Positions 1 to 64,000 of a stretch of 64,000 bases of DNA are shown piece by piece. How positions within the stretch are numbered: position 1 is the first letter of the stretch; each line of letters begins with the position of its first letter. Source of the DNA: Cyanobium sp. Cruz CV13-4-11 (GTDB lineage Bacteria > Cyanobacteriota > Cyanobacteriia > PCC-6307 > Cyanobiaceae); assembly GCF_024346055.1 (NCBI RefSeq), contig NZ_JAGQCH010000017.1:1-64000 (forward strand), written 5' to 3'. Both the position numbers and the translations under genes were made by a program. The notes beneath the pieces are model-generated. The model saw only the letters and a program-made list of their open reading frames with translations, made no database searches and was not told the DNA's origin.

Positions 1-1475
1 AGCTCAAGCCGCCCTGGTCGGTGCTGCGCACCCGGATGCTGTAGCTGTTTTTGGTTTCGAAATCGGGGCTGGCGTTGATCTGCAGCTGGTTGCCAACGAT
101 CGTGAAAGCGCCGTTGTCGGTGGCTCCAGTGCCGGCCACCAGGCTGTAGGTGAAGGTGTTGCCCGTGTCCGGATCGACGCTGCTGAAGTTCCCCACCACG
201 GTGCCGGCGGCCACGTTTTCATTCACACTGCTGGCGCTCAGGGCCAGATCGGTGGGGGCCTCGGCCTGGTTGGTCACCGTGATCGTGAACACCTTGGCAA
301 AGGTGCGGTTGCCCTGGTCGCGGGTCTGCACACGGATGGTGTAGGACGACTTGAGCTCGAAATCGGGAACGGAGCGGAGCCGCAGCTCGTTTTCCTGGAT
401 CTCGAAGGCGGCATTGTCGGTGTCGCCGGTGCCGGCGACGAGGCGATAGCCGAAGCTCTGGGGTGTGAGCGGGCTATCGGGATCGGTACTGGCCAAGGTG
501 CCAACCAGGCTGCCAGCGGCCACATTCTCAGAAATACTGCTGGCACTGAGGCTGATGTTGGTGGGCGATTCATTCACATTGAGAATGGAGATCGGCAGCA
601 CCTTCTCCACAAAGGCACCGCTCTGATCGGTGCTGCGCACCCGGATGCTGTAGCTGTTCTTGGCCTCGAAATTGGGACTAGCGGTGATGCGCAGCTGAGT
701 GCCCAGGATGTTGAAGGCGCCGTTATCGGTAGCGCCGGTTCCGGCCACCAGGCTGTAGGTGAAGGTGTTGCCGGCATCCTGGTCAGTGCTGCTGAAGCTG
801 CCGATCACGCTGTTGGCCGCCACGTTCTCATTGACGCTGCTGGGACTCAAGCCCAGATCGGTGGGGGCATCGTTGAGGTTGTTGACGGCAATCGTGAGCA
901 CCTTCTCGGTGAACAGGCCGCCCTGATCGGTGCTGCGCAGCCGCAGGCTGTAGCTGCTCTTGGTTTCGAAATCAGCGGGGGCGTTGAGCAGCAACTGGTT
1001 GGCGACCACCGAGAAGGCGGCGTTGTCGCTGTCGCCCGTACCGCTCACCAGGCTGTAGCTGAAGCTCTGGGGGGTGGTGGGGCTGTCGGGATCGATGCTG
1101 CTGAGGCTGCCGAGCACCAGGGCCGGGCCAGCGTTTTCGTTCACTGTGCCGCTGCCGCTCAGGGCGAGATCGGTGGGCGCCTCGTTGACATTGTTCACCG
1201 TGACCGTAAGGGCCTTCTCGAAGCTCAAGCCGCCCTGGTCGGTGCTGCGCACCCGGATGCTGTAGCTGTTTTTGGTTTCGAAATCGGGGCTGGCGTTGAT
1301 CTGCAGCTGGTTGCCAACGATCGTGAAAGCGCCGTTGTCGGTGGCTCCGCTGCCAGGAACGAGGCTGTAGGTGAAGGTGTTGCCCGTGTCCGGATCGACG
1401 CTGCTGAAGTTCCCCACAACCGTGGCGGCAGCCCCATTTTCATTAAGGCTGGTGGCACTGAGGCTGAGGTCGGTG
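1..1475 (-). repeat. Tandem cadherin-like repeats, ~303 bp per unit
   Basis: Unit boundaries (the PTDL motif) lie near 1475, 1173, 868, 565 and 261. Units 1 and 5 are near-identical at DNA level: bases 1-127 match 1222-1348 exactly at an offset of 1,221, followed after a short divergent patch by another exact run of about 55 bp. Units 2-4 are more diverged. This pattern indicates a recent duplication or gene conversion inside the array. Confidence 0.85.
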
Positions 1476-4400
1476 GGGCGCTCGTTGATGTCAAGGCTGA
1501 ACAGCTCATTCTCGCCATAATATTCACCTCCGCTCTGCCAGTTGCTGGCGGTGAAGAATAACTTGTTGCGGCTGGCGTCGTAGATCAGGTTGCGAGGATT
1601 GGAGTTACCCAGACCCGAACCCAGGGGTACCTTGGCATTGAGATCGGTGACTCTGTAGGTGCCTTCGGCTGTGCCATCGCTGCGCCAGAGCTCACGGCCG
1701 TAGGTGGGGTCAGTGGCAGCGAAATAGAGCACACCATTGACATTGGTGAGCTCCTTGAGATCAGCGGTGTTGCCAAGGCTGGCCCCGGGGGCACCGCTCA
1801 TCTGCATGGTGCCGGCGCTAGTGCCGTCGGTTTTCCAGAGTTCATAGCCATTGCGGGTGAAGAACAGGGTGTTGTTCACCACCGTGGACTGCGACAAGGG
1901 CGACCCAGAGGGGAGGTCGCTTACGCGCACCGTGCCGGCAGTGGTGCCGTCGGTTTTCCAGAGCTCCCAGCCGTTGGTTGGATCGTATGCCGAGAAGAAA
2001 AGATTCCCCTGAAAAACTACGTAGTTCTGTGGGTCGGAACCAGTGGCACCCGCCGCAATGTTCTTGACACGGGTGGTGGTGATGCCATCGGTTTTCCAGA
2101 GCTCTCGACCATAGGTTGGGTCGTAGGCATCGAAGTAGAGGCTGCCATTAAAGACAACCAGATCGTCTGGATCGGAATCACCAGCGCCAGGGTTGATGTT
2201 GCGCACAAGCATTGTGCCGGCGCTGGTACCATCCGTTTTCCAGAGTTCACGGCCAGCCGTGGGGTTGTAGGCGATGAAGAAGAAGGTGTTGCCCAATGCA
2301 GCCTGATCAAAGAGAAGAATGTATGAATCTGCGCTGCCTGGATTGATGTCCTTCACGATGGCGGTGCCAGCTGTCGTGCCATCGCTGCTCCATAGCTCCA
2401 CACCAGCCAGGCCACTGTCTACAAAATAGATACGGTTTCCCGCATTGACGAGCGGGCTGTTGTTGTACGACCAGCCATCCACCGCACTGACCAGGCTGGT
2501 GCCAGCGCCACTGCCATCACTCTTCCAGAGACCGTAACCATTGAGATCATCGTAGGCGAAGAAATAGAGATTGCTCCCCATCGCGGTGAGCGCTCGGATG
2601 TCGCCGTTAATGCCCTCGCGCACATCTTTGACCAACTGGGTACCCGCCGCAGTGCCATCGCTGGTCCAGAGTTCCTTGCCCACCACGCCATCATTGGCGG
2701 CGAAGTAGAGCTTGCCGTTGAACAGCAAAGGATCGGAGATACTGGCCCCTTGCGTGGCAGGATTTACCTCCAGCGATTGGGTTCCGCCAGAGGTTCCGTT
2801 ACTGCTCCAAAGCTCATCAAGGCTGTAGGAGTTAACACTGGCTGCCACAAAATAGAGTTGATTGTTGAACGCCGTGAGCTCGCGCGGGTTTGAGTCAGGA
2901 GGTCCCGAAACAATGTCACGAACCAGCACTGTGCCTTCGGCAGTACCATTGCTTTTCCAGAGCTCTTTACCTGTGGAGACGCCCCCATCACTGAGACTAA
3001 AGTAGAGAACACCGCCAACGTTGGTAAAATCAGAAGCGAAACTGTAGTAGCTTGGCAGATCGGCAACCTTGGTTACAGTGGTGCCGTTGCTTTTCCATAG
3101 TTCGGTGTTGACTGCGCCCTGACTGGTGAAATAGAGCGTACCGTCGAGGTTGAACAGATTGAAGCTATAATTGGTGTAGTAATCTTTATTGAAGATCGCC
3201 GTACTGACGCGCACCGTGTTTGCAAGGGTGCCATCGCTTTTCCAGAGCTGATAGCCCGTGCTGCTGTTGGCGAAGAAGTACAGCGTGTTGTTAAGGATAG
3301 TGAGATTGAGTGGATCGCTGCCGGCTCCAGCATTGGTGTTGATGTTTCGAAGCACAGCCGTGGTGGTACTGGTGCCGCCACTTTTCCAGAGTTCGCGGCC
3401 ACTCGCCCCATCATTGGCGGTGAAATAGAGTGCGCCGTTGAAATTGATCAATTCCTGAGGATCTGAGCTGGCCGCGCCGCTGGCGATGGCCCTGACCAGA
3501 GCGGTGCTGGCCAAGGTGCCATTGCTCTTGTAAAGCTCTGTGCCACCAGCGCTGGTGGTGGCAGCGAAAAACAGGGTGCCGTTGACATCGGTGAGATTGG
3601 CGGGGTTGCTATTTCCTGCGCCTGCTTCGATGTTGCTGATGCGGATGGTTCCAAGTTCGGTCCCATCACTCACCCAGAGTTCGATCCCATTGGCGCCGTC
3701 ATAGGCCCTGAAGAAGAACTTACCGCCGCTGGCCGCCACGGTGGAGGCATCGTTATACGCATATCCTTCCAGGCCTCCTTTCACAAGGGTGGTACCCGTT
3801 TCGCTCCCATCGCTTCTCCAGAGGCCATAGCCATTGATAGGGTCATAGGCTTGGAAAAAGAGACTGCTGCCCACCACGGTGGGGCCCAATAGCTGAGAGC
3901 CATTTGGACCAACGTAAATATCCTTCACTAGGCTGATGTTGCCCGCTGCATCGACTTTATTCAGTTCGCTGCCGCTGTAGCCATTGTCCGCCACGAAGTA
4001 GAGAGCACCATTGAACACAGTCAGCTGGGAAGGAGCGGAGCCGATCCTGGTTGTGTTGATGTCCTTGATAAGTGTCGGGTTAGGACTGATCGGATTCGGC
4101 ACCGTGGTGATGCGGATCGCCGTGCCGCTGCTCACCGGCAGGTCGGCCTCGCCGTTCACGCCCACCAGCAGCTGGGTGCCTTGGGTGCCGGGCTGGCCGG
4201 AGGAGATGCCGATGCTGGCACTGCCACCGTCATTGTAATTGCTGTCGCCGCTGCCGCCATCCACAGCGAGGTCGACGTAGTTGAACACAATGTCGCCGTT
4301 GCCGATACCGTTGTTCAGCGAAAGAATCGCCTGGAAAGTGGCACCGTCGCTTTCAGGAACATCCGCGTGATAGACGTTGTTCCATTCGATCACCAACTGA

Positions 4401-4786
4401 TCGGCCACACCGTCGGTGTTGAGATCCCGGAACTGATAGAGCACCAGATCGTTGGGACTGGTGTTGCGGTTGGTGACCCAGTTATCCCACAGCGGGGTGA
4501 TGTAATAGCCGTAATAACCATAACTTAAATCGTTGTTATCTGAGTTATTGTCTGCCCCTCCGAAGCTGATCAGGCCGTTGCTGCTGATGTACAGCTTGTT
4601 GTTGCCGGAGAAGCTGGCTCCGTAGAATCGGAAGACATTGCTGCCCAGGTCAATGGCCACGGAGGCGTCATCCACGCTGCTCAGACCAGTGACGCTCACC
4701 ACGCCGGCTGTGCCCGCCACCAGGTCAATCGACTGGTAGGCGGCGCTCTCGGCCCGGTAGCGCGAAAGAGGATCGAATATAGCCAT
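1..4786 (-). CDS. Giant repetitive surface/secreted adhesin-like protein (3' end outside window)
   Basis: An open frame runs from ATG at 4786 to the window edge (1,595 codons) without a stop. Residues ~45-230 resemble a NIDO (nidogen-like) domain, with SSNGLISFGG, ITPLWDNW and a D-N-D-G Ca-like loop. Residues ~230-1080 hold about 16 repeats of ~48 aa centred on LWKSDGTxxGT (ELW type). From ~1095 onward are five cadherin-like units of ~101 aa that carry APTDLALS, DPDTGNTFTYSLV and DFETKNSYSIRVRSTDQGG. No N-terminal signal peptide is visible, so type I secretion by a C-terminal signal outside the window is likely (inference). The role is probably adhesion or cell-surface display. An AGGA lies just upstream of the start, and the upstream DNA is AT-rich. 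Confidence 0.85.
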   Translation of the reverse strand, partial: MAIFDPLSRYRAESAAYQSIDLVAGTAGVVSVTGLSSVDDASVAIDLGSNVFRFYGASFSGNNKLYISSNGLISFGGADNNSDNNDLSYGYYGYYITPLWDNWVTNRNTSPNDLVLYQFRDLNTDGVADQLVIEWNNVYHADVPESDGATFQAILSLNNGIGNGDIVFNYVDLAVDGGSGDSNYNDGGSASIGISSGQPGTQGTQLLVGVNGEADLPVSSGTAIRITTVPNPISPNPTLIKDINTTRIGSAPSQLTVFNGALYFVADNGYSGSELNKVDAAGNISLVKDIYVGPNGSQLLGPTVVGSSLFFQAYDPINGYGLWRSDGSETGTTLVKGGLEGYAYNDASTVAASGGKFFFRAYDGANGIELWVSDGTELGTIRISNIEAGAGNSNPANLTDVNGTLFFAATTSAGGTELYKSNGTLASTALVRAIASGAASSDPQELINFNGALYFTANDGASGRELWKSGGTSTTTAVLRNINTNAGAGSDPLNLTILNNTLYFFANSSTGYQLWKSDGTLANTVRVSTAIFNKDYYTNYSFNLFNLDGTLYFTSQGAVNTELWKSNGTTVTKVADLPSYYSFASDFTNVGGVLYFSLSDGGVSTGKELWKSNGTAEGTVLVRDIVSGPPDSNPRELTAFNNQLYFVAASVNSYSLDELWSSNGTSGGTQSLEVNPATQGASISDPLLFNGKLYFAANDGVVGKELWTSDGTAAGTQLVKDVREGINGDIRALTAMGSNLYFFAYDDLNGYGLWKSDGSGAGTSLVSAVDGWSYNNSPLVNAGNRIYFVDSGLAGVELWSSDGTTAGTAIVKDINPGSADSYILLFDQAALGNTFFFIAYNPTAGRELWKTDGTSAGTMLVRNINPGAGDSDPDDLVVFNGSLYFDAYDPTYGRELWKTDGITTTRVKNIAAGATGSDPQNYVVFQGNLFFSAYDPTNGWELWKTDGTTAGTVRVSDLPSGSPLSQSTVVNNTLFFTRNGYELWKTDGTSAGTMQMSGAPGASLGNTADLKELTNVNGVLYFAATDPTYGRELWRSDGTAEGTYRVTDLNAKVPLGSGLGNSNPRNLIYDASRNKLFFTASNWQSGGEYYGENELFSLDINERPTDLSLSATSLNENGAAATVVGNFSSVDPDTGNTFTYSLVPGSGATDNGAFTIVGNQLQINASPDFETKNSYSIRVRSTDQGGLSFEKALTVTVNNVNEAPTDLALSGSGTVNENAGPALVLGSLSSIDPDSPTTPQSFSYSLVSGTGDSDNAAFSVVANQLLLNAPADFETKSSYSLRLRSTDQGGLFTEKVLTIAVNNLNDAPTDLGLSPSSVNENVAANSVIGSFSSTDQDAGNTFTYSLVAGTGATDNGAFNILGTQLRITASPNFEAKNSYSIRVRSTDQSGAFVEKVLPISILNVNESPTNISLSASSISENVAAGSLVGTLASTDPDSPLTPQSFGYRLVAGTGDTDNAAFEIQENELRLRSVPDFELKSSYTIRVQTRDQGNRTFAKVFTITVTNQAEAPTDLALSASSVNENVAAGTVVGNFSSVDPDTGNTFTYSLVAGTGATDNGAFTIVGNQLQINASPDFETKNSYSIRVRSTDQGGLS
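1550..4090 (-). repeat. ELW-type repeats (~144 bp per unit) inside the adhesin gene
   Basis: The minus strand repeatedly encodes a Leu-Trp-Lys/Ser-Ser-Asp-Gly-Thr-x-x-Gly-Thr core, spaced about 135-150 bp apart. Cores lie near 1686, 1837, 1957, 2095, 2239, 2390, 2522, 2665, 2802, 2956, 3092, 3238, 3384, 3530, 3670 and 3815. Each unit also carries a hydrophobic strand such as LYFxAxD. The organisation suggests a beta-propeller or solenoid; the function of these repeats is not known to me. Confidence 0.8.
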
Positions 4787-5059
4787 AATGAACTGTCCTG
4801 TTTCGAAATATCAGACGCACACCCTAGCCGACAAGCCAGAGCCATCTCAATGCCCTGCGCCAAATTTGCAATTATTTACATGCTTTTGTGTTTGAGAATG
4901 CTTACTAGTTGAGTGTACGTTGGGCGACCGGGAATGCTAGTGGCGACCATTGCCCTGCCAAGCCTTTGGCTGCGGTTTATATCCCTGTTACATCTCAGGC
5001 AGTGACCGCCTGTGATGAGCACATCCCAGCCCGGGATTTCAGAGGCGAACTGGCCGCTC
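4787..5059. other. AT-rich intergenic region upstream of the adhesin gene
   Basis: No gene is supported here. The stretch 4850-4915 is clearly more AT-rich than the surroundings and is the natural place for the promoter of the leftward adhesin gene. No precise -10/-35 pair is assigned. Confidence 0.4.
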
Positions 5060-5604
5060 ATGCCTGCCAGCAACAGAACGCTCATCCTTGCTCTGCGGCA
5101 GATGATTCAGTCACTCACGCAGCAGAACGAGGAGCTTTGCGTCCAGTTCACTGCCCTGGCCGCTGAACTGGCCAGCCTGCGGGACCGGATTGGCTGCAGC
5201 TCTCGCCACTCCTCCAAGCCTCCCTCCAGCGACGGCACTGGGTTCGAGCCGACCTAACGGCCCAAGGTTTGTAGCCGCAAGCGGGGTGGCCAGCCGGGCC
5301 AGGCCGGATCCGGCCAGAGCTGCTGCCGATCGAGCGGGTGGACCAGGTGGTGGAGCACCACCCCAACGCATGCCTCCGCTGCGGCAGATTGCAGCAGGGT
5401 GAGGATCCAGCGCCCTGCTGGCACAAGGTGATCGACATTGCGCCGATCACCCCGCTGGTGATCAAGCACCTGCTGAGCCGGTTGGTGTGTCCCTGCTGCT
5501 CCAGGCGCACCTGTCCGACGTTACCGGCGGGTATGGAGGCCAGCCGTTATCGCCCCCGGCTCAGTGATCTGGTGGGTTTGCTGGGACATGGTGCTTTCCC
5601 CCAG
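5060..5604 (+). pseudogene. IS66-family transposase (TnpC) 5' remnant
   Basis: The first part reads LRDRIGCSSRHSSKPPSSDG, the typical N-terminus of IS66 TnpC with its coiled-coil leader. An in-frame TAA at 5255-5257 interrupts it, and reading through gives RKRGGQPGQAGSG. A one-base loss near 5312 shifts the frame to one containing ERVDQVVEHHPNA and CLRCG, the zinc-binding segment. Homology ends around LVGLLGHGAFP. The DDE catalytic half is missing and no terminal repeats were found, so this is dead IS66 debris beside the adhesin locus. Confidence 0.75.
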
Positions 5605-5718
5605 GTTGTTCATGCCTGCAGCTGGGTGAGCCGCTGCTGGGGGTGGAGAGCACCTGAGAGAGGCCATGGGGGGTCATGGCGAATGCGCACTAAAATGCGC
5701 ATCTTCGCCTGCCTGGCC

Positions 5719-5964
5719 GTGCGCACCACCCTGGAGCTGCCCGATCCCCTGTTCGCCCGCCTCAAAGCCAGGGCGGCGCTGGAGGGCACCACGCTGAAGC
5801 AGCTGCTGCGCTCCTTCGTGGAACAGGGGCTGGTGGACCCGGGCCACGGCCGCGACACCCGGGCCCGCCGGGCCGCCGACCTCCCCCGGATCGAGGCCGA
5901 CCTGCCCCTGACGCCGGATCAGCTCTCGAACGCCGGCCTGTTCGCCCTGCTGGAGGAGGAATGA
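5719..5964 (+). CDS. VapB-type ribbon-helix-helix antitoxin
   Basis: The product has an N-terminus of the form MRTTLELPDPLFARLKARAA, the usual ribbon-helix-helix DNA-binding start of VapB-like antitoxins. A GTG start at 5719 gives 81 aa and this canonical N-terminus; an in-frame ATG at 5695 would add eight residues. The stop overlaps the start of the PIN toxin gene by 4 bp (ATGA), so the two are translationally coupled. The protein should neutralise the toxin and autoregulate the operon. The frame is also open upstream into IS66 debris, but that part is not coding. Confidence 0.8.
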   Translation: MRTTLELPDPLFARLKARAALEGTTLKQLLRSFVEQGLVDPGHGRDTRARRAADLPRIEADLPLTPDQLSNAGLFALLEEE

Positions 5965-6410
5965 CTCCCCTGCAGGCGCCGGCGGATCTCCCCGATCTGA
6001 ACCTCTGGCTGGCGCTTGCCTGGCGTGGCCATAGTCACCACGACGCCGCTTGTCGCTACTGGGAGGGGGAGGCCGCTGACACCGTGCTGTTCTCCACCGT
6101 GACCGCCCTGGGTCTGGTGCGCCTGCTCAGCCAGCCGCGCGTGATGGGAGAGGCGGCCCTCAGCCTGGCTGAGGCCAGCGCCGTTCAGGCGGCCTTCTTG
6201 CAGCAGCCAGGGGTGAGGCTGATGGACGAGGCCGCCGCCAGCTGGCCCGTGTTCCGCCATCTGCTCAGCCAGGATCCATGGCCGCCCCGGCTCTGCACCG
6301 ACGTGCATCTGGCCGCCCTGGCCATCGCCGGAGGCTGGCGGCTGGTGAGCTTCGATCAGGACTTCGGCCGGTTCAAAGGCCTGTCGTGGCTGTCCCTGCC
6401 TGCTCCGTGA
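5961..6410 (+). CDS. VapC-family PIN-domain ribonuclease toxin
   Basis: The 149-aa protein has PIN-domain hallmarks: an early Asp in DLNLWLAL (D12), a central acidic patch, TDVHLAALA with a conserved Asp, and a C-terminal FDQDFGRF. These acidic residues bind Mg2+ for RNA cleavage in the family. It overlaps the VapB-like antitoxin gene by 4 bp. This subgroup (TA system VapC with DLN rather than DTS at the start) is common in cyanobacteria. The exact RNA target is unknown. Confidence 0.85.
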   Translation: MTPLQAPADLPDLNLWLALAWRGHSHHDAACRYWEGEAADTVLFSTVTALGLVRLLSQPRVMGEAALSLAEASAVQAAFLQQPGVRLMDEAAASWPVFRHLLSQDPWPPRLCTDVHLAALAIAGGWRLVSFDQDFGRFKGLSWLSLPAP

Positions 6411-6414
6411 CCCC

Positions 6415-6621
6415 TCAGAGCCGTTCGAAGCGGACGTTGAGGTTGAGCTGGTTGGGGCCGATGGCGGTGGCCTGCAGCGCCAGGGCGGCCGGCTTGGGCA
6501 GCGGCAATGACAGGCCCTTGAGCAGGGATCCGGCCGGGGTGGCCAGGGCGGCTCCGCCGACCAGGGCGCCGGCTCCCACCAGCAGGGAGGTGGAGAGGGC
6601 CAGCAGGCGGGGCCAATCCAT
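6415..6621 (-). CDS. Small exported or membrane-anchored hypothetical protein
   Basis: The 68-aa product starting MDWPRLLALSTSL has one long hydrophobic, Ala/Gly-rich segment (residues ~5-30) and then a short Pro-rich stretch ending in NLNVRFERL. This looks like a signal peptide or membrane anchor with a small soluble tail. An upstream in-frame ATG at 6669 would add 16 polar residues. The gene converges on vapC with a 4-bp gap. I do not recognise the family. Confidence 0.5.
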   Translation of the reverse strand: MDWPRLLALSTSLLVGAGALVGGAALATPAGSLLKGLSLPLPKPAALALQATAIGPNQLNLNVRFERL

Positions 6622-6747
6622 GGCTTGTTCGCGGGGTCGCTGGGACGTTACCCAGATTCGTCGGGACACACCTCGACGTGGTTGAACACACAGGGACCCA
6701 GAGGGGCCATCCGTTAAACATCGGTATATCGGTCGCCTTTGCGTTTA

Positions 6748-7782
6748 ATGTTCCCGCAGACCTCCCGCCCCACCCGGCGCCTGCTGCTCTCGGTCGCGGC
6801 CGGAGTCGCCACCGCCATCGCCCTCGGCAACGCGCCGATCACCCGGGCCCTTGCCGCCGCTCCTGCCCTGGCCAGCGCCGGTGTCACCACCCTGGCCGCG
6901 GGGGGCACCAATTTCCAGGTGCTCTCCCCTGAGCAGGCCGCCGCCGCCGCCAGCTCGGGCCGCTGGAAGGTGCTTGATGTGCGCCCGGTGCCGCCGCTCT
7001 CCTACATCGGCGGCCACGTACCCGGCGCGGTGCATCTCTCCGAGCAGGCCTTCCGTGGTCCCAACGGCCGCCTGCCCTTCCAGATCTGGAGTTCCGACAA
7101 ACTCGCCAGCCTGCTGAGCCAGGCGGGCATCTCCAACCGGGATTCGGTGCTCGTCTATTCCGACGGCAACGACGTTCTCGGCACCGCCCTGGTCTCCTAC
7201 ATCCTTGAGAAGAGCGGCGTGCGTCAGGTCGCGATCGTCGATGGCGGCCTCAGCGGCTTCAAGGCGGCCGGCCAGAGCACCACCAAGGCGTTCCCCACCT
7301 TCCAGGCCGGCAGCTTCCGGCCTACCACGGTCAAGGGCCTGGCCATCACCCTCAATGAGTTGCAGCCCCTGATCGGCCGCAGCAAGGTGGTGATCATCGA
7401 CCCGCGTCCCAAGGCCCAGTTCGAGGGCACCGACCAGACCTTCATCCGCAACGGCCATATCCCAGGAGCGAAGAACATCCCCTGGCAGGCGTTCACCGAA
7501 GCCAACAACGCTGACGAGGCGAAGAAGAATGCCCACAAGCTGAAGTCCCTCGACGAGATCCGGGCGCTCCTGGTGAGCCGCGGCATCACTCCCGACAAGG
7601 AGGTGATCGTCTCCTGCAGCACCGGCAGGGAAGCCAGCCTCCAGTTCCTCACCTTGAAGCATCTGCTCAAGTACCCCAAGGTGCGGATCTATGAAGGCTC
7701 CTGGACCGAATACAGCGCCTCCAAGCTGCCGATTTCCGTGGGGCCCGAAGGCAGCCCGGCCCAGCAGGTGAGCAGCCGCTGA
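6748..7782 (+). CDS. Exported two-domain rhodanese (sulfurtransferase)
   Basis: An ATG at 6748 gives 344 aa. The first ~40 residues (TSRPTRRLLLSVAAGVATA and following) form a signal peptide with twin Arg, possibly Tat. Two rhodanese domains follow. The N-terminal one has lost its catalytic Cys (VYSDGND), while the C-terminal one has the loop CSTGREAS with Cys290. An inactive first and active second domain is the classical thiosulfate:cyanide sulfurtransferase arrangement. A TTG at 6739 is an alternative start. It is followed by a tiny exported peptide gene and a YeeE/YedE transporter, which suggests periplasmic sulfane-sulfur handling. Confidence 0.88.
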   Translation: MFPQTSRPTRRLLLSVAAGVATAIALGNAPITRALAAAPALASAGVTTLAAGGTNFQVLSPEQAAAAASSGRWKVLDVRPVPPLSYIGGHVPGAVHLSEQAFRGPNGRLPFQIWSSDKLASLLSQAGISNRDSVLVYSDGNDVLGTALVSYILEKSGVRQVAIVDGGLSGFKAAGQSTTKAFPTFQAGSFRPTTVKGLAITLNELQPLIGRSKVVIIDPRPKAQFEGTDQTFIRNGHIPGAKNIPWQAFTEANNADEAKKNAHKLKSLDEIRALLVSRGITPDKEVIVSCSTGREASLQFLTLKHLLKYPKVRIYEGSWTEYSASKLPISVGPEGSPAQQVSSR

Positions 7783-7817
7783 CCCCCCCCAGCGTCCCCT
7801 TCCCCCCCGCCGCCGTC

Positions 7818-7946
7818 ATGCCCGTTTTCCGCCTCCGCTTCTGGGCGCTCACCAGCCTGCTGCTGCTGCTGCTCGTCCCGGCCGCCGCCCTGGCCTGTGA
7901 CACCGGCAGTGAGGCCCCCTCCTCCGCCAAAGCGAAGAAGCGTTGA
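7818..7946 (+). CDS. 42-aa exported peptide between rhodanese and YeeE genes
   Basis: ATG at 7818 encodes MPVFRLRFWALTSLLLLLLV followed by PAAALACDTGSE and a Lys-rich tail. This is a strong signal peptide. The Cys after ALA could be a lipidation site, although ALAC is a weak lipobox. Its stop overlaps the TTG start of the transporter gene (TTGA), which supports translation as part of the sulfur operon. A single-Cys periplasmic peptide could carry or present sulfur, but that is speculation. Confidence 0.6.
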   Translation: MPVFRLRFWALTSLLLLLLVPAAALACDTGSEAPSSAKAKKR

Positions 7947-9064
7947 GGCGTTTCCCAACTGCCGTACTCGCCGTGGCCCCCGCCGTCGCCATCGGGGTGG
8001 CCCTGGGGGCCCGGCAGCCCGCCTCGGCCCTGGTCTGGGGGCTGGGCTGCGGCCTCGGCCATGCCCTGGTCCGCTCCGGCTTCGGTTTCGCCTCCGGCTA
8101 TCGCCGGCTGATTGAGCGGCGGGATCCCCACCCGGTCTTCGCCCAGCTGCTGCTGGTGGCGCTGCTCGTGATCGCCATGGCTCTGGTGCTCGCCCTTGAG
8201 CCCCTCACCGGCCTGCGGCCGAAGCTGCTGGCCACCCCCCTCTCCCTGCCCTTCCTGGCCGGTGCCTTCCTGTTCGGCATCGGCATGGAGCGGGCCCGGG
8301 CCTGCGGCTGCGGGACCCTGGCGGCCACCTCCCGCGGCGGGGGCGGCGTGCTGGCCGCCCTCATCGGCCTGATCGTGGGCGCCTTCCTCGGCACCCTCCA
8401 TGCTCCGCAGCTGGCGGCCCTGCCCCTGCCGCGCCTGCCCTCCCCGGTCGGCCTTGAGCTGTTCGGCCTCCCTGGCGCCCTGACCCTGCAGCTCGCCTTC
8501 ATCGCCCTGATCACCGTGCTGCTGGCGCGCTGGAGCGGCCAGCTCCCCTGGCGGGGCCCCAGCCGCCGGCTTTACGGGCTTTACGGCGGTGCCATCGCCG
8601 TCGCCCTGCTGGCCACAGGCCTGCTGCTGGTGACGGCCGAGCCCTGGAGGGTGCTCTGGGGTCTGGCCCTCAGTGGCGCCCACGCCGCCCAGGCCCTGGG
8701 CTGGGATCCCGGCAGCAGCCTGTTCTGGTCGAGTCCCCGGGGCCAGGCCCTGCTGGCGGGGCCGGCGGCCTGGCTGTTCAACGACGCCGTGCTCGTCGAT
8801 CTAGGCCTGCTCTATGGCGCCGTCGCCACCGCCATCGGCCAGGGCCGCTTCCGCTGGCGGGGCGTGGGGCCCCAGCCCATGCCGGAACTGGCCAGGCGCG
8901 GCTTCGGCGGCCTGCTGATGGGCTACGGCGGGCTGTTGGCGTCGGGGTGCAACGTCAACGCCTTCCTGGGCGGGGTGATGAGCTTCAGCCTGCACGGCTG
9001 GATCTGGCTGGCGGTGGCCTTGGCGGGCTTCGCCGCCTCGCTGTGGCTGCGCCCGGCCGCCTGA
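7943..9064 (+). CDS. YeeE/YedE-family sulfur (thiosulfate) transporter
   Basis: The 373-aa protein is almost entirely hydrophobic, with roughly ten membrane segments. Cys-containing motifs RACGCGTLA and ASGCNVNAFLGG lie in half-helices, as in YeeE/TsuA channels where Cys thiols relay thiosulfate. It starts with TTG at 7943, overlapping the preceding peptide stop by 4 bp. With the upstream rhodanese it forms a likely sulfur import and processing operon. Confidence 0.85.
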   Translation: MRRFPTAVLAVAPAVAIGVALGARQPASALVWGLGCGLGHALVRSGFGFASGYRRLIERRDPHPVFAQLLLVALLVIAMALVLALEPLTGLRPKLLATPLSLPFLAGAFLFGIGMERARACGCGTLAATSRGGGGVLAALIGLIVGAFLGTLHAPQLAALPLPRLPSPVGLELFGLPGALTLQLAFIALITVLLARWSGQLPWRGPSRRLYGLYGGAIAVALLATGLLLVTAEPWRVLWGLALSGAHAAQALGWDPGSSLFWSSPRGQALLAGPAAWLFNDAVLVDLGLLYGAVATAIGQGRFRWRGVGPQPMPELARRGFGGLLMGYGGLLASGCNVNAFLGGVMSFSLHGWIWLAVALAGFAASLWLRPAA

Positions 9065-9084
9065 GGTGAGGATCGCCTCAGGCG
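9058..9084 (+). terminator. Hairpin at the end of the sulfur operon
   Basis: A 9-bp perfect stem (9058-9066 with 9076-9084) and 9-nt loop include the transporter stop codon. No T-tract follows, so it may stabilise the 3' end rather than terminate transcription on its own. Confidence 0.4.
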
Positions 9085-9218
9085 TTGCCGACCAGGGGCA
9101 GACATCTGCTGGCAAGCGCCTGGCGATGCAGAGCAGGTCCATTTCACCCCCTTGCGGGGTAGAGTGACTTAATATGTGAGTTGGGAAACACCCTTCTGGG
9201 GTCGTTAAGGCTTCGGCG

Positions 9219-9569
9219 ATGAACCCTGTCCTTGAGGCGATCTTTGGCAATCGGACGGCGGCCTGCGTGCTGCTGTTCCTGCAGTGCTATGGAGAAGGCC
9301 ATGCCTTACGCATGGCCAAAACCTTTGGCTTTGGGCTGAACATGACCCAGCGACAATTGAAGCGACTGGAGGAAGACGGTGTACTGGTGAGTCGGTTGGT
9401 GGGAAACATCAGACTATTTTCCTTCAGTGAGCGCAACCCATCTGTTCGCAATCTCAGGCAGTTCCTGGAAGCAGAGCTCAAGCTTCTGCCTGATGATCAA
9501 GTGCAGCAATTCTTTCGGCAGCGGCAACGTCCCAGGCTGACTGGCAAGCTCTTGGTCAGTCATGGCTGA
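9219..9569 (+). CDS. Winged-helix regulator/antitoxin of a nucleotidyltransferase pair
   Basis: The 116-aa protein begins MNPVLEAIFGNRTAACVLLF. It contains a winged-helix segment (NMTQRQLKRLEEDGVLVSRL, then GNIRLFSF) like ArsR/MarR-type folds. The downstream nucleotidyltransferase gene overlaps its 3' end by 8 bp, so the two are co-translated. The pairing resembles AbiEi/AbiEii-like modules in which a wHTH antitoxin represses and counters an NTase. The function is inferred from fold and context. Base composition is visibly lower in GC than in the flanking genes. Confidence 0.6.
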   Translation: MNPVLEAIFGNRTAACVLLFLQCYGEGHALRMAKTFGFGLNMTQRQLKRLEEDGVLVSRLVGNIRLFSFSERNPSVRNLRQFLEAELKLLPDDQVQQFFRQRQRPRLTGKLLVSHG

Positions 9570-10113
9570 GATTGATCAGGCGACGACCCTTGAGGAGTTG
9601 GCGGTGATCATCAGTTCGGCTCTTGAGGCGGCTGGGATCATTGCAACCTTGTCGGGAGGAAGTGCGGTTTCGATTTACAGCGAGAATCACTATGTGAGCC
9701 ATGATCTGGACTTCGTGACGTCAGCCGATGCCGGGATGCTTCGAGGGGTCATGTCTCCGCTCGGTTTCGTCCAGAGTGCATCCAGGCGGCTCTTTGCGCA
9801 TCCCCGCACCAAGTGGCTCGTGGAGTTTCCAGCTGGGCCGCTTGGTTTTGGCTCCAGAGTGATGGATCACCGTGCGATTCCCATGCTGGAGACACCGTTT
9901 GGATTCCTGCGAATCATCACCCCAAGCCTTTGCGTGATCGACAGGTTGGCTGCCTATCTGCACTGGAATGATCGCCAGTGCTGGGATCAGGCGGTTCTGG
10001 TGTGCCGCAGCCATCCTGTGGACTGGGACGACATGGCCACCTGGGCCAGGAACGAGGGGCTGGATGTACACGTCATTGATCGCTTGCGGGCGGTAGCAAG
10101 TTCTCCTCCTTAG
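9562..10113 (+). CDS. AbiEii/DUF6036-like nucleotidyltransferase
   Basis: The 183-aa protein carries the polymerase-beta-type NTase motif: GGSAVSIYSENHYVSHDLDF has the Gly-Ser followed by the Asp-x-Asp pair. A further Asp (CVIDRLAAY) and the helical C-terminus fit the minimal NTases used as toxins in type IV toxin-antitoxin systems. It lies downstream of, and overlaps, a winged-helix gene. The target, tRNA or another acceptor, cannot be read from sequence. Confidence 0.65.
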   Translation: MAEIDQATTLEELAVIISSALEAAGIIATLSGGSAVSIYSENHYVSHDLDFVTSADAGMLRGVMSPLGFVQSASRRLFAHPRTKWLVEFPAGPLGFGSRVMDHRAIPMLETPFGFLRIITPSLCVIDRLAAYLHWNDRQCWDQAVLVCRSHPVDWDDMATWARNEGLDVHVIDRLRAVASSPP

Positions 10114-10123
10114 CCATCTGATT

Positions 10124-10140
10124 GGCCCCATTCGGGGGCC
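10124..10140 (+). terminator. Short GC-rich hairpin after the nucleotidyltransferase gene
   Basis: A 6-bp stem (10124-10129 with 10135-10140) and 5-nt loop lie 11 bp past the stop codon. No T-tract follows, so function as a terminator is only suggested. Confidence 0.3.
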
Positions 10141-10209
10141 CATCGCGGGCCGACAACCCATCATCTGAGGCGAGAATGCAGTCCCTAGCGCCGCCGCTGC
10201 TCCGCCCCC

Positions 10210-11042
10210 ATGGCCCAGGCCCAGCCCGTCGCTCCGGCCCCGCCCCCCAACTGGGTGGCCTCGCGCCATCCCTTGGGCTGGTTGATTGACCGGCTGCTGG
10301 CCGTCGAGCCCCTGCGGCGGCTGTTGTTCCTGCAGGCCCGCCAGCTGATCATCCGCACCGCCGAGCGGCGCGGCATCGCCTGGCGGGCCCGGCGCGAGGA
10401 GCTCGTGCGCCAGGCCGAGCCGCTGCTGGCCAGCAGCACCGATGCGGGCACCGCGATTCCGCCCTACTACCGGGCCCGCTTCCACGCCTACCAGGAGGGC
10501 AACCTTTGCTGGCAGGCCCGGTGCGCAACGCCCTCGACATCGGCTGCTCTGTGGGCGTCAGCACCCTGGCCCTCAAGGACTGGCTGGAGCGGCGCGAGGG
10601 CACAGGCGTCACCGTCGAGGGCCTCGACCTCTCCCCCCAGATGCTGGCGGTGGCCAGGGTCCGCGATCCCGGAGGGCGGATCCGCCGCTGGCACCACGCC
10701 GCCGCCGAGGCCACCGGCCTGCCGGCGGCCAGCGTTGATCTGATCACCCTCCAGTTCGTCTGCCACGAGCTGCCCGCCGGCGCCACCCGGGCGGTGCTGC
10801 GGGAGGCGGCCCGGCTGTTGCGGCCCGGCGGGGTGGTGGCCCTGGTGGACCAGGACCCGGATTCGGCCGTGATCCGCCGGCTGCCGGCGCCGATCGCCAC
10901 CCTGCTCAAGAGCACCGAGCCCTACCTGGAGGACTACTTCAGCCTCGATCTGCCCAGGGCCCTGGAGCAGGCCGGCTTTCGCGAGGTGCGCCGGGAGGCC
11001 TGCGATCCCCGCCACCGGGTGCTGGTGGCGCGACTGGCCTAG
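10210..11042 (+). pseudogene. Class I SAM-dependent methyltransferase, reading frame broken
   Basis: The first frame starts at ATG 10210 and ends its recognisable part at FHAYQEGNLCWQA near 10515. The methyltransferase core then continues in another frame from about 10506: NALDIGCSVGVSTLALKDWL (SAM motif I), EGLDLSPQML, and RLLRPGGVVALVDQ. Relatives normally have several dozen residues between the NLCW segment and the DIGCSVG motif. These are absent here, so the locus shows an internal deletion together with a frameshift. It is a recent pseudogene or a sequencing error; the downstream half alone could still be expressed from TTG 10506. Confidence 0.6.
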
Positions 11043-12031
11043 TCCCAGCCCACCAGCGCGATCTTGCCGATCGTGCTCCCTGAGGCGAGCTGGGTGTGGG
11101 CGACCTCCAGGTTGGCGGCGTTGATGGGGCTCAGGGTGCGGCCCAGGGTGGGGCGCAGCTCGCCGGCCTCGAGGAGTTCGGCGAGGCGATCCAGGATCTC
11201 CCCCTGCCGTCCCATGTCGGCGGTCTGGAACTGGGAGCGGCTGAACATGAACTCCCAGGCGAAGCGCACGCTCTTGGCCTTGAGCCGATTGAGGTCGAGG
11301 GGGCGGCGGTTGCCCACGATCGCCACGATCGACCCCAGCGGCGCGATGAGCTCGGCCATCACCTCCCAGTAGGCGTCGGTGTCGCTGAAGTTGGCGATCC
11401 GATCCACTGCCTCGAAGCCCAGGGCGGCCAGCTGGGGGGCCAGGGGCTGGTGGTGGTCGACCACGTGATCGGCCCCCAGCTGCCGCACCCAGGCGGCACT
11501 CTCCGGCCGCGACGCGCTGGCGATCACCACCGCCCCGGCCCGGCGGGCCAGCTGGATGGCGATCGAGCCCACCCCGCCGGCGCCGCCGAGGATCAGCAGG
11601 CTGCGGCCCCGCCCAGTGCCACCGGTTGGATCAAGGTCGAGGCGCTCGAACAGGGCCTCCCAGGCCGTCAGCCCCGTCAGCGGCACGCTGGCCGCCTCGG
11701 CCCAGGAGAGCCGCGCCGGTTTGCGGCCCACCAGGCGTTCGTCCACCAGCACGGCTTCGGCGTTGCAGCCGGCCCGTCCCGCATCGCCGGCGAACATCAC
11801 CGCATCCCCCACCCGGAAGCGGCCCACCCGCTCCCCGGTCGCCGCCACCACCCCGGCGCCGTCCCAGCCCAGCTGACGGGGCGGATCCCCCGCGCCCACG
11901 GCGGCCCGCAGCTTGGTGTCGATCGGGTTCAGCGCCACCGCCTCGACCCGCACCAGCAGGTCGTGGGGGCCGGGGACGGGCTCCGGCAGCTCCGTGTCGA
12001 CCAGGGCCGGGGTGGCGAGAATCGCTCGCAT
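11039..12031 (-). CDS. Zinc-type alcohol dehydrogenase-like / quinone oxidoreductase (MDR family)
   Basis: The 330-aa protein has the GroES-like N-terminal fold (ALNPIDTKLRAA, LGWDGAGVV, VGRFRVGDAV). A Rossmann NADPH site follows, with LLILGGAGGVGSIAIQLARR near residue 150. Catalytic-zinc ligands are absent, as in the quinone oxidoreductase/ZADH1 subgroup, so it is probably an NADPH-dependent reductase of unsaturated or quinone substrates. Its 3' end overlaps the broken methyltransferase by 4 bp, convergently. Confidence 0.85.
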   Translation of the reverse strand: MRAILATPALVDTELPEPVPGPHDLLVRVEAVALNPIDTKLRAAVGAGDPPRQLGWDGAGVVAATGERVGRFRVGDAVMFAGDAGRAGCNAEAVLVDERLVGRKPARLSWAEAASVPLTGLTAWEALFERLDLDPTGGTGRGRSLLILGGAGGVGSIAIQLARRAGAVVIASASRPESAAWVRQLGADHVVDHHQPLAPQLAALGFEAVDRIANFSDTDAYWEVMAELIAPLGSIVAIVGNRRPLDLNRLKAKSVRFAWEFMFSRSQFQTADMGRQGEILDRLAELLEAGELRPTLGRTLSPINAANLEVAHTQLASGSTIGKIALVGWD

Positions 12032-12042
12032 GGCGGGAGGGT

Positions 12043-12474
12043 TCAGTAGCGGCAGTAGCCCACTTCTCCCTTCAGGGGCGGTTTGCAGGGGAAGCGCAGC
12101 GGCACGAAGATCCGGTTGCCGTTGGCGTCGTTGGTGAGGGTGATGTTGCCCTGGACGAACAGCTCCCGGCGCCAGAGTCCCCCCAGCCGATCGCGCAGCA
12201 GGTCGCTGCCGCTGGCGTCCTTGCCCTTGCCGGACACCGCCCGGTAGGTCATCGACTGGCCGTCCTTCCAGCGGATCTTCAGGCCGCCGGGAAGTTGTTC
12301 ATCGACGCAGGCCAGGGGTTTGTCGTTGTACTCGCAGTCCTTCCAGCCGTCGCGCGGGATCTGGGGCGGGACCGGCCGCTCGGCAAGGGCGGGGGCCCCC
12401 ACCGCCAGCAGCAGGGGCAGCAACACGCCGCTTGCCAACGGCTTCAAGACCTCGCGGCGGCAGCGGATGGACAC
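12043..12474 (-). CDS. Exported hypothetical protein with Cys-rich soluble domain
   Basis: GTG at 12474 gives 143 aa. The N-terminus SIRCRREVLKPLASGVLLPL and following to APALAERP is a clear signal peptide. The mature part contains WKDCEYND, ACVDE, and a C-terminal FPCKPPLKGEVGYCRY, so four cysteines could pair. An upstream ATG at 12534 would add 20 polar residues and overlap the divergent aldolase start, so the shorter form is preferred. I do not recognise the family. Confidence 0.55.
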   Translation of the reverse strand: MSIRCRREVLKPLASGVLLPLLLAVGAPALAERPVPPQIPRDGWKDCEYNDKPLACVDEQLPGGLKIRWKDGQSMTYRAVSGKGKDASGSDLLRDRLGGLWRRELFVQGNITLTNDANGNRIFVPLRFPCKPPLKGEVGYCRY

Positions 12475-12532
12475 GGGCAGCCCCTGGTGGATCGCTCCCC
12501 GTAGTCTCCCCCCAGAGTCCCCGTTTCGCCCC

Positions 12533-14617
12533 ATGGCCGTGCAACATCGCTGGTCGGATGCCGCCGCCCGCGAGGCGATCGCCCGCTACGGCGCTCAAGG
12601 TGTGGGCGAAGACCTGGCCCTGCGCACCTACTCGGCCCGGCTGCTGGGGGCCGACCCCGAGCTGGTGCTGCACGGCGGCGGCAACACCTCGGTGAAGACC
12701 ACCGTGCACGGGCTGCTGGGCGAGCCGATCCGGGTGCTGTGCGTCAAGGGATCGGGCTGGGACCTGGCCACGATCGAGCCGCCGGGCCATCCGGCGGTGC
12801 GGCTGGAGCCCCTGCAGGCCCTGCGGGTCCTGGAGTCCCTCAGCGACGAGGCGATGGTGGCGGCCCAGCGCCAGAACCTGATCGATCCGGCCGCCCCCAA
12901 CCCCTCGGTGGAGGCGCTGCTCCACGCCTTCCTGCCCCACACCTTCGTCGACCACACCCACTCGATCGCCCTGCTGGCCCTGGCCGACCAGCCCGATGCG
13001 GCCGAGGTCTGCCGCGAGGTCTACGGCGATCGGGTGGCCCTGGTGCCCTACGTGATGCCCGGCTTCGCCCTGGCCAAGGCGGCGGCCCTGGCCTACGAGG
13101 CCGCGGCGGCCGGCGGCAGCGAACCGGAGGGCATGGTGCTGCTGCAGCACGGCCTGTTCTCCTTCGGAGCGACGGCCGAGCAGAGCTACGACCGGATGAT
13201 CGACCTGGTGCGGCGGGCCGAGGAGCGCCTGGCCCGGGGCGAGCGCTCGCTCCATGCGGTGGCCGTGCCGGAGCGCCCCGCCCCTGCGGCGGCGGTGCTG
13301 CCGTTGTTGCGGGGCGCCCTGGGCCGGGCCGCCGTCGCCGCCGGCGTCCGTCCCCACTGGATCCTGGCGCTGCGCGACACCCCCCTGGCACGCGCCATCA
13401 GCGACGACGCCCGATTGGGCGACTGGGCCGGTCGGGGCGTCGCCACCCCCGACCACGTCATCCGCACCAAGGCCCGGCCCCTGGTGCTGCCGCCCCTGCC
13501 GCCCGGCGGCGACGGCCACGCCCTGGCCGCCTGGGGCAAGGCGTTGGAGCAGGCCCTGGAGGCCTACGGGGCCGACTACCGCGCCTATTTCCAGCGCCAG
13601 AACGCCGCCGCCGGGGGCGTCAAAAAGGCGCTCGATCCCCTGCCGCGGGTGGCGGCGATCCCCGGCCTGGGGCTGGTGGGGATCGGCAAGTCGGCCGCCG
13701 AGGCGGCCACCGTGGCCGACATCGCAGGCGCCTGGGCCCAGACCCTGCTGGCGGCCGAGGCCATCGGCCGTTTCGCGCCGGTGGGCGAGGCCGACACCTT
13801 CGCCATGGAGTACTGGAGCCTGGAGCAGGCCAAGCTCGGCAAGGCGGCCGAGAAGCCCCTGGCCCGCCAGGTGGTGCTGGTCACCGGCGGCGCCGGCGCC
13901 ATCGGTGCCGCCATCGCCCGGGCCTTCGCCGCCGCCGGGGCTGACGTGGCGGTGCTCGATCTGGAGCAGGAGGCCGCGGCGGTGGTGGCCGCCGCCTGTG
14001 GCAAGCGGGCCCTCGCCGCGGCCTGTGACGTCACCGACCCGGCGGCGGTGCAGGCCGCCATCGCCGCGGTGGCGGCCCACTTCGGCGGCCTCGACATCGT
14101 GGTGAGCAATGCCGGCGCCGCCTGGACCGGCCCGATGGCCACCCTGGCCGACGCCGACCTGCGGGCCAGCTTCGAGCTCAACTTCTTCGCCCACCAGAGC
14201 GTCGCCCAGGCGGCGCTGGCCGTGTTCCGCGCCCAGGGCCTGGGCGGCCAGCTGCTGTTCAACGTCAGCAAGCAGGCGCTCAATCCGGGTCCCAACTTCG
14301 GCGCCTACGGCATCAGCAAGGCGGCCCTGCTGGCCCTGGTGCGCCAGTACGCCCTGGAGGAAGGCGAGGCCGGCGTGCGGGTGAATGCCATCAACGCCGA
14401 CCGCATTCGCTCGGGCCTGCTCGACGACACGATGATCAAGGAGCGCTCCGCCGCCCGGGGCATGAGCGAGGAGCTCTACATGGCCGGCAACCTGCTGGGC
14501 GCCGAGGTGCGCGCCAGCGATGTGGCCGATGCCTTCGTGGCCCTGGCCCGGATGGAGCGCACCACCGGCGCCGTGCTCACGGTGGATGGCGGCAACGTGG
14601 CGGCGATGGTGAGGTAA
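12533..14617 (+). CDS. Bifunctional class II aldolase / short-chain dehydrogenase
   Basis: ATG at 12533 gives 694 aa. The N-terminal half is a class II aldolase: LHGGGNTSVK binds phosphate or substrate, VDHTHSIALLAL supplies metal-binding His, and LLQHGLFSFG carries another metal His. From about residue 440 comes an SDR domain with VLVTGGAGAIGAAIARAFAA (NAD-binding), SNAG, and the catalytic YGISK. The fusion matches the RhaD/YuxG-type proteins that act in deoxysugar (rhamnulose-1-phosphate-like) breakdown, with the dehydrogenase oxidising the lactaldehyde product. It diverges from the exported protein upstream. Substrate choice is inferred from the family. Confidence 0.9.
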   Translation: MAVQHRWSDAAAREAIARYGAQGVGEDLALRTYSARLLGADPELVLHGGGNTSVKTTVHGLLGEPIRVLCVKGSGWDLATIEPPGHPAVRLEPLQALRVLESLSDEAMVAAQRQNLIDPAAPNPSVEALLHAFLPHTFVDHTHSIALLALADQPDAAEVCREVYGDRVALVPYVMPGFALAKAAALAYEAAAAGGSEPEGMVLLQHGLFSFGATAEQSYDRMIDLVRRAEERLARGERSLHAVAVPERPAPAAAVLPLLRGALGRAAVAAGVRPHWILALRDTPLARAISDDARLGDWAGRGVATPDHVIRTKARPLVLPPLPPGGDGHALAAWGKALEQALEAYGADYRAYFQRQNAAAGGVKKALDPLPRVAAIPGLGLVGIGKSAAEAATVADIAGAWAQTLLAAEAIGRFAPVGEADTFAMEYWSLEQAKLGKAAEKPLARQVVLVTGGAGAIGAAIARAFAAAGADVAVLDLEQEAAAVVAAACGKRALAAACDVTDPAAVQAAIAAVAAHFGGLDIVVSNAGAAWTGPMATLADADLRASFELNFFAHQSVAQAALAVFRAQGLGGQLLFNVSKQALNPGPNFGAYGISKAALLALVRQYALEEGEAGVRVNAINADRIRSGLLDDTMIKERSAARGMSEELYMAGNLLGAEVRASDVADAFVALARMERTTGAVLTVDGGNVAAMVR

Positions 14618-14696
14618 CGGGTCTTCCGACCATGGCAGTTGTGATCGAGGGGACCACTCCCGGTCATGGGCCGTCTCCCTGTGGATCTGGCATCTG

Positions 14697-14875
14697 CGTG
14701 TGCTGAGCCAACCCCTCAATGGGGCGTCGCTTCCCTACCACGACCACGACCAGGACGGCATTGCAGTGGATGCCATCGTGCAGCTGCGTGATGATCGCTG
14801 GGTAGCGATCGAAAGGTAACTGGGAGAGGGCTTTGTGGAGCAGGCCGCCGGCAGCTTGCTGGGCCACCAACACGG
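14697..14875 (+). pseudogene. C-terminal remnant of a DUF4143 (AAA+) ATPase
   Basis: The frame reads RVLSQPLNGASLPYHDHDQD, then GIAVDAIVQLRDDRWVAIE, matching the nuclease-like C-terminal domain of DUF4143 ATPases where EVDAIV and AIEVK hold the acidic residues. A stop (TAA, 14817-14819) falls where the motif Lys is expected. The frame continues LGEGFVEQAAGSLLG before homology ends. The ATPase part is gone. Confidence 0.6.
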
Positions 14876-15069
14876 AGGCGGTGCTGGATCTTGACGGCGA
14901 TGGCCAGCTGATCGAGACGACCCCAACCGCAGGAGGCACAGGAGCCCGCAACCAGACGCTTGCAGGCCGCTCTGGCTGGCGGTGCGCCAGAGCGGCCTGC
15001 CCCTGAAGGTGTTCGACAGCCCTACAGGCTTCCTGCTGCCGGAGGGCTGCGTGCGCCCGGGAACCGCGA
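14875..15069 (+). pseudogene. Uma2 (DUF820) nuclease-fold remnant
   Basis: The segment encodes EAVLDLDGDGQLIETTPTAG, followed in another frame by [20 protein letters not shown]. Both stretches align with the intact Uma2 gene at 51318-51893 ([37 protein letters not shown]). A frame change near 14965 and the missing C-terminal half mark it as a dead fragment fused to DUF4143 debris. Confidence 0.6.
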
Positions 15070-15849
15070 TCAGACGGTGGGCGTGGAGCGCCGGAGGCGG
15101 CTTCGCAGGCGCCGGCTCCAGCCGAAGGCGGCACCGACCCCCAGCAGCGGCAGGGGGCCGGGAACCTGTGATGTTGGGGGCACCGAGGGGGTGATCAGGT
15201 CGAGGTCGGCGACCTCGGCGTCCGTGAGCACGTTGTCGAAGATTCGGATGCCCGCCACAGATCCTGAGGAACTTTCACCTCCGACATCGGCATCGTCTTG
15301 AAAGATGTTCAGCAGGTTGTCCACCGATATGACGCCATCAGAAGAGGAATCGGTGAACGAAAACACCAGGTTTCCGTCGAAATAGGCGCTGACAAGTTTG
15401 GTGGAGCTGTCTCTGGTGAGCACGGCTTCAAGGAAGGTTCCGGGACCCACCGCGGGGCCACCTATGGCTGCATCGAAAAAATTGAGCTGGCCTTCAAATG
15501 TATAGAGCCCTCTGTCTTTGGTGAGGTTCTTGAAGTCGAGGATCTTTCTGTAGTTTGAGATGTTATTGAAGCTGAACAGAGCCGCGATCGTGTAGTTGTC
15601 GCTGATCAGGCCCGTGGTGTCCAGCGACAGGCCCTCATTTTGCCCGAAGTTGTAGACAGTGGTGGGGGTGCCTCCGATGACGGCGGGGGCGTAGGTGCCC
15701 AGAACGAAGGGAACCAAATCGGGGGCTGTGAGGATTGTGCTGGAGAGCGTGTTCTGGAACTCATAATTCGCTACTACCGCCGCCTTGGCCGGCAGGGCGG
15801 CCCCGAGGCAGCAGAGGCCGGCGATCGTGGTTCCGGCCAGAGTGGCCAT
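15070..15849 (-). CDS. Secreted LamG-like protein with PEP-CTERM-type sorting tail
   Basis: Starting at ATG 15849 (MATLAGTTIAGLCCLGAALP, then AKAA) gives a clean signal peptide; an upstream ATG at 15915 would add 22 residues. The body (NYEFQNTL; IAALFSFNNISNYRKILDF; LVSAYFDGNLVFSFTD; GIRIFDNVLTDAEVADL) is the beta-sandwich of concanavalin/LamG-like domains. The C-terminus VPGPLPLLGVGAAFGWSRRL plus an Arg-rich end is the VPxPLP-type PEP-CTERM signal of cyanobacteria. It is probably an exported carbohydrate- or matrix-binding protein anchored or processed by exosortase. GC content drops in the body of the gene. Confidence 0.8.
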   Translation of the reverse strand: MATLAGTTIAGLCCLGAALPAKAAVVANYEFQNTLSSTILTAPDLVPFVLGTYAPAVIGGTPTTVYNFGQNEGLSLDTTGLISDNYTIAALFSFNNISNYRKILDFKNLTKDRGLYTFEGQLNFFDAAIGGPAVGPGTFLEAVLTRDSSTKLVSAYFDGNLVFSFTDSSSDGVISVDNLLNIFQDDADVGGESSSGSVAGIRIFDNVLTDAEVADLDLITPSVPPTSQVPGPLPLLGVGAAFGWSRRLRSRLRRSTPTV

Positions 15850-15915
15850 GGCCGGGGAACGCTTCGCCGCCACCGGGGTGGATGCCGTGGTGGCGGGAAA
15901 GGATGGGGAACCCAT

Positions 15916-17073
15916 CTATAAAACACAGAAATTCTCACTAACCTCTAAGGGGGGGGGTGGCTTGTCAAGTTTCTTCCTCAGTCTCCAGGGTCCAGCGTTG
16001 TGATGAGTCGCGCTGAGCTCACGCCCCGGGGCTCTCCGGACGGCTGAGCGTTTTCTCAGGCGCTGCATGCCGCTTCCAGCTCCTGCCGCAGACGCGGCAG
16101 CGCCTCCAGGAGCTGATCACGGGGGCAGGGCAGTGGAGGTTCTGCGGCGCTGCTGGGGACCTTCACGGCGAAGTCCGCCAGTACCAGCCCCATCTCGGGC
16201 CGTCGCACCTGGGCCGCTGGGCCCCCAGCCGCACCAGACGGGCGTCGTCCTGAGGAGGCATTGATCCCCTCCCCTCCCTTGCCCCCGGACGCGACCGAGC
16301 ACCTGCCAGCGGAACTGCCCAGATGGACCACCGTGTGGTGGTCTTCCGCCAGCAGCCTCAGCCGCAGGCCCAACGGCTCAGTGGCGGCGCCGAGTTTCCT
16401 GGCGTGGAGCTGGAACTGGGTGAAATCTGGGCGGGTTGAGCACGCCTGGGGCTGCACCGATGGAGGGATGGGCCTGTACCCACCAGGGTGATCAAGCCAC
16501 TGAGCAGCAAGAGCACCAGGACCACGGCGCCATGGAGGGGTGGGGGAGCACAGGGATCGTTGGGGCAGGGCCCGGCCACCGCGGCCCGGCAAGGTCTACG
16601 CCGTCACTTCGCAGTTGCTCACACCCATCAACGTAGGCGGATGGCTGAACCACCAATGACGGATTGTCTTCTGCCTGACCGGAATTCGAATCGCCCCATT
16701 CAGTGCCTTGATCTGGAAACGAGCCTGCAAATCACCCACATACCAAGGATTGAGCTTGTGGAAAGCAGCACCGATATCATTGAGACCATTGATCACCGTT
16801 CTCCGTTCACCGCCAACCAGGCATGAGGTGCGCCAGTTCTTCATTGCCACGAATTCCGCAGCAGCTCCTGTGGCCAAGGCCTCTCTCCAGCTTGCCAGTG
16901 AACTCCAGCCGGCAGGCAGTTGACGCTCATGGTGGAATCCAGAGCGTGCATGGGACGGCAGAAGATCAGGGACCCCTGCAGGATTTGAGCGCAGTGCAGA
17001 TGCTGAAGGACAATGCTCGCCCGCACCGCCGGGTGGCGCTTCAGCACGACAAGTGTGCCTGAGCTGCCCCCTC
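15916..17073. other. 1.1-kb gene-poor region, probably decayed coding DNA
   Basis: No intact gene is supported. Two minus-strand frames look faintly protein-like: 16066-16592, ending in LLEALPRLRQELEAACSA, and 16596-16877, with GERRTVINGLNDIGAAFHKL. A third frame upstream of the second contains TMSVNCLPAGVHW. The shifts between frames and the lack of start context suggest one or two decayed genes of unknown family, next to other pseudogenes. Confidence 0.4.
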
Positions 17074-18324
17074 CTACAGCTGCCACAGAGTGGACAGTGG
17101 TACTGCCCAGAGCCGTTGACCCATCGGCAGGGTGTCGCAACCGTCGTAGAGCAGGAAGCCGCCCATGAAGTTCTCCCCGGCCAGGTCCGCCAGCCGCCGC
17201 AAGCCTGAGAAGTCGTTTCGTTGCACCGTGGCCTTCGCTTTCACCTCTACGCCAACCACCTCATCTGCTGCGTTTTCGATCACCACATCCACCTCCCGCT
17301 GGTCCTTGTCGCGATAGCCAAGCACCTGCAGATCATCCGCGCTCCAGCTGGAGAGCTTGATCAGTTCGCTCACCACATAACTCTCCAGCAGTGGTCCGAA
17401 ACGGGTGCGGTCGCGCTCCAGGCTGGCGGTGGTGCAACCGAGCAAGCTGGCAAGCAGGCCGGAATCAAGAAACTGGAGCTTCGGGGCCTTCACGATCCGG
17501 GCCAGCCGGTTGCTCCACCAGGGCTGTATGCGGCGGAGCAGAAACAACTGCTCGAACACTCCGATGTATTTCGCGGCCGTCTTGTGGTCGAGCCCCACCT
17601 GGCCGGCCAGCTGGTTCACATTGGTGAGCTGGCCAGACACCTGGGCCAGGGCGCGCAAGAGGCGGGGCAGCTGCTCCAGCTTCTCGATGCTGGCGATGTC
17701 GCGGACATCGCGGCTCAGCAGGGCGTTGGTGTACTGGCGCAGCCAGGCCTCGCGCCGCCGGGCCGTGCCTCGGGCGACAGCCTCCGGGTAGCCCCCGCGC
17801 AACACCCGTTCCATCAGCGCAGCGGCGCTGCCGGCAGCAGGATCAGGGGCCCTGAGCTTGGGGATTTCACCGGCAAAGACCAGCTCAAGCCACCGGCCAG
17901 GGCTTCCCTCCAGTTCGCAGCCGGCCAGGGGCAGCAGGGTGAGCACCTCCATCCGTCCCGCCAGGGAGTCAGCCACGGCGGGAAGGGTGCGCAGATCGGC
18001 CGAACCGGTGAGCAGGAAGCGGCCGGGCCTGCGGTCGCTGTCCACGGCCCGCTTGATCGCCAGCAGCAGCTCGGGCGCCCGTTGCACCTCATCGATCACG
18101 GCCCGATCGAGGCTGCGCACGAAGCCGGTGGGATCCTCCCGGGCGGAGAGCAGGGTGGCCGCGTCGTCGAGGCTGAGGTAGTGGAAGCCGTTGGCCGTGA
18201 GCGAGCGGGCCAGGGTGGTCTTGCCGGCCTGGCGTGGACCATTGAGCAGCACGACCGGTGTATCGGCCAGGGCCTCCTGCAGCAGGGGAGTGAGGCGCCG
18301 CTCCAGCAGGGGTCCGATCGCCAT
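17074..18324 (-). CDS. DUF4143-family AAA+ ATPase
   Basis: The 416-aa protein has Walker A NGPRQAGKTTLARSL (residues ~28-42), Walker B AVIDEVQRAPELL, and sensor LLTGSADLRTLP. A winged-helix/DUF4143 segment follows (YTNALLSRDVRDIASIEKLE), then a C-terminal restriction-like fold with YRDKDQREVDVVIE and VEVKAKATV. These ATPases are widespread accessory genes of unclear role, often linked to mobile or conflict loci. It is complete and sits among remnants of similar genes. Confidence 0.88.
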   Translation of the reverse strand: MAIGPLLERRLTPLLQEALADTPVVLLNGPRQAGKTTLARSLTANGFHYLSLDDAATLLSAREDPTGFVRSLDRAVIDEVQRAPELLLAIKRAVDSDRRPGRFLLTGSADLRTLPAVADSLAGRMEVLTLLPLAGCELEGSPGRWLELVFAGEIPKLRAPDPAAGSAAALMERVLRGGYPEAVARGTARRREAWLRQYTNALLSRDVRDIASIEKLEQLPRLLRALAQVSGQLTNVNQLAGQVGLDHKTAAKYIGVFEQLFLLRRIQPWWSNRLARIVKAPKLQFLDSGLLASLLGCTTASLERDRTRFGPLLESYVVSELIKLSSWSADDLQVLGYRDKDQREVDVVIENAADEVVGVEVKAKATVQRNDFSGLRRLADLAGENFMGGFLLYDGCDTLPMGQRLWAVPLSTLWQL

Positions 18325-18445
18325 GGCTGATGTTTCGGCCAGATGGGATCAGGCTAGCGTCCAGATTGGAATAAAGGGGCGGCTGGGTGGGATTCAGTTG
18401 CCGTCCAGATTGGATGAGCCGCTGCTGCGACCCTGGGGCTCCGGA

Positions 18446-18493
18446 GATCAACCCCCGCTGAGCAGGCCTGGACCTGCTCAGCGGGGGTTGATC
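18446..18493. repeat. Perfect 21-bp inverted repeat (hairpin)
   Basis: Bases 18446-18466 and 18473-18493 are exact reverse complements with a 6-nt loop (CCTGGA). No T-tract follows in either direction. It lies at the 3' edge of a kinase remnant and about 190 bp downstream of the GltS-like gene (both read leftwards). It may be a strong 3' hairpin or the remnant of a small inverted-repeat element. Confidence 0.8.
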
Positions 18494-18660
18494 CTGGCCC
18501 GTCTGGCATGGGTGGCGTCAAGGATCACCGGCACCCCATCGGCCACGCACCGGCGGAGGCGCGCCTGCAGGGCGGAATCCACCTCCCGCCGGGGGCCCTG
18601 GATGGCGGCATCGCCATAGAGCTGCTCGCGGATCCGATCGATGGAAAGGATCGCGGCGGA
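18478..18660 (-). pseudogene. Fragment of a P-loop kinase (AAA_33/zeta-like)
   Basis: The minus strand encodes AILSIDRIREQLYGDAAIQG, then a helix and VADGVPVILDATHARRARIN before a TGA inside the hairpin. The D-x-IR-x-QLYGD and ILDATHxxR motifs are typical of polynucleotide-kinase-like P-loop kinases. The Walker A and the C-terminus are missing, so this is a remnant. Confidence 0.5.
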
Positions 18661-18685
18661 TCTCTCTGGCCTGCCGCTCCAGGAT

Positions 18686-20107
18686 TCAGCCCGCCTTCGC
18701 CCGCGCCGCCAGCCACAGGCCCAGGCCGCTCCAGAGCACCACCAGGGCCAGGCAGAGGCCGGTCCAGGCCGGCAGGCCCCAGCCGTCCACCACCAGGGGC
18801 GCCACCACGGTGATCACCCCCCCCGCCAGCAGGGGCTGGAGCAGCAGCTGCTTGATCGAGAATGCCGTCACCGCCTGGCTGCGGTCGCCCGGGTCGGCCA
18901 TGCGCAGCAGCAGCAGGCCGCTCGCCGCCACCCCCGTGGCCTGGCCGAATTCGATGATCGCCCGCTCGAACCAGTCGGGCGGCAGGATCCGCGGGGCCAG
19001 CAGCAGGATCACCGCCAGGTTCCACAGCAGACCCGCCAGGGCCAGCACCGTCAGGGGGATCCAGTCGTGGGCCAGCAGGCTCAGGTCCAGGCAGGCGGTG
19101 GCGGCGGTGATCAGCAGATCGGCCGAGAGGGTGCCGGTCTGGCCCTGGATGGCCGTCGAGACCCACTGGGTCTGGCCACTCTTCTCCAGGATCAGGCGCA
19201 CCAGCAGCGAGCCCACCAGGGCCAGGGGGAAGACGGGCAGGGCGTCGATCACCAGGGCGAACACCCCGCCGCTGGCGTCGGCGACCAAGCGCAGCACCGC
19301 CAGCGCCCCGCAGCCGAACAGCACCGCCACCCCCGCCAGCCCCAGGTTCACGGCCCAGTCGGCCAGCTGACGCCACAGTGCCGGCACCTCCACGGTGCCC
19401 GCCTCCAGGGGCAGACCCATCGGCACCGCCTGCAGCGGCGGCGTCCCCTCCTCCAGGATCGCCACCGCTTCCTCGATCAGCAGGGCCTCGGGGAACTTCA
19501 GCCAGCGCCGGGCCCGCCCCAGCACCACCAGCAGGCCGCCCACCACCGTCGACACCAGCAGCCCCACGGTGGCCATCGCCAGCCCCAGGGCCTGGGCCCC
19601 CTCCAGCCCCAGCCGCTCGTAGGTGGGCCCCATGGCGGCGGCCGAACCATGGCCGCCCTCGTAGGCCACCTCGATCAGGCAGGCCATCACCGGGCTCACC
19701 CCCAGCCAGGGCTGCAGCACCAGCAGCACCGCCAGTCCCCCCACCAGGAACTGGCCGAAGGCCAGGGTGAGCGCCAGCAGCACCTGGGCCGAGAGGGGGC
19801 GCCACAGGCCCCCCAGCTTCGGCAGCGGCTTACCCAGCAGCAGGGTGGCGAACACCAGGGTCAGCAGGGGCAGGGGCAGCTGGTCCCACAGGTCGATCAC
19901 CCGCTGGGGCAGCAGGGGCACCAGCCCGGCCGGGGCCACCAGCAGCCCCAGACCGCCCGCCAGCAGGGCCTCCGGCAGGCCCCAGCGCTTCATGCCCAAC
20001 AGCCCACCCAGGCTGCTGCCGATCAGCAGCAGCACGGTCAGGGCGGCCATGGCCAGGGCCAGCCACTCCACGCCCTCCAGCACCCCAGTCACCAGCACGG
20101 CGATCAC
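18686..20107 (-). CDS. Sodium/glutamate symporter-like membrane protein (GltS family)
   Basis: The 473-aa protein has about 11-12 hydrophobic segments and the family motif VAYEGGHGSAAAMGPTYERL, which resembles the GGHG loop of GltS Na+/glutamate symporters. A second inverted-repeat-like half follows (LAHDWIPLTVL; EFGQATGVAASGLLLLRMAD). It probably imports glutamate or a related anion with Na+. The ATG start overlaps the S9 peptidase stop by 4 bp, so transcription from the upstream peptidase gene is likely; joint peptide breakdown and amino acid transport would fit. Confidence 0.8.
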   Translation of the reverse strand: MIAVLVTGVLEGVEWLALAMAALTVLLLIGSSLGGLLGMKRWGLPEALLAGGLGLLVAPAGLVPLLPQRVIDLWDQLPLPLLTLVFATLLLGKPLPKLGGLWRPLSAQVLLALTLAFGQFLVGGLAVLLVLQPWLGVSPVMACLIEVAYEGGHGSAAAMGPTYERLGLEGAQALGLAMATVGLLVSTVVGGLLVVLGRARRWLKFPEALLIEEAVAILEEGTPPLQAVPMGLPLEAGTVEVPALWRQLADWAVNLGLAGVAVLFGCGALAVLRLVADASGGVFALVIDALPVFPLALVGSLLVRLILEKSGQTQWVSTAIQGQTGTLSADLLITAATACLDLSLLAHDWIPLTVLALAGLLWNLAVILLLAPRILPPDWFERAIIEFGQATGVAASGLLLLRMADPGDRSQAVTAFSIKQLLLQPLLAGGVITVVAPLVVDGWGLPAWTGLCLALVVLWSGLGLWLAARAKAG

Positions 20108-22035
20108 AGGTGGAACTGGCGGCGGAAGAAGGCTTCGGTGGCGTCGAGCACCGTGGTGCGCACGCCGCTGTCGCGGAAGCCGTGGCCCTCACCAGTGAAC
20201 AGGTGCAATTCCGTCTTCAGTCCGCCTCGGCGCAGGGCTTCCACCATGCGCTCACTCTGCCGCGCCGGCACCACCCGGTCGTCCAGGCCATGGAAGAACA
20301 CCACCGGCACCGTGATTCGCTCCGCATGCCGCAGGGGCGCGCGTTCCTCGTACAGGGCCCGCGCCTCGGGCCAGGGGCCGATCAGGGTTTCGGTGTAGCG
20401 GGCCTCGAAGCGGTGATCCACCGCGAGCAGGGCCTCCGGATCCGTCACCGGGTAGCGGACGGCGCCGGCTTTGAACACGTCGGTGAAGCACAGGGCCGCC
20501 AGTACGGTGAAGCCGCCGGCGCTGCCGCCCTCAAAGGCCACCCGGGCCGGGTCGGCCCTGCCCGCCGCCACCAGGGCCCGGGCGGCGGCGGCGCAGTCGG
20601 CCACATCCACCACGCCCCACTGGCCGTCGAGCCGCTGCCGGTAGGCCCGCCCGAAGCCGGTGGAGCCGCCGTAGTTCACATCCACCACGCCCCAGCCGCG
20701 GCTGGTCCAGAACTGAATGGCGAGATTCAGCCCGGTGCCGGCCATGGCGGTGGGGCCGCTGTGGCCCTTCACCAGCAGGGGGGCCTCGGCGCGGCTGCCG
20801 TCCCGGGGCGGGTAGTACCAGGCGTGGGTGGGCGCTCCACCGTGGCCGTCGAACCAGAGCGGTTCCGGCCGGCTGATCGCCTCGGCTGCCAGGGGCGGTG
20901 GTGCGGCCGGCGTGTGCTGCCAGGTGCCGCTGGCCGTGTCCAGCTCCAGCAGCCCCGGGCCGATCCCGGGCGCCCCGGCCACCGCCACCAGCCGGCCCGC
21001 TTCCGCCGTCAGGGACGCCAGCTCATCGAACGGCAGGGGGATCGGCTCGAAGCGGCCGCCCTCGGCCCCCAGCCGGCCCAGCTCCCAGCGCCCCTGGCGG
21101 CAGACCGCCGCCAGCAACTGCGTGCCGTCCCAGGCCAGGGTGCGCAGGCCATACACCCATTGAGGCCCGCCGAACTCCGCCTCCATCGGGCAGAGCGGCT
21201 GCCAGCGGGGCGGGGTGTCCGCCCCCAGGGCGGCCACGTCGGCCAGCCGTTCCAGGTTCCACCAGCCGCTGCGGTCGTTGGCCACCACCAGGGAGCCGTC
21301 ATCGAGCCAGAGGGGCTGGAACACCGAGATCCCCTGGGGATCCCCCGGCCCTGAGCCGGCGATGGGCCGGGCCTGCTGCAGCTGCCCGGCCGCGTCGAAG
21401 GCGGCGAGCCAGAGCTGGCTGCGCTCCCAGGGCATGAACGGCTGCTGCCAGGTGACCCAGGCCAGGTGGCCGCCGCCTGGGGCCAGCACCGCGTAGCCGC
21501 AGAAGTCGGCCGGCTGGTGCAGCAGCACCGGTTCGCCCCCCGCCAGGGGCACAGCCACCAGCCGGTCGACGCCGTCCTGCTCCATCACGCCGATCCAGCG
21601 GCCGCGGCGCCGGTCGATCAGGCCATCGGCGAAGGCCCGCGGCAGCGAAGGGTCGGGCGGGGCCGTGAGCCGCCGGGGCGCGCCGTCGGCCGTGGGTGTC
21701 CTGGCTGCCATGGCTGCTTCGGGGCCGGCCAGGTCGAGCTGCCAGAGGCAGCGGTCGCCGTCGTCGACGAACACCAGCTGATCGCCTGCCACCGCATAGG
21801 GGCTGCCGCCGTACTCATGCACGCGGGTGCGCAGGTTCCATGGCCCCGGTGTGAGCTCCACGGCCCCAGCGCCTGGGCGCTGCGCCATCAGGGTGGTGCG
21901 TCCCCGCTCGTCGGGGCGCTGCTCCAGCCAGAACAGGCGTCCCCCGTCCAGCCGGGGCTCGGCGACGCTGGTCGCCCGGCCCACCGCCACCGCGGCGGGC
22001 AATGGCTCCGTGTCCCGCCATGGCTGAGCCCCCAC
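20104..22035 (-). CDS. S9-family (prolyl oligopeptidase-type) serine peptidase
   Basis: The 643-aa protein has a beta-propeller N-terminal part (VHEYGGSPYAV; LAWVTWQQPFMPWERSQLWL) and an alpha/beta-hydrolase C-terminus. The nucleophile is Ser505 in FEGGSAGGFTV; the acid is in HGLDDRVVPARQSE and the His in FTGEGHGFRD. The family cleaves short peptides, acting as a dipeptidyl aminopeptidase or acylaminoacyl peptidase. No signal peptide is seen, so it is cytoplasmic. It overlaps the downstream transporter by 4 bp and diverges from def. Confidence 0.9.
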   Translation of the reverse strand: MGAQPWRDTEPLPAAVAVGRATSVAEPRLDGGRLFWLEQRPDERGRTTLMAQRPGAGAVELTPGPWNLRTRVHEYGGSPYAVAGDQLVFVDDGDRCLWQLDLAGPEAAMAARTPTADGAPRRLTAPPDPSLPRAFADGLIDRRRGRWIGVMEQDGVDRLVAVPLAGGEPVLLHQPADFCGYAVLAPGGGHLAWVTWQQPFMPWERSQLWLAAFDAAGQLQQARPIAGSGPGDPQGISVFQPLWLDDGSLVVANDRSGWWNLERLADVAALGADTPPRWQPLCPMEAEFGGPQWVYGLRTLAWDGTQLLAAVCRQGRWELGRLGAEGGRFEPIPLPFDELASLTAEAGRLVAVAGAPGIGPGLLELDTASGTWQHTPAAPPPLAAEAISRPEPLWFDGHGGAPTHAWYYPPRDGSRAEAPLLVKGHSGPTAMAGTGLNLAIQFWTSRGWGVVDVNYGGSTGFGRAYRQRLDGQWGVVDVADCAAAARALVAAGRADPARVAFEGGSAGGFTVLAALCFTDVFKAGAVRYPVTDPEALLAVDHRFEARYTETLIGPWPEARALYEERAPLRHAERITVPVVFFHGLDDRVVPARQSERMVEALRRGGLKTELHLFTGEGHGFRDSGVRTTVLDATEAFFRRQFHL

Positions 22036-22087
22036 CGAGTCCTCCGCAGGCTGCTTCTAGAATCCGTCCATCGTTTCAGGTGACGTC

Positions 22088-22693
22088 TTGGCCCGCAGCT
22101 TCGCCCAGATGGCACGGTCGGCCGAACAGGGCGGCAACTCCGTGCTGGTGCCGAAGGTGCCGGTGGAGCGGCCACCCCTGGAGATCCACAAGCTGGGCTC
22201 GAAGGAGCTGCGGGCCCCGGCCCGCCGGATCAGCAAGGTGGATGCCTCCGTCCGCGATCTGGCCCGCGACATGCTGCGCAGCATGTACACCGCCAAGGGG
22301 ATCGGCCTGGCGGCCCCCCAGGTGGGCGTGCATCGCCAGCTGCTGGTGATCGATCTGGATCTGGAGGAGGCGGCCACCCCGCCGCTGGTGCTGATCAACC
22401 CCGAGATCACCGCCGCCGGCGCCTCCTTCAACACCTACGAGGAGGGTTGTCTCAGCATTCCCGGCGTCTATCTGGATGTGGTGCGCCCGTCCGTGGTGGA
22501 GGTGACCTACCGCGACGAGACGGGCCGCCCCCGCCGCCTCAAGGCCGATGGCCTGCTGGCCCGCTGCATCCAGCACGAGATGGACCATCTCAACGGCGTG
22601 CTGTTCGTCGATCGGGTCACCGACGAGCTCAGCCTCAATGACGGCCTGCAGCAGCAGGGCTTCCACCGTTCCGACGTCCAGTCGATCCGCTGA
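22088..22693 (+). CDS. def: Peptide deformylase
   Basis: The 201-aa protein has all three deformylase motifs: GIGLAAPQVGV, EEGCLSIPG (metal Cys) and QHEMDHLNG (two metal His and catalytic Glu). It removes the N-formyl group from nascent proteins in the cytoplasm. A TTG start at 22088 gives an N-terminal extension; ATG at 22109 is a possible alternative. A small membrane-protein gene follows 5 bp downstream. Confidence 0.95.
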   Translation: MARSFAQMARSAEQGGNSVLVPKVPVERPPLEIHKLGSKELRAPARRISKVDASVRDLARDMLRSMYTAKGIGLAAPQVGVHRQLLVIDLDLEEAATPPLVLINPEITAAGASFNTYEEGCLSIPGVYLDVVRPSVVEVTYRDETGRPRRLKADGLLARCIQHEMDHLNGVLFVDRVTDELSLNDGLQQQGFHRSDVQSIR

Positions 22694-22698
22694 TCCCC

Positions 22699-22896
22699 AT
22701 GCCGATGAAACCCCTGGCCGGCCTCTTCCTGGCCCTGGCCTGCCTGCTTGGCATCGCCGCCACCGGATCGATCTTCGAGCTCTCCTACGGCGACCCTGAC
22801 CTCGGCGTCCAGGCCACCCGCTGGATCCTGGCCGGCAGCCTGCCGGGCACCGTGCTGGCCCTGCTGGTGGCGATCCGCATCAACAAGCCCGCCTGA
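22699..22896 (+). CDS. Small two-helix membrane protein
   Basis: The 65-aa product has two hydrophobic helices (GLFLALACLLGIAATGSIFEL and the segment ending LALLVAIRIN), separated by a short polar loop with GDPDLG. It follows def closely. Short proteins of this type are conserved in marine picocyanobacteria (family knowledge, not checked). Function unknown. Confidence 0.65.
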   Translation: MPMKPLAGLFLALACLLGIAATGSIFELSYGDPDLGVQATRWILAGSLPGTVLALLVAIRINKPA

Positions 22897-22962
22897 GCCC
22901 CTCCCAGCGCGCTGCGCCCCCGCTGCGCCGCCTCGGCCGGCCTGACAACCGGCCGTCCGATT

Positions 22963-23736
22963 GTGCCTATGGGCTGGTTTCCGGTCGTTACCGTTCATAC
23001 GATTCAGGCCGCTTCGATCAACGCCGTGACCCTTCCCGTGCACCCCCGCGCAGGCCTGGCGGCCCTGGCGGTGCTGGCGACAACCCTGGCCACTGCAGCC
23101 CCCGCTCCGGTCCGCGCCTCCGCCCTGTTCGCCGCCGCCGAGGTGGACCAGCAGAGCTTCCTGCTGGTGGCGGCCCCCATCGGCAGCAAGGGCGAGAAGG
23201 CCCAGCTCAACATCTACGAGCAGCTCAAGCCGGTGCGCCCCTGTTTCGAGGTGAGCGAGGGCCTGCCATCCCCGGTGAACCCCCTGCTGGCCACCTTCGA
23301 TTTCACCGGCATCTGCAACCGCTACATCGACGCCAACGGCTACTCGGTGCGGGTGGGCGGCCAGGACCTGGCCACCTCCTACCGGCTGATGGTCACCCGC
23401 AGCGGCGGCGACATGCTGCTGCTGGCCTTCCCCACCAAGGCCGGGGCTGGCCCTGAGATGGTGGTGGCCCGCACCCGGGGCAGTGCGCCCGGCTTCCTCA
23501 AGCTCCACCTGGAGCCGAGCTGGCGGCTGATGCGGCGTCAGTTCGGCGGTCGCAACCTCGGCCACCTGTACGTCTATTCCGACAGCTGGCCGGGAACGGC
23601 GGCCACCGCCGCCCAGCCCGCCACGGTGGAGCCCGCCAAGCCGCCCACTGCAGCGGTGCCCGACAGGGAGGCGGGGCCTGCGACGGACAGGCAGCCCCTG
23701 GCCCCGCCGGCCGTTCCCCCCGCCACCAAGCTCTGA
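22963..23736 (+). CDS. DUF3747 domain exported protein
   Basis: The frame is open from GTG 22963 (257 aa). A later GTG at about 23026 places a signal peptide directly at the N-terminus (LPVHPRAGLAALAVLATTLA and following). The mature part starts ALFAAAEVDQQSFLLVAAPI and contains NIYEQLKPVRPCFEV and GICNRYIDANGYSVRVGGQD, the DUF3747 pattern of cyanobacterial periplasmic or cell-wall proteins. The C-terminal ~50 residues are Pro/Ala-rich and disordered. Function unknown. Confidence 0.8.
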   Translation: MPMGWFPVVTVHTIQAASINAVTLPVHPRAGLAALAVLATTLATAAPAPVRASALFAAAEVDQQSFLLVAAPIGSKGEKAQLNIYEQLKPVRPCFEVSEGLPSPVNPLLATFDFTGICNRYIDANGYSVRVGGQDLATSYRLMVTRSGGDMLLLAFPTKAGAGPEMVVARTRGSAPGFLKLHLEPSWRLMRRQFGGRNLGHLYVYSDSWPGTAATAAQPATVEPAKPPTAAVPDREAGPATDRQPLAPPAVPPATKL

Positions 23737-23796
23737 GGTGGGGGGCGATGCCCCGCTTGCTAGGGTGCAACGCTGCGCACGTCTCAGCAGTACTTC

Positions 23797-23967
23797 ATGA
23801 CCCAGGTCACCGTCGGCGAAAACGAAGGCATCGAATCGGCCCTGCGCCGCTTCAAGCGCCAGGTGTCCAAGGCGGGCATCTTTGCCGATCTGAAGCGGCT
23901 GCGCCACCACGAAACCCCCACCGAGAAGTACAAGCGCAAGGCCCAGCAGCGCCGCCGTCGCCGCTGA
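23797..23967 (+). CDS. rpsU: 30S ribosomal protein S21
   Basis: ATG at 23797 encodes a 56-aa basic protein beginning [20 protein letters not shown], with [26 protein letters not shown] and a C-terminal Arg cluster. This is the full S21 pattern. S21 joins the small ribosomal subunit near the anti-Shine-Dalgarno region. Confidence 0.95.
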
Positions 23968-24059
23968 GCCCTGTTCAGGCTTCGGCCCTTCAGGTGCTTC
24001 TACCTGTTGCCTGGCTCCCGGCCCGTGATCAGGCTGGAGGGGCCATCGCCCCAGGGTCC

Positions 24060-24248
24060 ATGGTCCATCCGGATGCCTCAACGGCAGGCCAGCCAAGGTT
24101 TGCCTCGCTTCTGCAGCGGCTCAGCCATTGGTTGGCCGAGACCATCAACCACGCCTGGGGCAACCCGGGAGAAGAAGCCCAGCACCGTCCGCCGGCGATC
24201 GGAGTGCAGCCTTTCAGTGGCGAACCCTCCCGGCACCGCCGCCGCTGA
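24060..24248 (+). CDS. Possible small conserved protein, 62 aa
   Basis: An ATG at 24060 opens a 62-aa frame reading LLQRLSHWLAETINHAWGNP and ending IGVQPFSGEPSRHRRR. The amphipathic helix and Trp-rich core look protein-like rather than random. It lies between rpsU and comM with no overlap. I do not recognise a named family; the call rests on composition only. Confidence 0.4.
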   Translation: MVHPDASTAGQPRFASLLQRLSHWLAETINHAWGNPGEEAQHRPPAIGVQPFSGEPSRHRRR

Positions 24249-24261
24249 TTCCAGCGTTGGC

Positions 24262-25815
24262 TCAGGCCGCCTGGTCGAAGGAGCGGTAGCTGAGGGCCTC
24301 GGCGATCGCGCCGCTGGCCACACGCTCTTCGCCGGCCAGATCGGCGATCGTGCGGGCCACCCGCAGCACCCGTTCCGCCCCCCTGGCGGAGAGGCGTCTC
24401 TGGCTGATGGCCCGCTCCCACAGGGCCAGGGCGTCCGGCTCGGGATTCACGATCGCGGCCAGGGCCGGACCCTCCAGCTGGCCGTTGGCGGCCCCTGCCG
24501 GATTGCGCTGGCCCATCCGCCCCCGGGCCCCCGCCACCCGTTGCGCCACCACCACGCTGGGTTCACCGGCAGGGGCCAGCTGCTGCCTTGGCTCCCGGTA
24601 GGCCCCGCCCAGGTCGTGGGCCTCGGGGCGCCGCATCACCACCTGCAGGTCGATCCGGTCGAGCAGCGGCCCTGAGAGCCGTCCCCAGTGGCGCCGCCGC
24701 TGGGCTTCACCGCAGCGGCAGCTCTGGCTGGGATCGCCATGCCAGCCGCAGGGGCAGGGGTTGGTGGCCGCCACCAGGAGCACCCGGCAGGGGAAGTGGC
24801 AGCGCTGCTGGGCCCGGCTGATCCACAGCTCCCCCTCCTCCAGGGGCTGGCGCAGCTGGTCGAGCACCTCACGGCGGAACTCCGCCAGCTCATCGAGAAA
24901 CAGCACGCCGTGGTGGGCCAGGCTCAGCTCCCCGGGGCGGGGCACGGCGCCGCCACCGACCAGGGCGGTGGCGGAGCAGCCGTGGTGGGGGCTGCGGAAG
25001 GGGCGCTGCCGCCGCAGGCCGGCTCCCTCCCCCAGCAGCCCGGCCAGGGAGTGCAGCTGGGTGACCTCCAGGGCCTCCTGGTGCCCCAGGGGCGGCAGCA
25101 ACGCCGGCAGCCGCCGGGCCAGCATCGTCTTGCCGCTGCCGGGCGCCCCCACCAGCAGCAGGTGGTGGCCGCCGGCCGCAGCGATCTCCAGGGCCCGCCG
25201 GCCATGGGCCTGGCCCCGCACCTCGGCCAGGTCGGGAGCGGCCAGCGTCGGCTCCGGCGGAACCGCTGCCGCGGGTGCCGCCGCACGCCCCGGATCCCGC
25301 AACAGGGCCACCACCTCCACCAGGTGCTCCGCCCCCCAGACGGGCAGCCCCTCCACCAGGGCGGCCTCGGTGGCGTTGGCCGCCGGCACCACCAGGGCCC
25401 GGGCCCCGTGCCGGCGGGCCGCCAGGGCCAGGGCCAGCACCCCCCGGATCGGCCGCAACCGGCCATCGAGGCCCAGTTCTCCCGCGCTCCAGATCCCCTC
25501 CACCTCGGCGGCGGCCAGCTGCTGGCTGGCCACCAGCAGCCCCAGGGCGATGGGCAGATCGAAGCCGGGACCGGCCTTGGGCAGGTCGGCGGGGGCCAGG
25601 TTCACCACCACCCGGGTGAGGGGCACCCGCAGGCCGCCGTTGCGCAGCGCCCCCCGCACCCGCTCCCGGGACTCCTGGGCCGCCGCATCCGCCAGGCCCA
25701 CCACCCGCAGCCCCGGCAACCCCGGGGCGATGTCCACCTCCACCGTCACCGGCAGGGCCTCCACGCCCCGCAGGGCCCCGCTGCTGCACCGTGCCAACAT
25801 CCCTTCGCAGGCCAC
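24262..25815 (-). CDS. comM: YifB/ComM-family Mg-chelatase-like AAA+ ATPase
   Basis: The 517-aa protein has the N-terminal ChlI-like domain (VEVDIAPGLPGLRVVGLADA; VVVNLAPADLPKAGPGFDLP), Walker A GAPGSGKTMLARRLP, and Walker B GVLFLDELAEF. A zinc-like loop CPCGW...CRC and the C-terminal Mg_chelatase_C region follow. Homologues (ComM) are hexameric helicases that drive branch migration during natural transformation. Start choice is uncertain: MLARCSS six codons inside is an alternative. It diverges from the HIT gene. Confidence 0.92.
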   Translation of the reverse strand: MACEGMLARCSSGALRGVEALPVTVEVDIAPGLPGLRVVGLADAAAQESRERVRGALRNGGLRVPLTRVVVNLAPADLPKAGPGFDLPIALGLLVASQQLAAAEVEGIWSAGELGLDGRLRPIRGVLALALAARRHGARALVVPAANATEAALVEGLPVWGAEHLVEVVALLRDPGRAAAPAAAVPPEPTLAAPDLAEVRGQAHGRRALEIAAAGGHHLLLVGAPGSGKTMLARRLPALLPPLGHQEALEVTQLHSLAGLLGEGAGLRRQRPFRSPHHGCSATALVGGGAVPRPGELSLAHHGVLFLDELAEFRREVLDQLRQPLEEGELWISRAQQRCHFPCRVLLVAATNPCPCGWHGDPSQSCRCGEAQRRRHWGRLSGPLLDRIDLQVVMRRPEAHDLGGAYREPRQQLAPAGEPSVVVAQRVAGARGRMGQRNPAGAANGQLEGPALAAIVNPEPDALALWERAISQRRLSARGAERVLRVARTIADLAGEERVASGAIAEALSYRSFDQAA

Positions 25816-25856
25816 TGCCCGTTCAGTGCCACCTCCCGACCACTCCCCGGCGTCCC

Positions 25857-26201
25857 ATGGCCAGCAGCGACACCATCTTCGGCCGCATCCTGCGCGGCGA
25901 GATTCCCTGCCAGGAGGTCTATGCCGACGACCTCTGCCTGGCCTTCCGGGATGTGAATCCCCAGGCGCCGGTGCACGTGCTGGTGATTCCCCGCGAGCCG
26001 ATCGCCCAGCTGGGGGAAGCCACGGACGCGCACCAGGCCCTGTTGGGCCATCTGCTGCTGGTGGCCGCCAAGGTGGCCCGGCTGGAGGGACTCGACAGCT
26101 GGCGCACGGTGATCAACAGCGGTGCCGAGGCCGGCCAGACCGTGTTCCACCTGCACCTGCATGTGATCGGCGGCCGCCCGCTGGCCTGGCCGCCGGGCTG
26201 A
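25857..26201 (+). CDS. HIT-family nucleotide hydrolase
   Basis: The 114-aa protein starts MASSDTIFGRILRGEIPCQE and ends with the triad FHLHLHVIGGR (His-x-His-x-His). The length and DIFxKI-like start match HinT-type purine nucleoside phosphoramidases. The ATG at 25857 fits this N-terminus; the frame is open further upstream but without homology. Confidence 0.92.
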   Translation: MASSDTIFGRILRGEIPCQEVYADDLCLAFRDVNPQAPVHVLVIPREPIAQLGEATDAHQALLGHLLLVAAKVARLEGLDSWRTVINSGAEAGQTVFHLHLHVIGGRPLAWPPG

Positions 26202-26271
26202 TGACCGGCTGCACACCGTCGCCCCGGCAGGGTCGGGCCGGCGGAGAGAATGGCGCGATCCGCCCGCTCCC

Positions 26272-28293
26272 ATGACCCCCCTGAAGGCCCTTCGCGAGCA
26301 GCTGGGCAAGCTGCAGCGCCTGGCCCAGCCCTACTTCCTGCCCCTCGACGAAGGTGGCGGTGGCAGCGGCCAGTTCCTGCTCCTGGTGGTGGCCCTGCTG
26401 GCGGTGGTGGTGGGCTTCACCCTGCTGCTGCTCACCGGCGTGGTGGCGGCGGCCGGTGCCTGGATCCCCGAGCTGCGCAACCGCTTCCTGCCCGGGGTTC
26501 CCGAGCAGGTGGCGGCGGTCTGGAAAGGGCCGATCGGCCTCGTGATCATGGTGCTGTTCGCCGCCGGCCTGGGCGCCTTCATCAGCCTGCGGGCCAAGCT
26601 GCGCCAGGGGCGCTGGCTGCCCTGGCTGCTGCTCGGCATCATTGCCCTGCTGATCCTGGTGATCAACGGCATCAACGTCGGCATCAGCTTCATCGCCCGG
26701 AACATCGAGAACGCCCTGGTGGCGTACAAGGCGGAAGAGTTCTGGAAGATCGTGGCGATCTACGCCTTCTGCCTGGTGCTGGCCCTGCCGATCCGCGCCA
26801 TCCAGAGCTACCTGATTCCCAAGCTGGGTCTGCTGTGGCGGGAGTGGCTCAGTGGCCGCATGCTGGGCCGCTATCTCACCAACCGGGCCTACTACGTTCT
26901 CAACCCCAACGATGAATCCGTTGAGGAGATTGATAACCCGGACCAGCGGATCTCCCAGGATGCGGCCAGTTTCACCGCCACCAGCCTGAGCGTGACGGTG
27001 GAGATCATCTCCGCCCTGCTCACCTTCTTCAGCTTCATCATCGTTCTGTGGAGCATCAACCAGACCCTGGCCCTGTGGCTGCTCGGCTATTCGGTGGGCG
27101 GCACGGCCCTGATCGTGTTCGCCAGCCGCAAGCTGGTGAATCTGAACTATCAGCAGCTGAAACTGGAGGCCGATTTCCGCTACGGCCTGGTTCACATCCG
27201 TGACAACGCCGAATCGATCGCGTTCTATCGGGGCGAGCGTCAGGAGCAGAAGGAGGGCGAACGGCGCCTTGACGGGGTGATCGTCAACTACAACCGGCTG
27301 ATCATCTGGGAAGCGTTGATCAGCGTCATCCAGCGCTCCTACGACTACTTTTCCCGCTTCCTGCCCTGGTTGGTGATCGCGCCGATCTACTTCGCCAAGC
27401 AGGTCGACTTCGGTGTTTTTGGCCAGGCCAGCATTGCCTTCTCCCAGGTGCTGTTCTCGGTCAGCTACATCGTCAACAACATCGACCGGCTGGCGGCCTT
27501 CTCCGCCTCCATCAGCCGCCTCGAGGGCTTCCAGGGCAAGGTGGAATCGATCAGCGCCGAGATGGCCGAATTCGTGGCCGCCGAGCAGGCCTCCGCCGGG
27601 GGCGCCATGGGTGCCGGGGCCGGCGCCGTGCGCCCCGAATCGATCCTGGTCAGCAACGTGAACCTGGTGCCGCCCCGCACCAACCGCCTGCTGGTGCGCG
27701 ACCTCAGCCTGGAGGTGACCGCCAACCAGCGACTGCTGGTGGTGGGCCCGTCGGGCTGCGGCAAGACCTCCTTCCTGCGGCTGGTGAGCGGCCTCTGGCC
27801 GCCGGCCGCCGGCAACGTGCAGCGGCCGCCGGTGGGGGAGCTGATGTTCATCCCCCAGAAGCCCTACATGCTGCTGGGCAGCCTGCGGGAGCAGCTCTGC
27901 TACCCCCAGCCCACCGACCGCTTCAGCGACGAGCAGTTGCGCCATGTGCTCGAAGAGGTGCGTCTGCCCGAGCTGGTGCACCGCTACCCCGACCTCGACA
28001 TCAAGCAGGACTGGCCCCGCCTGCTCTCCCTCGGCGAGCAGCAGCGCCTGGCCTTCGCCCGCCTGCTGCTCAACTCGCCCCGGTTCGTGGTGCTCGATGA
28101 GGCCACCAGTGCCCTCGACGTGGCCACGGAGAAGGCCCTCTACGAACTGCTGGTGGAGCGGGAGATGGCCTTCGTCAGCGTCGGCCACCGCCCCACCCTC
28201 ACCGCCTACCACGACACGGTGCTGGAGCTCGATGGCAACGGCGGCTGGCGCCTGCTTCCGGCCGCCGGCTATACCTTTGGCCGCCAGGACTGA
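26272..28293 (+). CDS. ABC transporter, fused permease and ATPase (SbmA/BacA or ABCD-like)
   Basis: The 673-aa half-transporter has six membrane segments (residues ~35-400), including NPDQRISQD and the EAA-like RDNAESIAFYRGE typical of the ABCD/SbmA-BacA group. The C-terminal ATPase carries Walker A GPSGCGKTSF, signature LSLGEQQRLAFARLL, Walker B FVVLDEATSALD and a switch His (GHRPTL). Relatives move long-chain acyl compounds, vitamin B12 or peptides; the substrate here is unknown. An HLIP gene starts 4 bp after the stop. Confidence 0.9.
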   Translation: MTPLKALREQLGKLQRLAQPYFLPLDEGGGGSGQFLLLVVALLAVVVGFTLLLLTGVVAAAGAWIPELRNRFLPGVPEQVAAVWKGPIGLVIMVLFAAGLGAFISLRAKLRQGRWLPWLLLGIIALLILVINGINVGISFIARNIENALVAYKAEEFWKIVAIYAFCLVLALPIRAIQSYLIPKLGLLWREWLSGRMLGRYLTNRAYYVLNPNDESVEEIDNPDQRISQDAASFTATSLSVTVEIISALLTFFSFIIVLWSINQTLALWLLGYSVGGTALIVFASRKLVNLNYQQLKLEADFRYGLVHIRDNAESIAFYRGERQEQKEGERRLDGVIVNYNRLIIWEALISVIQRSYDYFSRFLPWLVIAPIYFAKQVDFGVFGQASIAFSQVLFSVSYIVNNIDRLAAFSASISRLEGFQGKVESISAEMAEFVAAEQASAGGAMGAGAGAVRPESILVSNVNLVPPRTNRLLVRDLSLEVTANQRLLVVGPSGCGKTSFLRLVSGLWPPAAGNVQRPPVGELMFIPQKPYMLLGSLREQLCYPQPTDRFSDEQLRHVLEEVRLPELVHRYPDLDIKQDWPRLLSLGEQQRLAFARLLLNSPRFVVLDEATSALDVATEKALYELLVEREMAFVSVGHRPTLTAYHDTVLELDGNGGWRLLPAAGYTFGRQD

Positions 28294-28297
28294 TCCG

Positions 28298-28516
28298 ATG
28301 AGCGACCCTTCCGCCACCCCCTCAGCCGACGCCCCACCGGCGGCCGCCACACCCCCGGCCACCAGCGCCACCACCTCCGAGGTGCCGGCCTTCGGCTGGA
28401 GCGGCTACGCCGAGCGGGTCAACGGCCGTTTCGCCATGCTCGGCTTCGTCGCCGTGCTGCTGGTCGAGGCCCTCAGCCACGACACCTTCCTGCACTGGGC
28501 GGGCCTGGTGCCCTGA
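28298..28516 (+). CDS. High-light-inducible / chlorophyll a/b-binding-like protein (HLIP)
   Basis: The 72-aa protein has an Ala/Pro-rich leader and then WSGYAERVNGRFAMLGFVAV, the HLIP chlorophyll-binding helix with E-x-x-N-G-R-x-A-M-x-G. It binds chlorophyll and carotenoid in the thylakoid membrane and protects photosystem assembly under excess light. Its 4-bp spacing from the ABC transporter gene indicates cotranscription. Confidence 0.93.
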   Translation: MSDPSATPSADAPPAAATPPATSATTSEVPAFGWSGYAERVNGRFAMLGFVAVLLVEALSHDTFLHWAGLVP

Positions 28517-29017
28517 TCAGGGCACCGCGATCAGGTCCACCTGCCACTGGCCCTGGCGGCTCACCTCCACCGCCAGCTCCCGGCCGTCGGCCCGCAGGGA
28601 TACCCGGCGCGGCACGCCGGGGGGCTGCAGCGGCACCGGCTGCAGGGCCATCAGGTTGCGGCGGTAGAGCACCAGCTCGGTGCGGCCCTCCAGCTGGCGC
28701 ACCAGGGCCAGCCGCTCGCCACGGCCATCCACCGCCACGCTCAGGGGCTGGGCGTCGGGGCGCTCCAGGCCCGGCAGGGGCACCGGCTGCTGGCGCTGCA
28801 GGTCCACCAGCTCCACCCGGTCGCGGCCGCCCCTGCTGACGATCAGGGCCAGCCAGTCGCCGGAGAGGGAGGGGGCCCGGGCGGGGCCGGCCGCCTCGAG
28901 GCGCTGGTTGAGGCCCACCAGGGGCTGGGGCAGGGGCGCCAGGCAGCCCGTCAGCAGCAGCGGCAGCGCGCCCGCCAGCGCCACCATCCGACCCAGCCTG
29001 CCGTGGCCGTGTGTCAT
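28517..29017 (-). CDS. Lipoprotein with TolB-like propeller blades (first of two)
   Basis: The 166-aa protein has a signal peptide ending in a lipobox (ALPLLLTGC). WD40/TolB-like strands follow (SLSGDWLALIVSRGGRDRVE; SLRADGRELAVEVSRQGQWQ). The ATG at 29017 overlaps the stop of a paralogous upstream gene by 4 bp (ATGA). The pair are likely envelope proteins. It converges on the HLIP gene with no gap. Confidence 0.75.
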   Translation of the reverse strand: MTHGHGRLGRMVALAGALPLLLTGCLAPLPQPLVGLNQRLEAAGPARAPSLSGDWLALIVSRGGRDRVELVDLQRQQPVPLPGLERPDAQPLSVAVDGRGERLALVRQLEGRTELVLYRRNLMALQPVPLQPPGVPRRVSLRADGRELAVEVSRQGQWQVDLIAVP

Positions 29018-29586
29018 GGGGTGGCCGCCGGAGCCCCGCGCACCGGCAGGCCGGCGGGGAGGTCGGGCTCCAGCAGGGCGGTGAGGTCGTACAGCTGCAC
29101 CCGGGAGCGGCCGTCCCCCTCGGTGGCGATGGCGATGCGCCGGCCATCGGCGGCCAGGCTCAGGCTTTCCGGCACCAGGCCGCCGGGCAGGGGCAGACGG
29201 TGCAACCGTCCACTGGCCCGATCCTCGATCAGCACCCGGCGCTCCGGGCCCTGCTGCACCAGCAGGGCCAGATAGCGGCCGTTCCAGCTCAGGGAGGGCG
29301 ACCTGTGTGGTTGCAGCCGCTGCAGGTGGCGCAGGGGCAGCACCGTGCCGGAGGGCTGCTCCTGCAGCAGCACCGTGTCGCGGCCGTCGCGGCGCACCAC
29401 ACTGGCCAGCACCCGGCCGTTGCCACTCAGGGCTGGATCCTGGCGGTCGGCTCCGCCCCAGCCCACCGGACCGGCGCTGCGCCGGCCCCAGCTCCAGCTG
29501 CCGCAGCCGGAGAGCATCAGGGCCACTAGCCCCAGAACCAGCAGGGTGGGGCCGCGCCGCGGTCGCTGAAGGGGCCGGGGGTTCAG
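29014..29586 (-). CDS. Lipoprotein with TolB-like propeller blades (second of two)
   Basis: The protein has a hydrophobic leader ending in LVALMLSGCGS (lipobox). Blade-like repeats follow (ALSGNGRVLASVVRRDGRDT; SLSWNGRYLALLVQQGPERR; SLAADGRRIAIATEGDGRSR). No ATG precedes the leader within the gene: a CTG at 29586 just after the ycf66 stop, or an inner GTG, must serve, so the start is uncertain. It overlaps its downstream paralogue by 4 bp and follows ycf66 closely. Confidence 0.65.
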   Translation of the reverse strand: MNPRPLQRPRRGPTLLVLGLVALMLSGCGSWSWGRRSAGPVGWGGADRQDPALSGNGRVLASVVRRDGRDTVLLQEQPSGTVLPLRHLQRLQPHRSPSLSWNGRYLALLVQQGPERRVLIEDRASGRLHRLPLPGGLVPESLSLAADGRRIAIATEGDGRSRVQLYDLTALLEPDLPAGLPVRGAPAATP

Positions 29587-29590
29587 CGGC

Positions 29591-30571
29591 TCAGTCGTCG
29601 AAGCGGGAGTTGTTGTCCCGGCTGCCGGCGGGAGGGCCGGCTGGGGGGTCTCCCGCCGGTGGCCGGGCGCTTTGGCTGGTTGGACGGGGCCGGCCGCCGG
29701 CCATGGGGGAGAAGTCGGCATCACTGACGTCGTCGGGAACCGCGCCGCGAATCGATGTGCCCATGGGCGTGCCCTGGGGTGCCCCCGGGCGGCCAGGCTC
29801 CCGGGCGGCTGGGCTGGCAGGCCCAGGAGGCGTGGAGCCCCGGCGTCCGGAGCGGGAAGCGGTGTCGGCGGCGGCCACCGGGCGGGAGCCGCGGCGGGGT
29901 TCCGGGGCGCTGTCCCGATCGCGCCTGCGGGCGCCGAAATCGGCAGCCTGGGAGCGACCGGAGCCACCGGCGGCATAGCGGCCTGCGGTTCGGTCCTGGC
30001 GGTCGTCGATGGGATCGCGTTCCGGACGGCTGGAGGCACGCTCGGCGCGGGGGTTGTCCCAGGCGTCGGGCTCCTCCCGGCGGCTGGCGGCGCGCTCCGG
30101 GATGGCGGCGCGGCTGGGACGGCGCGGCCGGTAGAAGTCGTCCTCGGCTTCGTCGCGGGAGGGGATGCGGCGCCGCAGGGGCTCCGGCTCATCGAAGCGG
30201 TCCGGCTCGTCGTCGTAGCTGCGACCACCGCCGAGGCCACCCCGCGGCCGGAACGGGGCGGCGGGCTCCTCGTCGTCGAAGTAGGAGGAGCGACGCGCCT
30301 GCTCCGTGGTCACCCCACGCAGGCGAACGCTCTCATAGGCGAAGAAAACGGTGGTGCCAGCGAGCAGAAACTGACCGAACTGCAGGATCGGGTCGAGGCG
30401 CCAGCCCTGAAAGAAAAGAATGCCGCCACAGAGCAACCCGATGGCGGCGAAAAAGACGTCGTAGTCCCGGGCCAGGGCCGGCTTGAAGCTCCTCATGAAG
30501 TAGAGGAAGGCTCCGCCGACCGCCAGGACGATGCCGACGATGCTGGCCCAGTTGAGGCTGGCGTTGACCAC
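29591..30571 (-). CDS. ycf66: Ycf66 family protein
   Basis: The 326-aa protein begins MVNASLNWASIVGIVLAVGG, with four hydrophobic helices within the first ~90 residues, the Ycf66 domain of cyanobacteria and plastids. The remaining ~230 residues are charged, Arg/Asp/Pro-rich and disordered. The function of Ycf66 is unknown; it is a membrane protein. It probably shares a transcript with the two lipoprotein genes that follow. Confidence 0.88.
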   Translation of the reverse strand: MVNASLNWASIVGIVLAVGGAFLYFMRSFKPALARDYDVFFAAIGLLCGGILFFQGWRLDPILQFGQFLLAGTTVFFAYESVRLRGVTTEQARRSSYFDDEEPAAPFRPRGGLGGGRSYDDEPDRFDEPEPLRRRIPSRDEAEDDFYRPRRPSRAAIPERAASRREEPDAWDNPRAERASSRPERDPIDDRQDRTAGRYAAGGSGRSQAADFGARRRDRDSAPEPRRGSRPVAAADTASRSGRRGSTPPGPASPAAREPGRPGAPQGTPMGTSIRGAVPDDVSDADFSPMAGGRPRPTSQSARPPAGDPPAGPPAGSRDNNSRFDD

Positions 30572-30646
30572 GGCGGTTCACCCGGGCGATGGCCCCTACT
30601 CTAAGGACCGTACCTGCGCCGTCAGTGACAGCTGAGAAGTGGCAGC

Positions 30647-30769
30647 TCAGAGACGCCGGTCGAGCTGGTCGTTCTGGCTGATCAGCACCAGGGCGATGGC
30701 GATGGGGATCACCACAATCACAGCGCCCCAGCCGAGGCTGCTGAGGAAGTTGGCGAGGGAAGGGGTCAT
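30647..30769 (-). CDS. psbX: Photosystem II protein PsbX
   Basis: ATG at 30769 gives a 40-aa protein [20 protein letters not shown] continuing [15 protein letters not shown]. This is the PsbX sequence pattern with one transmembrane helix. PsbX is a small subunit next to cytochrome b559 and affects plastoquinone exchange. Confidence 0.95.
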
Positions 30770-30854
30770 GGCAGGGGTTCGCTCTGGACAGCTCGGGGGA
30801 TCCTAAGCAGTGGCGGCGGCTTCCTACGATCGGGGTTCAGACGCTTAGAGCTTT

Positions 30855-31184
30855 GTGACGGCCCTGGCCCTTCCCGCACTGGCGCCCCTGCCCCTGCTGC
30901 ACCTGGCCCTGGGGTTGGCCCTGGCGGGCTGGACCCTGCTGTTCCTGTTCCGGATCGTCCTCACCTGGTACCCGGGTGTGGACCTCACCAAGGGGGTGAT
31001 GCGGCTGGTGGGGGCGCCCACCGAGCCCCTGCTGGCCCTCACCCGTCGCCTGATCCAGCCCATCGGCGGGGTGGATGTGACGCCGGTGGTCTGGGTGGGC
31101 TTGATCAGCCTGCTGCGGGAACTGCTGGTGGGTCAGCAGGGTCTGCTCACCCTGGCCCTGCTGCGCAGCCAGCTCACCGGTTGA
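30855..31184 (+). CDS. YGGT (Ycf19) family membrane protein
   Basis: GTG at 30855 encodes 109 aa with the YggT pattern: [39 protein letters not shown], then a second hydrophobic helix. Cyanobacterial and plastid Ycf19/CCB3-like proteins of this family act in thylakoid organisation or cytochrome b6 maturation. The 3' end overlaps the accC 3' end by 11 bp, convergently. Confidence 0.88.
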
Positions 31185-32523
31185 GCATCTCCTCCTCGAC
31201 GAATTTGGTCCACACCTCACCGCGCTGGAACTCCTGGCGATCCAGCAGGGCCAGGTGGAACTCGATCGTGGTGGGAATGCCCGTGACGGCGCATTCCGAC
31301 AGGGCCCGTCGCATGCGGCGGATGGCGTGGTCGCGGTCGACCCCCCAGACGATCAGCTTGCCGATCAGGGAGTCGTAGAAGGGGGGAATTTCGTAGCCCG
31401 TGTAGACGTGGCTGTCGATGCGCACCCCAGGGCCTCCCGGGGGAAGCCAGCCGGTGATCTTGCCGGGAGCCGGCCGGAAGTTGTGGCTGGGGTCCTCGGC
31501 GTTGATGCGGCACTCGATGGCATGGCCGCGCACCTGGATCTGGTCCTGGCGCACGGAGATCGGCTCGCCGCCGGCGATGCGCAGCTGCTCGGCGATCAGA
31601 TCGATGCCCGTCACCATCTCGGTGACGGGATGCTCCACCTGGATGCGGGTGTTCATTTCCATGAAGTAGAACGCGCCGCTCCTGTCCACCAGGAACTCCA
31701 CCGTGCCGGCGCCCTCGTAATCGATGCTGCGGGCCGCCGCCACCGCCGCCTCGCCCATGCGGCGTCGCAGCTCCGGATCCAGGCCCGGGCTGGGGGCCTC
31801 CTCCAGGAGCTTCTGGTGGCGGCGCTGGATTGAGCAGTCCCGTTCGCCCAGGTGCACCACGTTGCCGTGGCGGTCGGCCAACACCTGCACCTCCACGTGC
31901 CGGGGCCGGTCGATGAACTTCTCCATGTAGAGCCCCGGGTTGCCGAAGGCGGCCTCCGCCTCCCCCTGGGCGGCTCTGAACAGGCTTTCCAGCTGATCGG
32001 CCGCAGGCACCAGGCGCATGCCCCGGCCGCCACCGCCGGCGGTGGCCTTGATCATCACGGGGTAGCCCATCGTCTCGGCGAGGGCGGCCGCTTCGCTGGG
32101 ATCCTCCAGCAGCCCTTCACTGCCGGGGATGGTGGGCACACCCACCCGTTGCATGGTGATCTTGGCCGTCGACTTGTCGCCCATGGCCAGGATCGCGGCC
32201 GGCGAGGGCCCCACGAAGATCAGCCCGTGGTCGAGGCACTTCTCGGCGAAGTCGGCGTTTTCCGCCAGGAAGCCGTAGCCGGGATGGATGGCGTCGGCGC
32301 CGCGGGAGGTGGCGGCCGCCAGGATGTTGGGAACGTTGAGGTAGCTGCGGCTGCTGGGGGCTTCCCCCACGCAGACCGCCTCATCCGCCAGCTGCACGTG
32401 CAGGGCGTTTTTATCCACGGTGCTGTAGACGGCCACCGTGGCGATGCCGAGCTCCCGGCAGCTGCGCAGGATGCGGAGGGCGATTTCGCCTCGGTTGGCG
32501 ATCAGCAGTTTGCCGATGGGCAT
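31174..32523 (-). CDS. accC: Biotin carboxylase subunit of acetyl-CoA carboxylase
   Basis: The 449-aa protein carries [20 protein letters not shown], the ATP-grasp glycine loop [14 protein letters not shown], biotin-carboxylase signatures ([37 protein letters not shown]) and [18 protein letters not shown] with catalytic Glu and Arg. Length matches bacterial AccC. It carboxylates biotin on AccB in the first step of fatty-acid synthesis. Confidence 0.97.
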
Positions 32524-32685
32524 CCGTGCAGGTCCGGGCGATAAGGGCTGGCGGGGGTGCGGCCATGCCGGGGCGGACTGTATCAGTGCTCACCGGCGGC
32601 CCCCGGCGACACGGGCCCTCGGGGCTGGGGGGAGCCCATGGGTATATTGCTCAACCGGTGCGGTGCTTCGGCCTGCGCCAGCCAC

Positions 32686-32767
32686 GCGGATGTGGTGGAA
32701 TTGGTAGACACGCACGTTTGAGGGGCGTGTGGCTTCGGCCTTGCGAGTTCAAGTCTCGCCATCCGCA
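32686..32767 (+). tRNA. tRNA-Leu (anticodon GAG)
   Basis: The 7-bp acceptor stem pairs GCGGATG (32686-32692) with CATCCGC (32760-32766), with discriminator A at 32767. The T-arm GTTCAAGTC, the D-loop GGTAGACAC and a long variable arm are all present. Folding the anticodon stem as CACGT/GCGTG leaves the 7-nt loop TTGAGGG, so the anticodon is GAG. No CCA is encoded. Confidence 0.93.
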
Positions 32768-32809
32768 TTTTTCTTTTCCCGCTCCCGTCCCCCGGAACCT
32801 GCGGTTCTC

Positions 32810-34108
32810 TTGACCCAGCCGTCGCCGGTCTCCGCTCCAGCCGCAGGCACAGCGATCGTGCTGGTCAGCAACGGCCCGGGGGAACTGAGCACCTGGGTGC
32901 GGCCCCTGGCCGAGCAGCTCCATGGCCTGGAGCCCCTTCGGCCCCGCGATCCCACCGCCAGCTGCAGCCTGCGGCTGGTGCTCGTGCCCTGCCCCAACGC
33001 CACCGGCGCCGAGCAGCGGGTGGCCGAGGGCTGGGGTCTGTTCGAGCGGGTGCTGCCGGCCACCCGCTTCTGGTGGCTGCTGCTGCGGCCCCGTCGCCAC
33101 GGCCCCTGGCCCAAGCGGGGGGTGGTGGTGTTTCTCGGTGGTGATCAGTTCTGGACCGTGCTGCTTTCGGCCCGGCTGGGCTACCGCCACCTCACCTATG
33201 CCGAGTGGGTGGCCCGCTGGCCCCGCTGGAACGACCGCATCGCCGTGATGGGGCCCGCCGCCGCCGGCCGCCTGGCGCCCCGCTGGCGCCAGCGGGCCAC
33301 GGTGGTGGGGGACCTGATGGCCGATCTTTCGGCCCTGGCCCGCCAGGACGCCCCCCTGCCGGCGGGGGACTGGGTGGCCCTGCTGCCGGGCTCGAAGCGG
33401 GCCAAGTTGCTGGTGGGGGTGCCCTTCCTGCTCGAGACCGCCGACCGGTTGGCGGCCCTGCGGCCCGGTTGCCGCTTCCTGCTGCCGGTGGCTCCCACCA
33501 CCTCGGTGCGGGAGCTGCTGGCCTATGGCGGGCCGTCCAATCCGCTCAACCGGCGCCAGGGGGCCGGCGAGCCCCATCGCCAGGGGGATGAGCTGGTGAC
33601 GGCGGCCGGCACCCGCATCCTGCTGCTGGAGCAGCATCCCGCCCATGCCGCCCTAAGCCAGTGCGCCCTGGCGCTCACCACGGTGGGGGCCAACACCGCT
33701 GAGCTGGGGGCCCTGGCGGTGCCGATGATCGTGCTGGTGCCCACCCAGCATCTGGCGGTGATGCAGGCCTGGGACGGCTGGCTGGGGCTGGTGGCCCGGC
33801 TGCCCCTGCTGCGGCGGCTGGTGGGGGTGGCCCTCACCGCCTGGCGCATGCGCCACCGGGGATTCCTGGCCTGGCCCAACATCTCCGCCGGCCGTGCCGT
33901 GGTGCCGGAGCGGGTCGGGCCGATCGAACCGGCCCAGATCGCCGCCGAGGCGGCCGACTGGCTGGAGCATCCAGACCGGCTGGCGGCCATGGCCGCCGAC
34001 CTGCGCAGCCTGCGGGGGGCACCGGGGGCCGTCGCGGCTGTGGCGGCGATGGTGCGGGGTCTGCTGCCGCCACCGGAGCCGTCCGGACGGCCGCTGCGAT
34101 CTGGATAG
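32810..34108 (+). CDS. Lipid-A-disaccharide synthase-related glycosyltransferase-like protein
   Basis: From TTG 32810 the product is 432 aa. It begins after a short leader with VLVSNGPGELSTWVRPLAEQ and contains VALLPGSKRAKLLVGVPFLL, LTTVGANTAELGALAVPMIV and WPNISAGRAVVPE. These motifs match the cyanobacterial LpxB-related family, which has a GT-B fold. It is not a standard LpxB: true LpxB carries a different N-terminus. The frame is open back through tRNA-Leu, but that part is not coding. Confidence 0.78.
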   Translation: MTQPSPVSAPAAGTAIVLVSNGPGELSTWVRPLAEQLHGLEPLRPRDPTASCSLRLVLVPCPNATGAEQRVAEGWGLFERVLPATRFWWLLLRPRRHGPWPKRGVVVFLGGDQFWTVLLSARLGYRHLTYAEWVARWPRWNDRIAVMGPAAAGRLAPRWRQRATVVGDLMADLSALARQDAPLPAGDWVALLPGSKRAKLLVGVPFLLETADRLAALRPGCRFLLPVAPTTSVRELLAYGGPSNPLNRRQGAGEPHRQGDELVTAAGTRILLLEQHPAHAALSQCALALTTVGANTAELGALAVPMIVLVPTQHLAVMQAWDGWLGLVARLPLLRRLVGVALTAWRMRHRGFLAWPNISAGRAVVPERVGPIEPAQIAAEAADWLEHPDRLAAMAADLRSLRGAPGAVAAVAAMVRGLLPPPEPSGRPLRSG

Positions 34109-34147
34109 GATTTGCTCCACCATCGCCCCCAAGCGGGGTTCCAGGCC

Positions 34148-34558
34148 ATGCCGCAGAGCGAATCCACCCCCCTCCAGAGCGTCGACGAGGCTGACCTGCG
34201 GGCCCGGCTGACGCCCGAGCAATACCGGGTGGCCCGCGAGGGGGGCACGGAACGGGCCTTCACCGGTGCCTACTGGAACAACAAGGCCACCGGGATGTAC
34301 CACTGCGTCTGCTGCGGCAGCGAGCTGTTCAGCTCCGCCACCAAGTTCGATTCCGGCACCGGCTGGCCCAGCTTCTGGTCGGGCGTGGACGCCGGGGCGA
34401 TCACCACCCACACCGACCGCACCCACGGCATGGAGCGCACCGAGATCCGCTGCGCCAGCTGTGACGCCCACCTCGGCCATGTCTTCAACGACGGCCCTGC
34501 CCCCAGCGGCCAGCGCTACTGCGTCAATTCGGCGTCGCTGAGCTTCACGGAGGGCTGA
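34148..34558 (+). CDS. msrB: Peptide-methionine (R)-S-oxide reductase
   Basis: The 136-aa protein contains two zinc CxxC pairs ([19 protein letters not shown]), the substrate loop GTGWPSFW and catalytic RYCVNSASL. It reduces R-methionine sulfoxide in oxidised proteins. ATG at 34148 is the natural start. Confidence 0.96.
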
Positions 34559-34584
34559 GGCCGCCCACCGGTGAGCTCAGGGGC

Positions 34585-35631
34585 TCACCAGGGATCGTCG
34601 AGGATTTCCGGCTCCACATCCACCGGCTCCTTCGGCCGGGGGGCCGGAGCCTGGGGACGTTCCGCCCGCAGCGGTTGCCGTTCGACCGGGGGCTCCTCCC
34701 GATAGCGCTCCCGGTCGTAGCGCTCCTCGTCGTAACGGTTGTCATACCGGGCCGGGTTGCGCCCACTCTCCTGGCCGTAGGGGTCAACCGGTGCGGGACG
34801 GGGTTCGGGGCGCTGGCGCGGCTCGGGCAGGTCGTCATCGAGGTAGCGGCGCTGGCGCAGGGGCTCCCGCTCGCGCCGTTCCTCCAACTCCACGTACTCC
34901 AGCTCCTCGCTGGGCTGGAAGCTGCGGCTGGCGGCCGGCTGGATGCGCCGCTGCTCCTGGGCGGTGGGTTGGCCGGCGGGCAGCTGGTTCTCGGCGGGAA
35001 CGGCCCCGGAGCGGAAGCGATCCCGCTCCTCCTGCTCCCAGCTGGCGCCGCCGATGCCGAGCTTCTCCAGCAGGCCGGTGCCCAGCTGCTTGAGCTTCTC
35101 CTCGGCCCCCTCGTAGACGATGATCCGGTCCGGGCCGCTGCTGACGACCTCCCCCACCGGCATCTCCCAGGTGCTCAGCACCCCTTCCCCCAGCAGGGGG
35201 ACGCCGAGGGCCCCGATCACCAGGGTGGTGAGCTCACCGGTTTCGATGTCGAAGCTGAAACCGAGCACCCGGCCGAGCTGCTCGCCCGATTCGGTGATCA
35301 CCTGGCAGTTGATGACCTTGCTGTAACGCTCGGGATTGAAGCTTTCGGCCAGGGAATCGACCGAATCCACCAGAATCACGTCCCCCACCTGGCGGATGCG
35401 GTCCAGGGGCATCCAGCGGGGCAGGCCTGGCAGGAAACGGGTGAGGGGGTTGTCGCGCAGGCCCAGGGCCACCACCTCGCGCCGGTCGATGTCGACCACC
35501 ACCTCACCGACGACGCCCAGCCGCCGGCCGGTGTCCCGGGTGATCACCTGGGTACCCATCAGTTCGGATCGCAACCAGAGGCGGTCGCTGCTGGCGGTGG
35601 GCTCGGTGGAGGGGGGAATCGGGGAGGTCAA
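34585..35631 (-). CDS. PRC-barrel domain protein with disordered tail
   Basis: The 348-aa protein has two PRC-barrel units: LMGTQVITRDTGRRLGVVGE with VVDIDRREVVALGLRD, and INCQVITESGEQLGRVLGFS with FDIETGELTTLVIG. From residue ~190 the chain is Glu/Arg/Pro-rich and low in complexity. It is 92 bp downstream of smc on the same strand, so the two may share a transcript. Cyanobacterial PRC-barrel proteins are thought to bind partners in photosynthesis or RNA metabolism; the partner is not evident. Confidence 0.82.
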   Translation of the reverse strand: MTSPIPPSTEPTASSDRLWLRSELMGTQVITRDTGRRLGVVGEVVVDIDRREVVALGLRDNPLTRFLPGLPRWMPLDRIRQVGDVILVDSVDSLAESFNPERYSKVINCQVITESGEQLGRVLGFSFDIETGELTTLVIGALGVPLLGEGVLSTWEMPVGEVVSSGPDRIIVYEGAEEKLKQLGTGLLEKLGIGGASWEQEERDRFRSGAVPAENQLPAGQPTAQEQRRIQPAASRSFQPSEELEYVELEERREREPLRQRRYLDDDLPEPRQRPEPRPAPVDPYGQESGRNPARYDNRYDEERYDRERYREEPPVERQPLRAERPQAPAPRPKEPVDVEPEILDDPW

Positions 35632-35723
35632 ATCCGGAGATCGGGGCTGGACGGCAGGGGGAACGGGAGCGACTTCACGGCCTGGAACAGCCTGGTCGGC
35701 CCATTGTGGCCCACGCGGTCGGC

Positions 35724-38700
35724 TCAGGCCGCCGGCGGCAAACCGACCACCTGGGTATGGGAGCCGCGGGCCTGGGTGACGCCGATGGTGCGGGTGGCCG
35801 CGGCGATCATCGGCCGGCGGTGACTCACCACCATGAACTGGGCCTGGTCGGCCTGGGCGGCGATCAGGGCCGCCAGGCGCTCCACGTTCACCCCATCGAG
35901 GAAGCTGTCCACCTCGTCGAGCGCATAGAAGGGGGACGGGCGGAAGCGCTGCAGGGCGAACAGGAAGCTCAGGGCGGTCAGGGATTTCTCACCACCCGAC
36001 ATCGAGGCCAGCCGCCGCACCGCCTTGCCCTTGGGGTGGGCCACCAGGGTCAGGCCGCCCTCGAGGGGCTGCTCGGGGTTCTCCAGCTGCAGGTGCCCCT
36101 CGCCGTCGGAGAGGCCGGCGAAGATCGTCTGGAAATGGCCGTCCACGGCCCGGAAGGCCTCCATGAAGGCCTCCTGGCGCAGGGTGGCCACCGTTTCGAT
36201 CCGCAGGAGCAGTTCCTCCCGCTCCTTGCTGAGCACCTCCAGCCGGTCGTCCAGGTCGGCCAGCCGCTGCTCCAGCTGCTCCAGCTCCTCGAGGGCGAGC
36301 ATGTTGACCGGCTCGAGGGCCTCCATGCGCTGCTGCAGCTGGCGCAGGCTCTGCTGCAGCGCCTCCAGGCCGCCATCGCGCACCTCCTCGCTCAGCGCGG
36401 GCCGGGGCTCGGGCAGCTCCCGTTCCATCTGGGCCAGCCGCAGGCCGTGGCTGCGCTGCTCCTCTGCCAGGGCCAGCCGCTCCTCCTGGCGCCGCTGCAG
36501 CTCCCACTGGCGCTGTTGCAGGGCCTGGCGCTGGCCGGCCAGGTGGGCTTCGGCCCCATCCCGGGCGCGGCGCCGTTCGCCGAAGCGGGTCTGCAGCTCG
36601 CTCTGCTGCCGCTCCAGCCCGCTGCGGCGCTCCTGCTCTGCCTGTTGCCGCTCCTTCCAGAGCTGGCGTTCCCCCACCAGGGCCTGCACCGCCTCCACCA
36701 ACCGCCGTTCCTCCCCGGCCAGGGCCTCCAGCTGGCTGCCCAGCCGCTCGGCGCCCAGGGCCCGCTCCCGCCGCTCCGCCTCCAGGCCATCCCGCTGGCG
36801 CCGGGCCTCCACCAGGGCCAGGTCGGCCCGCTCCAGCTCGCTCTGCAGCCCCTGCCAGCGGGCACTGTCGTCGTTGCCCCTGGCGAGACGCTCGGCCTCC
36901 TCCAGCTCCGCCAGGGCCTGGCGCAGGGGGGGCAAGGTCTGATCGAGGGTCTGCATCCGGCGGCCATCGGCCTGAATCGTCTCCTGCAGCTGCTGCAGCC
37001 GGCTGCTCACCTGGTCGCGGCGCTGTTGTTGCGGGACCAGGGTGCGCTCGGCGGCGTTGCGTTCAGCCTGCAGGGCGGCCTGGCGCTGCTGCAGTTCCAA
37101 CAGGACCGGGCGGGCCTCCTCCAGGCTCCGGCCCAGCTCGGCTTCGCGGCGGCGGCAGGCCAGCAGGCTCTCCCCCAGCTCCAGCAGCCGTTGCCGCAGG
37201 GGCTCGGCCTCGTCGCCCTCGCTGCTGCGGCCGAAGCCCAGCTGGCCGGAGCGCTGCTGCAGGCTGCCGCCGGTCATGGCGCCGCTCTTCTCCAGCAGTT
37301 CGCCTTCCAGGGTCACGGCGCGGCAGCGGCCCAGCTCCCGGCGGGCGTCGGAGAGGGTGGCGAACACCAGGGTGTCGCCAAAGACGTAGCGGAAGACATC
37401 GGCATAGACGGGCTCGTGGCGGATCAGCTCCACCGCCCGCCCCACCAGCCCGCCGGCCCCGGCCGAAGCGCCCGGGTTGCCCCGTTGCAGGGCGGCCCCC
37501 CCCGAGCCACCGCTGGCGCCACCACTGCCGCCCCGGATGCGGTTGAGGGGCAGGAAGGTGAGCCGTCCGGCGCGGCGGCTCTTGAGCAGCTCGATCGCCC
37601 GGGCGGCGATGCGGTCGTCCTCCACCACCACCTGGGCCAGCCGCCCGCCCGCCGCCACCTCCAGGGCCACCCGCAGCCGCTCCTCCACCTCGCCCAGCTG
37701 GGCGACCGAGCCGTGGATCCCCTCCAGCCCCGCTTCCAGCAACAGGCGCAGGGCGCCGGTGCCGCGGCTCTCCTGCAGGGTTTCGCGGCGGCTGTCGAGG
37801 CGGGCGATCTCCCGTTCCAGGCCGGTCTGTTCCTGCTCCAGCCGCGCCCGGGTGCGCTGTTGCAGCGCCAGGGCCTCGGCCAGCTCCTGGGCCTGCCGCT
37901 GGCGATCCCCCAGGCCGGCCAGCAGGGTGCGTTCCTGCTCCGCCAGGGCCGCCAGGGCGGCGGAGCCCTCCGCCTGGGCCGCGTCCTCCTGCTGCTCCTC
38001 GCCGCCGAGTTCCTGCAGCCGCTCGCCGGCCTGCCGCAGCCGTTCCTCCAGCTGCTGCCGTTCGGCCAGCAGGGGCGCCAGCTGCTCCTGCAGCTCCTGG
38101 CGCCGGCGGCTGCGGCCCTGCTGCTCCTCCAGCCAGCTGCCGGAGCGCCCGGCCACTTCCCCGAGCCGCCGGCGGGACAGCTCCACCGCCGCCTCGGCCT
38201 CGCGGCAAAGGGCTTCGGCACGGTCGCTGGCGCCGTCGTCAGCCTGGCCGTCGAGGGCCTGGCGCTGCTGGCGCAACGCGGCCTGGTTCTGCTGCAGCTC
38301 CTGGCGACGGCGCTGCAGGTCCTCGGCCTGGTGCCCATGCCGTTCCGCCTGGCGGGCCAGTTCGCGGCCGCTGGTCTCGAGACCGGCCAGTTCGGCCTGC
38401 ACCGCCAGCAGCTGGTCTTCGCCCAGGGTCTTCACTTCGGCCTGCAGCTTCTCGAGGGCGGCGGCGGCGGCGACCACCTCGGCTTCGACGGCGACGATCG
38501 CCTCCCGCTCCTGCTCCTGCTGGCGGTCGAGGCTTTCGAGGCGGCCGGCCAGGGCCAGGCCGTGGGCGCGTGCCTCCTCCCAGGCCAGCACCTGCTCCTG
38601 CAGGCGTCCCTGGTGCAGCCGTTCGCGCAGCTCCTGGTAAGTGCGCGCCTTGGCGCAGTCGCGTTCGAGCTTCTGCCGTGCCGCCAGCAGTTCCTGCTCG

Positions 38701-39344
38701 ACGATGCGGCAGCGCTCCTGCCGTTCGACCACTTCATCGAGCTTGCCCCGGCTCTGCTCGATGCGGGAGTCGAACAGGGCCACGCCGGCCAGCTCGTCGA
38801 TGATGCCGCGCCTGTCGCGGGCACTCATCGACACGATGCGGGTGACGTCGCCCTGCATGACGACGTTGCTGCCCTCAGGATCGACCCGCAGCCGCCGCAG
38901 CTGCGTCTGCAGTTGCTGCAGATTGCAGGGCACCCCATCGGCGCTGAAACTGCTGCTGTAGGTGCCGCCGGGGGCCACCCGCAGCCGCCGGGTAACGCTC
39001 CACTCCCTCTGGCCCCGCTGCAGCCACGGGCCCTGTTCAGGGACGTCCAGACCGTCTTCGGCGCTGTCCGGCTGCCAGTCGCCGAGGTCGAAGCGCACGG
39101 TGACGCTGGTTTCGGCCGCCTTGCCCTCCCGCAGCATGGCGCTGTTGATCAGGTCGGGGAGCCGCTCGGCCCGCATGCCCCGGCTGGTGGCCAGGCCCAG
39201 GCAGAAGAGCACGGCATCGAGGATGTTGCTCTTCCCCGAACCGTTCGGCCCCGTGACCACCGTGAAGCCCTCCTGCAGCGGGATGGCCATCGACCCGCCG
39301 AAGGATTTGAAGTGGGTGAGCTCAACCTGATTGATGTGAACCAA
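35724..39344 (-). CDS. smc: Chromosome segregation protein SMC
   Basis: The 1,206-aa protein starts MVHINQVELTHFKSFGGSMA with Walker A GPNGSGKSNILDAV. Two long Glu/Arg/Gln-rich coiled coils flank a hinge around residues 530-670 (LRVALEVAAGGRLAQVVVED and GDTLVFATLSDARRELG). The C-terminal signature LSGGEKSLTALSFLFALQ-like segment (MSGGEKSLTALSF) and Walker B FYALDEVDSFLDG complete the ABC head. It condenses and organises the chromosome with ScpA/ScpB. Confidence 0.97.
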   Translation of the reverse strand: MVHINQVELTHFKSFGGSMAIPLQEGFTVVTGPNGSGKSNILDAVLFCLGLATSRGMRAERLPDLINSAMLREGKAAETSVTVRFDLGDWQPDSAEDGLDVPEQGPWLQRGQREWSVTRRLRVAPGGTYSSSFSADGVPCNLQQLQTQLRRLRVDPEGSNVVMQGDVTRIVSMSARDRRGIIDELAGVALFDSRIEQSRGKLDEVVERQERCRIVEQELLAARQKLERDCAKARTYQELRERLHQGRLQEQVLAWEEARAHGLALAGRLESLDRQQEQEREAIVAVEAEVVAAAAALEKLQAEVKTLGEDQLLAVQAELAGLETSGRELARQAERHGHQAEDLQRRRQELQQNQAALRQQRQALDGQADDGASDRAEALCREAEAAVELSRRRLGEVAGRSGSWLEEQQGRSRRRQELQEQLAPLLAERQQLEERLRQAGERLQELGGEEQQEDAAQAEGSAALAALAEQERTLLAGLGDRQRQAQELAEALALQQRTRARLEQEQTGLEREIARLDSRRETLQESRGTGALRLLLEAGLEGIHGSVAQLGEVEERLRVALEVAAGGRLAQVVVEDDRIAARAIELLKSRRAGRLTFLPLNRIRGGSGGASGGSGGAALQRGNPGASAGAGGLVGRAVELIRHEPVYADVFRYVFGDTLVFATLSDARRELGRCRAVTLEGELLEKSGAMTGGSLQQRSGQLGFGRSSEGDEAEPLRQRLLELGESLLACRRREAELGRSLEEARPVLLELQQRQAALQAERNAAERTLVPQQQRRDQVSSRLQQLQETIQADGRRMQTLDQTLPPLRQALAELEEAERLARGNDDSARWQGLQSELERADLALVEARRQRDGLEAERRERALGAERLGSQLEALAGEERRLVEAVQALVGERQLWKERQQAEQERRSGLERQQSELQTRFGERRRARDGAEAHLAGQRQALQQRQWELQRRQEERLALAEEQRSHGLRLAQMERELPEPRPALSEEVRDGGLEALQQSLRQLQQRMEALEPVNMLALEELEQLEQRLADLDDRLEVLSKEREELLLRIETVATLRQEAFMEAFRAVDGHFQTIFAGLSDGEGHLQLENPEQPLEGGLTLVAHPKGKAVRRLASMSGGEKSLTALSFLFALQRFRPSPFYALDEVDSFLDGVNVERLAALIAAQADQAQFMVVSHRRPMIAAATRTIGVTQARGSHTQVVGLPPAA

Positions 39345-39446
39345 CGGGCTCAGGCATCAGGCAATGGCACTTTAGCCGAGCTGCTGACGAACTCAAGTCA
39401 CCCTCTCTACGGTGAAGCCACGTCGGCCTCGCCACCACATTCCCCC

Positions 39447-39923
39447 ATGGAAACCGATACCACCCATCCCGCCCCGGACCCCGCTCAGATCGCGGCTCCG
39501 GAACCCACAGGGTCAGGTGAGGCCCAGCGCCTGCAGAAGCAGTTCCGGGACCGCTTCGAGAGCCTGCTGCCCAGCATCCAGAAGGAATGGCCCGAGGTGG
39601 CCCGCCACACCCTCGAGGCCACCCGGGGCAGCTTCGATCACGTGGTGGAGGTGATCAGCCGCCAGAGCGGCGTCACCGCCACCGGCGTCAAGCAGCAACT
39701 GCTGGATCTGGTCAACGTCACCGGTGAACAGGCGGGGCACGTGGTGGACGCGCTGCGCCCCCTGGAGGATCAGCTCGAGCACCTGCTCGATGACCTCAAC
39801 AGCACCCTGCGGCCCCGGATCGAGAAGCCGGTGCGGGAGCGGCCCCTGATGGCCCTCGGCATCGCCGCCGGCGTGGGGCTGGTGGTGGGGCTGCTGCTGT
39901 CCTCGGGTCGGCGGTCGGCATGA
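39447..39923 (+). CDS. DUF883/YqjD-like membrane-anchored protein
   Basis: The 158-aa protein from ATG 39447 has an acidic N-terminus, amphipathic helices (residues ~30-125) and one C-terminal membrane helix (MALGIAAGVGLVVGLLL) with the arrangement RPLMALGIAAGVGLVVG seen in ElaB/YqjD proteins. It overlaps the next gene by 4 bp, the usual two-gene unit with holin-X-type proteins. Confidence 0.72.
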   Translation: METDTTHPAPDPAQIAAPEPTGSGEAQRLQKQFRDRFESLLPSIQKEWPEVARHTLEATRGSFDHVVEVISRQSGVTATGVKQQLLDLVNVTGEQAGHVVDALRPLEDQLEHLLDDLNSTLRPRIEKPVRERPLMALGIAAGVGLVVGLLLSSGRRSA

Positions 39924-40285
39924 GCGGCCAGAACTTCGCCCGCGTCACGGCGCTGATCAGCTCGGTGATGGACCTGCATGTGCGCATCGCCCTGCAGGAG
40001 GCGGATAAGGAAAAGCGGCGCCTGGTGGGCGGTGGGGTGATGCTGGGCATGGGCCTCACCCTGATGACCCTGGCGCTGGTGGCGGCCGAGCTGGTGCTGC
40101 TGCTGTGGCTCCGGGACGCTTTCGCCTTGAGCTGGCTGCAGGCCGCGGCGGCCGTGGCCGCCATCGACCTGGTGCTGGCCGGCCTCAGCCTGCGCATCGG
40201 CGGCCAGATGCTCAAGGGCCCCTACCTGCCCCAGACCACCGCCGGGCTGGTGCGCACCACACGGGCGCTGACGGGGAAGTTCTGA
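39920..40285 (+). CDS. Phage-holin-X/DUF1469-like two-helix membrane protein
   Basis: The 121-aa protein begins MSGQNFARVTALISSVMDLH. It has an amphipathic helix, then two membrane helices (GGGVMLGMGLTLMTLALVAA and LQAAAAVAAIDLVLAGLSL). This is the Hol_X/YqjE pattern. Partnered with the DUF883 protein, it probably acts in envelope stress; nothing indicates a prophage. Confidence 0.68.
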   Translation: MSGQNFARVTALISSVMDLHVRIALQEADKEKRRLVGGGVMLGMGLTLMTLALVAAELVLLLWLRDAFALSWLQAAAAVAAIDLVLAGLSLRIGGQMLKGPYLPQTTAGLVRTTRALTGKF

Positions 40286-40287
40286 GC

Positions 40288-40479
40288 TCAGGTCCAGCGG
40301 CATGCCACCGCCAGGTCGGTGGCCACCTGCCGCGACCGCCGGTCCCGCGTCCAGAGCCGGGCCCGGCCGATCAGGGTCGAGGCCAGCAGGTGGGCGTCCA
40401 GGTAGCCGAGACCACGCCCCATCAGGGCCTGCGCTTCGATCCGGTGATCCACCCAGACGGAGGTGTCGACAAGGATCAC
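40288..40479 (-). pseudogene. VapC PIN toxin with large internal deletion
   Basis: The frame reads MILVDTSVWVDH, the PIN N-terminus, then directly RIEAQALMGRGLGYLDAHLL and ARLWTRDRRSRQVA, the PIN C-terminal half. A normal VapC of this type is about 125-135 aa; here 63 aa remain, so about 65-70 central residues are lost without breaking the frame. The central acidic residue is missing, so it should be inactive. The antitoxin gene upstream is intact and overlaps by 4 bp. Confidence 0.7.
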
Positions 40480-40673
40480 GGCGCCGGCGGGTGGCGGCGG
40501 GGGATGGCCTGCAGCTGGGACTCGCTGGCTCCGAGGGCCACGAGCCGTCGGGCGCTCTCCCGTTCCACCAGGGCCACCAAGGCATGCCGCAGCAACTGGC
40601 TGCGCTCGCTCACTCCGGAGAGTTCCTGTGCCTGGCGAAGGAGGTCGTCATCGAGGGTGACGGTGGTGCGCAT
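40476..40673 (-). CDS. VapB-type antitoxin paired with the broken VapC
   Basis: The 65-aa protein MRTTVTLDDDLLRQAQELSG has the ribbon-helix-helix N-terminus of VapB proteins and a C-terminal toxin-binding tail. It overlaps the truncated toxin gene by 4 bp. It may survive as an orphan regulator. Confidence 0.75.
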   Translation of the reverse strand: MRTTVTLDDDLLRQAQELSGVSERSQLLRHALVALVERESARRLVALGASESQLQAIPRRHPPAP

Positions 40674-40689
40674 GGGAGAGCAGGGATAT

Positions 40690-40935
40690 CAGGCCTTCGC
40701 TGCATTCTTTCAAGCATCATTTGATGCGGTCTGGTCCGAGGCCATGCAGGGGCTCGCACAGGTGGAGTGGCGTCACTTCGATGGCCTCATCCCCGTGAGC
40801 TACGGGATACTCAGCCAGCTGCTGCGGAAGCATCACCTGGTCGTGGCCCTCGACAACCGAACGGTCCCAGGCGGGGAGGACCGGGCAGGATGGAACGGCC
40901 CTGACTGCCGGGCACTGTCAGGCCCTTCCCATTGA
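40690..40935 (+). pseudogene. Decayed copy of the C-terminal domain of the FGE-fold protein next door
   Basis: One frame reads FDAVWSEAMQGLAQVEWRHF then DGLIPVSYGILSQ. This aligns with residues of the downstream 40999-42348 protein, ASEQMQRLERLEVRYF then HGLTPTAYGVHSQ (SExMQxL...ExRxFxGLxPxxYGxxSQ conserved). No FGE domain precedes it. It is a remnant of a duplicated gene. Confidence 0.5.
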
Positions 40936-40998
40936 GCACGGGGATTCGCAACGCCCCAGACTTGGATCACACCATCGTCTGGTCCGGCGTCTCACCCC

Positions 40999-42348
40999 AT
41001 GGCTGATCCAGGAACCGGCTCCAAAGCGCCAGCCGCTGCCCAGCCCTGGCGGGTGTTGCGTTGGCGAAGCCGCCACCAGGCCTATGTGGAACAGGTGAGT
41101 GGGCTGGCGCTGACCCTGATGCGGATCCCGGCGGGGAGTTTTCTGCTGGGGGGGCCTGGAGGCCAGCAGCTGAGTATTGGTGAGTTCCTGATCGGGCAGA
41201 CCCCGGTCACGCAGGCCCAGTGGCGGGTGGTAGCGGCATGGCCCAAGCAGGAACATGAGCTGGACCCCGAGCCCGCTTCCTTGCGAACTGGCCGTGAAGT
41301 AGCTTCCGGCAGCAAAGGTGATGACTTCTTGAATTGGCCGATGGCGAGCGTCAGCTGGTTCGATGCCAGGGAGTTCTGCCTTCGGCTAGCATCAAAAACG
41401 GGACGCCGCTACGGCTTGCCAAGTGAGGCGCGCTGGGAATACGCCTCCCGGGCAGGAAGCGTCACCTCGTTCTGCTACGGGGAGGAGTTGCCGAAGGACC
41501 TCGCCGCCCATGGCGGATCGCCCAGCGACGGACCTGGGGCGGTGGCCCGCTACCCAGCCAATGCCTGGGGCCTGCACGACGTGCATGGCCTGGTATGGGA
41601 ATGGTGCTCCGATCACTGGCGGGAGGAGCTGAGCTCAGCGCTTGTGGAGGGAGAACCCTGGCTGGATCCATTCGGCATCGATTCGCCCCACGGAACCCGC
41701 CATGTGATGCGTGGCGGCAGCTGGGCAAGTCCAGCTGGCCAGTGCTCTTTCGCCTTCCGCAGCAACGGTGGTCATCCTGGAAACGCCTGGAACCAGAATG
41801 GCTTTCGCGTGTGTTGCCTGCCGCCGCAGCGTGCGCAGCCCATGGAGGAGCCTGAGGAGCCACAGATTCCCCTCACGTTGCAACCACTCAATGGCAGGGG
41901 CCGCAACGTGATCACGGGCAAGGCCCAGCTCAAACGGGGCGGGAGCGGCCTTTTCGGACTGCGGCTGGACTTCTCCTTGGCCTCAGAGCAGATGCAACGT
42001 CTGGAGCGTCTGGAGGTGCGCTATTTCCATGGGCTCACCCCCACCGCCTACGGGGTCCATAGCCAGCGGCTGTCGATCGACGGCGAGGAGCGCCCCTTGG
42101 GCCTCGACGGACACCTCACCCCTCCACTGGATTGCCAGCCCGGCCAGGTGCATCACCTGATCTTTGCGGCGGAACTCCTGGGCAGGCCCACCGATGTCGG
42201 CTTCGAGGGCACGGATTATGGCCGCGGGCTTGTGAGGCTCGAGGCCAGTCGCTGCCAGAGCGAAGTGCCCTTCTTCCTCAACCCCGGCGGAGAGATGCTG
42301 CTCAGTCACGAGCAGGACGCCTGGCACGGTCCAGAGGACTACCACTGA
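40999..42348 (+). CDS. FGE-sulfatase/C-type-lectin-fold protein with extra C-terminal domain
   Basis: The 449-aa protein has an FGE (SUMF1) domain at residues ~30-285: LMRIPAGSFLLGGP, QTPVTQAQWRVVA, GLPSEARWEYASRAGS and WGLHDVHGLVWEWCSDHW. It ends with RGGSWASPAGQCSFAFRSNG and NGFRVCCLP. That end corresponds to the variable region of the two DGR-linked paralogues in this window, but its DNA does not match the template. Residues ~290-449 form an additional domain (RYFHGLTPTAYGVHSQ) of unknown family. No signal peptide. It is likely a former or separately evolving DGR-type display protein, upstream of the conflict operon. Confidence 0.8.
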   Translation: MADPGTGSKAPAAAQPWRVLRWRSRHQAYVEQVSGLALTLMRIPAGSFLLGGPGGQQLSIGEFLIGQTPVTQAQWRVVAAWPKQEHELDPEPASLRTGREVASGSKGDDFLNWPMASVSWFDAREFCLRLASKTGRRYGLPSEARWEYASRAGSVTSFCYGEELPKDLAAHGGSPSDGPGAVARYPANAWGLHDVHGLVWEWCSDHWREELSSALVEGEPWLDPFGIDSPHGTRHVMRGGSWASPAGQCSFAFRSNGGHPGNAWNQNGFRVCCLPPQRAQPMEEPEEPQIPLTLQPLNGRGRNVITGKAQLKRGGSGLFGLRLDFSLASEQMQRLERLEVRYFHGLTPTAYGVHSQRLSIDGEERPLGLDGHLTPPLDCQPGQVHHLIFAAELLGRPTDVGFEGTDYGRGLVRLEASRCQSEVPFFLNPGGEMLLSHEQDAWHGPEDYH

Positions 42349-42397
42349 GTATTCATGCAGCAGCAGCCATAGCGGAGGGGATTGGCTAGTTTCTGGG

Positions 42398-42991
42398 ATG
42401 TGGTCTTTGGCGTGCGGCGACCCGGCGATGCAGGAACGTACTACCGGTGGCCTGGTCCCAGCAGAGGAGCCCCCTATCCCCCGCCTGGCCCTGTTGCAGC
42501 GCAGCCCGGAAGAGTACGGTGAAATGTATGCGCAGCATCTGTTCGAGCAGTACAAGTTGGCGGTGGAGATGGCTGATCGGGTCAGTGCTCGGCGGATGCA
42601 GGCCAACACCTTTTTTCTTGGCATCAATACTGGGCTGCTGACTGTGTTCGCTACCCTTGTTAAGGAAAAGCTCCTGGGTGTTGGATGGACAGGGGCTTTG
42701 CCCATCGTGGCTTTGCTGATTCTCTGCTATGTGTGGTGGCGGATCGTGAATAGCTATCGTCAGCTAAATACAGGCAAGTACGAGGTGATTCTAGCGCTGG
42801 AGAAACTACTGCCTGTCGCCCCCTACCATGCCGAATGGATCGCCTTGGGCGAAGGAAAGAATCCAAGAAAGTATCTTCCCCTCACTCACATCGAAAACTG
42901 GGTGCCTCGGCTTTTCGGGCTGCTGTACTTCTTGCTCATGATCGCGGTGCTGGCCTCCGGCCACGGATCTGGCTCGACGCCTCCTGTATGA
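42398..42991 (+). CDS. RipA-like membrane protein
   Basis: The product (197 aa from ATG 42398; ATG 42428 is an alternative) has EYGEMYAQHLFEQYKLAVEM followed by ADRVSARRMQANTFFLGINT, the conserved start of RipA-family octameric membrane proteins. Two close hydrophobic segments follow (TGLLTVFATL and GALPIVALLILCYVWW), then a third near the C-terminus (FGLLYFLLMIAVLA). Such proteins are often coupled with nucleotide- or phage-responsive systems as pore-like effectors (inference). It precedes the DUF4062 gene by 199 bp. GC is lower than in core genes. Confidence 0.65.
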   Translation: MWSLACGDPAMQERTTGGLVPAEEPPIPRLALLQRSPEEYGEMYAQHLFEQYKLAVEMADRVSARRMQANTFFLGINTGLLTVFATLVKEKLLGVGWTGALPIVALLILCYVWWRIVNSYRQLNTGKYEVILALEKLLPVAPYHAEWIALGEGKNPRKYLPLTHIENWVPRLFGLLYFLLMIAVLASGHGSGSTPPV

Positions 42992-43190
42992 ACACTTTGT
43001 CCTCCTTCCCCCAAGCTTCAGGGCGTGCTTCCCTCCAATTTATTGGAGCCATCAAGCTTGATGGTCTCCACTCGACCACTTCTTGTGGCATCAATAAGAT
43101 CGTTGAAAGGATGCTTCTGCTCGCAAGGGCTAGACCCGCTTTGAAGGATGTGTGGCATTGTTTTCACGTGGCCATGACAAGCTGATTTCG

Positions 43191-44705
43191 ATGCAAGCCA
43201 CTAGCTTTTATCTCTCCAGTACGTTCCTTGATCTCAGCCGTGAGCGCGAGCTGTTGGCTGAGTATCTTGGTAAATTTGGGCAGATTGATGTTCAGAGCCT
43301 ATTGGCTAGCCCGGATCGCCCCCTTCAGATGTGTTTGGACGATATTGATCGATGCGACGCTTACATTCTTCTGGTCGGCTCGCGCTATGGGGAGGTTGTT
43401 GAGGGGATGGACGGAGAAATGCGTTCAATCACCCACCATGAATTCTGGTGGGCTGCACAACAGAAAAAGCCAATCTTTGCTTTTTTCCTTTGTTATCCGA
43501 CAGTGGGGCTCAATGATCCAGCGTTGCAGGATTCAGAGGTTAAGGAGCGCCTCATTGAGTTCAAAAAACAGGTGAAGAGTCTTGGGGGAACTCCCGGTTT
43601 GGTCCACAAGCGAGACAATTTGATTGGAGAGGTCCTAGCGGCTATCAACCGGCACCTCGGGTTGAGTCTATCCCGCGATCCTCAGACTTTTTATCTTTCA
43701 CCAAAGAAAGCCACCAATAGCATCGCCCAGGGGACCTTGGCCGGCAAGGATCTCTTCCTGATGATACAGGTAAAGGAAAGGGGTGTGATGTTCGACCTGA
43801 TTCCGGAAGCCATGGCGGCGAATGCTGAAGGCCTTTTTGAGCCAGTGAATGTGGAGTTCGATCCGGCTTCTGGAGTGGAGATCGGGAGTTTGCCTCAGTA
43901 CTTGGAAGAGTGGAGCCAGCAGGCTCAGGATTCCCTCTTGCCTGATCAGGCTGATCAGATTGAGGATGTTGTGATTGAGATTTTTCTCTCGGCGGAGATG
44001 CTGGCCCATTCTCTCAGCGGCAATGATTCCATTGGCGCGTTTCGCCGCGGAGTTGCTTCGATTGCTGATCAGCCATATGTAGTGCGAACGCTCACGCGGG
44101 CACTGGGTCCAAGGATTTTTCACAATAAGTTGCGGAATCGATGGCACAATTCTTCCCGCCATTCTCAGGGACTGCGTGCCTGCTTGCGCTGGCCACTGCC
44201 GAATGGATCAACGGATCAGCACCAGGCTCGTCTACAGTTCAAAGCCAGATTGAAAGACATGGATGCCGATAGCTGTCTGCTGTGTCTTGCAGATCTTCCT
44301 GCCGATTCGATAGAGGCAGGCAGCCTGATCACGGCGATCCTGGAGGCGCCATTGCCGCTTCTCCTACTCTGGCATGCCTGCAGTGCTGGCCTCAAGGACA
44401 GGTTCCGAAACTCCCTTAAGCTCTTGGATCTTGAGGGATTAGCTCCTCCGAAGCTGGGAGACTCCGTTTCTGATGCGGTCTCTGGTCAGGAGAATCCGCC
44501 CATCACCCGCTATCCGATCGATGCTCGAGAATGGAGTTCCCTGTCTTTGGCCACTCGGCGACGCAGTTTGTTTGGCCGAGGTGAGAGCTGGGTCGACGAT
44601 GCGATGCTTTTGGTCGATTGTCCGGATCGCTGGCCCCGCAAGATCCCGGACGTTCAAAGCCGCCCAATGGACCGATTGCAGCTCCGCATCGGACCCTCTG
44701 CCTGA
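43191..44705 (+). CDS. DUF4062 / VMAP-like protein of a ternary conflict system
   Basis: From ATG 43191 the protein is 504 aa. Residues 5-125 are a DUF4062 domain (FYLSSTFLDLSRERELLAEY; DRCDAYILLVGSRYGEVVEG; THHEFWWAAQQKKPIFAFF), a TIR/deoxyribosyltransferase-like fold used for nucleotide sensing or cleavage. Residues ~185-500 resemble VMAP-type regions (vWA-MoxR-associated protein), ending in WVDDAMLLVDCPDRW. A MoxR ATPase gene begins 7 bp downstream and a vWA-type protein follows, which supports the VMAP reading. The base composition is noticeably less GC-rich than the flanks. Confidence 0.68.
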   Translation: MQATSFYLSSTFLDLSRERELLAEYLGKFGQIDVQSLLASPDRPLQMCLDDIDRCDAYILLVGSRYGEVVEGMDGEMRSITHHEFWWAAQQKKPIFAFFLCYPTVGLNDPALQDSEVKERLIEFKKQVKSLGGTPGLVHKRDNLIGEVLAAINRHLGLSLSRDPQTFYLSPKKATNSIAQGTLAGKDLFLMIQVKERGVMFDLIPEAMAANAEGLFEPVNVEFDPASGVEIGSLPQYLEEWSQQAQDSLLPDQADQIEDVVIEIFLSAEMLAHSLSGNDSIGAFRRGVASIADQPYVVRTLTRALGPRIFHNKLRNRWHNSSRHSQGLRACLRWPLPNGSTDQHQARLQFKARLKDMDADSCLLCLADLPADSIEAGSLITAILEAPLPLLLLWHACSAGLKDRFRNSLKLLDLEGLAPPKLGDSVSDAVSGQENPPITRYPIDAREWSSLSLATRRRSLFGRGESWVDDAMLLVDCPDRWPRKIPDVQSRPMDRLQLRIGPSA

Positions 44706-44711
44706 TTCCCA

Positions 44712-45935
44712 ATGAACCAATCCACCACACCTCCTGAAGTCACTCTGGCTCCGTTCCAGCTTTTCCAGGAGACAGGATCTTTTGACGATCCCGATTTTCT
44801 GACAGCGCCAACACGCCGCCCGCTTTGGCCACCTCCACCTCCTTGGCGTCGGTTTCTCTCGAGCAAACAACTGGAGAGAATCCTTCCGGTTGATCAGGAT
44901 GAGACGGAATGGCAAGAGATTCTGAAATCAAGGAATGTGGATGACACAGCAACCCCTGATACCGATGGTGCCAGCACCGGAGCTCAGGCCATGATCAACA
45001 GAGATCAGATTCGAGGTGCCGTTTTCCGGCTGCCGGAGGAGACCATTCCCGAGGGAGGCGTTAGTGCGGGAGAAAAGATCCGGCTGGCCGTGAATGCGGC
45101 CATCCATCTTCGGCGGCCGCTCCTGATCTCCGGTGACCCAGGAACAGGAAAAACCAGCCTTGCTTATGCCATCGCCTGGCAGCTGGGCCTCGGGCCGGTG
45201 TTGAAATGGCCGATCACCCCCCGCAGCCGCCTACGTGAAGATGGCCTGTACGGATATGATGCTTTGGGCAGATTGAATGCAACCCAGATTGCCAAGGCCG
45301 GATCGCGGCCACGCACCCAGGCCGATGAGCCGATATCGATTGGCCACTACATCACCCTCGGCCCAGTGGGAACTGCGTTTCTCCCCTCGCGTTGGCCGAG
45401 AGTTCTGCTCATCGATGAGATCGACAAAGCTGATCTACAACTCCCTAATGAGTTGCTACATCTCTTTGAAGAAGGTGAATTCGCCATCGAGGAGCTTCGG
45501 CGTGATCCCCAACCCGTCGTGGAGGTTGGCACCTGTGACGATCGCAGAGTGCCGATTCACAACGGCACCGTGCAGTGCTTTGAATTTCCGATTGTGGTGA
45601 TGACAAGCAACCGGGAGCGTGATTTCCCACCGGCCTTTCACCGCCGTTGCCTTCGCATCGACATGCCGAGGCCGACGCAGAGCAGCCTGCTGGCCCTGGT
45701 GAAAGCTCACTTCCGTGATGCCGATCCGGCCTTCTGGGGTGATCTCAAGCAGGACGAACAACTTGAGCAATGGATCGGCGAGTTTCTTGTTGGCGGCAAC
45801 AATCCCGACCGGGCCACTGATCAGCTGCTCAATGCGTTGTATCTGCTGACGCAGACGGACTCCCGGCAGCTTGGCGAGGCACTGGAGAAGCAGCTGAAGG
45901 AAATCCTCAAACGGCGGCTCAGCGAGGCAGGGTAA
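44712..45935 (+). CDS. MoxR-type AAA+ ATPase
   Basis: The 407-aa protein has a Pro-rich, disordered N-terminus (~90 residues). The AAA+ module follows with Walker A GDPGTGKTSLAYA (residues 141-148), Walker B RVLLIDEIDKADLQLPNELL (near 230) and sensor 1 IVVMTSNRERDFPPAFHRRC with the Arg finger. MoxR ATPases partner with vWA proteins to remodel client complexes. The stop codon is directly followed by the GTG of the vWA-lysozyme gene, so expression is coupled. Confidence 0.9.
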   Translation: MNQSTTPPEVTLAPFQLFQETGSFDDPDFLTAPTRRPLWPPPPPWRRFLSSKQLERILPVDQDETEWQEILKSRNVDDTATPDTDGASTGAQAMINRDQIRGAVFRLPEETIPEGGVSAGEKIRLAVNAAIHLRRPLLISGDPGTGKTSLAYAIAWQLGLGPVLKWPITPRSRLREDGLYGYDALGRLNATQIAKAGSRPRTQADEPISIGHYITLGPVGTAFLPSRWPRVLLIDEIDKADLQLPNELLHLFEEGEFAIEELRRDPQPVVEVGTCDDRRVPIHNGTVQCFEFPIVVMTSNRERDFPPAFHRRCLRIDMPRPTQSSLLALVKAHFRDADPAFWGDLKQDEQLEQWIGEFLVGGNNPDRATDQLLNALYLLTQTDSRQLGEALEKQLKEILKRRLSEAG

Positions 45936-48900
45936 GTGGAACCCTCACCGGTTGCGGCGCAGGGTGGGTCACCTTCTGAACTCAGCCTGCTGAGCGAGCT
46001 GTTGCCATGTCTGGCGGCGTCGGTGCCGGAGCGGCTCGATGCCAGGGAGCTGGCCGAGCTGCTTTGGCTGGTTCGGCAGATGCCTCCAGGGGCTGAGCGA
46101 TCGCACACCGCGGAACAACTCACCTCCGATTCAACAAAGCAAGAGCAGGAAACGAAGGTCTCCAAGGTCAACGAAACCGGCAAGGAGACCGTTGACACCA
46201 AGGGAGATGAGCCAGCGGATTCCGGTTCAGTTCAGGAGGGATCCACCAACGGAGCATCCCCAAGCGAGCCGGCTCCCTCCACGGCGGCACTTCTGCCGGA
46301 ACGGGCACTGCCCCGTGAGGAGGACCGGGCCGAGGTTCTGGCTGTGTGGCTGGAGGATCCCCCCCTCATCGGCGACTCCCTTGGCCTGCTTCGATCGCTG
46401 GCCCCGTTGCAGGGGCGGGTGGGATCTGCGCACCGCCGCCAGCTGGATGAAGCCGCCACGGTGGAAGCCTTTGTTCGTTCGTTCGGTCCTCAGGGGGAGG
46501 GAGGGTGGCTGCGGCCGGTGTTTCAGCCGCTCCCGGAGCCCCGTTTCGAACTGGTGCTGGTGGTGGACAGCGGCGCTTCGATGCGTTTGTGGGACCGTTT
46601 GGTGGCCGATCTCACCCGGACGCTGAGCAGCTGCGCTGTGTTCCGCGACATGAAGTTGGTTGCCTTGCCGGAATCCAACGGGACCATGCCTCAAGTGGGA
46701 CGGCTATGCCAAAGCGATCCAGAAGGGCGCCGGCTCCTGCTGTTGCTCAGTGATTGCTGTGGCGACCATTGGTGGTCCGGGCGGATGGCGGCTCTGCTGG
46801 CCGGATGGAGCAGGGATCAGCCGCTGGCGGTGCTGCAGGTTTTGCCCGGCTGGATGTGGGAGCGCACGGCTCTGGGTCTTGGGGATCCGCTTGTGCTGGC
46901 CAATCGCGTGGAGGCAGGGCCCAACCAGCGCTACAGGGCAGAACGTCAAAACTGGACGGAAGAACCCCCGAGCTGGTCGGAGCCCTTTGAGCCCTACCCA
47001 GGTCGTCACGCTGCTGTGCCTCCGGTCGTGCCGGTGGTGAGCTGTGATCCCTCCGGCCTTACCCAGTGGAGTGCCTTGGTGATGGGCATGCCTCGTGGGA
47101 TCTGTGCCGGATTCCGCCTGCCTTTGGTGGATGTCCTTAGCCAGGAGCCCGCCGCACAGGAGGGGTCGGTGTCTTCCACTGATGCTGAAGAGTTGGTAGC
47201 AGAGGCAGCCGCAACGGAATCCGCCGAATTGGAGCACCTGCACCGATTCAAGGAACTCGCCTCCCCAAAGGCCCAACGACTGCTGGGTCTGATGGCCGCA
47301 TCCCCGGTGTTCACCCTGCCGGTGATGCGGCTGGTGAGGCAGGCCTTGCTGGCAGGCGACCGCACACCCCTGGCGACGGCCGAAGTGCTGCTCAGTGGTG
47401 TGGTGCAGTTGGTGCCGGAGCAGGCCGGGACGGCTGCGAAAGCACCATTGCCGGAGCAATGGCAATTCACCATGGCCCCGGAAGTTCGCCGTGAGCTGGT
47501 GGCCGGAGTGGAAAGCATTGATGCGGTCACGGTGTTCAATGCCGTCTCGCGGATGGTGGAGGAGCGCTGGAATCGGTTCATGCCCAAGGGCAGTTTCCGC
47601 GCTTTTCTGACCGATCCCAACCAGCCCTCTCCCGAAGGGTTGGAGGGGATGGAAAGCTTCGCTCGGGTTGCCGCCGAGATTGTCGAAGGGCTCGGGGGTG
47701 ATTATCGGAGCTTCGCCGAGCAACTGCGCCGAGGTGCGACCAAACGCCCTATCAATATCTGGCCGCAGGACCAGTTCCCTTTTGAATCAATGACTTTCGA
47801 AACCGTCCAACTGCTGCGGATCCCCGAGCCTGAAGTGCGGCGGTTTGAATGGGCGCAATTCGAAGAGATCGAGCTTTTCTCGATCGCCTTTACTACGGCC
47901 TCGATCGAGCTGGATGCCACTTCTTCCTCCGAGGGCCCTGCCGCACCAGACAGGGAAACTGATGCCGACCAGCTTCCCTCTGAGGCGGCCGCCCTCATCC
48001 AGAACTACGAAGGCTGCCGGCTCCAGGCCTATCCGGACCCTGCAACGAGGGCGGAGCCGATCACGATCGGCTGGGGCAGCACCTTCTACGAGGACGGCTC
48101 CCCCATCCGTCTGGGGGATGTGATCAGCCAGGAGCAGGCGGACGCTCTCTACTACTTCAACTTCCGTGAGCGATTCTGGAAAGACCTGAAGGCGACCATT
48201 CCCTTCTGGTCGGAGATGAACGACAAGCAGAAGGCGGCCCTCTGCAGTTTCGCTTATAACAACGGCGCCCATTTCCATGGCGACGGGAGGCACGACACCC
48301 TCGATCTGCAGCTTCGGGAGCGCCACTGGGAGGCGATACCCGGCAGCCTTATGATGTATAGGAATCCAGGCACCAGCGTCGAGGTGGGCCTGGGTCGCCG
48401 TCGCCGGGCCGAAGGGCTGGTGTGGATTGGCATGGAACCCACCGTCGCCTGTACCCAGGCGGAACGGGAGATCGCCACCCCGGCCGATTGCGAGGCCTGG
48501 GAGCAGCACCTGAAGCAGGCACCACCAACCCCTGCCTCCCTGCCGGTCATCACTGCAGAAGAAACCCTTGAGGCCGTATCACGCTCGGTGCTGGAGGTGT
48601 CCTCCTGGACGGTGGCCTCTTTGAAGGACTCCACCTGGGGCTACCACGAACCCCTCGACCCCGGGCCGCCCACCACCTCGGTGGCCCCCCCGGCCCTCAC
48701 GATGCTGCGCATCCCCGCCGGCAGCTTCCTGATGGGCTCCTCCACCGAGGAACCCGGGCGCTTCGACGATGAAGGCCCCCAGCACCCAGTGACCCTGGCG
48801 GAGTTCTTCCTGGCCCGCACCCCGATCACCCAGGCCCAGTGGCGGGCGGTGGCGAACTGGCAACCGGGAGAGGGGGAACCGCCCTGGGAGCTGGCGCTGA

Positions 48901-49493
48901 AGCAGGATCCCCTTGGAACGGATGTCGATCCCCGTTTTCGCGGCGACGAACGGCCAGTGGTGAACGTGAGCTGGCACGACGCGAAGGAGTTCTGCCGCCG
49001 TCTGAGCAAGCGCACGGGCAAGAGCTACACCCTGCCCAGCGAAGCCCAGTGGGAATACGCCTGCCGGGCGGGCAGCACCACGCCGTTCCACTTCGGTGCC
49101 ACGATCAGCCCCAAGGTGGCCAACTACGACGCCTCCACCAGCTACGCGGGGGGGCCGACGGGTGAGTACCGCCAACACACGAGTGATGTGGGCAGCTTCC
49201 CCTCCAATGCCTGGGGCCTGCAGGACATGCACGGCAACGTGTGGGAATGGTGCCTGGATCATTGGCACGGAAGTTATGTGGAGGGGGATGAGAAGGCCCC
49301 CACGGATGGCTCTGCCTGGATCAAGCAAACCGCCGAAGAAGGTGAAAACAGGCTGCTGCGCGGCGGTTCGTGGAACGACCTCCCCAGGATCTGCCGCTCG
49401 GCCTACCGCGACGACCTCCACCCCTGCTTCGCCGACGGCAACGTCGGCTTCCGCGTCTGTTGCCTCCCCCAGGACCTGCTTCTTGACCCTTAG
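45936..49493 (+). CDS. DGR target: SAV_2336/vWA-like region, GH24 lysozyme, FGE-fold variable domain
   Basis: This 1,185-aa protein starts at GTG directly after the MoxR stop. Residues ~120-400 match SAV_2336/vWA-like proteins (FELVLVVDSGASMRLWDRLV; RRLLLLLSDCCGDHWWSGRM). Residues ~685-832 are a GH24 lysozyme: NYEGCRLQAYPD then TIGWGS, with E692, D701 and T710 at the T4-lysozyme catalytic spacing, and CSFAYNNGAHF. Residues ~905-1185 are an FGE/C-type-lectin fold (RIPAGSFLMGSS; QWEYACRAGSTTPFHFG; VWEWCLDHW). The last ~40 residues are encoded by variable repeat 1. No signal peptide is seen. It is likely an intracellular sensor-effector of a MoxR conflict system, with diversified ligand recognition. 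The lysozyme may be an effector or a recruiting module. Confidence 0.87.
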   Translation: MEPSPVAAQGGSPSELSLLSELLPCLAASVPERLDARELAELLWLVRQMPPGAERSHTAEQLTSDSTKQEQETKVSKVNETGKETVDTKGDEPADSGSVQEGSTNGASPSEPAPSTAALLPERALPREEDRAEVLAVWLEDPPLIGDSLGLLRSLAPLQGRVGSAHRRQLDEAATVEAFVRSFGPQGEGGWLRPVFQPLPEPRFELVLVVDSGASMRLWDRLVADLTRTLSSCAVFRDMKLVALPESNGTMPQVGRLCQSDPEGRRLLLLLSDCCGDHWWSGRMAALLAGWSRDQPLAVLQVLPGWMWERTALGLGDPLVLANRVEAGPNQRYRAERQNWTEEPPSWSEPFEPYPGRHAAVPPVVPVVSCDPSGLTQWSALVMGMPRGICAGFRLPLVDVLSQEPAAQEGSVSSTDAEELVAEAAATESAELEHLHRFKELASPKAQRLLGLMAASPVFTLPVMRLVRQALLAGDRTPLATAEVLLSGVVQLVPEQAGTAAKAPLPEQWQFTMAPEVRRELVAGVESIDAVTVFNAVSRMVEERWNRFMPKGSFRAFLTDPNQPSPEGLEGMESFARVAAEIVEGLGGDYRSFAEQLRRGATKRPINIWPQDQFPFESMTFETVQLLRIPEPEVRRFEWAQFEEIELFSIAFTTASIELDATSSSEGPAAPDRETDADQLPSEAAALIQNYEGCRLQAYPDPATRAEPITIGWGSTFYEDGSPIRLGDVISQEQADALYYFNFRERFWKDLKATIPFWSEMNDKQKAALCSFAYNNGAHFHGDGRHDTLDLQLRERHWEAIPGSLMMYRNPGTSVEVGLGRRRRAEGLVWIGMEPTVACTQAEREIATPADCEAWEQHLKQAPPTPASLPVITAEETLEAVSRSVLEVSSWTVASLKDSTWGYHEPLDPGPPTTSVAPPALTMLRIPAGSFLMGSSTEEPGRFDDEGPQHPVTLAEFFLARTPITQAQWRAVANWQPGEGEPPWELALKQDPLGTDVDPRFRGDERPVVNVSWHDAKEFCRRLSKRTGKSYTLPSEAQWEYACRAGSTTPFHFGATISPKVANYDASTSYAGGPTGEYRQHTSDVGSFPSNAWGLQDMHGNVWEWCLDHWHGSYVEGDEKAPTDGSAWIKQTAEEGENRLLRGGSWNDLPRICRSAYRDDLHPCFADGNVGFRVCCLPQDLLLDP
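49352..49472 (+). repeat. DGR variable repeat 1 (VR1)
   Basis: The 121 bp align without gaps to the template at 51039-51159. There are 14 mismatches and every one sits on a template adenine; 12 of 26 adenines in the core are unchanged. The changed codons include AAC to GAC, CTC, ATC, TTC and GGC, and TAC to TGC. The invariant 3' 30 bp (49443-49472) is shared exactly and corresponds to the initiation-of-mutagenic-homing position in other DGRs. Confidence 0.95.
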
Positions 49494-49551
49494 ACCCTTG
49501 GTCCCTTTTCCCTGGCTGTTGCTTCACCCTGGCTGCTGGCTGTTTTAGGTG

Positions 49552-49571
49552 GGCGCCGCAGGCGCCTGCGA
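49552..49571 (+). promoter_or_regulatory. Hairpin between the VR1 target and avd
   Basis: GGCGCC at 49552-49557 can pair with GGCGCC at 49561-49566 around a 3-nt loop. An alternative 5-bp stem within the perfect palindrome 49557-49570 is followed by ATTTTTT. It could be a partial intrinsic terminator. It could also be the cruciform-like element that some DGRs need downstream of the target; that role is inferred. Confidence 0.45.
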
Positions 49572-49590
49572 TTTTTTGAGGATTCTCTCC

Positions 49591-49953
49591 TTGTCTGCAC
49601 CCACCCCAAACTCTGCCGAACTCCCCATCCTCGAGGCCTGTCTCGATCTGATCCGTTGGTATGTACCGCTGCTGCAGCGTCTGCCGCGCCAGCACAAGTT
49701 TGGCCTTGGTGATCGCCTCGTTTCAACGCTCTACGATCTGATGGAAGCGCTGGTGGCGGCCCGCTATGCCCGCGCCAAGCTGCCGATTCTCGAACCCCTC
49801 GGCGCCCGCATCAATCTGCTCCAGCTGCAGACCCGGCTGCTGCATGATTTCCACCTGATCGACCTTCCCCGCTACGAGCACGCCAGCCGGCTGATCGCCG
49901 CCATCGGCCGCCAGCACAGCGGCTGGTTGTCGCAGCAGCGGCAGGCGCTGTGA
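49591..49953 (+). CDS. avd: DGR accessory variability determinant (Avd)
   Basis: TTG at 49591, preceded by GAGG at good spacing, gives 120 aa. The helical pattern fits the four-helix Avd bundle: LIRWYVPLLQRLPRQHKFGL (LP+xxKF-x-LG), DRLVSTLYDLMEALVAARYA, LLQLQTRLLHDFHLIDLPRY and IGRQHSGWLSQQ. Avd forms a pentamer that binds the reverse transcriptase and template RNA and is required for mutagenic reverse transcription. It overlaps the RT gene by 4 bp. The frame is open back to GTG 49549, but that start would lie in the hairpin. Confidence 0.88.
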   Translation: MSAPTPNSAELPILEACLDLIRWYVPLLQRLPRQHKFGLGDRLVSTLYDLMEALVAARYARAKLPILEPLGARINLLQLQTRLLHDFHLIDLPRYEHASRLIAAIGRQHSGWLSQQRQAL

Positions 49954-51020
49954 GGCCAGCTCCTCTCGCCGATCTTTATTCCGCCATCACCAGCTTCGCC
50001 AGCCTCCATGGCGCTTCTCGGAGGGCCCAGAAAGGCAAACGCTACCGCCCTGCGGTGCTCAGCTTCAACGCCCGTCTGGAGGAGAATCTCTTCACGCTGC
50101 AGCAGGAACTGCGGAGCTTCACCTACAGCCCAGGCTCCTATCGCCAGTTCGAGATCTTCGAGCCCAAGCGGCGCCTGATCTCCGCCGCCCCCTACCGCGA
50201 TCGCGTGGTGCACCATGCCCTCTGCGCCGCGATCGGGCCGCCGCTGGAGCGTGCCTTCCTTCCCACCAGCTATGCCAACCGCAGGGGCTACGGCAGCCAC
50301 CGAGCCCTGCGTCGCTTCGTGCGGGAATGCCGGCGCCACAAGTGGGTGTTTCAGGCCGATCTGCGGCTCTATTTCCCCAGCGTCGATCTCACGATCCTGC
50401 GCGCCCAACTGGCGGAGCGCATCGCCTGCCCCGGCACTCTCTGGCTGCTTGATCGCCTCCTCGCCAACGGCGCCAACCTCGGCCCTGCCATCGACGGCTT
50501 CCCCGGCGACACCCTGCTCACCCCGCTGGAGCGCCCACGCGGCCTGCCGATCGGCAACCTCACCAGCCAGTTCCTCGCCAACCTCCACCTCGCTCGCTTC
50601 GATCACACCATCGCCGCTTTGCCCGGCATCGCTGCCTATCTGCGCTACGTGGATGATTTCGCCCTCTTCGCTGATGCCCCCGAACCGCTCCGCCAGGCCC
50701 GCGAGGTGATCGGCGCGGAGCTGGCGGAGCTGCGCCTGCGGCTCCATCCGATCAAGAGCCAGCTCCGCTGCACACGACACGGCGCCAGCTTCGTGGGCTT
50801 TCACGTGCTGCCGCAGCGGGTGCGGGTGCGCAACCACAACCTGCTCAAGGGCCGACGCCGGCTCAAGGCCCTCGCCCGGGACGTCGCGGCGGGACACTGC
50901 AGCCCCGAGGTGGCCCGGATCCGGGTGATCAGCTGGAACGCCCACCTGGCCCATGGCACCACCTGGAGGCTGCGGCGGCGATTGTTCCGTGATCTGCCCT
51001 TCGCGGCGGGCCTACCCTGA
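49950..51020 (+). CDS. DGR reverse transcriptase
   Basis: The 356-aa protein starts at GTG (overlapping the avd stop). RT motifs appear in order: [20 protein letters not shown] (motif 1-2), [13 protein letters not shown] with D137 (motif A), [18 protein letters not shown] with IGNLTSQ at 201-207, and [13 protein letters not shown] with YVDD at 233-236. The IGxxxSQ form of motif 4 is typical of DGR RTs, rather than the QG motif of group II or retroviral RTs. The enzyme copies the template RNA with errors at A. The template lies 19 bp after its stop. Confidence 0.95.
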
Positions 51021-51038
51021 ATCCGGGCAGGTCGACCA

Positions 51039-51159
51039 GCTGCTGCGCGGCGGTTCGTGGAACAACAACCCCAGGAACTGCCGCTCGGCCTACCGCAACA
51101 ACAACCACCCCTACAACGCCAACAACAACGTCGGCTTCCGCGTCTGTTGCCTCCCCCAG
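51039..51159 (+). repeat. DGR template repeat (TR)
   Basis: The 121-bp segment has 11 AAC codons in register with the target reading frame (first run at 51061-51069, then 51076, 51097-51105, 51114 and 51121-51129). AAC can mutate at both A positions without making a stop, as is usual for DGR templates. Flanks 51039-51060 and 51130-51159 are identical to VR1. It lies on the same strand as RT, immediately downstream, in the arrangement of target, avd, RT, TR. Confidence 0.95.
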
Positions 51160-51317
51160 CACCCTTCACCGCCAGAGCCGGCCGATGGCAATCGGCCGGG
51201 AGCACACGAGGGGTCCAGACCCGCTCCGGTGATCGCCCCGGCTCACGCCTTGGCTGATCCGCACAGTGCCCGGTGGGCGGAGCCGCGGTTCAAGCCGCAG
51301 GCTCGCCCACCCTTCCC

Positions 51318-51893
51318 TCATCCCGCCCAGATCTCTGCCAGCGCGAGTTCCAGCCCGGGGTACACGGTGCCGGCGTCGAGCCGCTCCGCCGCCTCGATCC
51401 TGCGGCCGTTGCCGGCCGGTCCCCACTCCTCCACGGCCTGCTCGTCGGGAAAGAGAAGCCAGCCCAGGCTGGCGCCATTGGCCTGGTAGGCCGCCATGCG
51501 GCGGCGCAGGTCGGCCGCCCGGTCGCTGGGGCTGGCCAGTTCCACCACAAGATCGGGGCACAGGGGCGGAAAGCCGCGTCGCTGCTCCTCGCTCAAGGCT
51601 TGCCAGCGATCGAGCCGCACCAGGCTGGCATCGGGGCTGCGCACCGAACCATCGGGCAGCAGGAAGCCGCCGGAGCTGTCGAACACCTTCAGGGGGAGTC
51701 CGCTGCGGCGTACGGCCAGCCACAACAGGGAGGTGAGGCTGCCATTGCGGGCGCTGGTGTCGCCGCCGGTGGGAGTCATCGTGATCAGGCTGCCATCGGC
51801 ATCGAGCTCCAGCACCGTTTCCGGATTGGCGGCGCATACGGCCGCGAACTGCTCGGGGGTGAGTCGCAGGTCGGTGGGCAGGGTGAGGGTCAT
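51318..51893 (-). CDS. Uma2 (DUF820) restriction-endonuclease-fold protein
   Basis: ATG at 51893 ([20 protein letters not shown]) gives 191 aa. The Uma2 pattern is complete: [54 protein letters not shown] and [15 protein letters not shown]. The PD-(D/E)xK-like core has D and E-L in PDLVVEL. Uma2 proteins are abundant in cyanobacteria, with unknown role. It sits between the DGR template and the second target on the opposite strand. Confidence 0.88.
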
Positions 51894-51976
51894 CGACGTC
51901 CCCGGCAGGGGTGTTTTGACGTTAAGTGCGCTGGGCTTGTTCCAGCGCGATGCTGGAGCGCACCTTGTGGCTCCCC

Positions 51977-52846
51977 ATGGCCAGCAGCAGCCCACCGCGC
52001 CAGAGGTTCCTGATCCGACGTCGCGGCCAGTGCCAGTTGTTCCGCGAGCCGCTGGGGGAGGCTCTTGAGCTCGAGATGGTCTGGATCCCGCCCGGGCGTT
52101 TCTGGATGGGATCTCCGCCGGGGGAACCTGATCGCGAGGAATCGGAAGGGCCTCCGCATCTGTTGCAGTTGCAGGGCTTCTTTCTGGGGCGTACGCCGAT
52201 CACACAGGCCCAGTGGCGGGCGGTGGCGGGTTGGCAGTCGCTGGAGGGAGAACCTCCCTGGGAGCGGGACCTGAAGCCGGATCCTTCCCACTTCAAAGGG
52301 GATGATTGGCCCGTGCAGAACGTGAGCTGGCACGACTCCATGGAGTTCTGCAGTCGCCTGGGAAGGCGAACGATGCGGAAGTACACCCTGCCCAGCGAAG
52401 CTCATTGGGAATACGCCTGCCGCGCTGGCTCCACCACTCCTTTTCATTTCGGGGCAACGATCAGCCCGAAGCTTGCCAGTTACGACGCCTCAACGACCTA
52501 TGCCGAAGGCCCCACGGGATCAACAAGAAGCGAACCCAAGTGGGTGGCCAGTTATCCGGCGAATCCCTGGGGCCTGCACGACATGCACGGTAACGTGTGG
52601 GAATGGTGCCTGGATCATTGGCACGATAGCTATGCGGAGGGTGATGAAAAAGCCCCCACGGATGGCTCTGCCTGGATGAAGCAGACCGCCGAAGAACCTG
52701 AACGCGTGCTGCGCGGCGGTTCGTGGGACTTCCTCTCCGCATTCTGCCGCTCGGCCAGCCGCGGCGATGCCCACCCCGACGGCGCCAGCAGCCGCGTCGG
52801 TTTCCGCGTCTGTTGCCTCCCTCGGGACCTGCTTCTTGACCCTTAG
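51977..52846 (+). CDS. Second DGR-linked FGE-fold protein
   Basis: From ATG 51977 the product is 289 aa (GTG 51926 is an alternative). Almost the whole protein is one FGE/C-type-lectin domain: MVWIPPGRFWMGSPPGEPD, RTPITQAQWRAVAGW, EAHWEYACRAGSTTPFHFG and VWEWCLDHWHDSYAEGD. It ends RVLRGGSWDFLSAFCRSASR and GFRVCCLP, encoded by variable repeat 2. It is highly similar to the C-terminal domain of the 45936-49493 protein, including the DLLLDP tail and ~60 bp after the stop, so the two arose by duplication. No lysozyme or vWA region is present. Confidence 0.85.
   Translation: MASSSPPRQRFLIRRRGQCQLFREPLGEALELEMVWIPPGRFWMGSPPGEPDREESEGPPHLLQLQGFFLGRTPITQAQWRAVAGWQSLEGEPPWERDLKPDPSHFKGDDWPVQNVSWHDSMEFCSRLGRRTMRKYTLPSEAHWEYACRAGSTTPFHFGATISPKLASYDASTTYAEGPTGSTRSEPKWVASYPANPWGLHDMHGNVWEWCLDHWHDSYAEGDEKAPTDGSAWMKQTAEEPERVLRGGSWDFLSAFCRSASRGDAHPDGASSRVGFRVCCLPRDLLLDP
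52707..52825 (+). repeat. DGR variable repeat 2 (VR2)
   Basis: It aligns gap-free with template bases 51041-51159. About 20 mismatches fall on template adenines, but at least seven fall on other bases (for example CCC to TCC, AGG to GCA, TAC to GAC, GGC to GGT). The A-bias shows a past DGR target, while the other changes show that it has not been rewritten recently by this template or was made by a sister template. Confidence 0.85.
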
Positions 52847-52894
52847 CCTCCTGCCTCCTTTTCTCTGGCTGTTGTTTCACCCAGGCTGCTGCCC

Positions 52895-54883
52895 TCAGAA
52901 CGTCACCTCCAGCCGCAGGCTGCGCAGGGTGCCCCGATCGGCCCGGGCCGTGTCGGACACCTCCAGGGTCCAGGTGCCGCTGGGATCGCTGCCCTTCAAG
53001 TTCGCCAGGCCTGGCGCGTTCACGGCGTCGTAGGTGACCTTGAGATTGTCGGTGCCGCCGCCGGCGCGATCGTGGAGCAGCAGCGGAGCGGCCCCCATGG
53101 CGGCGGGCGGCAGCAGCCGCACCACCAGATCGCCGATGAAGGTGTGGTCGAGATCCACCGCCACCCGGATCGACTGCAGCGGGCCCGGGGCGGCCACCGG
53201 CAGGGTCAGGGTGGCGGTCTGGAAGTCGTTGATGGGCACGTCCTGCACGGCCTGGAACACCAGGGCCGCCGCCGGCTGGGGTGGGCGGGCCAGCTCCACC
53301 GCCTTGCGGGCGCTGACCCGCCCGTAGCCGTAGAAGGGGCTGCGCCCGCTGGCGTCGTAGTTGCCGCCGGCAGTGTCGATCCGCACGCAGGCCCGCCGCA
53401 GGATCTCCCGCACCTCGTCCCAGCGCAGGGCCGGATTTCGCGCCAGCACTAGGGCCACCACCCCGGCCACGCCGGGGCAAGCGCTGGAGGTGCCGCCGAA
53501 GGAGTTGGTGTAATGGCCCGCTGGGTCGCCCTTCTGGGGGCTGCCCTGGTTGTAGCCCAGCCCGCCGGAGCGGTCGGTGGTCCAGATGCCGGGGGTGAGG
53601 GAGGGCCGGCCGTCGCTGCTGGGAAAGCTGCACCACACGGCCTTGCCGTAGTCGCTGTAGGCGCTGCGTTTGGAGAGGTCGTTGCAGGCCGCCACGGCGA
53701 TCACCCGGGCGTAGCTGGCATAGCCATCGTTGTCGACGCTCTCGTTGCCGTTGCCCGCCGCGAACAGCACCACGCAGCCCTTGCCGCTGCGGCCCTGGGT
53801 GGTGGCGAAGTCGATCGCCAGTCGGGTGGAATCCGGCAGCGGCACCACCTGGCGGTGGGCGGGATCGTTCGGGTCCCACCAGGCCCCATCCGGTGGACCC
53901 CAGCTGCAGGAGATCACATCGGCGCCGTTGCGGGCCGCCCACACGAAGGCCTCGGCTTCCGCCTGGGAGCCCAGGCCGGAGGCCAGCCGGATCGGGATCA
54001 GCCGGGCGCCGGGGGCCACGCCCGTGGCACCGAACTGGCCGTTGGCGCAGGCCACCCCCGCACAGGCCGTGCCGTGATCGTCGCCGCGGCCGGGCCGGGG
54101 ATCGCCGCTCTGGCGGGTCACATCCCGCGGGGCAACCACCTTGCCGGAGGAGCGGAATTCCTCATGGTCGATGTCGAAGCCGTCATCCACCACCGCGATG
54201 ATCGCCCCGGTGCCGTCGCTGAGGGACCAGGCCGCCTCCACCTCGGCGTGGGCGTCGACGAGCCGGCCGTTGACAGCGGTGGCCTTGAGATGCCACTCGG
54301 ACGGGAAGGCCTGCCGGCGCTGCCGGCTGGGGCTCACCAGCTCGGGGTGGCAGAGCGCCACGCTCGCTTCCCCCAGCAGGGTTTCGGCGATCTCGAAAAC
54401 GCCGAGCCCGCTGTTGTCGGGAGCGGCCACGAAATAGGCGTTGCGGGCATAGCTGAGGGTGCGTTTGAGGCTGAGGCCGTGGCGCTGCAACAGCGCCTCA
54501 CAGGTTTCGGCCTCCGCGTCATCCTCAAACTTGACGAACAGATTCTCCGTGTAGACCACGGGCCGGCCGGTGCCATCCACCAGAACGCGGCCGGCGAAGT
54601 CCACCGCTGGTTCCGCCTTGAGCAGACTGCGGGCGGAGTCGCGCAGGGCCCCATCGGCCTGGGGGGTTCTGGTGCTCAACAGCTCCACCCCCGCCTCGCG
54701 GAAGCGGCTGAGGGTCTCGAACTGGTCAAGAATCCGGTGGGTCTCGGCACTGACGTGCGACACCTCGAACGGCCGAGCCGGCATCACCGCCTGGCGACTC
54801 AGGGTGCGGACGACGAGGTGATTGTCGCTGATGGCCAGTTCATGGGACCCACCATTCCTGCCACCGTATCGAACCTGAACCAT
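52895..54883 (-). CDS. S8 (subtilisin-like) serine protease with C-terminal P domain
   Basis: The 662-aa protein has a prodomain-like region (LFVKFEDDAEAETCEALLQR), then the subtilase catalytic core: Asp in IIAVVDDGFDIDHEEF, His in DDHGTACAGVA, and Ser466 in GGTSSACPGVAG. The last ~150 residues form a proprotein-convertase P domain (RVAVDLDHTFIGDLVVRLLP; GTWTLEVSDTARADRGTLRS). No signal peptide is evident. ATG 54883 has AGGAG eight bases upstream, which fixes the start. It may process secreted or partner proteins. Confidence 0.92.
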   Translation of the reverse strand: MVQVRYGGRNGGSHELAISDNHLVVRTLSRQAVMPARPFEVSHVSAETHRILDQFETLSRFREAGVELLSTRTPQADGALRDSARSLLKAEPAVDFAGRVLVDGTGRPVVYTENLFVKFEDDAEAETCEALLQRHGLSLKRTLSYARNAYFVAAPDNSGLGVFEIAETLLGEASVALCHPELVSPSRQRRQAFPSEWHLKATAVNGRLVDAHAEVEAAWSLSDGTGAIIAVVDDGFDIDHEEFRSSGKVVAPRDVTRQSGDPRPGRGDDHGTACAGVACANGQFGATGVAPGARLIPIRLASGLGSQAEAEAFVWAARNGADVISCSWGPPDGAWWDPNDPAHRQVVPLPDSTRLAIDFATTQGRSGKGCVVLFAAGNGNESVDNDGYASYARVIAVAACNDLSKRSAYSDYGKAVWCSFPSSDGRPSLTPGIWTTDRSGGLGYNQGSPQKGDPAGHYTNSFGGTSSACPGVAGVVALVLARNPALRWDEVREILRRACVRIDTAGGNYDASGRSPFYGYGRVSARKAVELARPPQPAAALVFQAVQDVPINDFQTATLTLPVAAPGPLQSIRVAVDLDHTFIGDLVVRLLPPAAMGAAPLLLHDRAGGGTDNLKVTYDAVNAPGLANLKGSDPSGTWTLEVSDTARADRGTLRSLRLEVTF

Positions 54884-55013
54884 GGAAAAATCTCCTGAGG
54901 TCTATCAGCTTGAACGCATGTTGGAGGTCGATCGCAGGGTGGCGATGGCGGCCATTCTCCATCGATTCGCTCGTGAGATTCACGCCGGCTTGAAAGGTCT
55001 TGATCTGACGTAA
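54882..55013 (+). CDS. Possible 43-aa protein divergent from the S8 protease
   Basis: The open frame reads MEKSPEVYQLERMLEVDRRV, then a helical REIHAGLKGLDLT tail. It looks protein-like, but its ATG overlaps the protease ATG head to head (CCATGG) and it lacks a clear ribosome-binding site. Treat as tentative. Confidence 0.25.
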   Translation: MEKSPEVYQLERMLEVDRRVAMAAILHRFAREIHAGLKGLDLT

Positions 55014-55189
55014 CGAGCCCAGGAAAACTTCATGCTTCTTCAGGTGACGCCTTGCTGGCTGGGCTGCTCCTGGTCAGCGTCGATTCCTGCTTTGGAGGTC
55101 AGAGTGGCTGGCCCAGAACGTCGTAGGTTCAGATCTCAACGCCTGGGCCTGCCTGTGCGTGAGCCTGTGCGTGTATCGATGGCCCCGTC

Positions 55190-55765
55190 ATGCGGACCCC
55201 TTCAGCCGCGCCAAGTGCTCCGCGTGGTTTGCTGGCGTTGTGCCTGGTCTGCCTGTTGCTTGCAACCACTGACATGAGCCGGGCCGGTGGGCTGTTCGAT
55301 GGATTCCCCCAACGGATTGCGGCGGGAGCAGCGAATGCCGTGGTGTACGAGCAGAAGCCCGGCTATTTCGCTCGGCATGGGGAGCCTCTGATCGAGGAGG
55401 AGGCTGAAGTTGTGTTCGAGCCGGAGCAGATCACCATCGTCCGGGGGCCTCCGGCCACTCCCCTTGCCCCTGGCCAGGCGCTCAGTCCGGTCTACGCACC
55501 GCTGGGGGGAAACTCCCTGGCGGTGCCAACGGGTCAGGTCTTTCTGCGCTTCCGAGCAGGAGAAACGGTGGCAGCACACCGTGAGGCCCTGCAGCAGGCG
55601 GGCTTCACCATCACCCGGGAGCTTGATGTCGCGCCCCAGGCCGCCTGGATCGGCGCCAGCTCGGGCAGCATCGCCGAGGCCCTGAGCGGTCTCCCGAGGC
55701 TTAGGGCGATCGATGGGGTGGAGAGCGTGGAGCCGCAACTGCTGATGCAGAGAGCCTGGCGTTAG
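55190..55765 (+). CDS. Exported protein resembling an S8 protease prodomain
   Basis: The 191-aa protein has an N-terminal hydrophobic signal (LLALCLVCLLLATT). Its C-terminal half reads VFLRFRAGETVAAHREALQQ, AGFTITRELDVAPQAAWIGA and LRAIDGVESVEPQLLMQR. This parallels the S8 protease prodomain next door (LFVKFEDDAEAETCEALLQR, HGLSLKRTLSYARNAYFVAA, ALCHPELVS). A free prodomain could act as an inhibitor or chaperone of a subtilase. Middle residues are Pro/Glu-rich. The identification is from my own alignment. Confidence 0.6.
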   Translation: MRTPSAAPSAPRGLLALCLVCLLLATTDMSRAGGLFDGFPQRIAAGAANAVVYEQKPGYFARHGEPLIEEEAEVVFEPEQITIVRGPPATPLAPGQALSPVYAPLGGNSLAVPTGQVFLRFRAGETVAAHREALQQAGFTITRELDVAPQAAWIGASSGSIAEALSGLPRLRAIDGVESVEPQLLMQRAWR

Positions 55766-55851
55766 TGGCATGGCCATGTCGGCTTCGCCGTTCCAGCTGA
55801 GGCCATCGCCCTTAAGGTCAGGGTCAAGGTGATCGCCCATCGAGCTGGCCC

Positions 55852-58598
<2,747 letters not shown>

Positions 58599-58602
<4 letters not shown>

Positions 58603-59366
58603 GCCCGCGCCAGCCGCCCCCGGCAAGGCGTTGGTGGTCGCAGCGGTTCATCGATGTGCTCGAGGGCTATGGGCTGGGCGGCCGGATGGAGCGAGGCCGG
58701 CGCTACGCCAGACGTGGCCAGGTGCTGGGCCTGGAGGTGGGCCCGGGGCGGCTGGTGGCCCGGGTGCAGGGTTCGCGGCGCACCCCGTACAAGGTCACGG
58801 TGGAAACGGAGCTGCCCGATGCAGAGGAGTGGCAGGCGATCGAGGCGGTGTTCCGCCAGCGGCTGGGCTGGGCGGCGAAGCTGCTGGCCGGCGAGGTGCC
58901 CGAGGATCTCGAAGCAGGCTTTCGGCAGGCGGGTGTGGATCTGTTCCCCGCGCGCTGGAGCGACCTGGAGGCCGCCTGCAGTTGCCCGGACTGGGAGGTG
59001 CCCTGCAAGCACATCGCCGCCAGCCTCCATGTGTTCGCCCAGCGGCTCGATGACGACCCCTGGCAACTGCTGGCCTGGCGCGGGCGCCAGCGGGATGACC
59101 TCATGCGACGGCTGCGGCCGACCGCGACGGCCACGGCGGCCGATGGGCCTGAGGAGGCTCTGCCCCCGTGGTGGCCCCAGGGGCTGGTGGCCCGGCCTGG
59201 TGAGCGCCTGGTGATCCCCGATCCCCTGCCGCCGGATCCACCCGCTCGGGTGCTGGAGCGCCTGGGGCCGATCCCGGTGCCGGAGGCCTTGGCGCAGGGG
59301 CTGGTGGAGCTTTACGGCGCGATCACCACACCGCCGGCGGAGCCGGACGCCGAGGCGGAGGGCTGA
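58599..59366 (+). CDS. SWIM zinc-finger protein
   Basis: The 255-aa protein has the SWIM signature ACSCPDWEVPCKHIAASLHV (CxCx..CxH) at residues ~127-145. The N-terminal part (RWWSQRFIDVLEGYGLGGRM, RGRRYARRGQV) is the usual companion region. SWIM proteins of this type bind DNA or protein together with SNF2 ATPases. ATG 58599 overlaps the SNF2 stop by 4 bp. Confidence 0.92.
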
Positions 59367-59381
59367 AGGCTCCGCCTTCAG
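59363..59381. terminator. Bidirectional hairpin between the SWIM and amylase genes
   Basis: An 8-bp perfect stem (59363-59370 with 59374-59381, loop TCC) lies at the convergent junction. The SWIM TGA is in the left arm and the amylase TGA in the right arm. It probably limits read-through from both genes, though no T-tract is present. Confidence 0.6.
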
Positions 59382-61024
59382 GGCGTCACCCCCATCGCCG
59401 CCAGGGCCGCCTCCTCCACCCACACCGACACCGAGCCCCCCGGGCAGTGCCATTCCGCCCAGCCGTCGCCGTTGGTGGTGATCGGCCTCTGGATGTGCCC
59501 GGTCAGGTCGCGGAAGGTGGTGTGGCGCTTGCCCACCTCCATCCACTTGTTGCCGGCGGGCCCGTCGCTCATCAACACCGCCATGGCCCCGGGGTGGCCC
59601 GGGGTGCCCAGGCGCGTCCAGCCGATGGTGTTGACGTGGTCGAGGTAGTCGTACTGGGGCCCGTAGGCGCAGTGGCCACGGGCCAGCAGAAAACGGTCGA
59701 TCAGGAAGCGGTGGCTGGGCAGCACGATCCGGTACTCCTGGCCGTCCTTTTTGTCGGTGTACTCGGCGCCGTAGTAATCGGCATGGAAAATGCAGGGATA
59801 GCCCTGGTCGCGGAGCAGGATCACCGCGTAGGCCAGGGGTTTGAACCAGGCCTCCACCACCGATTCCAGTGATTGCAGCGGCTGGGTGTCGTGGTTCTCC
59901 ACCAGGGTCACCGCCAGCAGCGGCAACTGCTGCATCAGGGTGCCATCGAGCAGCCGGCGCATGTCGTAATGGCCGCCGCTGCGGCTGGCCTGGTGGAAGT
60001 TCATGTGCAGCGGCGCATCGAACAGGCTCATGTGGCCGCCGGTGTTGGCCGCATACCAGTGCAGGCTTTCGATGTTGTACGTCCAGTACTCACCGACCAC
60101 GAACAGATCGCGCTGGGCATGCTCCTCCAGGTCGCCGATCCAGTCGAGGAAGAAGTCACTGGCGATGTGTTTGATGGCATCGAGGCGGAAGCCGTCCGCC
60201 CCCACGTGGTCCAGGGTCCAGCGGCCCCAGTGCTTGAGCTCACCGCGCACCTCGGGATGGTTCACGTTGAGGTCGCTGCCCATCAGGTAGTCGAAGTTGC
60301 CCTTCTCCAGGTCGACGTTGCTCTCGAAGCCGGCCCCCTGGGTGCGCCAGATGGCCTTGAAACCGGGATCCAGGCTGTTGTGATCGACGGCGTCGAAGTG
60401 GTACCAGTGCCACTGCATGGATGAGTAACGGTCGCCGCGGCCGTCGAAGCGGAACCGGGTCCAGGCGCTGATCGTGCGTTCCTCCCCCAGGGGCCGGTTG
60501 CGGTCGGCGGGGTCGTAGGGGGTGGCCCGGTACTGCTCCTGGTCGTCGGCGTTCATCTTGTGGTTGAACACCACATCGGCGTACACCTGGATCCCCACCG
60601 TGCGGCAGGCCTGCACGGCCTCCAGGTACTCCTGTTTGGTGCCGTACTTGGTGCGCACCGTCTTCTGCTGGTCGAATTCGCCCAGGTCGAACAGGTCGTA
60701 GGTGCCGTAGCCCACATCCCACACACTGCTTCCCTTGCCGGCCGGCGGCAGCCACAGGGCGGTGATGCCCGCCTGGGCCAGGGCCGGCGCCTCCTGGCGC
60801 AGCCGCCGCCAGTGGCCGCCGTCGCCATCGCTGTACCAGTGGAACCACTGCATCAAGGTGCCGTTGAATTCCGTCGGTGCCGCCAGCTTGCGGGCGCTGA
60901 TCTCGGCTTCGTGGCTGGCCAGCCACTCCTGCAGCAGCGCCACCGCCGCCGCGCCGGTGGCGAGGGCCGGGTCCCTCTCGACGGCGAGAACCTCCTGCTT
61001 GAGCGCTGCAAAAAGTGAGGCCAT
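59378..61024 (-). CDS. Cytoplasmic GH13 alpha-amylase
   Basis: The 548-aa protein has the four GH13 regions: VYADVVFNHKM (region I), GFRLDAIKHIA with the nucleophile Asp (II), FVVGEYWTYN with the acid/base Glu (III), and VENHDTQ (IV). No signal peptide is present, so it acts inside the cell on glycogen or maltodextrins. The first ~50 residues are a helical extension before FNGTLMQWFHWYS, where the standard GH13_5 barrel begins. Confidence 0.94.
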   Translation of the reverse strand: MASLFAALKQEVLAVERDPALATGAAAVALLQEWLASHEAEISARKLAAPTEFNGTLMQWFHWYSDGDGGHWRRLRQEAPALAQAGITALWLPPAGKGSSVWDVGYGTYDLFDLGEFDQQKTVRTKYGTKQEYLEAVQACRTVGIQVYADVVFNHKMNADDQEQYRATPYDPADRNRPLGEERTISAWTRFRFDGRGDRYSSMQWHWYHFDAVDHNSLDPGFKAIWRTQGAGFESNVDLEKGNFDYLMGSDLNVNHPEVRGELKHWGRWTLDHVGADGFRLDAIKHIASDFFLDWIGDLEEHAQRDLFVVGEYWTYNIESLHWYAANTGGHMSLFDAPLHMNFHQASRSGGHYDMRRLLDGTLMQQLPLLAVTLVENHDTQPLQSLESVVEAWFKPLAYAVILLRDQGYPCIFHADYYGAEYTDKKDGQEYRIVLPSHRFLIDRFLLARGHCAYGPQYDYLDHVNTIGWTRLGTPGHPGAMAVLMSDGPAGNKWMEVGKRHTTFRDLTGHIQRPITTNGDGWAEWHCPGGSVSVWVEEAALAAMGVTP

Positions 61025-61090
61025 GGGTCTGGCGGGGCGGAGACAGGACCCACCGCTAGCAGCGCTGGCCCGGAGTCGCCGTAGCCGGCC

Positions 61091-62266
61091 TCAGCGGACG
61101 TCGTAGCGGAGCCAGCGGCAGTCGATGCCGCCATTGCTCACCGGCACCCGGCGGCTGGCCTTCATGCGCAGGGCCCCCGTGAGGGCGGGGTTGCCGCTCA
61201 GCAGCCATAGCGTCCAGCCGCCGCAGCGCTCCTTCAGCATCCGCCCCAGATCGCCGTAGAGCGCCTCCAGGTCGTCGTCGCGGCCGAGCCGCTCGCCGTA
61301 GGGCGGGTTGCACACCAGCAGCCCGGGTGTCTCGGGGGGATGGAAATCGCGAAAGTCCCCCTCCTGCAGCTCGATCCAGTCGGGCACGCCGGCCGCCGCC
61401 GCGTTGCTGCGGGCCATGGCCAGCACGGCCGGATCCCGCTCCATGCCCACGATGGCCGCCAGGGGGGCGCCATCGGGGAGGTTGGTGCGGGCCATGGCCG
61501 TGGCGGCGGCCCGCTCCCGATCCCACAGGACGGCATCGAAATCTGGCCAGCGCTCCAGGCTGAAGGCGCGCTCCAGGCCGGGGGCGCGGCCGAGGGCCCG
61601 GCAGGCGGCCTCGATCAGCAGGGTGCCGGACCCGCAGAAGGGATCGGCCAGGGGCACCGTGCCGTCCCAGCCGGTGTGGGCGATCAGTCCGGCGGCGAGG
61701 TTCTCCTTGAGCGGGGCCAGGCCCATGGCGGCCCGGTAGCCGCGCCGGTGCAGGCTGGCGCCGCCGCCATCGAGGCTCAGCACCGCCTCGGGGCCGCTGC
61801 CGCCCGGGCGGCCGGGGCTGAGGTGCAGGTGCAGCACCAGGTCGGGATCGTCCAGGTCCACCGAGGAGCGGGATCCCCACACCTGGCGCTGCCGGTCGAC
61901 CAGGGCATTCTTCACCTGCAGGGCGCTGTAGTGGCTGTGGTTGAGGCCGGGCACACTGCCGCTCGCCTCAACCCGGAAGCTCAGCTGGGGCGGCAGCCAG
62001 CGCTCCCAGTCGGCGGCCCGCTGCACGCCGTCGTAGAGCTCCTCGCGGCCGCGGCAGGGGAAGCGGGCCAGCTGGCGCAGGAAGCGGAACGGCAACCGCG
62101 CCTGCAGATGCAGCCGGTAGAAGGTGGCCGCATCGGCCCGCAGGCCCACGGCACGCCGCAGGGGGCGCACCTCGCTGGCCCCGAGGGCCGCCAGCTCCGC
62201 CGCCGCCGGCTCCTCCAGCCCCGGGGGCACCACAGCGATGACGTCGAAGGGGGTGGAGCTGGCCAT
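61091..62266 (-). CDS. THUMP-domain class I RNA methyltransferase (RlmL/TrmN-like)
   Basis: The 391-aa protein has an N-terminal ferredoxin-like plus THUMP region (FDVIAVVPPGLEEPAAAELA; LVDRQRQVWGSRSSVDLDDP). The Rossmann methyltransferase follows, with LADPFCGSGTLLIEAACRAL (motif I), GMERDP and LLVCNPPYGERLG (NPPY catalytic motif). Such enzymes make N2-methylguanosine in 23S rRNA or tRNA. The substrate cannot be set from sequence alone. Confidence 0.9.
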   Translation of the reverse strand: MASSTPFDVIAVVPPGLEEPAAAELAALGASEVRPLRRAVGLRADAATFYRLHLQARLPFRFLRQLARFPCRGREELYDGVQRAADWERWLPPQLSFRVEASGSVPGLNHSHYSALQVKNALVDRQRQVWGSRSSVDLDDPDLVLHLHLSPGRPGGSGPEAVLSLDGGGASLHRRGYRAAMGLAPLKENLAAGLIAHTGWDGTVPLADPFCGSGTLLIEAACRALGRAPGLERAFSLERWPDFDAVLWDRERAAATAMARTNLPDGAPLAAIVGMERDPAVLAMARSNAAAAGVPDWIELQEGDFRDFHPPETPGLLVCNPPYGERLGRDDDLEALYGDLGRMLKERCGGWTLWLLSGNPALTGALRMKASRRVPVSNGGIDCRWLRYDVR

Positions 62267-62327
62267 CCCCCCATGCTGCTGGTTGGGTGGCGACCCAGGG
62301 GTGGCACGATGCTCGTCTTCGGACGAA

Positions 62328-63329
62328 CTAGAGGTCTGGGTAGGTCAGTGGTGAATTGCGGAGTTGTTGTTCTGTCTTGGCCATTCGGGCTGACACAAGA
62401 TCGCCTGGATTTAGCTGCTGGGAGGGTGATTTTAGTTCGATGCAGAATCCACACGCTGATGTCTTGAGCTGATGCTCGCTCTGGACGTCTGGCCGCGGCC
62501 TATTAGCCATGCAGACGTGCTGAAGAAGGCCATTGATCCAGATTTCAACCCGTGCTGGAGGATCGGCGTGCCCAACAAAAGCCCAACCCTTGATTTTATC
62601 TTTTTGTACTTCTTCAAGTCGGCCCTGCCAGCCCTGTTGCTGGCGAACTTCGCGGCGATAGAGATCGGGCGATACTTGGATACTAGCTCTGCAGGCGGCC
62701 TTGCTGGTGGCATCCAGATTGAGCATCAGAAATCGATCCAATTGATCAACAAGCAAATCGGGATCCAGAAGGGCTTTTTCATAGGAGACCAGCAGACAGG
62801 GGCGATCGATTCGATCAAGGAATCTCACCAGGCGGCGGTATTCTCTAAGGCTCTGCGTGAGTTGACTTTGTAAGCTTTCACCCTTGGAGACCTGGCGCCG
62901 GCCCGCGATGGCAAGAATGTCGCGAAAAATCACCACAAGGTAGGGACGTCTTAGCAGCCTGAGCAGTGATGGCTCCAGAACCTGACGGGATGGAAGCTTG
63001 AAGCCCCACAGATTGTGATCCTGATTGCGTTGATCAATCAACAGCAGCAATTCCCTGCGCTGTCGTGGCTGTAGGAGTGCTGCGAGCTGCTGATCTTCGT
63101 GCGTCCCTATAGCTGTTTGCTCACCCATGCAAATGCCTGCCGCTTTGAGTACGGCCGCCAGCATGGAGGTACCGGAACGTCCCAACCCTGCCACCACAAC
63201 AGTGCCTGCTGAGTCTTGATCTTTGGTATTGGCATTGAGAAGCCAGAATCCAGAGTTCCGATGGCTTTCTGCGCCGCCTCCCAGCATGCTGATCGCTTCA
63301 GATTTTGGGCGAAACTGCTTGAACATCAT
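62328..63329 (-). CDS. Sulfotransferase-like protein
   Basis: The 333-aa protein has the PAPS 5'-phosphosulfate loop VVVAGLGRSGTSMLAAVLKA (residues ~44-63) and a 3'-phosphate region (VIFRDILAIAGRRQV). The C-terminal third (IKGWAFVGHADPPARVEIWI) resembles a beta-rich add-on common in cyanobacterial polysaccharide sulfotransferases. Its ATG overlaps the stop of the KpsC-like gene by 4 bp, so the two likely act on the same surface polysaccharide. Confidence 0.78.
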   Translation of the reverse strand: MMFKQFRPKSEAISMLGGGAESHRNSGFWLLNANTKDQDSAGTVVVAGLGRSGTSMLAAVLKAAGICMGEQTAIGTHEDQQLAALLQPRQRRELLLLIDQRNQDHNLWGFKLPSRQVLEPSLLRLLRRPYLVVIFRDILAIAGRRQVSKGESLQSQLTQSLREYRRLVRFLDRIDRPCLLVSYEKALLDPDLLVDQLDRFLMLNLDATSKAACRASIQVSPDLYRREVRQQQGWQGRLEEVQKDKIKGWAFVGHADPPARVEIWINGLLQHVCMANRPRPDVQSEHQLKTSACGFCIELKSPSQQLNPGDLVSARMAKTEQQLRNSPLTYPDL

Positions 63330-64000
63330 GAATGGATGATCGGCATGAATGCGGCCAGGTGCTGCAGGCTGAGGGCGAGGCGTGAGGGAGGACTGGCCTG
63401 CAGCGCAATCAAGTGATCCACAGCCTGCTCAGGCGTGATGAACCAGCCGCAGCGCTGGTTCACATAGCTGGGATACGCCATCAGGGCCCCGAAGACCAGT
63501 TCATCCAATGTAAGCTTGCGTCCACGTCGCTCGCACTGCAGCTGATCCATGGTGAGACCCCAGCCAGCATAAAAGGGCAGGCCATGGCAGACCACGGGGA
63601 CCTCTCTGAGCAGGGCCTCAAAGCCTGTGCCGGAGGTGAGAACATGGATGCGATCCACCTGGTTCAGCAGCGTATCGATCGCGATGTCTGGCAGTACGGC
63701 ATCCACGATACTTGGAATGGAGCCCTCTCCTTCACCGGCTGGCCTCCGCCCATTGGCGACGAAAGGGTGAGGTTTATAAATCAAATGGGCCTCGGGTTCC
63801 AGCCGGCGGGCGGCTGTGGCAAGGGCCAGGTTGGTGCGAATGCCTGGGGCCCCGTAGCGAATGGAGGCATCCTGTTCAACTTGCCCCACCACCAGCACCA
63901 CAGGCTTGTCGTGATAAGGGCGTATCCAGTTCTGGCCTTTCAGATTGTATTTGCTGAGGGAAGCAGATAGGATCACGGAACGCAGTCGTTGGGCTCGCAC
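63326..64000 (-). CDS. KpsC-like capsular polysaccharide glycosyltransferase (5' end outside window)
   Basis: The visible 224 residues contain VVLVVGQVEQDASIRYGAPG, LIYKPHPFV, HVLTSGTGFEALLREVPVVC and LPFYAGWGLTMDQLQCERRG. The PFYAGWGLT motif is diagnostic of KpsC/KpsS beta-Kdo transferases that build the linker of group 2 capsules. The protein continues beyond the window. It is coupled with the sulfotransferase gene by a 4-bp overlap. Confidence 0.85.
   Translation of the reverse strand: MRAQRLRSVILSASLSKYNLKGQNWIRPYHDKPVVLVVGQVEQDASIRYGAPGIRTNLALATAARRLEPEAHLIYKPHPFVANGRRPAGEGEGSIPSIVDAVLPDIAIDTLLNQVDRIHVLTSGTGFEALLREVPVVCHGLPFYAGWGLTMDQLQCERRGRKLTLDELVFGALMAYPSYVNQRCGWFITPEQAVDHLIALQASPPSRLALSLQHLAAFMPIIHS

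What the first reader, a model, noticed from the sequence alone, without database searches (positions are those of the whole stretch)
51977..52846. Second FGE-fold target with an older, drifted variable repeat
VR2 matches the template at about 20 adenine-directed sites but also differs at no fewer than seven other bases. The gene and ~60 bp after its stop are duplicated from the large target. It lies downstream of the template, so one template may serve two targets of different age, or VR2 may be fading.
Basis: seen in the sequence. Interest (0 to 1): 0.65.

Follow-up and report, generated by a model that had tools for sequence, protein, structure and literature searches.

The report
Retired second target of a retroelement
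A cyanobacterial DNA-mutating cassette that keeps rewriting one receptor gene has a second, neighbouring receptor gene that it once rewrote but has not overwritten for a long time, probably because the DNA hairpin that normally marks a target is missing there.

Summary
VR2 (52707-52825) differs from the template (TR, 51041-51159) at 21 adenines and 8 other bases; VR1 differs only at adenines. No other template was found in the genome. T2 is not a stray copy of T1: 22 of 48 cyanobacterial TR loci have a target in this downstream slot, and the other 21 show 0-2 non-adenine core differences against 7 here. Both sides changed since VR2 was last rewritten: the TR at 51112 and probably 51135, VR2 at about five sites, one open. 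So VR2 is a real but retired target. New: the cassette lies in a 12.6 kb insertion (40287-52894), absent from 8 of 9 relatives examined, whose right edge cuts T2's 3' flank before the GGCGCC hairpin that follows 24 of 27 family VRs. The three VRs without it carry 8, 8 and 1 non-adenine changes, those with it 0-4 (p = 0.0025, post hoc); a class-wide test is not significant (p = 0.20), and two other loci lack clear hairpins without drift. T2's frame is intact: probably a frozen receptor.

The parts
51977..52846 (+). T2: stand-alone FGE/C-type-lectin-fold target gene in the downstream slot (alternative GTG start 51926)
52707..52825 (+). VR2: variable repeat with 21 adenine-site and 8 non-adenine differences from TR
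52808..52825 (+). 3' end of VR2 (IMH-like): differs from the TR copy at 2 of its last 4 bases (CCCCCAG to CCCTCGG; one of the two is a TR adenine)
52847..52894 (+). truncated T2 3' flank: 48 nt, most of it shared with the T1 flank, ending at the island junction; hairpin absent
51041..51159 (+). TR: template repeat
49950..51020 (+). DGR reverse transcriptase (RVT_1; YVDD read in the translation)
49549..49953 (+). bAvd accessory protein (true start probably later)
45936..49493 (+). T1: large upstream target, Phage_lysozyme plus C-terminal FGE domain
49354..49472 (+). VR1: adenine-only differences from TR
49552..49566 (+). GGCGCC-GCA-GGCGCC hairpin downstream of VR1, followed by a T run
51318..51893 (-). 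Uma2-family gene lying between TR and T2 (TR-to-VR spacing 1666 nt here, 947-1214 nt in 21 other loci)
40287..52894 (.). 12.6 kb inserted island holding the cassette; site without it in 8 of 9 relatives examined
52895..54883 (-). subtilase gene whose stop codon is the right edge of the island

Best explanation
T2 is the second, downstream target of a one-template DGR. It was diversified from the local TR (shown by the strong adenine bias), but it has not been fully overwritten since before the TR acquired its present bases at 51112 and probably 51135, whereas VR1 has (the bases are shown; the direction of change is inferred from other TRs). Cause (inferred): T2's 3' flank was cut at the edge of a 12.6 kb insertion, removing the hairpin that marks targets for retrohoming; changes at the last bases of VR2 and a Uma2 gene placed between TR and T2 may add to this. 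T2 keeps an intact frame and probably works as a frozen receptor of the same conflict cassette (inferred).
For: Adenine bias in VR2, Fisher p = 1.7e-11, with no such bias outside the VR. No second TR found in the genome. Window VR2 has the largest core non-adenine count (7) of 87 distinct VRs from 48 TR loci: 66 have 0, 12 have 1, 4 have 2, 5 have 4 or more; with the 3' end added one other VR (L138 8681) has more. At 51112 the window TR has T, which 0 of 53 other TRs have, and VR2 has G like 45 of 53; at 51135, 0 of 8 family TRs have the window's C and 5 of 8 have VR2's T. TR/VR2 third positions differ at 4 of 40, T1/T2 outside the VR at 93 of 216 (p = 3.3e-5), so VR2 was reset by homing after the two genes diverged. 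Hairpin in 24 of 27 family VRs, absent at VR2. The right island edge lies in T2's flank. In BPP-1, breaking the stem cut tropism switching over 1000-fold (PMC3240598, abstract and passages).
Against: The hairpin rule was made after seeing the data and rests on three hairpin-less VRs, one of which (L092 12236, 179 nt of flank held) has only 1 change. The class-wide test, with a stricter rule also set after looking at flanks, is not significant (p = 0.20), and both VRs of L171 and of L180 lack a clear hairpin yet have 0 non-adenine changes in core and 3' end. Drifted VRs with a hairpin exist: L187 (5), L138 (6), L078 (4). BPP-1 and the E. coli system keep residual homing without the stem-loop (PMC3240598, PMC12875486, passages). 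Time of retirement against insertion is only roughly matched: third positions 10% (95% CI 3-24%) between TR and VR2 against 14-21% between species. No homing assay or strain data exist here.
Confidence: 0.72

Rival explanations
1. VR2 is still a live target at a low rate: partial or rare homing keeps adding adenine changes, and the eight other differences survive because only short tracts are converted.
For: ORF intact; 21 of 27 adenines changed, more than VR1's 14; residual homing without a hairpin is reported for BPP-1 (PMC3240598, passages); L171 and L180 VRs show no drift without a clear hairpin.
Against: Non-adenine differences are spread over the VR from 51070 to 51156, including its 3' end, where homing is expected to enter; the other 21 downstream-slot VRs have 0-2.
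Confidence: 0.13
2. VR2 was written by a different, now lost template (a second DGR or the donor's earlier TR), not by an older state of this TR.
For: One relative holds VRs whose TR was not found: L083 VRs match the G250 TR with 2-3 core non-adenine differences and lie near an RT matched over residues 3-234 only. A leftover target of another DGR type is reported in Treponema denticola SP32 (PMC4891356, passages).
Against: No other TR found in the genome; VR2 is closer to the local TR (7 core differences) than to any of the six other TRs compared (11 or more); same slot, same cassette.
Confidence: 0.1
3. T2 is a plain FGE paralogue and the adenine match is chance or selection on surface residues.
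For: FGE paralogues may vary at the same surface loops in general (recalled); a third FGE gene of the island (40999-42348) has no evident TR-like repeat.
Against: 20 of 26 core adenines changed against a 25% background (binomial p = 4e-8) while third positions are nearly unchanged (4 of 40 against 93 of 216).
Confidence: 0.02

Closest known systems
Two-target cyanobacterial DGRs with MoxR/vWA neighbours, e.g. Nostoc punctiforme (PMC12691664, passages)
   Same: one TR, two target genes, MoxR-type AAA gene beside the cassette
   Different: in N. punctiforme adenine mutation was detected in both targets; here VR2 has lost step with the TR
Thiohalocapsa PB-PSB1 DGRs (PMC10907252, passages)
   Same: several targets per DGR, degenerate loci, targets that differ in activity, FGE targets in conflict systems
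   [quoted passage not shown] window VR2 does not
Leftover targets: T. denticola SP32 (PMC4891356, passages) and Nostoc PCC 7120 all3226 (PMC7517822, passages)
   Same: target genes with an old VR no longer kept in step
   Different: the SP32 gene is remote from the core cassette and all3226 has no RT nearby; T2 sits beside its own intact RT and TR
BPP-1 target hairpin (PMC3240598, abstract and passages; PMC12875486, passages)
   Same: GC-rich stem with short loop downstream of VR
   Different: in the family here 3-nt loops and a VR-to-hairpin distance of 71-198 nt, against 4-nt GRNA loops at 4-34 bp in the phage set of that paper

Membership tests
DGR variable repeat/target of the local TR | differences from the TR concentrated at TR adenines | tested here: met
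   21 of 27 A against 9 of 93 non-A, p = 1.7e-11
DGR variable repeat/target of the local TR | identity to the TR at non-adenine sites, the mark of current homing | tested here: not met
   8 differences within the VR; so T2 is filed as a former target, not a live one
DGR variable repeat/target of the local TR | VR near the 3' end of a C-type-lectin/FGE-fold gene | tested here: met
   FGE-sulfatase domain, VR2 in the last 140 nt of the gene; sequence match to T. denticola variable protein 2y3c, E = 4.6e-19; no structure was predicted
DGR variable repeat/target of the local TR | 3' hairpin downstream of VR | tested here: not met
   absent at VR2, present at VR1 and in 24 of 27 family VRs; not seen in every cyanobacterial locus
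DGR variable repeat/target of the local TR | adenine-only variation among strains or reads | not testable with these tools
   no second strain with T2 found; no reads available
Complete DGR cassette | RT, Avd and TR in one locus with a matching VR | tested here: met
   RVT_1, bAvd, TR, VR1 with 0 non-adenine differences
VMAP ternary conflict system (PMC7159879, passages) | gene order VMAP, MoxR AAA, vWA | tested here: inconclusive
   VMAP-C at 43152-44705 and an AAA gene at 44712-45935; no Pfam match in the N-terminal part of T1, the vWA-like motif there is only read by eye

The most novel reading that the evidence does not exclude
Cyanobacterial DGRs can switch single targets off by loss of the 3' hairpin while the template stays active, so that a useful receptor variant is fixed beside a still-evolving sibling: a genetic freeze of one binder, with the cassette edge acting as the switch.
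Probability: 0.2. Interest if true: 0.72.

Novelty: new member of a known kind. Interest (0 to 1): 0.45.

Why it matters
Multi-target DGRs and leftover targets are known. This is a within-locus comparison: same genome, same template, one target with and one without the hairpin, and only the one without has drifted. It makes the role of the target hairpin outside phage BPP-1 directly testable. Changes of the template that VR1 copied and VR2 did not give a way to order the last homing of two targets from a single genome.

Tried and rejected
A second template in the genome: none found. T2 as a simple recent duplicate of T1: rejected, because the downstream slot exists in 22 of 48 TR loci including Spirulina and T2's 5' part is closer to relatives' slot genes. 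On the FGE tree without the VR, T1 and T2 group together (92/81, not starred), as do the two targets of Spirulina, L099 and G268, and up- and downstream genes are mixed over the tree; conversion between targets is a likely reason but was not tested formally. Explaining all eight differences by an older TR: only 51112 and 51135 (perhaps 51091) fit. dN/dS of T2 against four relatives' downstream targets (0.18-0.27, dS 1.07-1.52) is no higher than T1's against the same four (0.25-0.32), but dS is near saturation and the measure covers mostly the time before retirement, so it does not show present function (the second method, YN00, failed with an error). A class-wide link between hairpin loss and drift was not significant by rank test (21 VRs were scored hairpin-less by that strict rule, several of which do show a hairpin by the family rule or by eye). 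VRs with over 16 non-adenine mismatches were not collected; 21 of the 81 loci with an RT hit gave no TR motif and 4 more gave only low-adenine motifs and were not used; three repeat records (L195, L196, L198) were dropped; VRs outside the RT neighbourhoods were added for four genomes only (G250, G048, G243, G268). So old VRs are under-counted.

Full report
What is there. The window holds a DGR: T1 (45936-49493, lysozyme plus FGE domain), bAvd, RT, TR (51041-51159), a Uma2 gene on the other strand (51318-51893) and T2 (51977-52846, FGE domain). TR and VR1 differ at 14 adenines and nothing else; TR and VR2 differ at 21 adenines and at 8 other bases. Outside the VR, T1 and T2 show no adenine bias. 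The adenine bias of VR2 is therefore a DGR mark and not paralogue divergence. A DNA search of the own genome (52 contigs, rated 100% complete) with the TR finds TR, VR1 and VR2 and then only short matches at E 0.2 or worse.

T2 is the regular second target. RT searches gave matches in 7 of 300 family genomes, 8 of 42 genus genomes and 63 of 388 class genomes, the own genome counted each time and with different E limits, and 14 loci in genome contigs. From these I collected TRs by a motif rule and all VRs with up to 16 non-adenine mismatches in the RT neighbourhoods, plus further loci of four genomes: 89 VRs from 48 TR loci, 87 distinct with at least 150 nt of flank. 23 of 48 TR loci have two or more VRs. 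22 of 48, the window included, have a VR 600-2000 nt downstream of the TR: at 947-1214 nt in the other 21 (L139 and L140 carry TRs of the same translated sequence and may not be independent), at 1666 nt here. The other 21 have core non-adenine counts of 0 (18 loci), 1 (2) and 2 (1); the window has 7. Over all 87 VRs, 66 have 0, 12 have 1, 4 have 2 and 5 have 4 or more.

Which side changed. At 51112 the window TR has T; 45 of 53 other TRs have G, as VR2 has, and none has T. At 51135 the window TR has C; 0 of 8 family TRs have C and 5 have T, as VR2 has (7 of 53 TRs in the class have C). These two are best read as changes of the TR that VR1 copied and VR2 did not. At 51070 and 51102 all 8 family TRs agree with the window TR, at 51156 seven and at 51074 and 51075 six, so VR2 probably changed there; over the whole class these columns are more mixed (for example T in 17 of 53 at 51156). 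51091 is open: family TRs have mostly T, but 30 of 53 in the class have A, as VR2 has. VR2 was therefore last overwritten before the TR reached its present form. It was also overwritten after T1 and T2 diverged, since TR and VR2 third positions differ at 4 of 40 while T1 and T2 outside the VR differ at 93 of 216.

The missing hairpin and the island. Behind the VRs of the family lies a flank rich in CCCTTAA-like words and then GGCGCC-N3-GGCGCC, often followed by an A/T-rich stretch. By a family rule (at most one mispair, at least 10 of 12 motif bases, within 260 nt) 24 of 27 VRs have it; VR2, L086 2629 and L092 12236 do not. Non-adenine counts (core plus 3' end) are 8, 8 and 1 without it and 0-4 with it, one-sided Mann-Whitney p = 0.0025; the motif appears in 117 of 2000 random 260-nt pieces of the window. 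For L092 12236 only 179 nt of flank were held. This rule was set after looking, and the VRs are not independent. With a stricter rule over the whole class, also set after looking at flanks, the rank test is not significant (p = 0.20; 5 of 21 against 4 of 66 VRs with 2 or more changes, one-sided Fisher p = 0.034; with 4 or more, p = 0.35), and L171 and L180 have neither clear hairpin nor drift. Twelve genus relatives carry the subtilase at 79-95% protein identity and none of them has the RT at E up to 1e-60. I fetched the neighbourhood in 9 of the 12: in 8 the sequences matching window positions 40286 (40291 in one) and 52891-52895 lie 2-42 nt apart; in the ninth (G198) 1,054 nt without a match to the window lie there. 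The window segment 40287-52894 is thus an insertion in this lineage, or, less likely, lost several times elsewhere. Its right edge falls 48 nt behind the T2 stop, before the place where the hairpin would be expected.

Mechanism. In BPP-1 the stem behind the VR is needed for efficient homing and its disruption lowers tropism switching over 1000-fold, with residual activity (PMC3240598, abstract and passages); deleting it in the E. coli reconstitution severely but not completely impairs repair (PMC12875486, passages). I infer that T2 lost homing when its flank was cut. The order of events (insertion, hairpin loss, drift) is not shown. A rough clock is compatible: third positions differ 10% (CI 3-24%) between TR and VR2 and 14-21% between the window and six relatives in the subtilase. 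Changes in the last bases of VR2 (CCCCCAG to CCCTCGG) could be cause or consequence. The Uma2 gene between TR and T2 may separate T2 from the cassette transcript (inference).

Prior work. [quoted passage not shown] Adenine mutation was seen in both targets of the Nostoc punctiforme DGR (PMC12691664, passages). Differential and absent activity of targets is described in Thiohalocapsa (PMC10907252, passages), leftover targets in T. denticola (PMC4891356, passages). In five literature searches the listings and the passages that I saw described no target retired beside its own intact cassette with the hairpin missing; these searches cover only open-licence PMC papers, and of the papers listed I opened passages of nine.

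Noticed in passing
40287-52894: 12.6 kb insertion between two convergent genes, holding an FGE gene, an 8xMP membrane protein, a DUF4062/VMAP-C protein, an AAA gene, the DGR and both targets; Pfam showed no integrase or transposase among the nine island genes searched.
   Followed up: yes
L226 16562-17615: Relative G198 carries a different ~1 kb sequence at the same site, which suggests an insertion hot spot.
   Followed up: no
L074 14441 and L073 8337: In two other genomes the only core non-adenine mismatch of a VR lies at the same TR base (T of the SAY codon, TR 51091 in the window); perhaps a trace of older TRs with AAC there.
   Followed up: partly
L083, L025 (G268 contig 18): Three VRs that fit the TR found in their genome poorly (11-12 core non-adenine differences) and the G250 TR well (2-3), near an RT matched over residues 3-234 only: probably a decayed second DGR.
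   Followed up: partly
up- and downstream targets of 8 loci: FGE domains of the two targets group by genome in 4 of 8 loci on the tree although both slots are old; suggests exchange between targets.
   Followed up: partly
40999-42348: Third FGE gene of the island with a C-terminal extension of about 170 aa; its RGGSW region is one codon longer and shows no evident TR-like repeat.
   Followed up: partly
45936-49493: T1 carries a Phage_lysozyme domain (66 bits) between its N-terminal part and the FGE domain.
   Followed up: no
51318-51893: Uma2 gene with ten further DNA matches in the genome at 68-78% identity; a Uma2-like start also follows a VR flank in L079 near 3934 (read by eye).
   Followed up: no
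L187 9335, L138 8681, L078 5924, L086 2629: Other drifted VRs (4-6 core non-adenine changes; the first two positions count on the minus or plus strand as printed); L138 has lost the 3' end match, L078 fits the TRs of two other species better (2) than its own (4).
   Followed up: partly
L171 and L180: Both VRs of each locus lack a clear 3' hairpin yet differ from the TR only at adenines in core and 3' end.
   Followed up: no
L242-L268: 27 IMG/VR contigs encode FGE-domain relatives of T2 at 42-59% protein identity.
   Followed up: no
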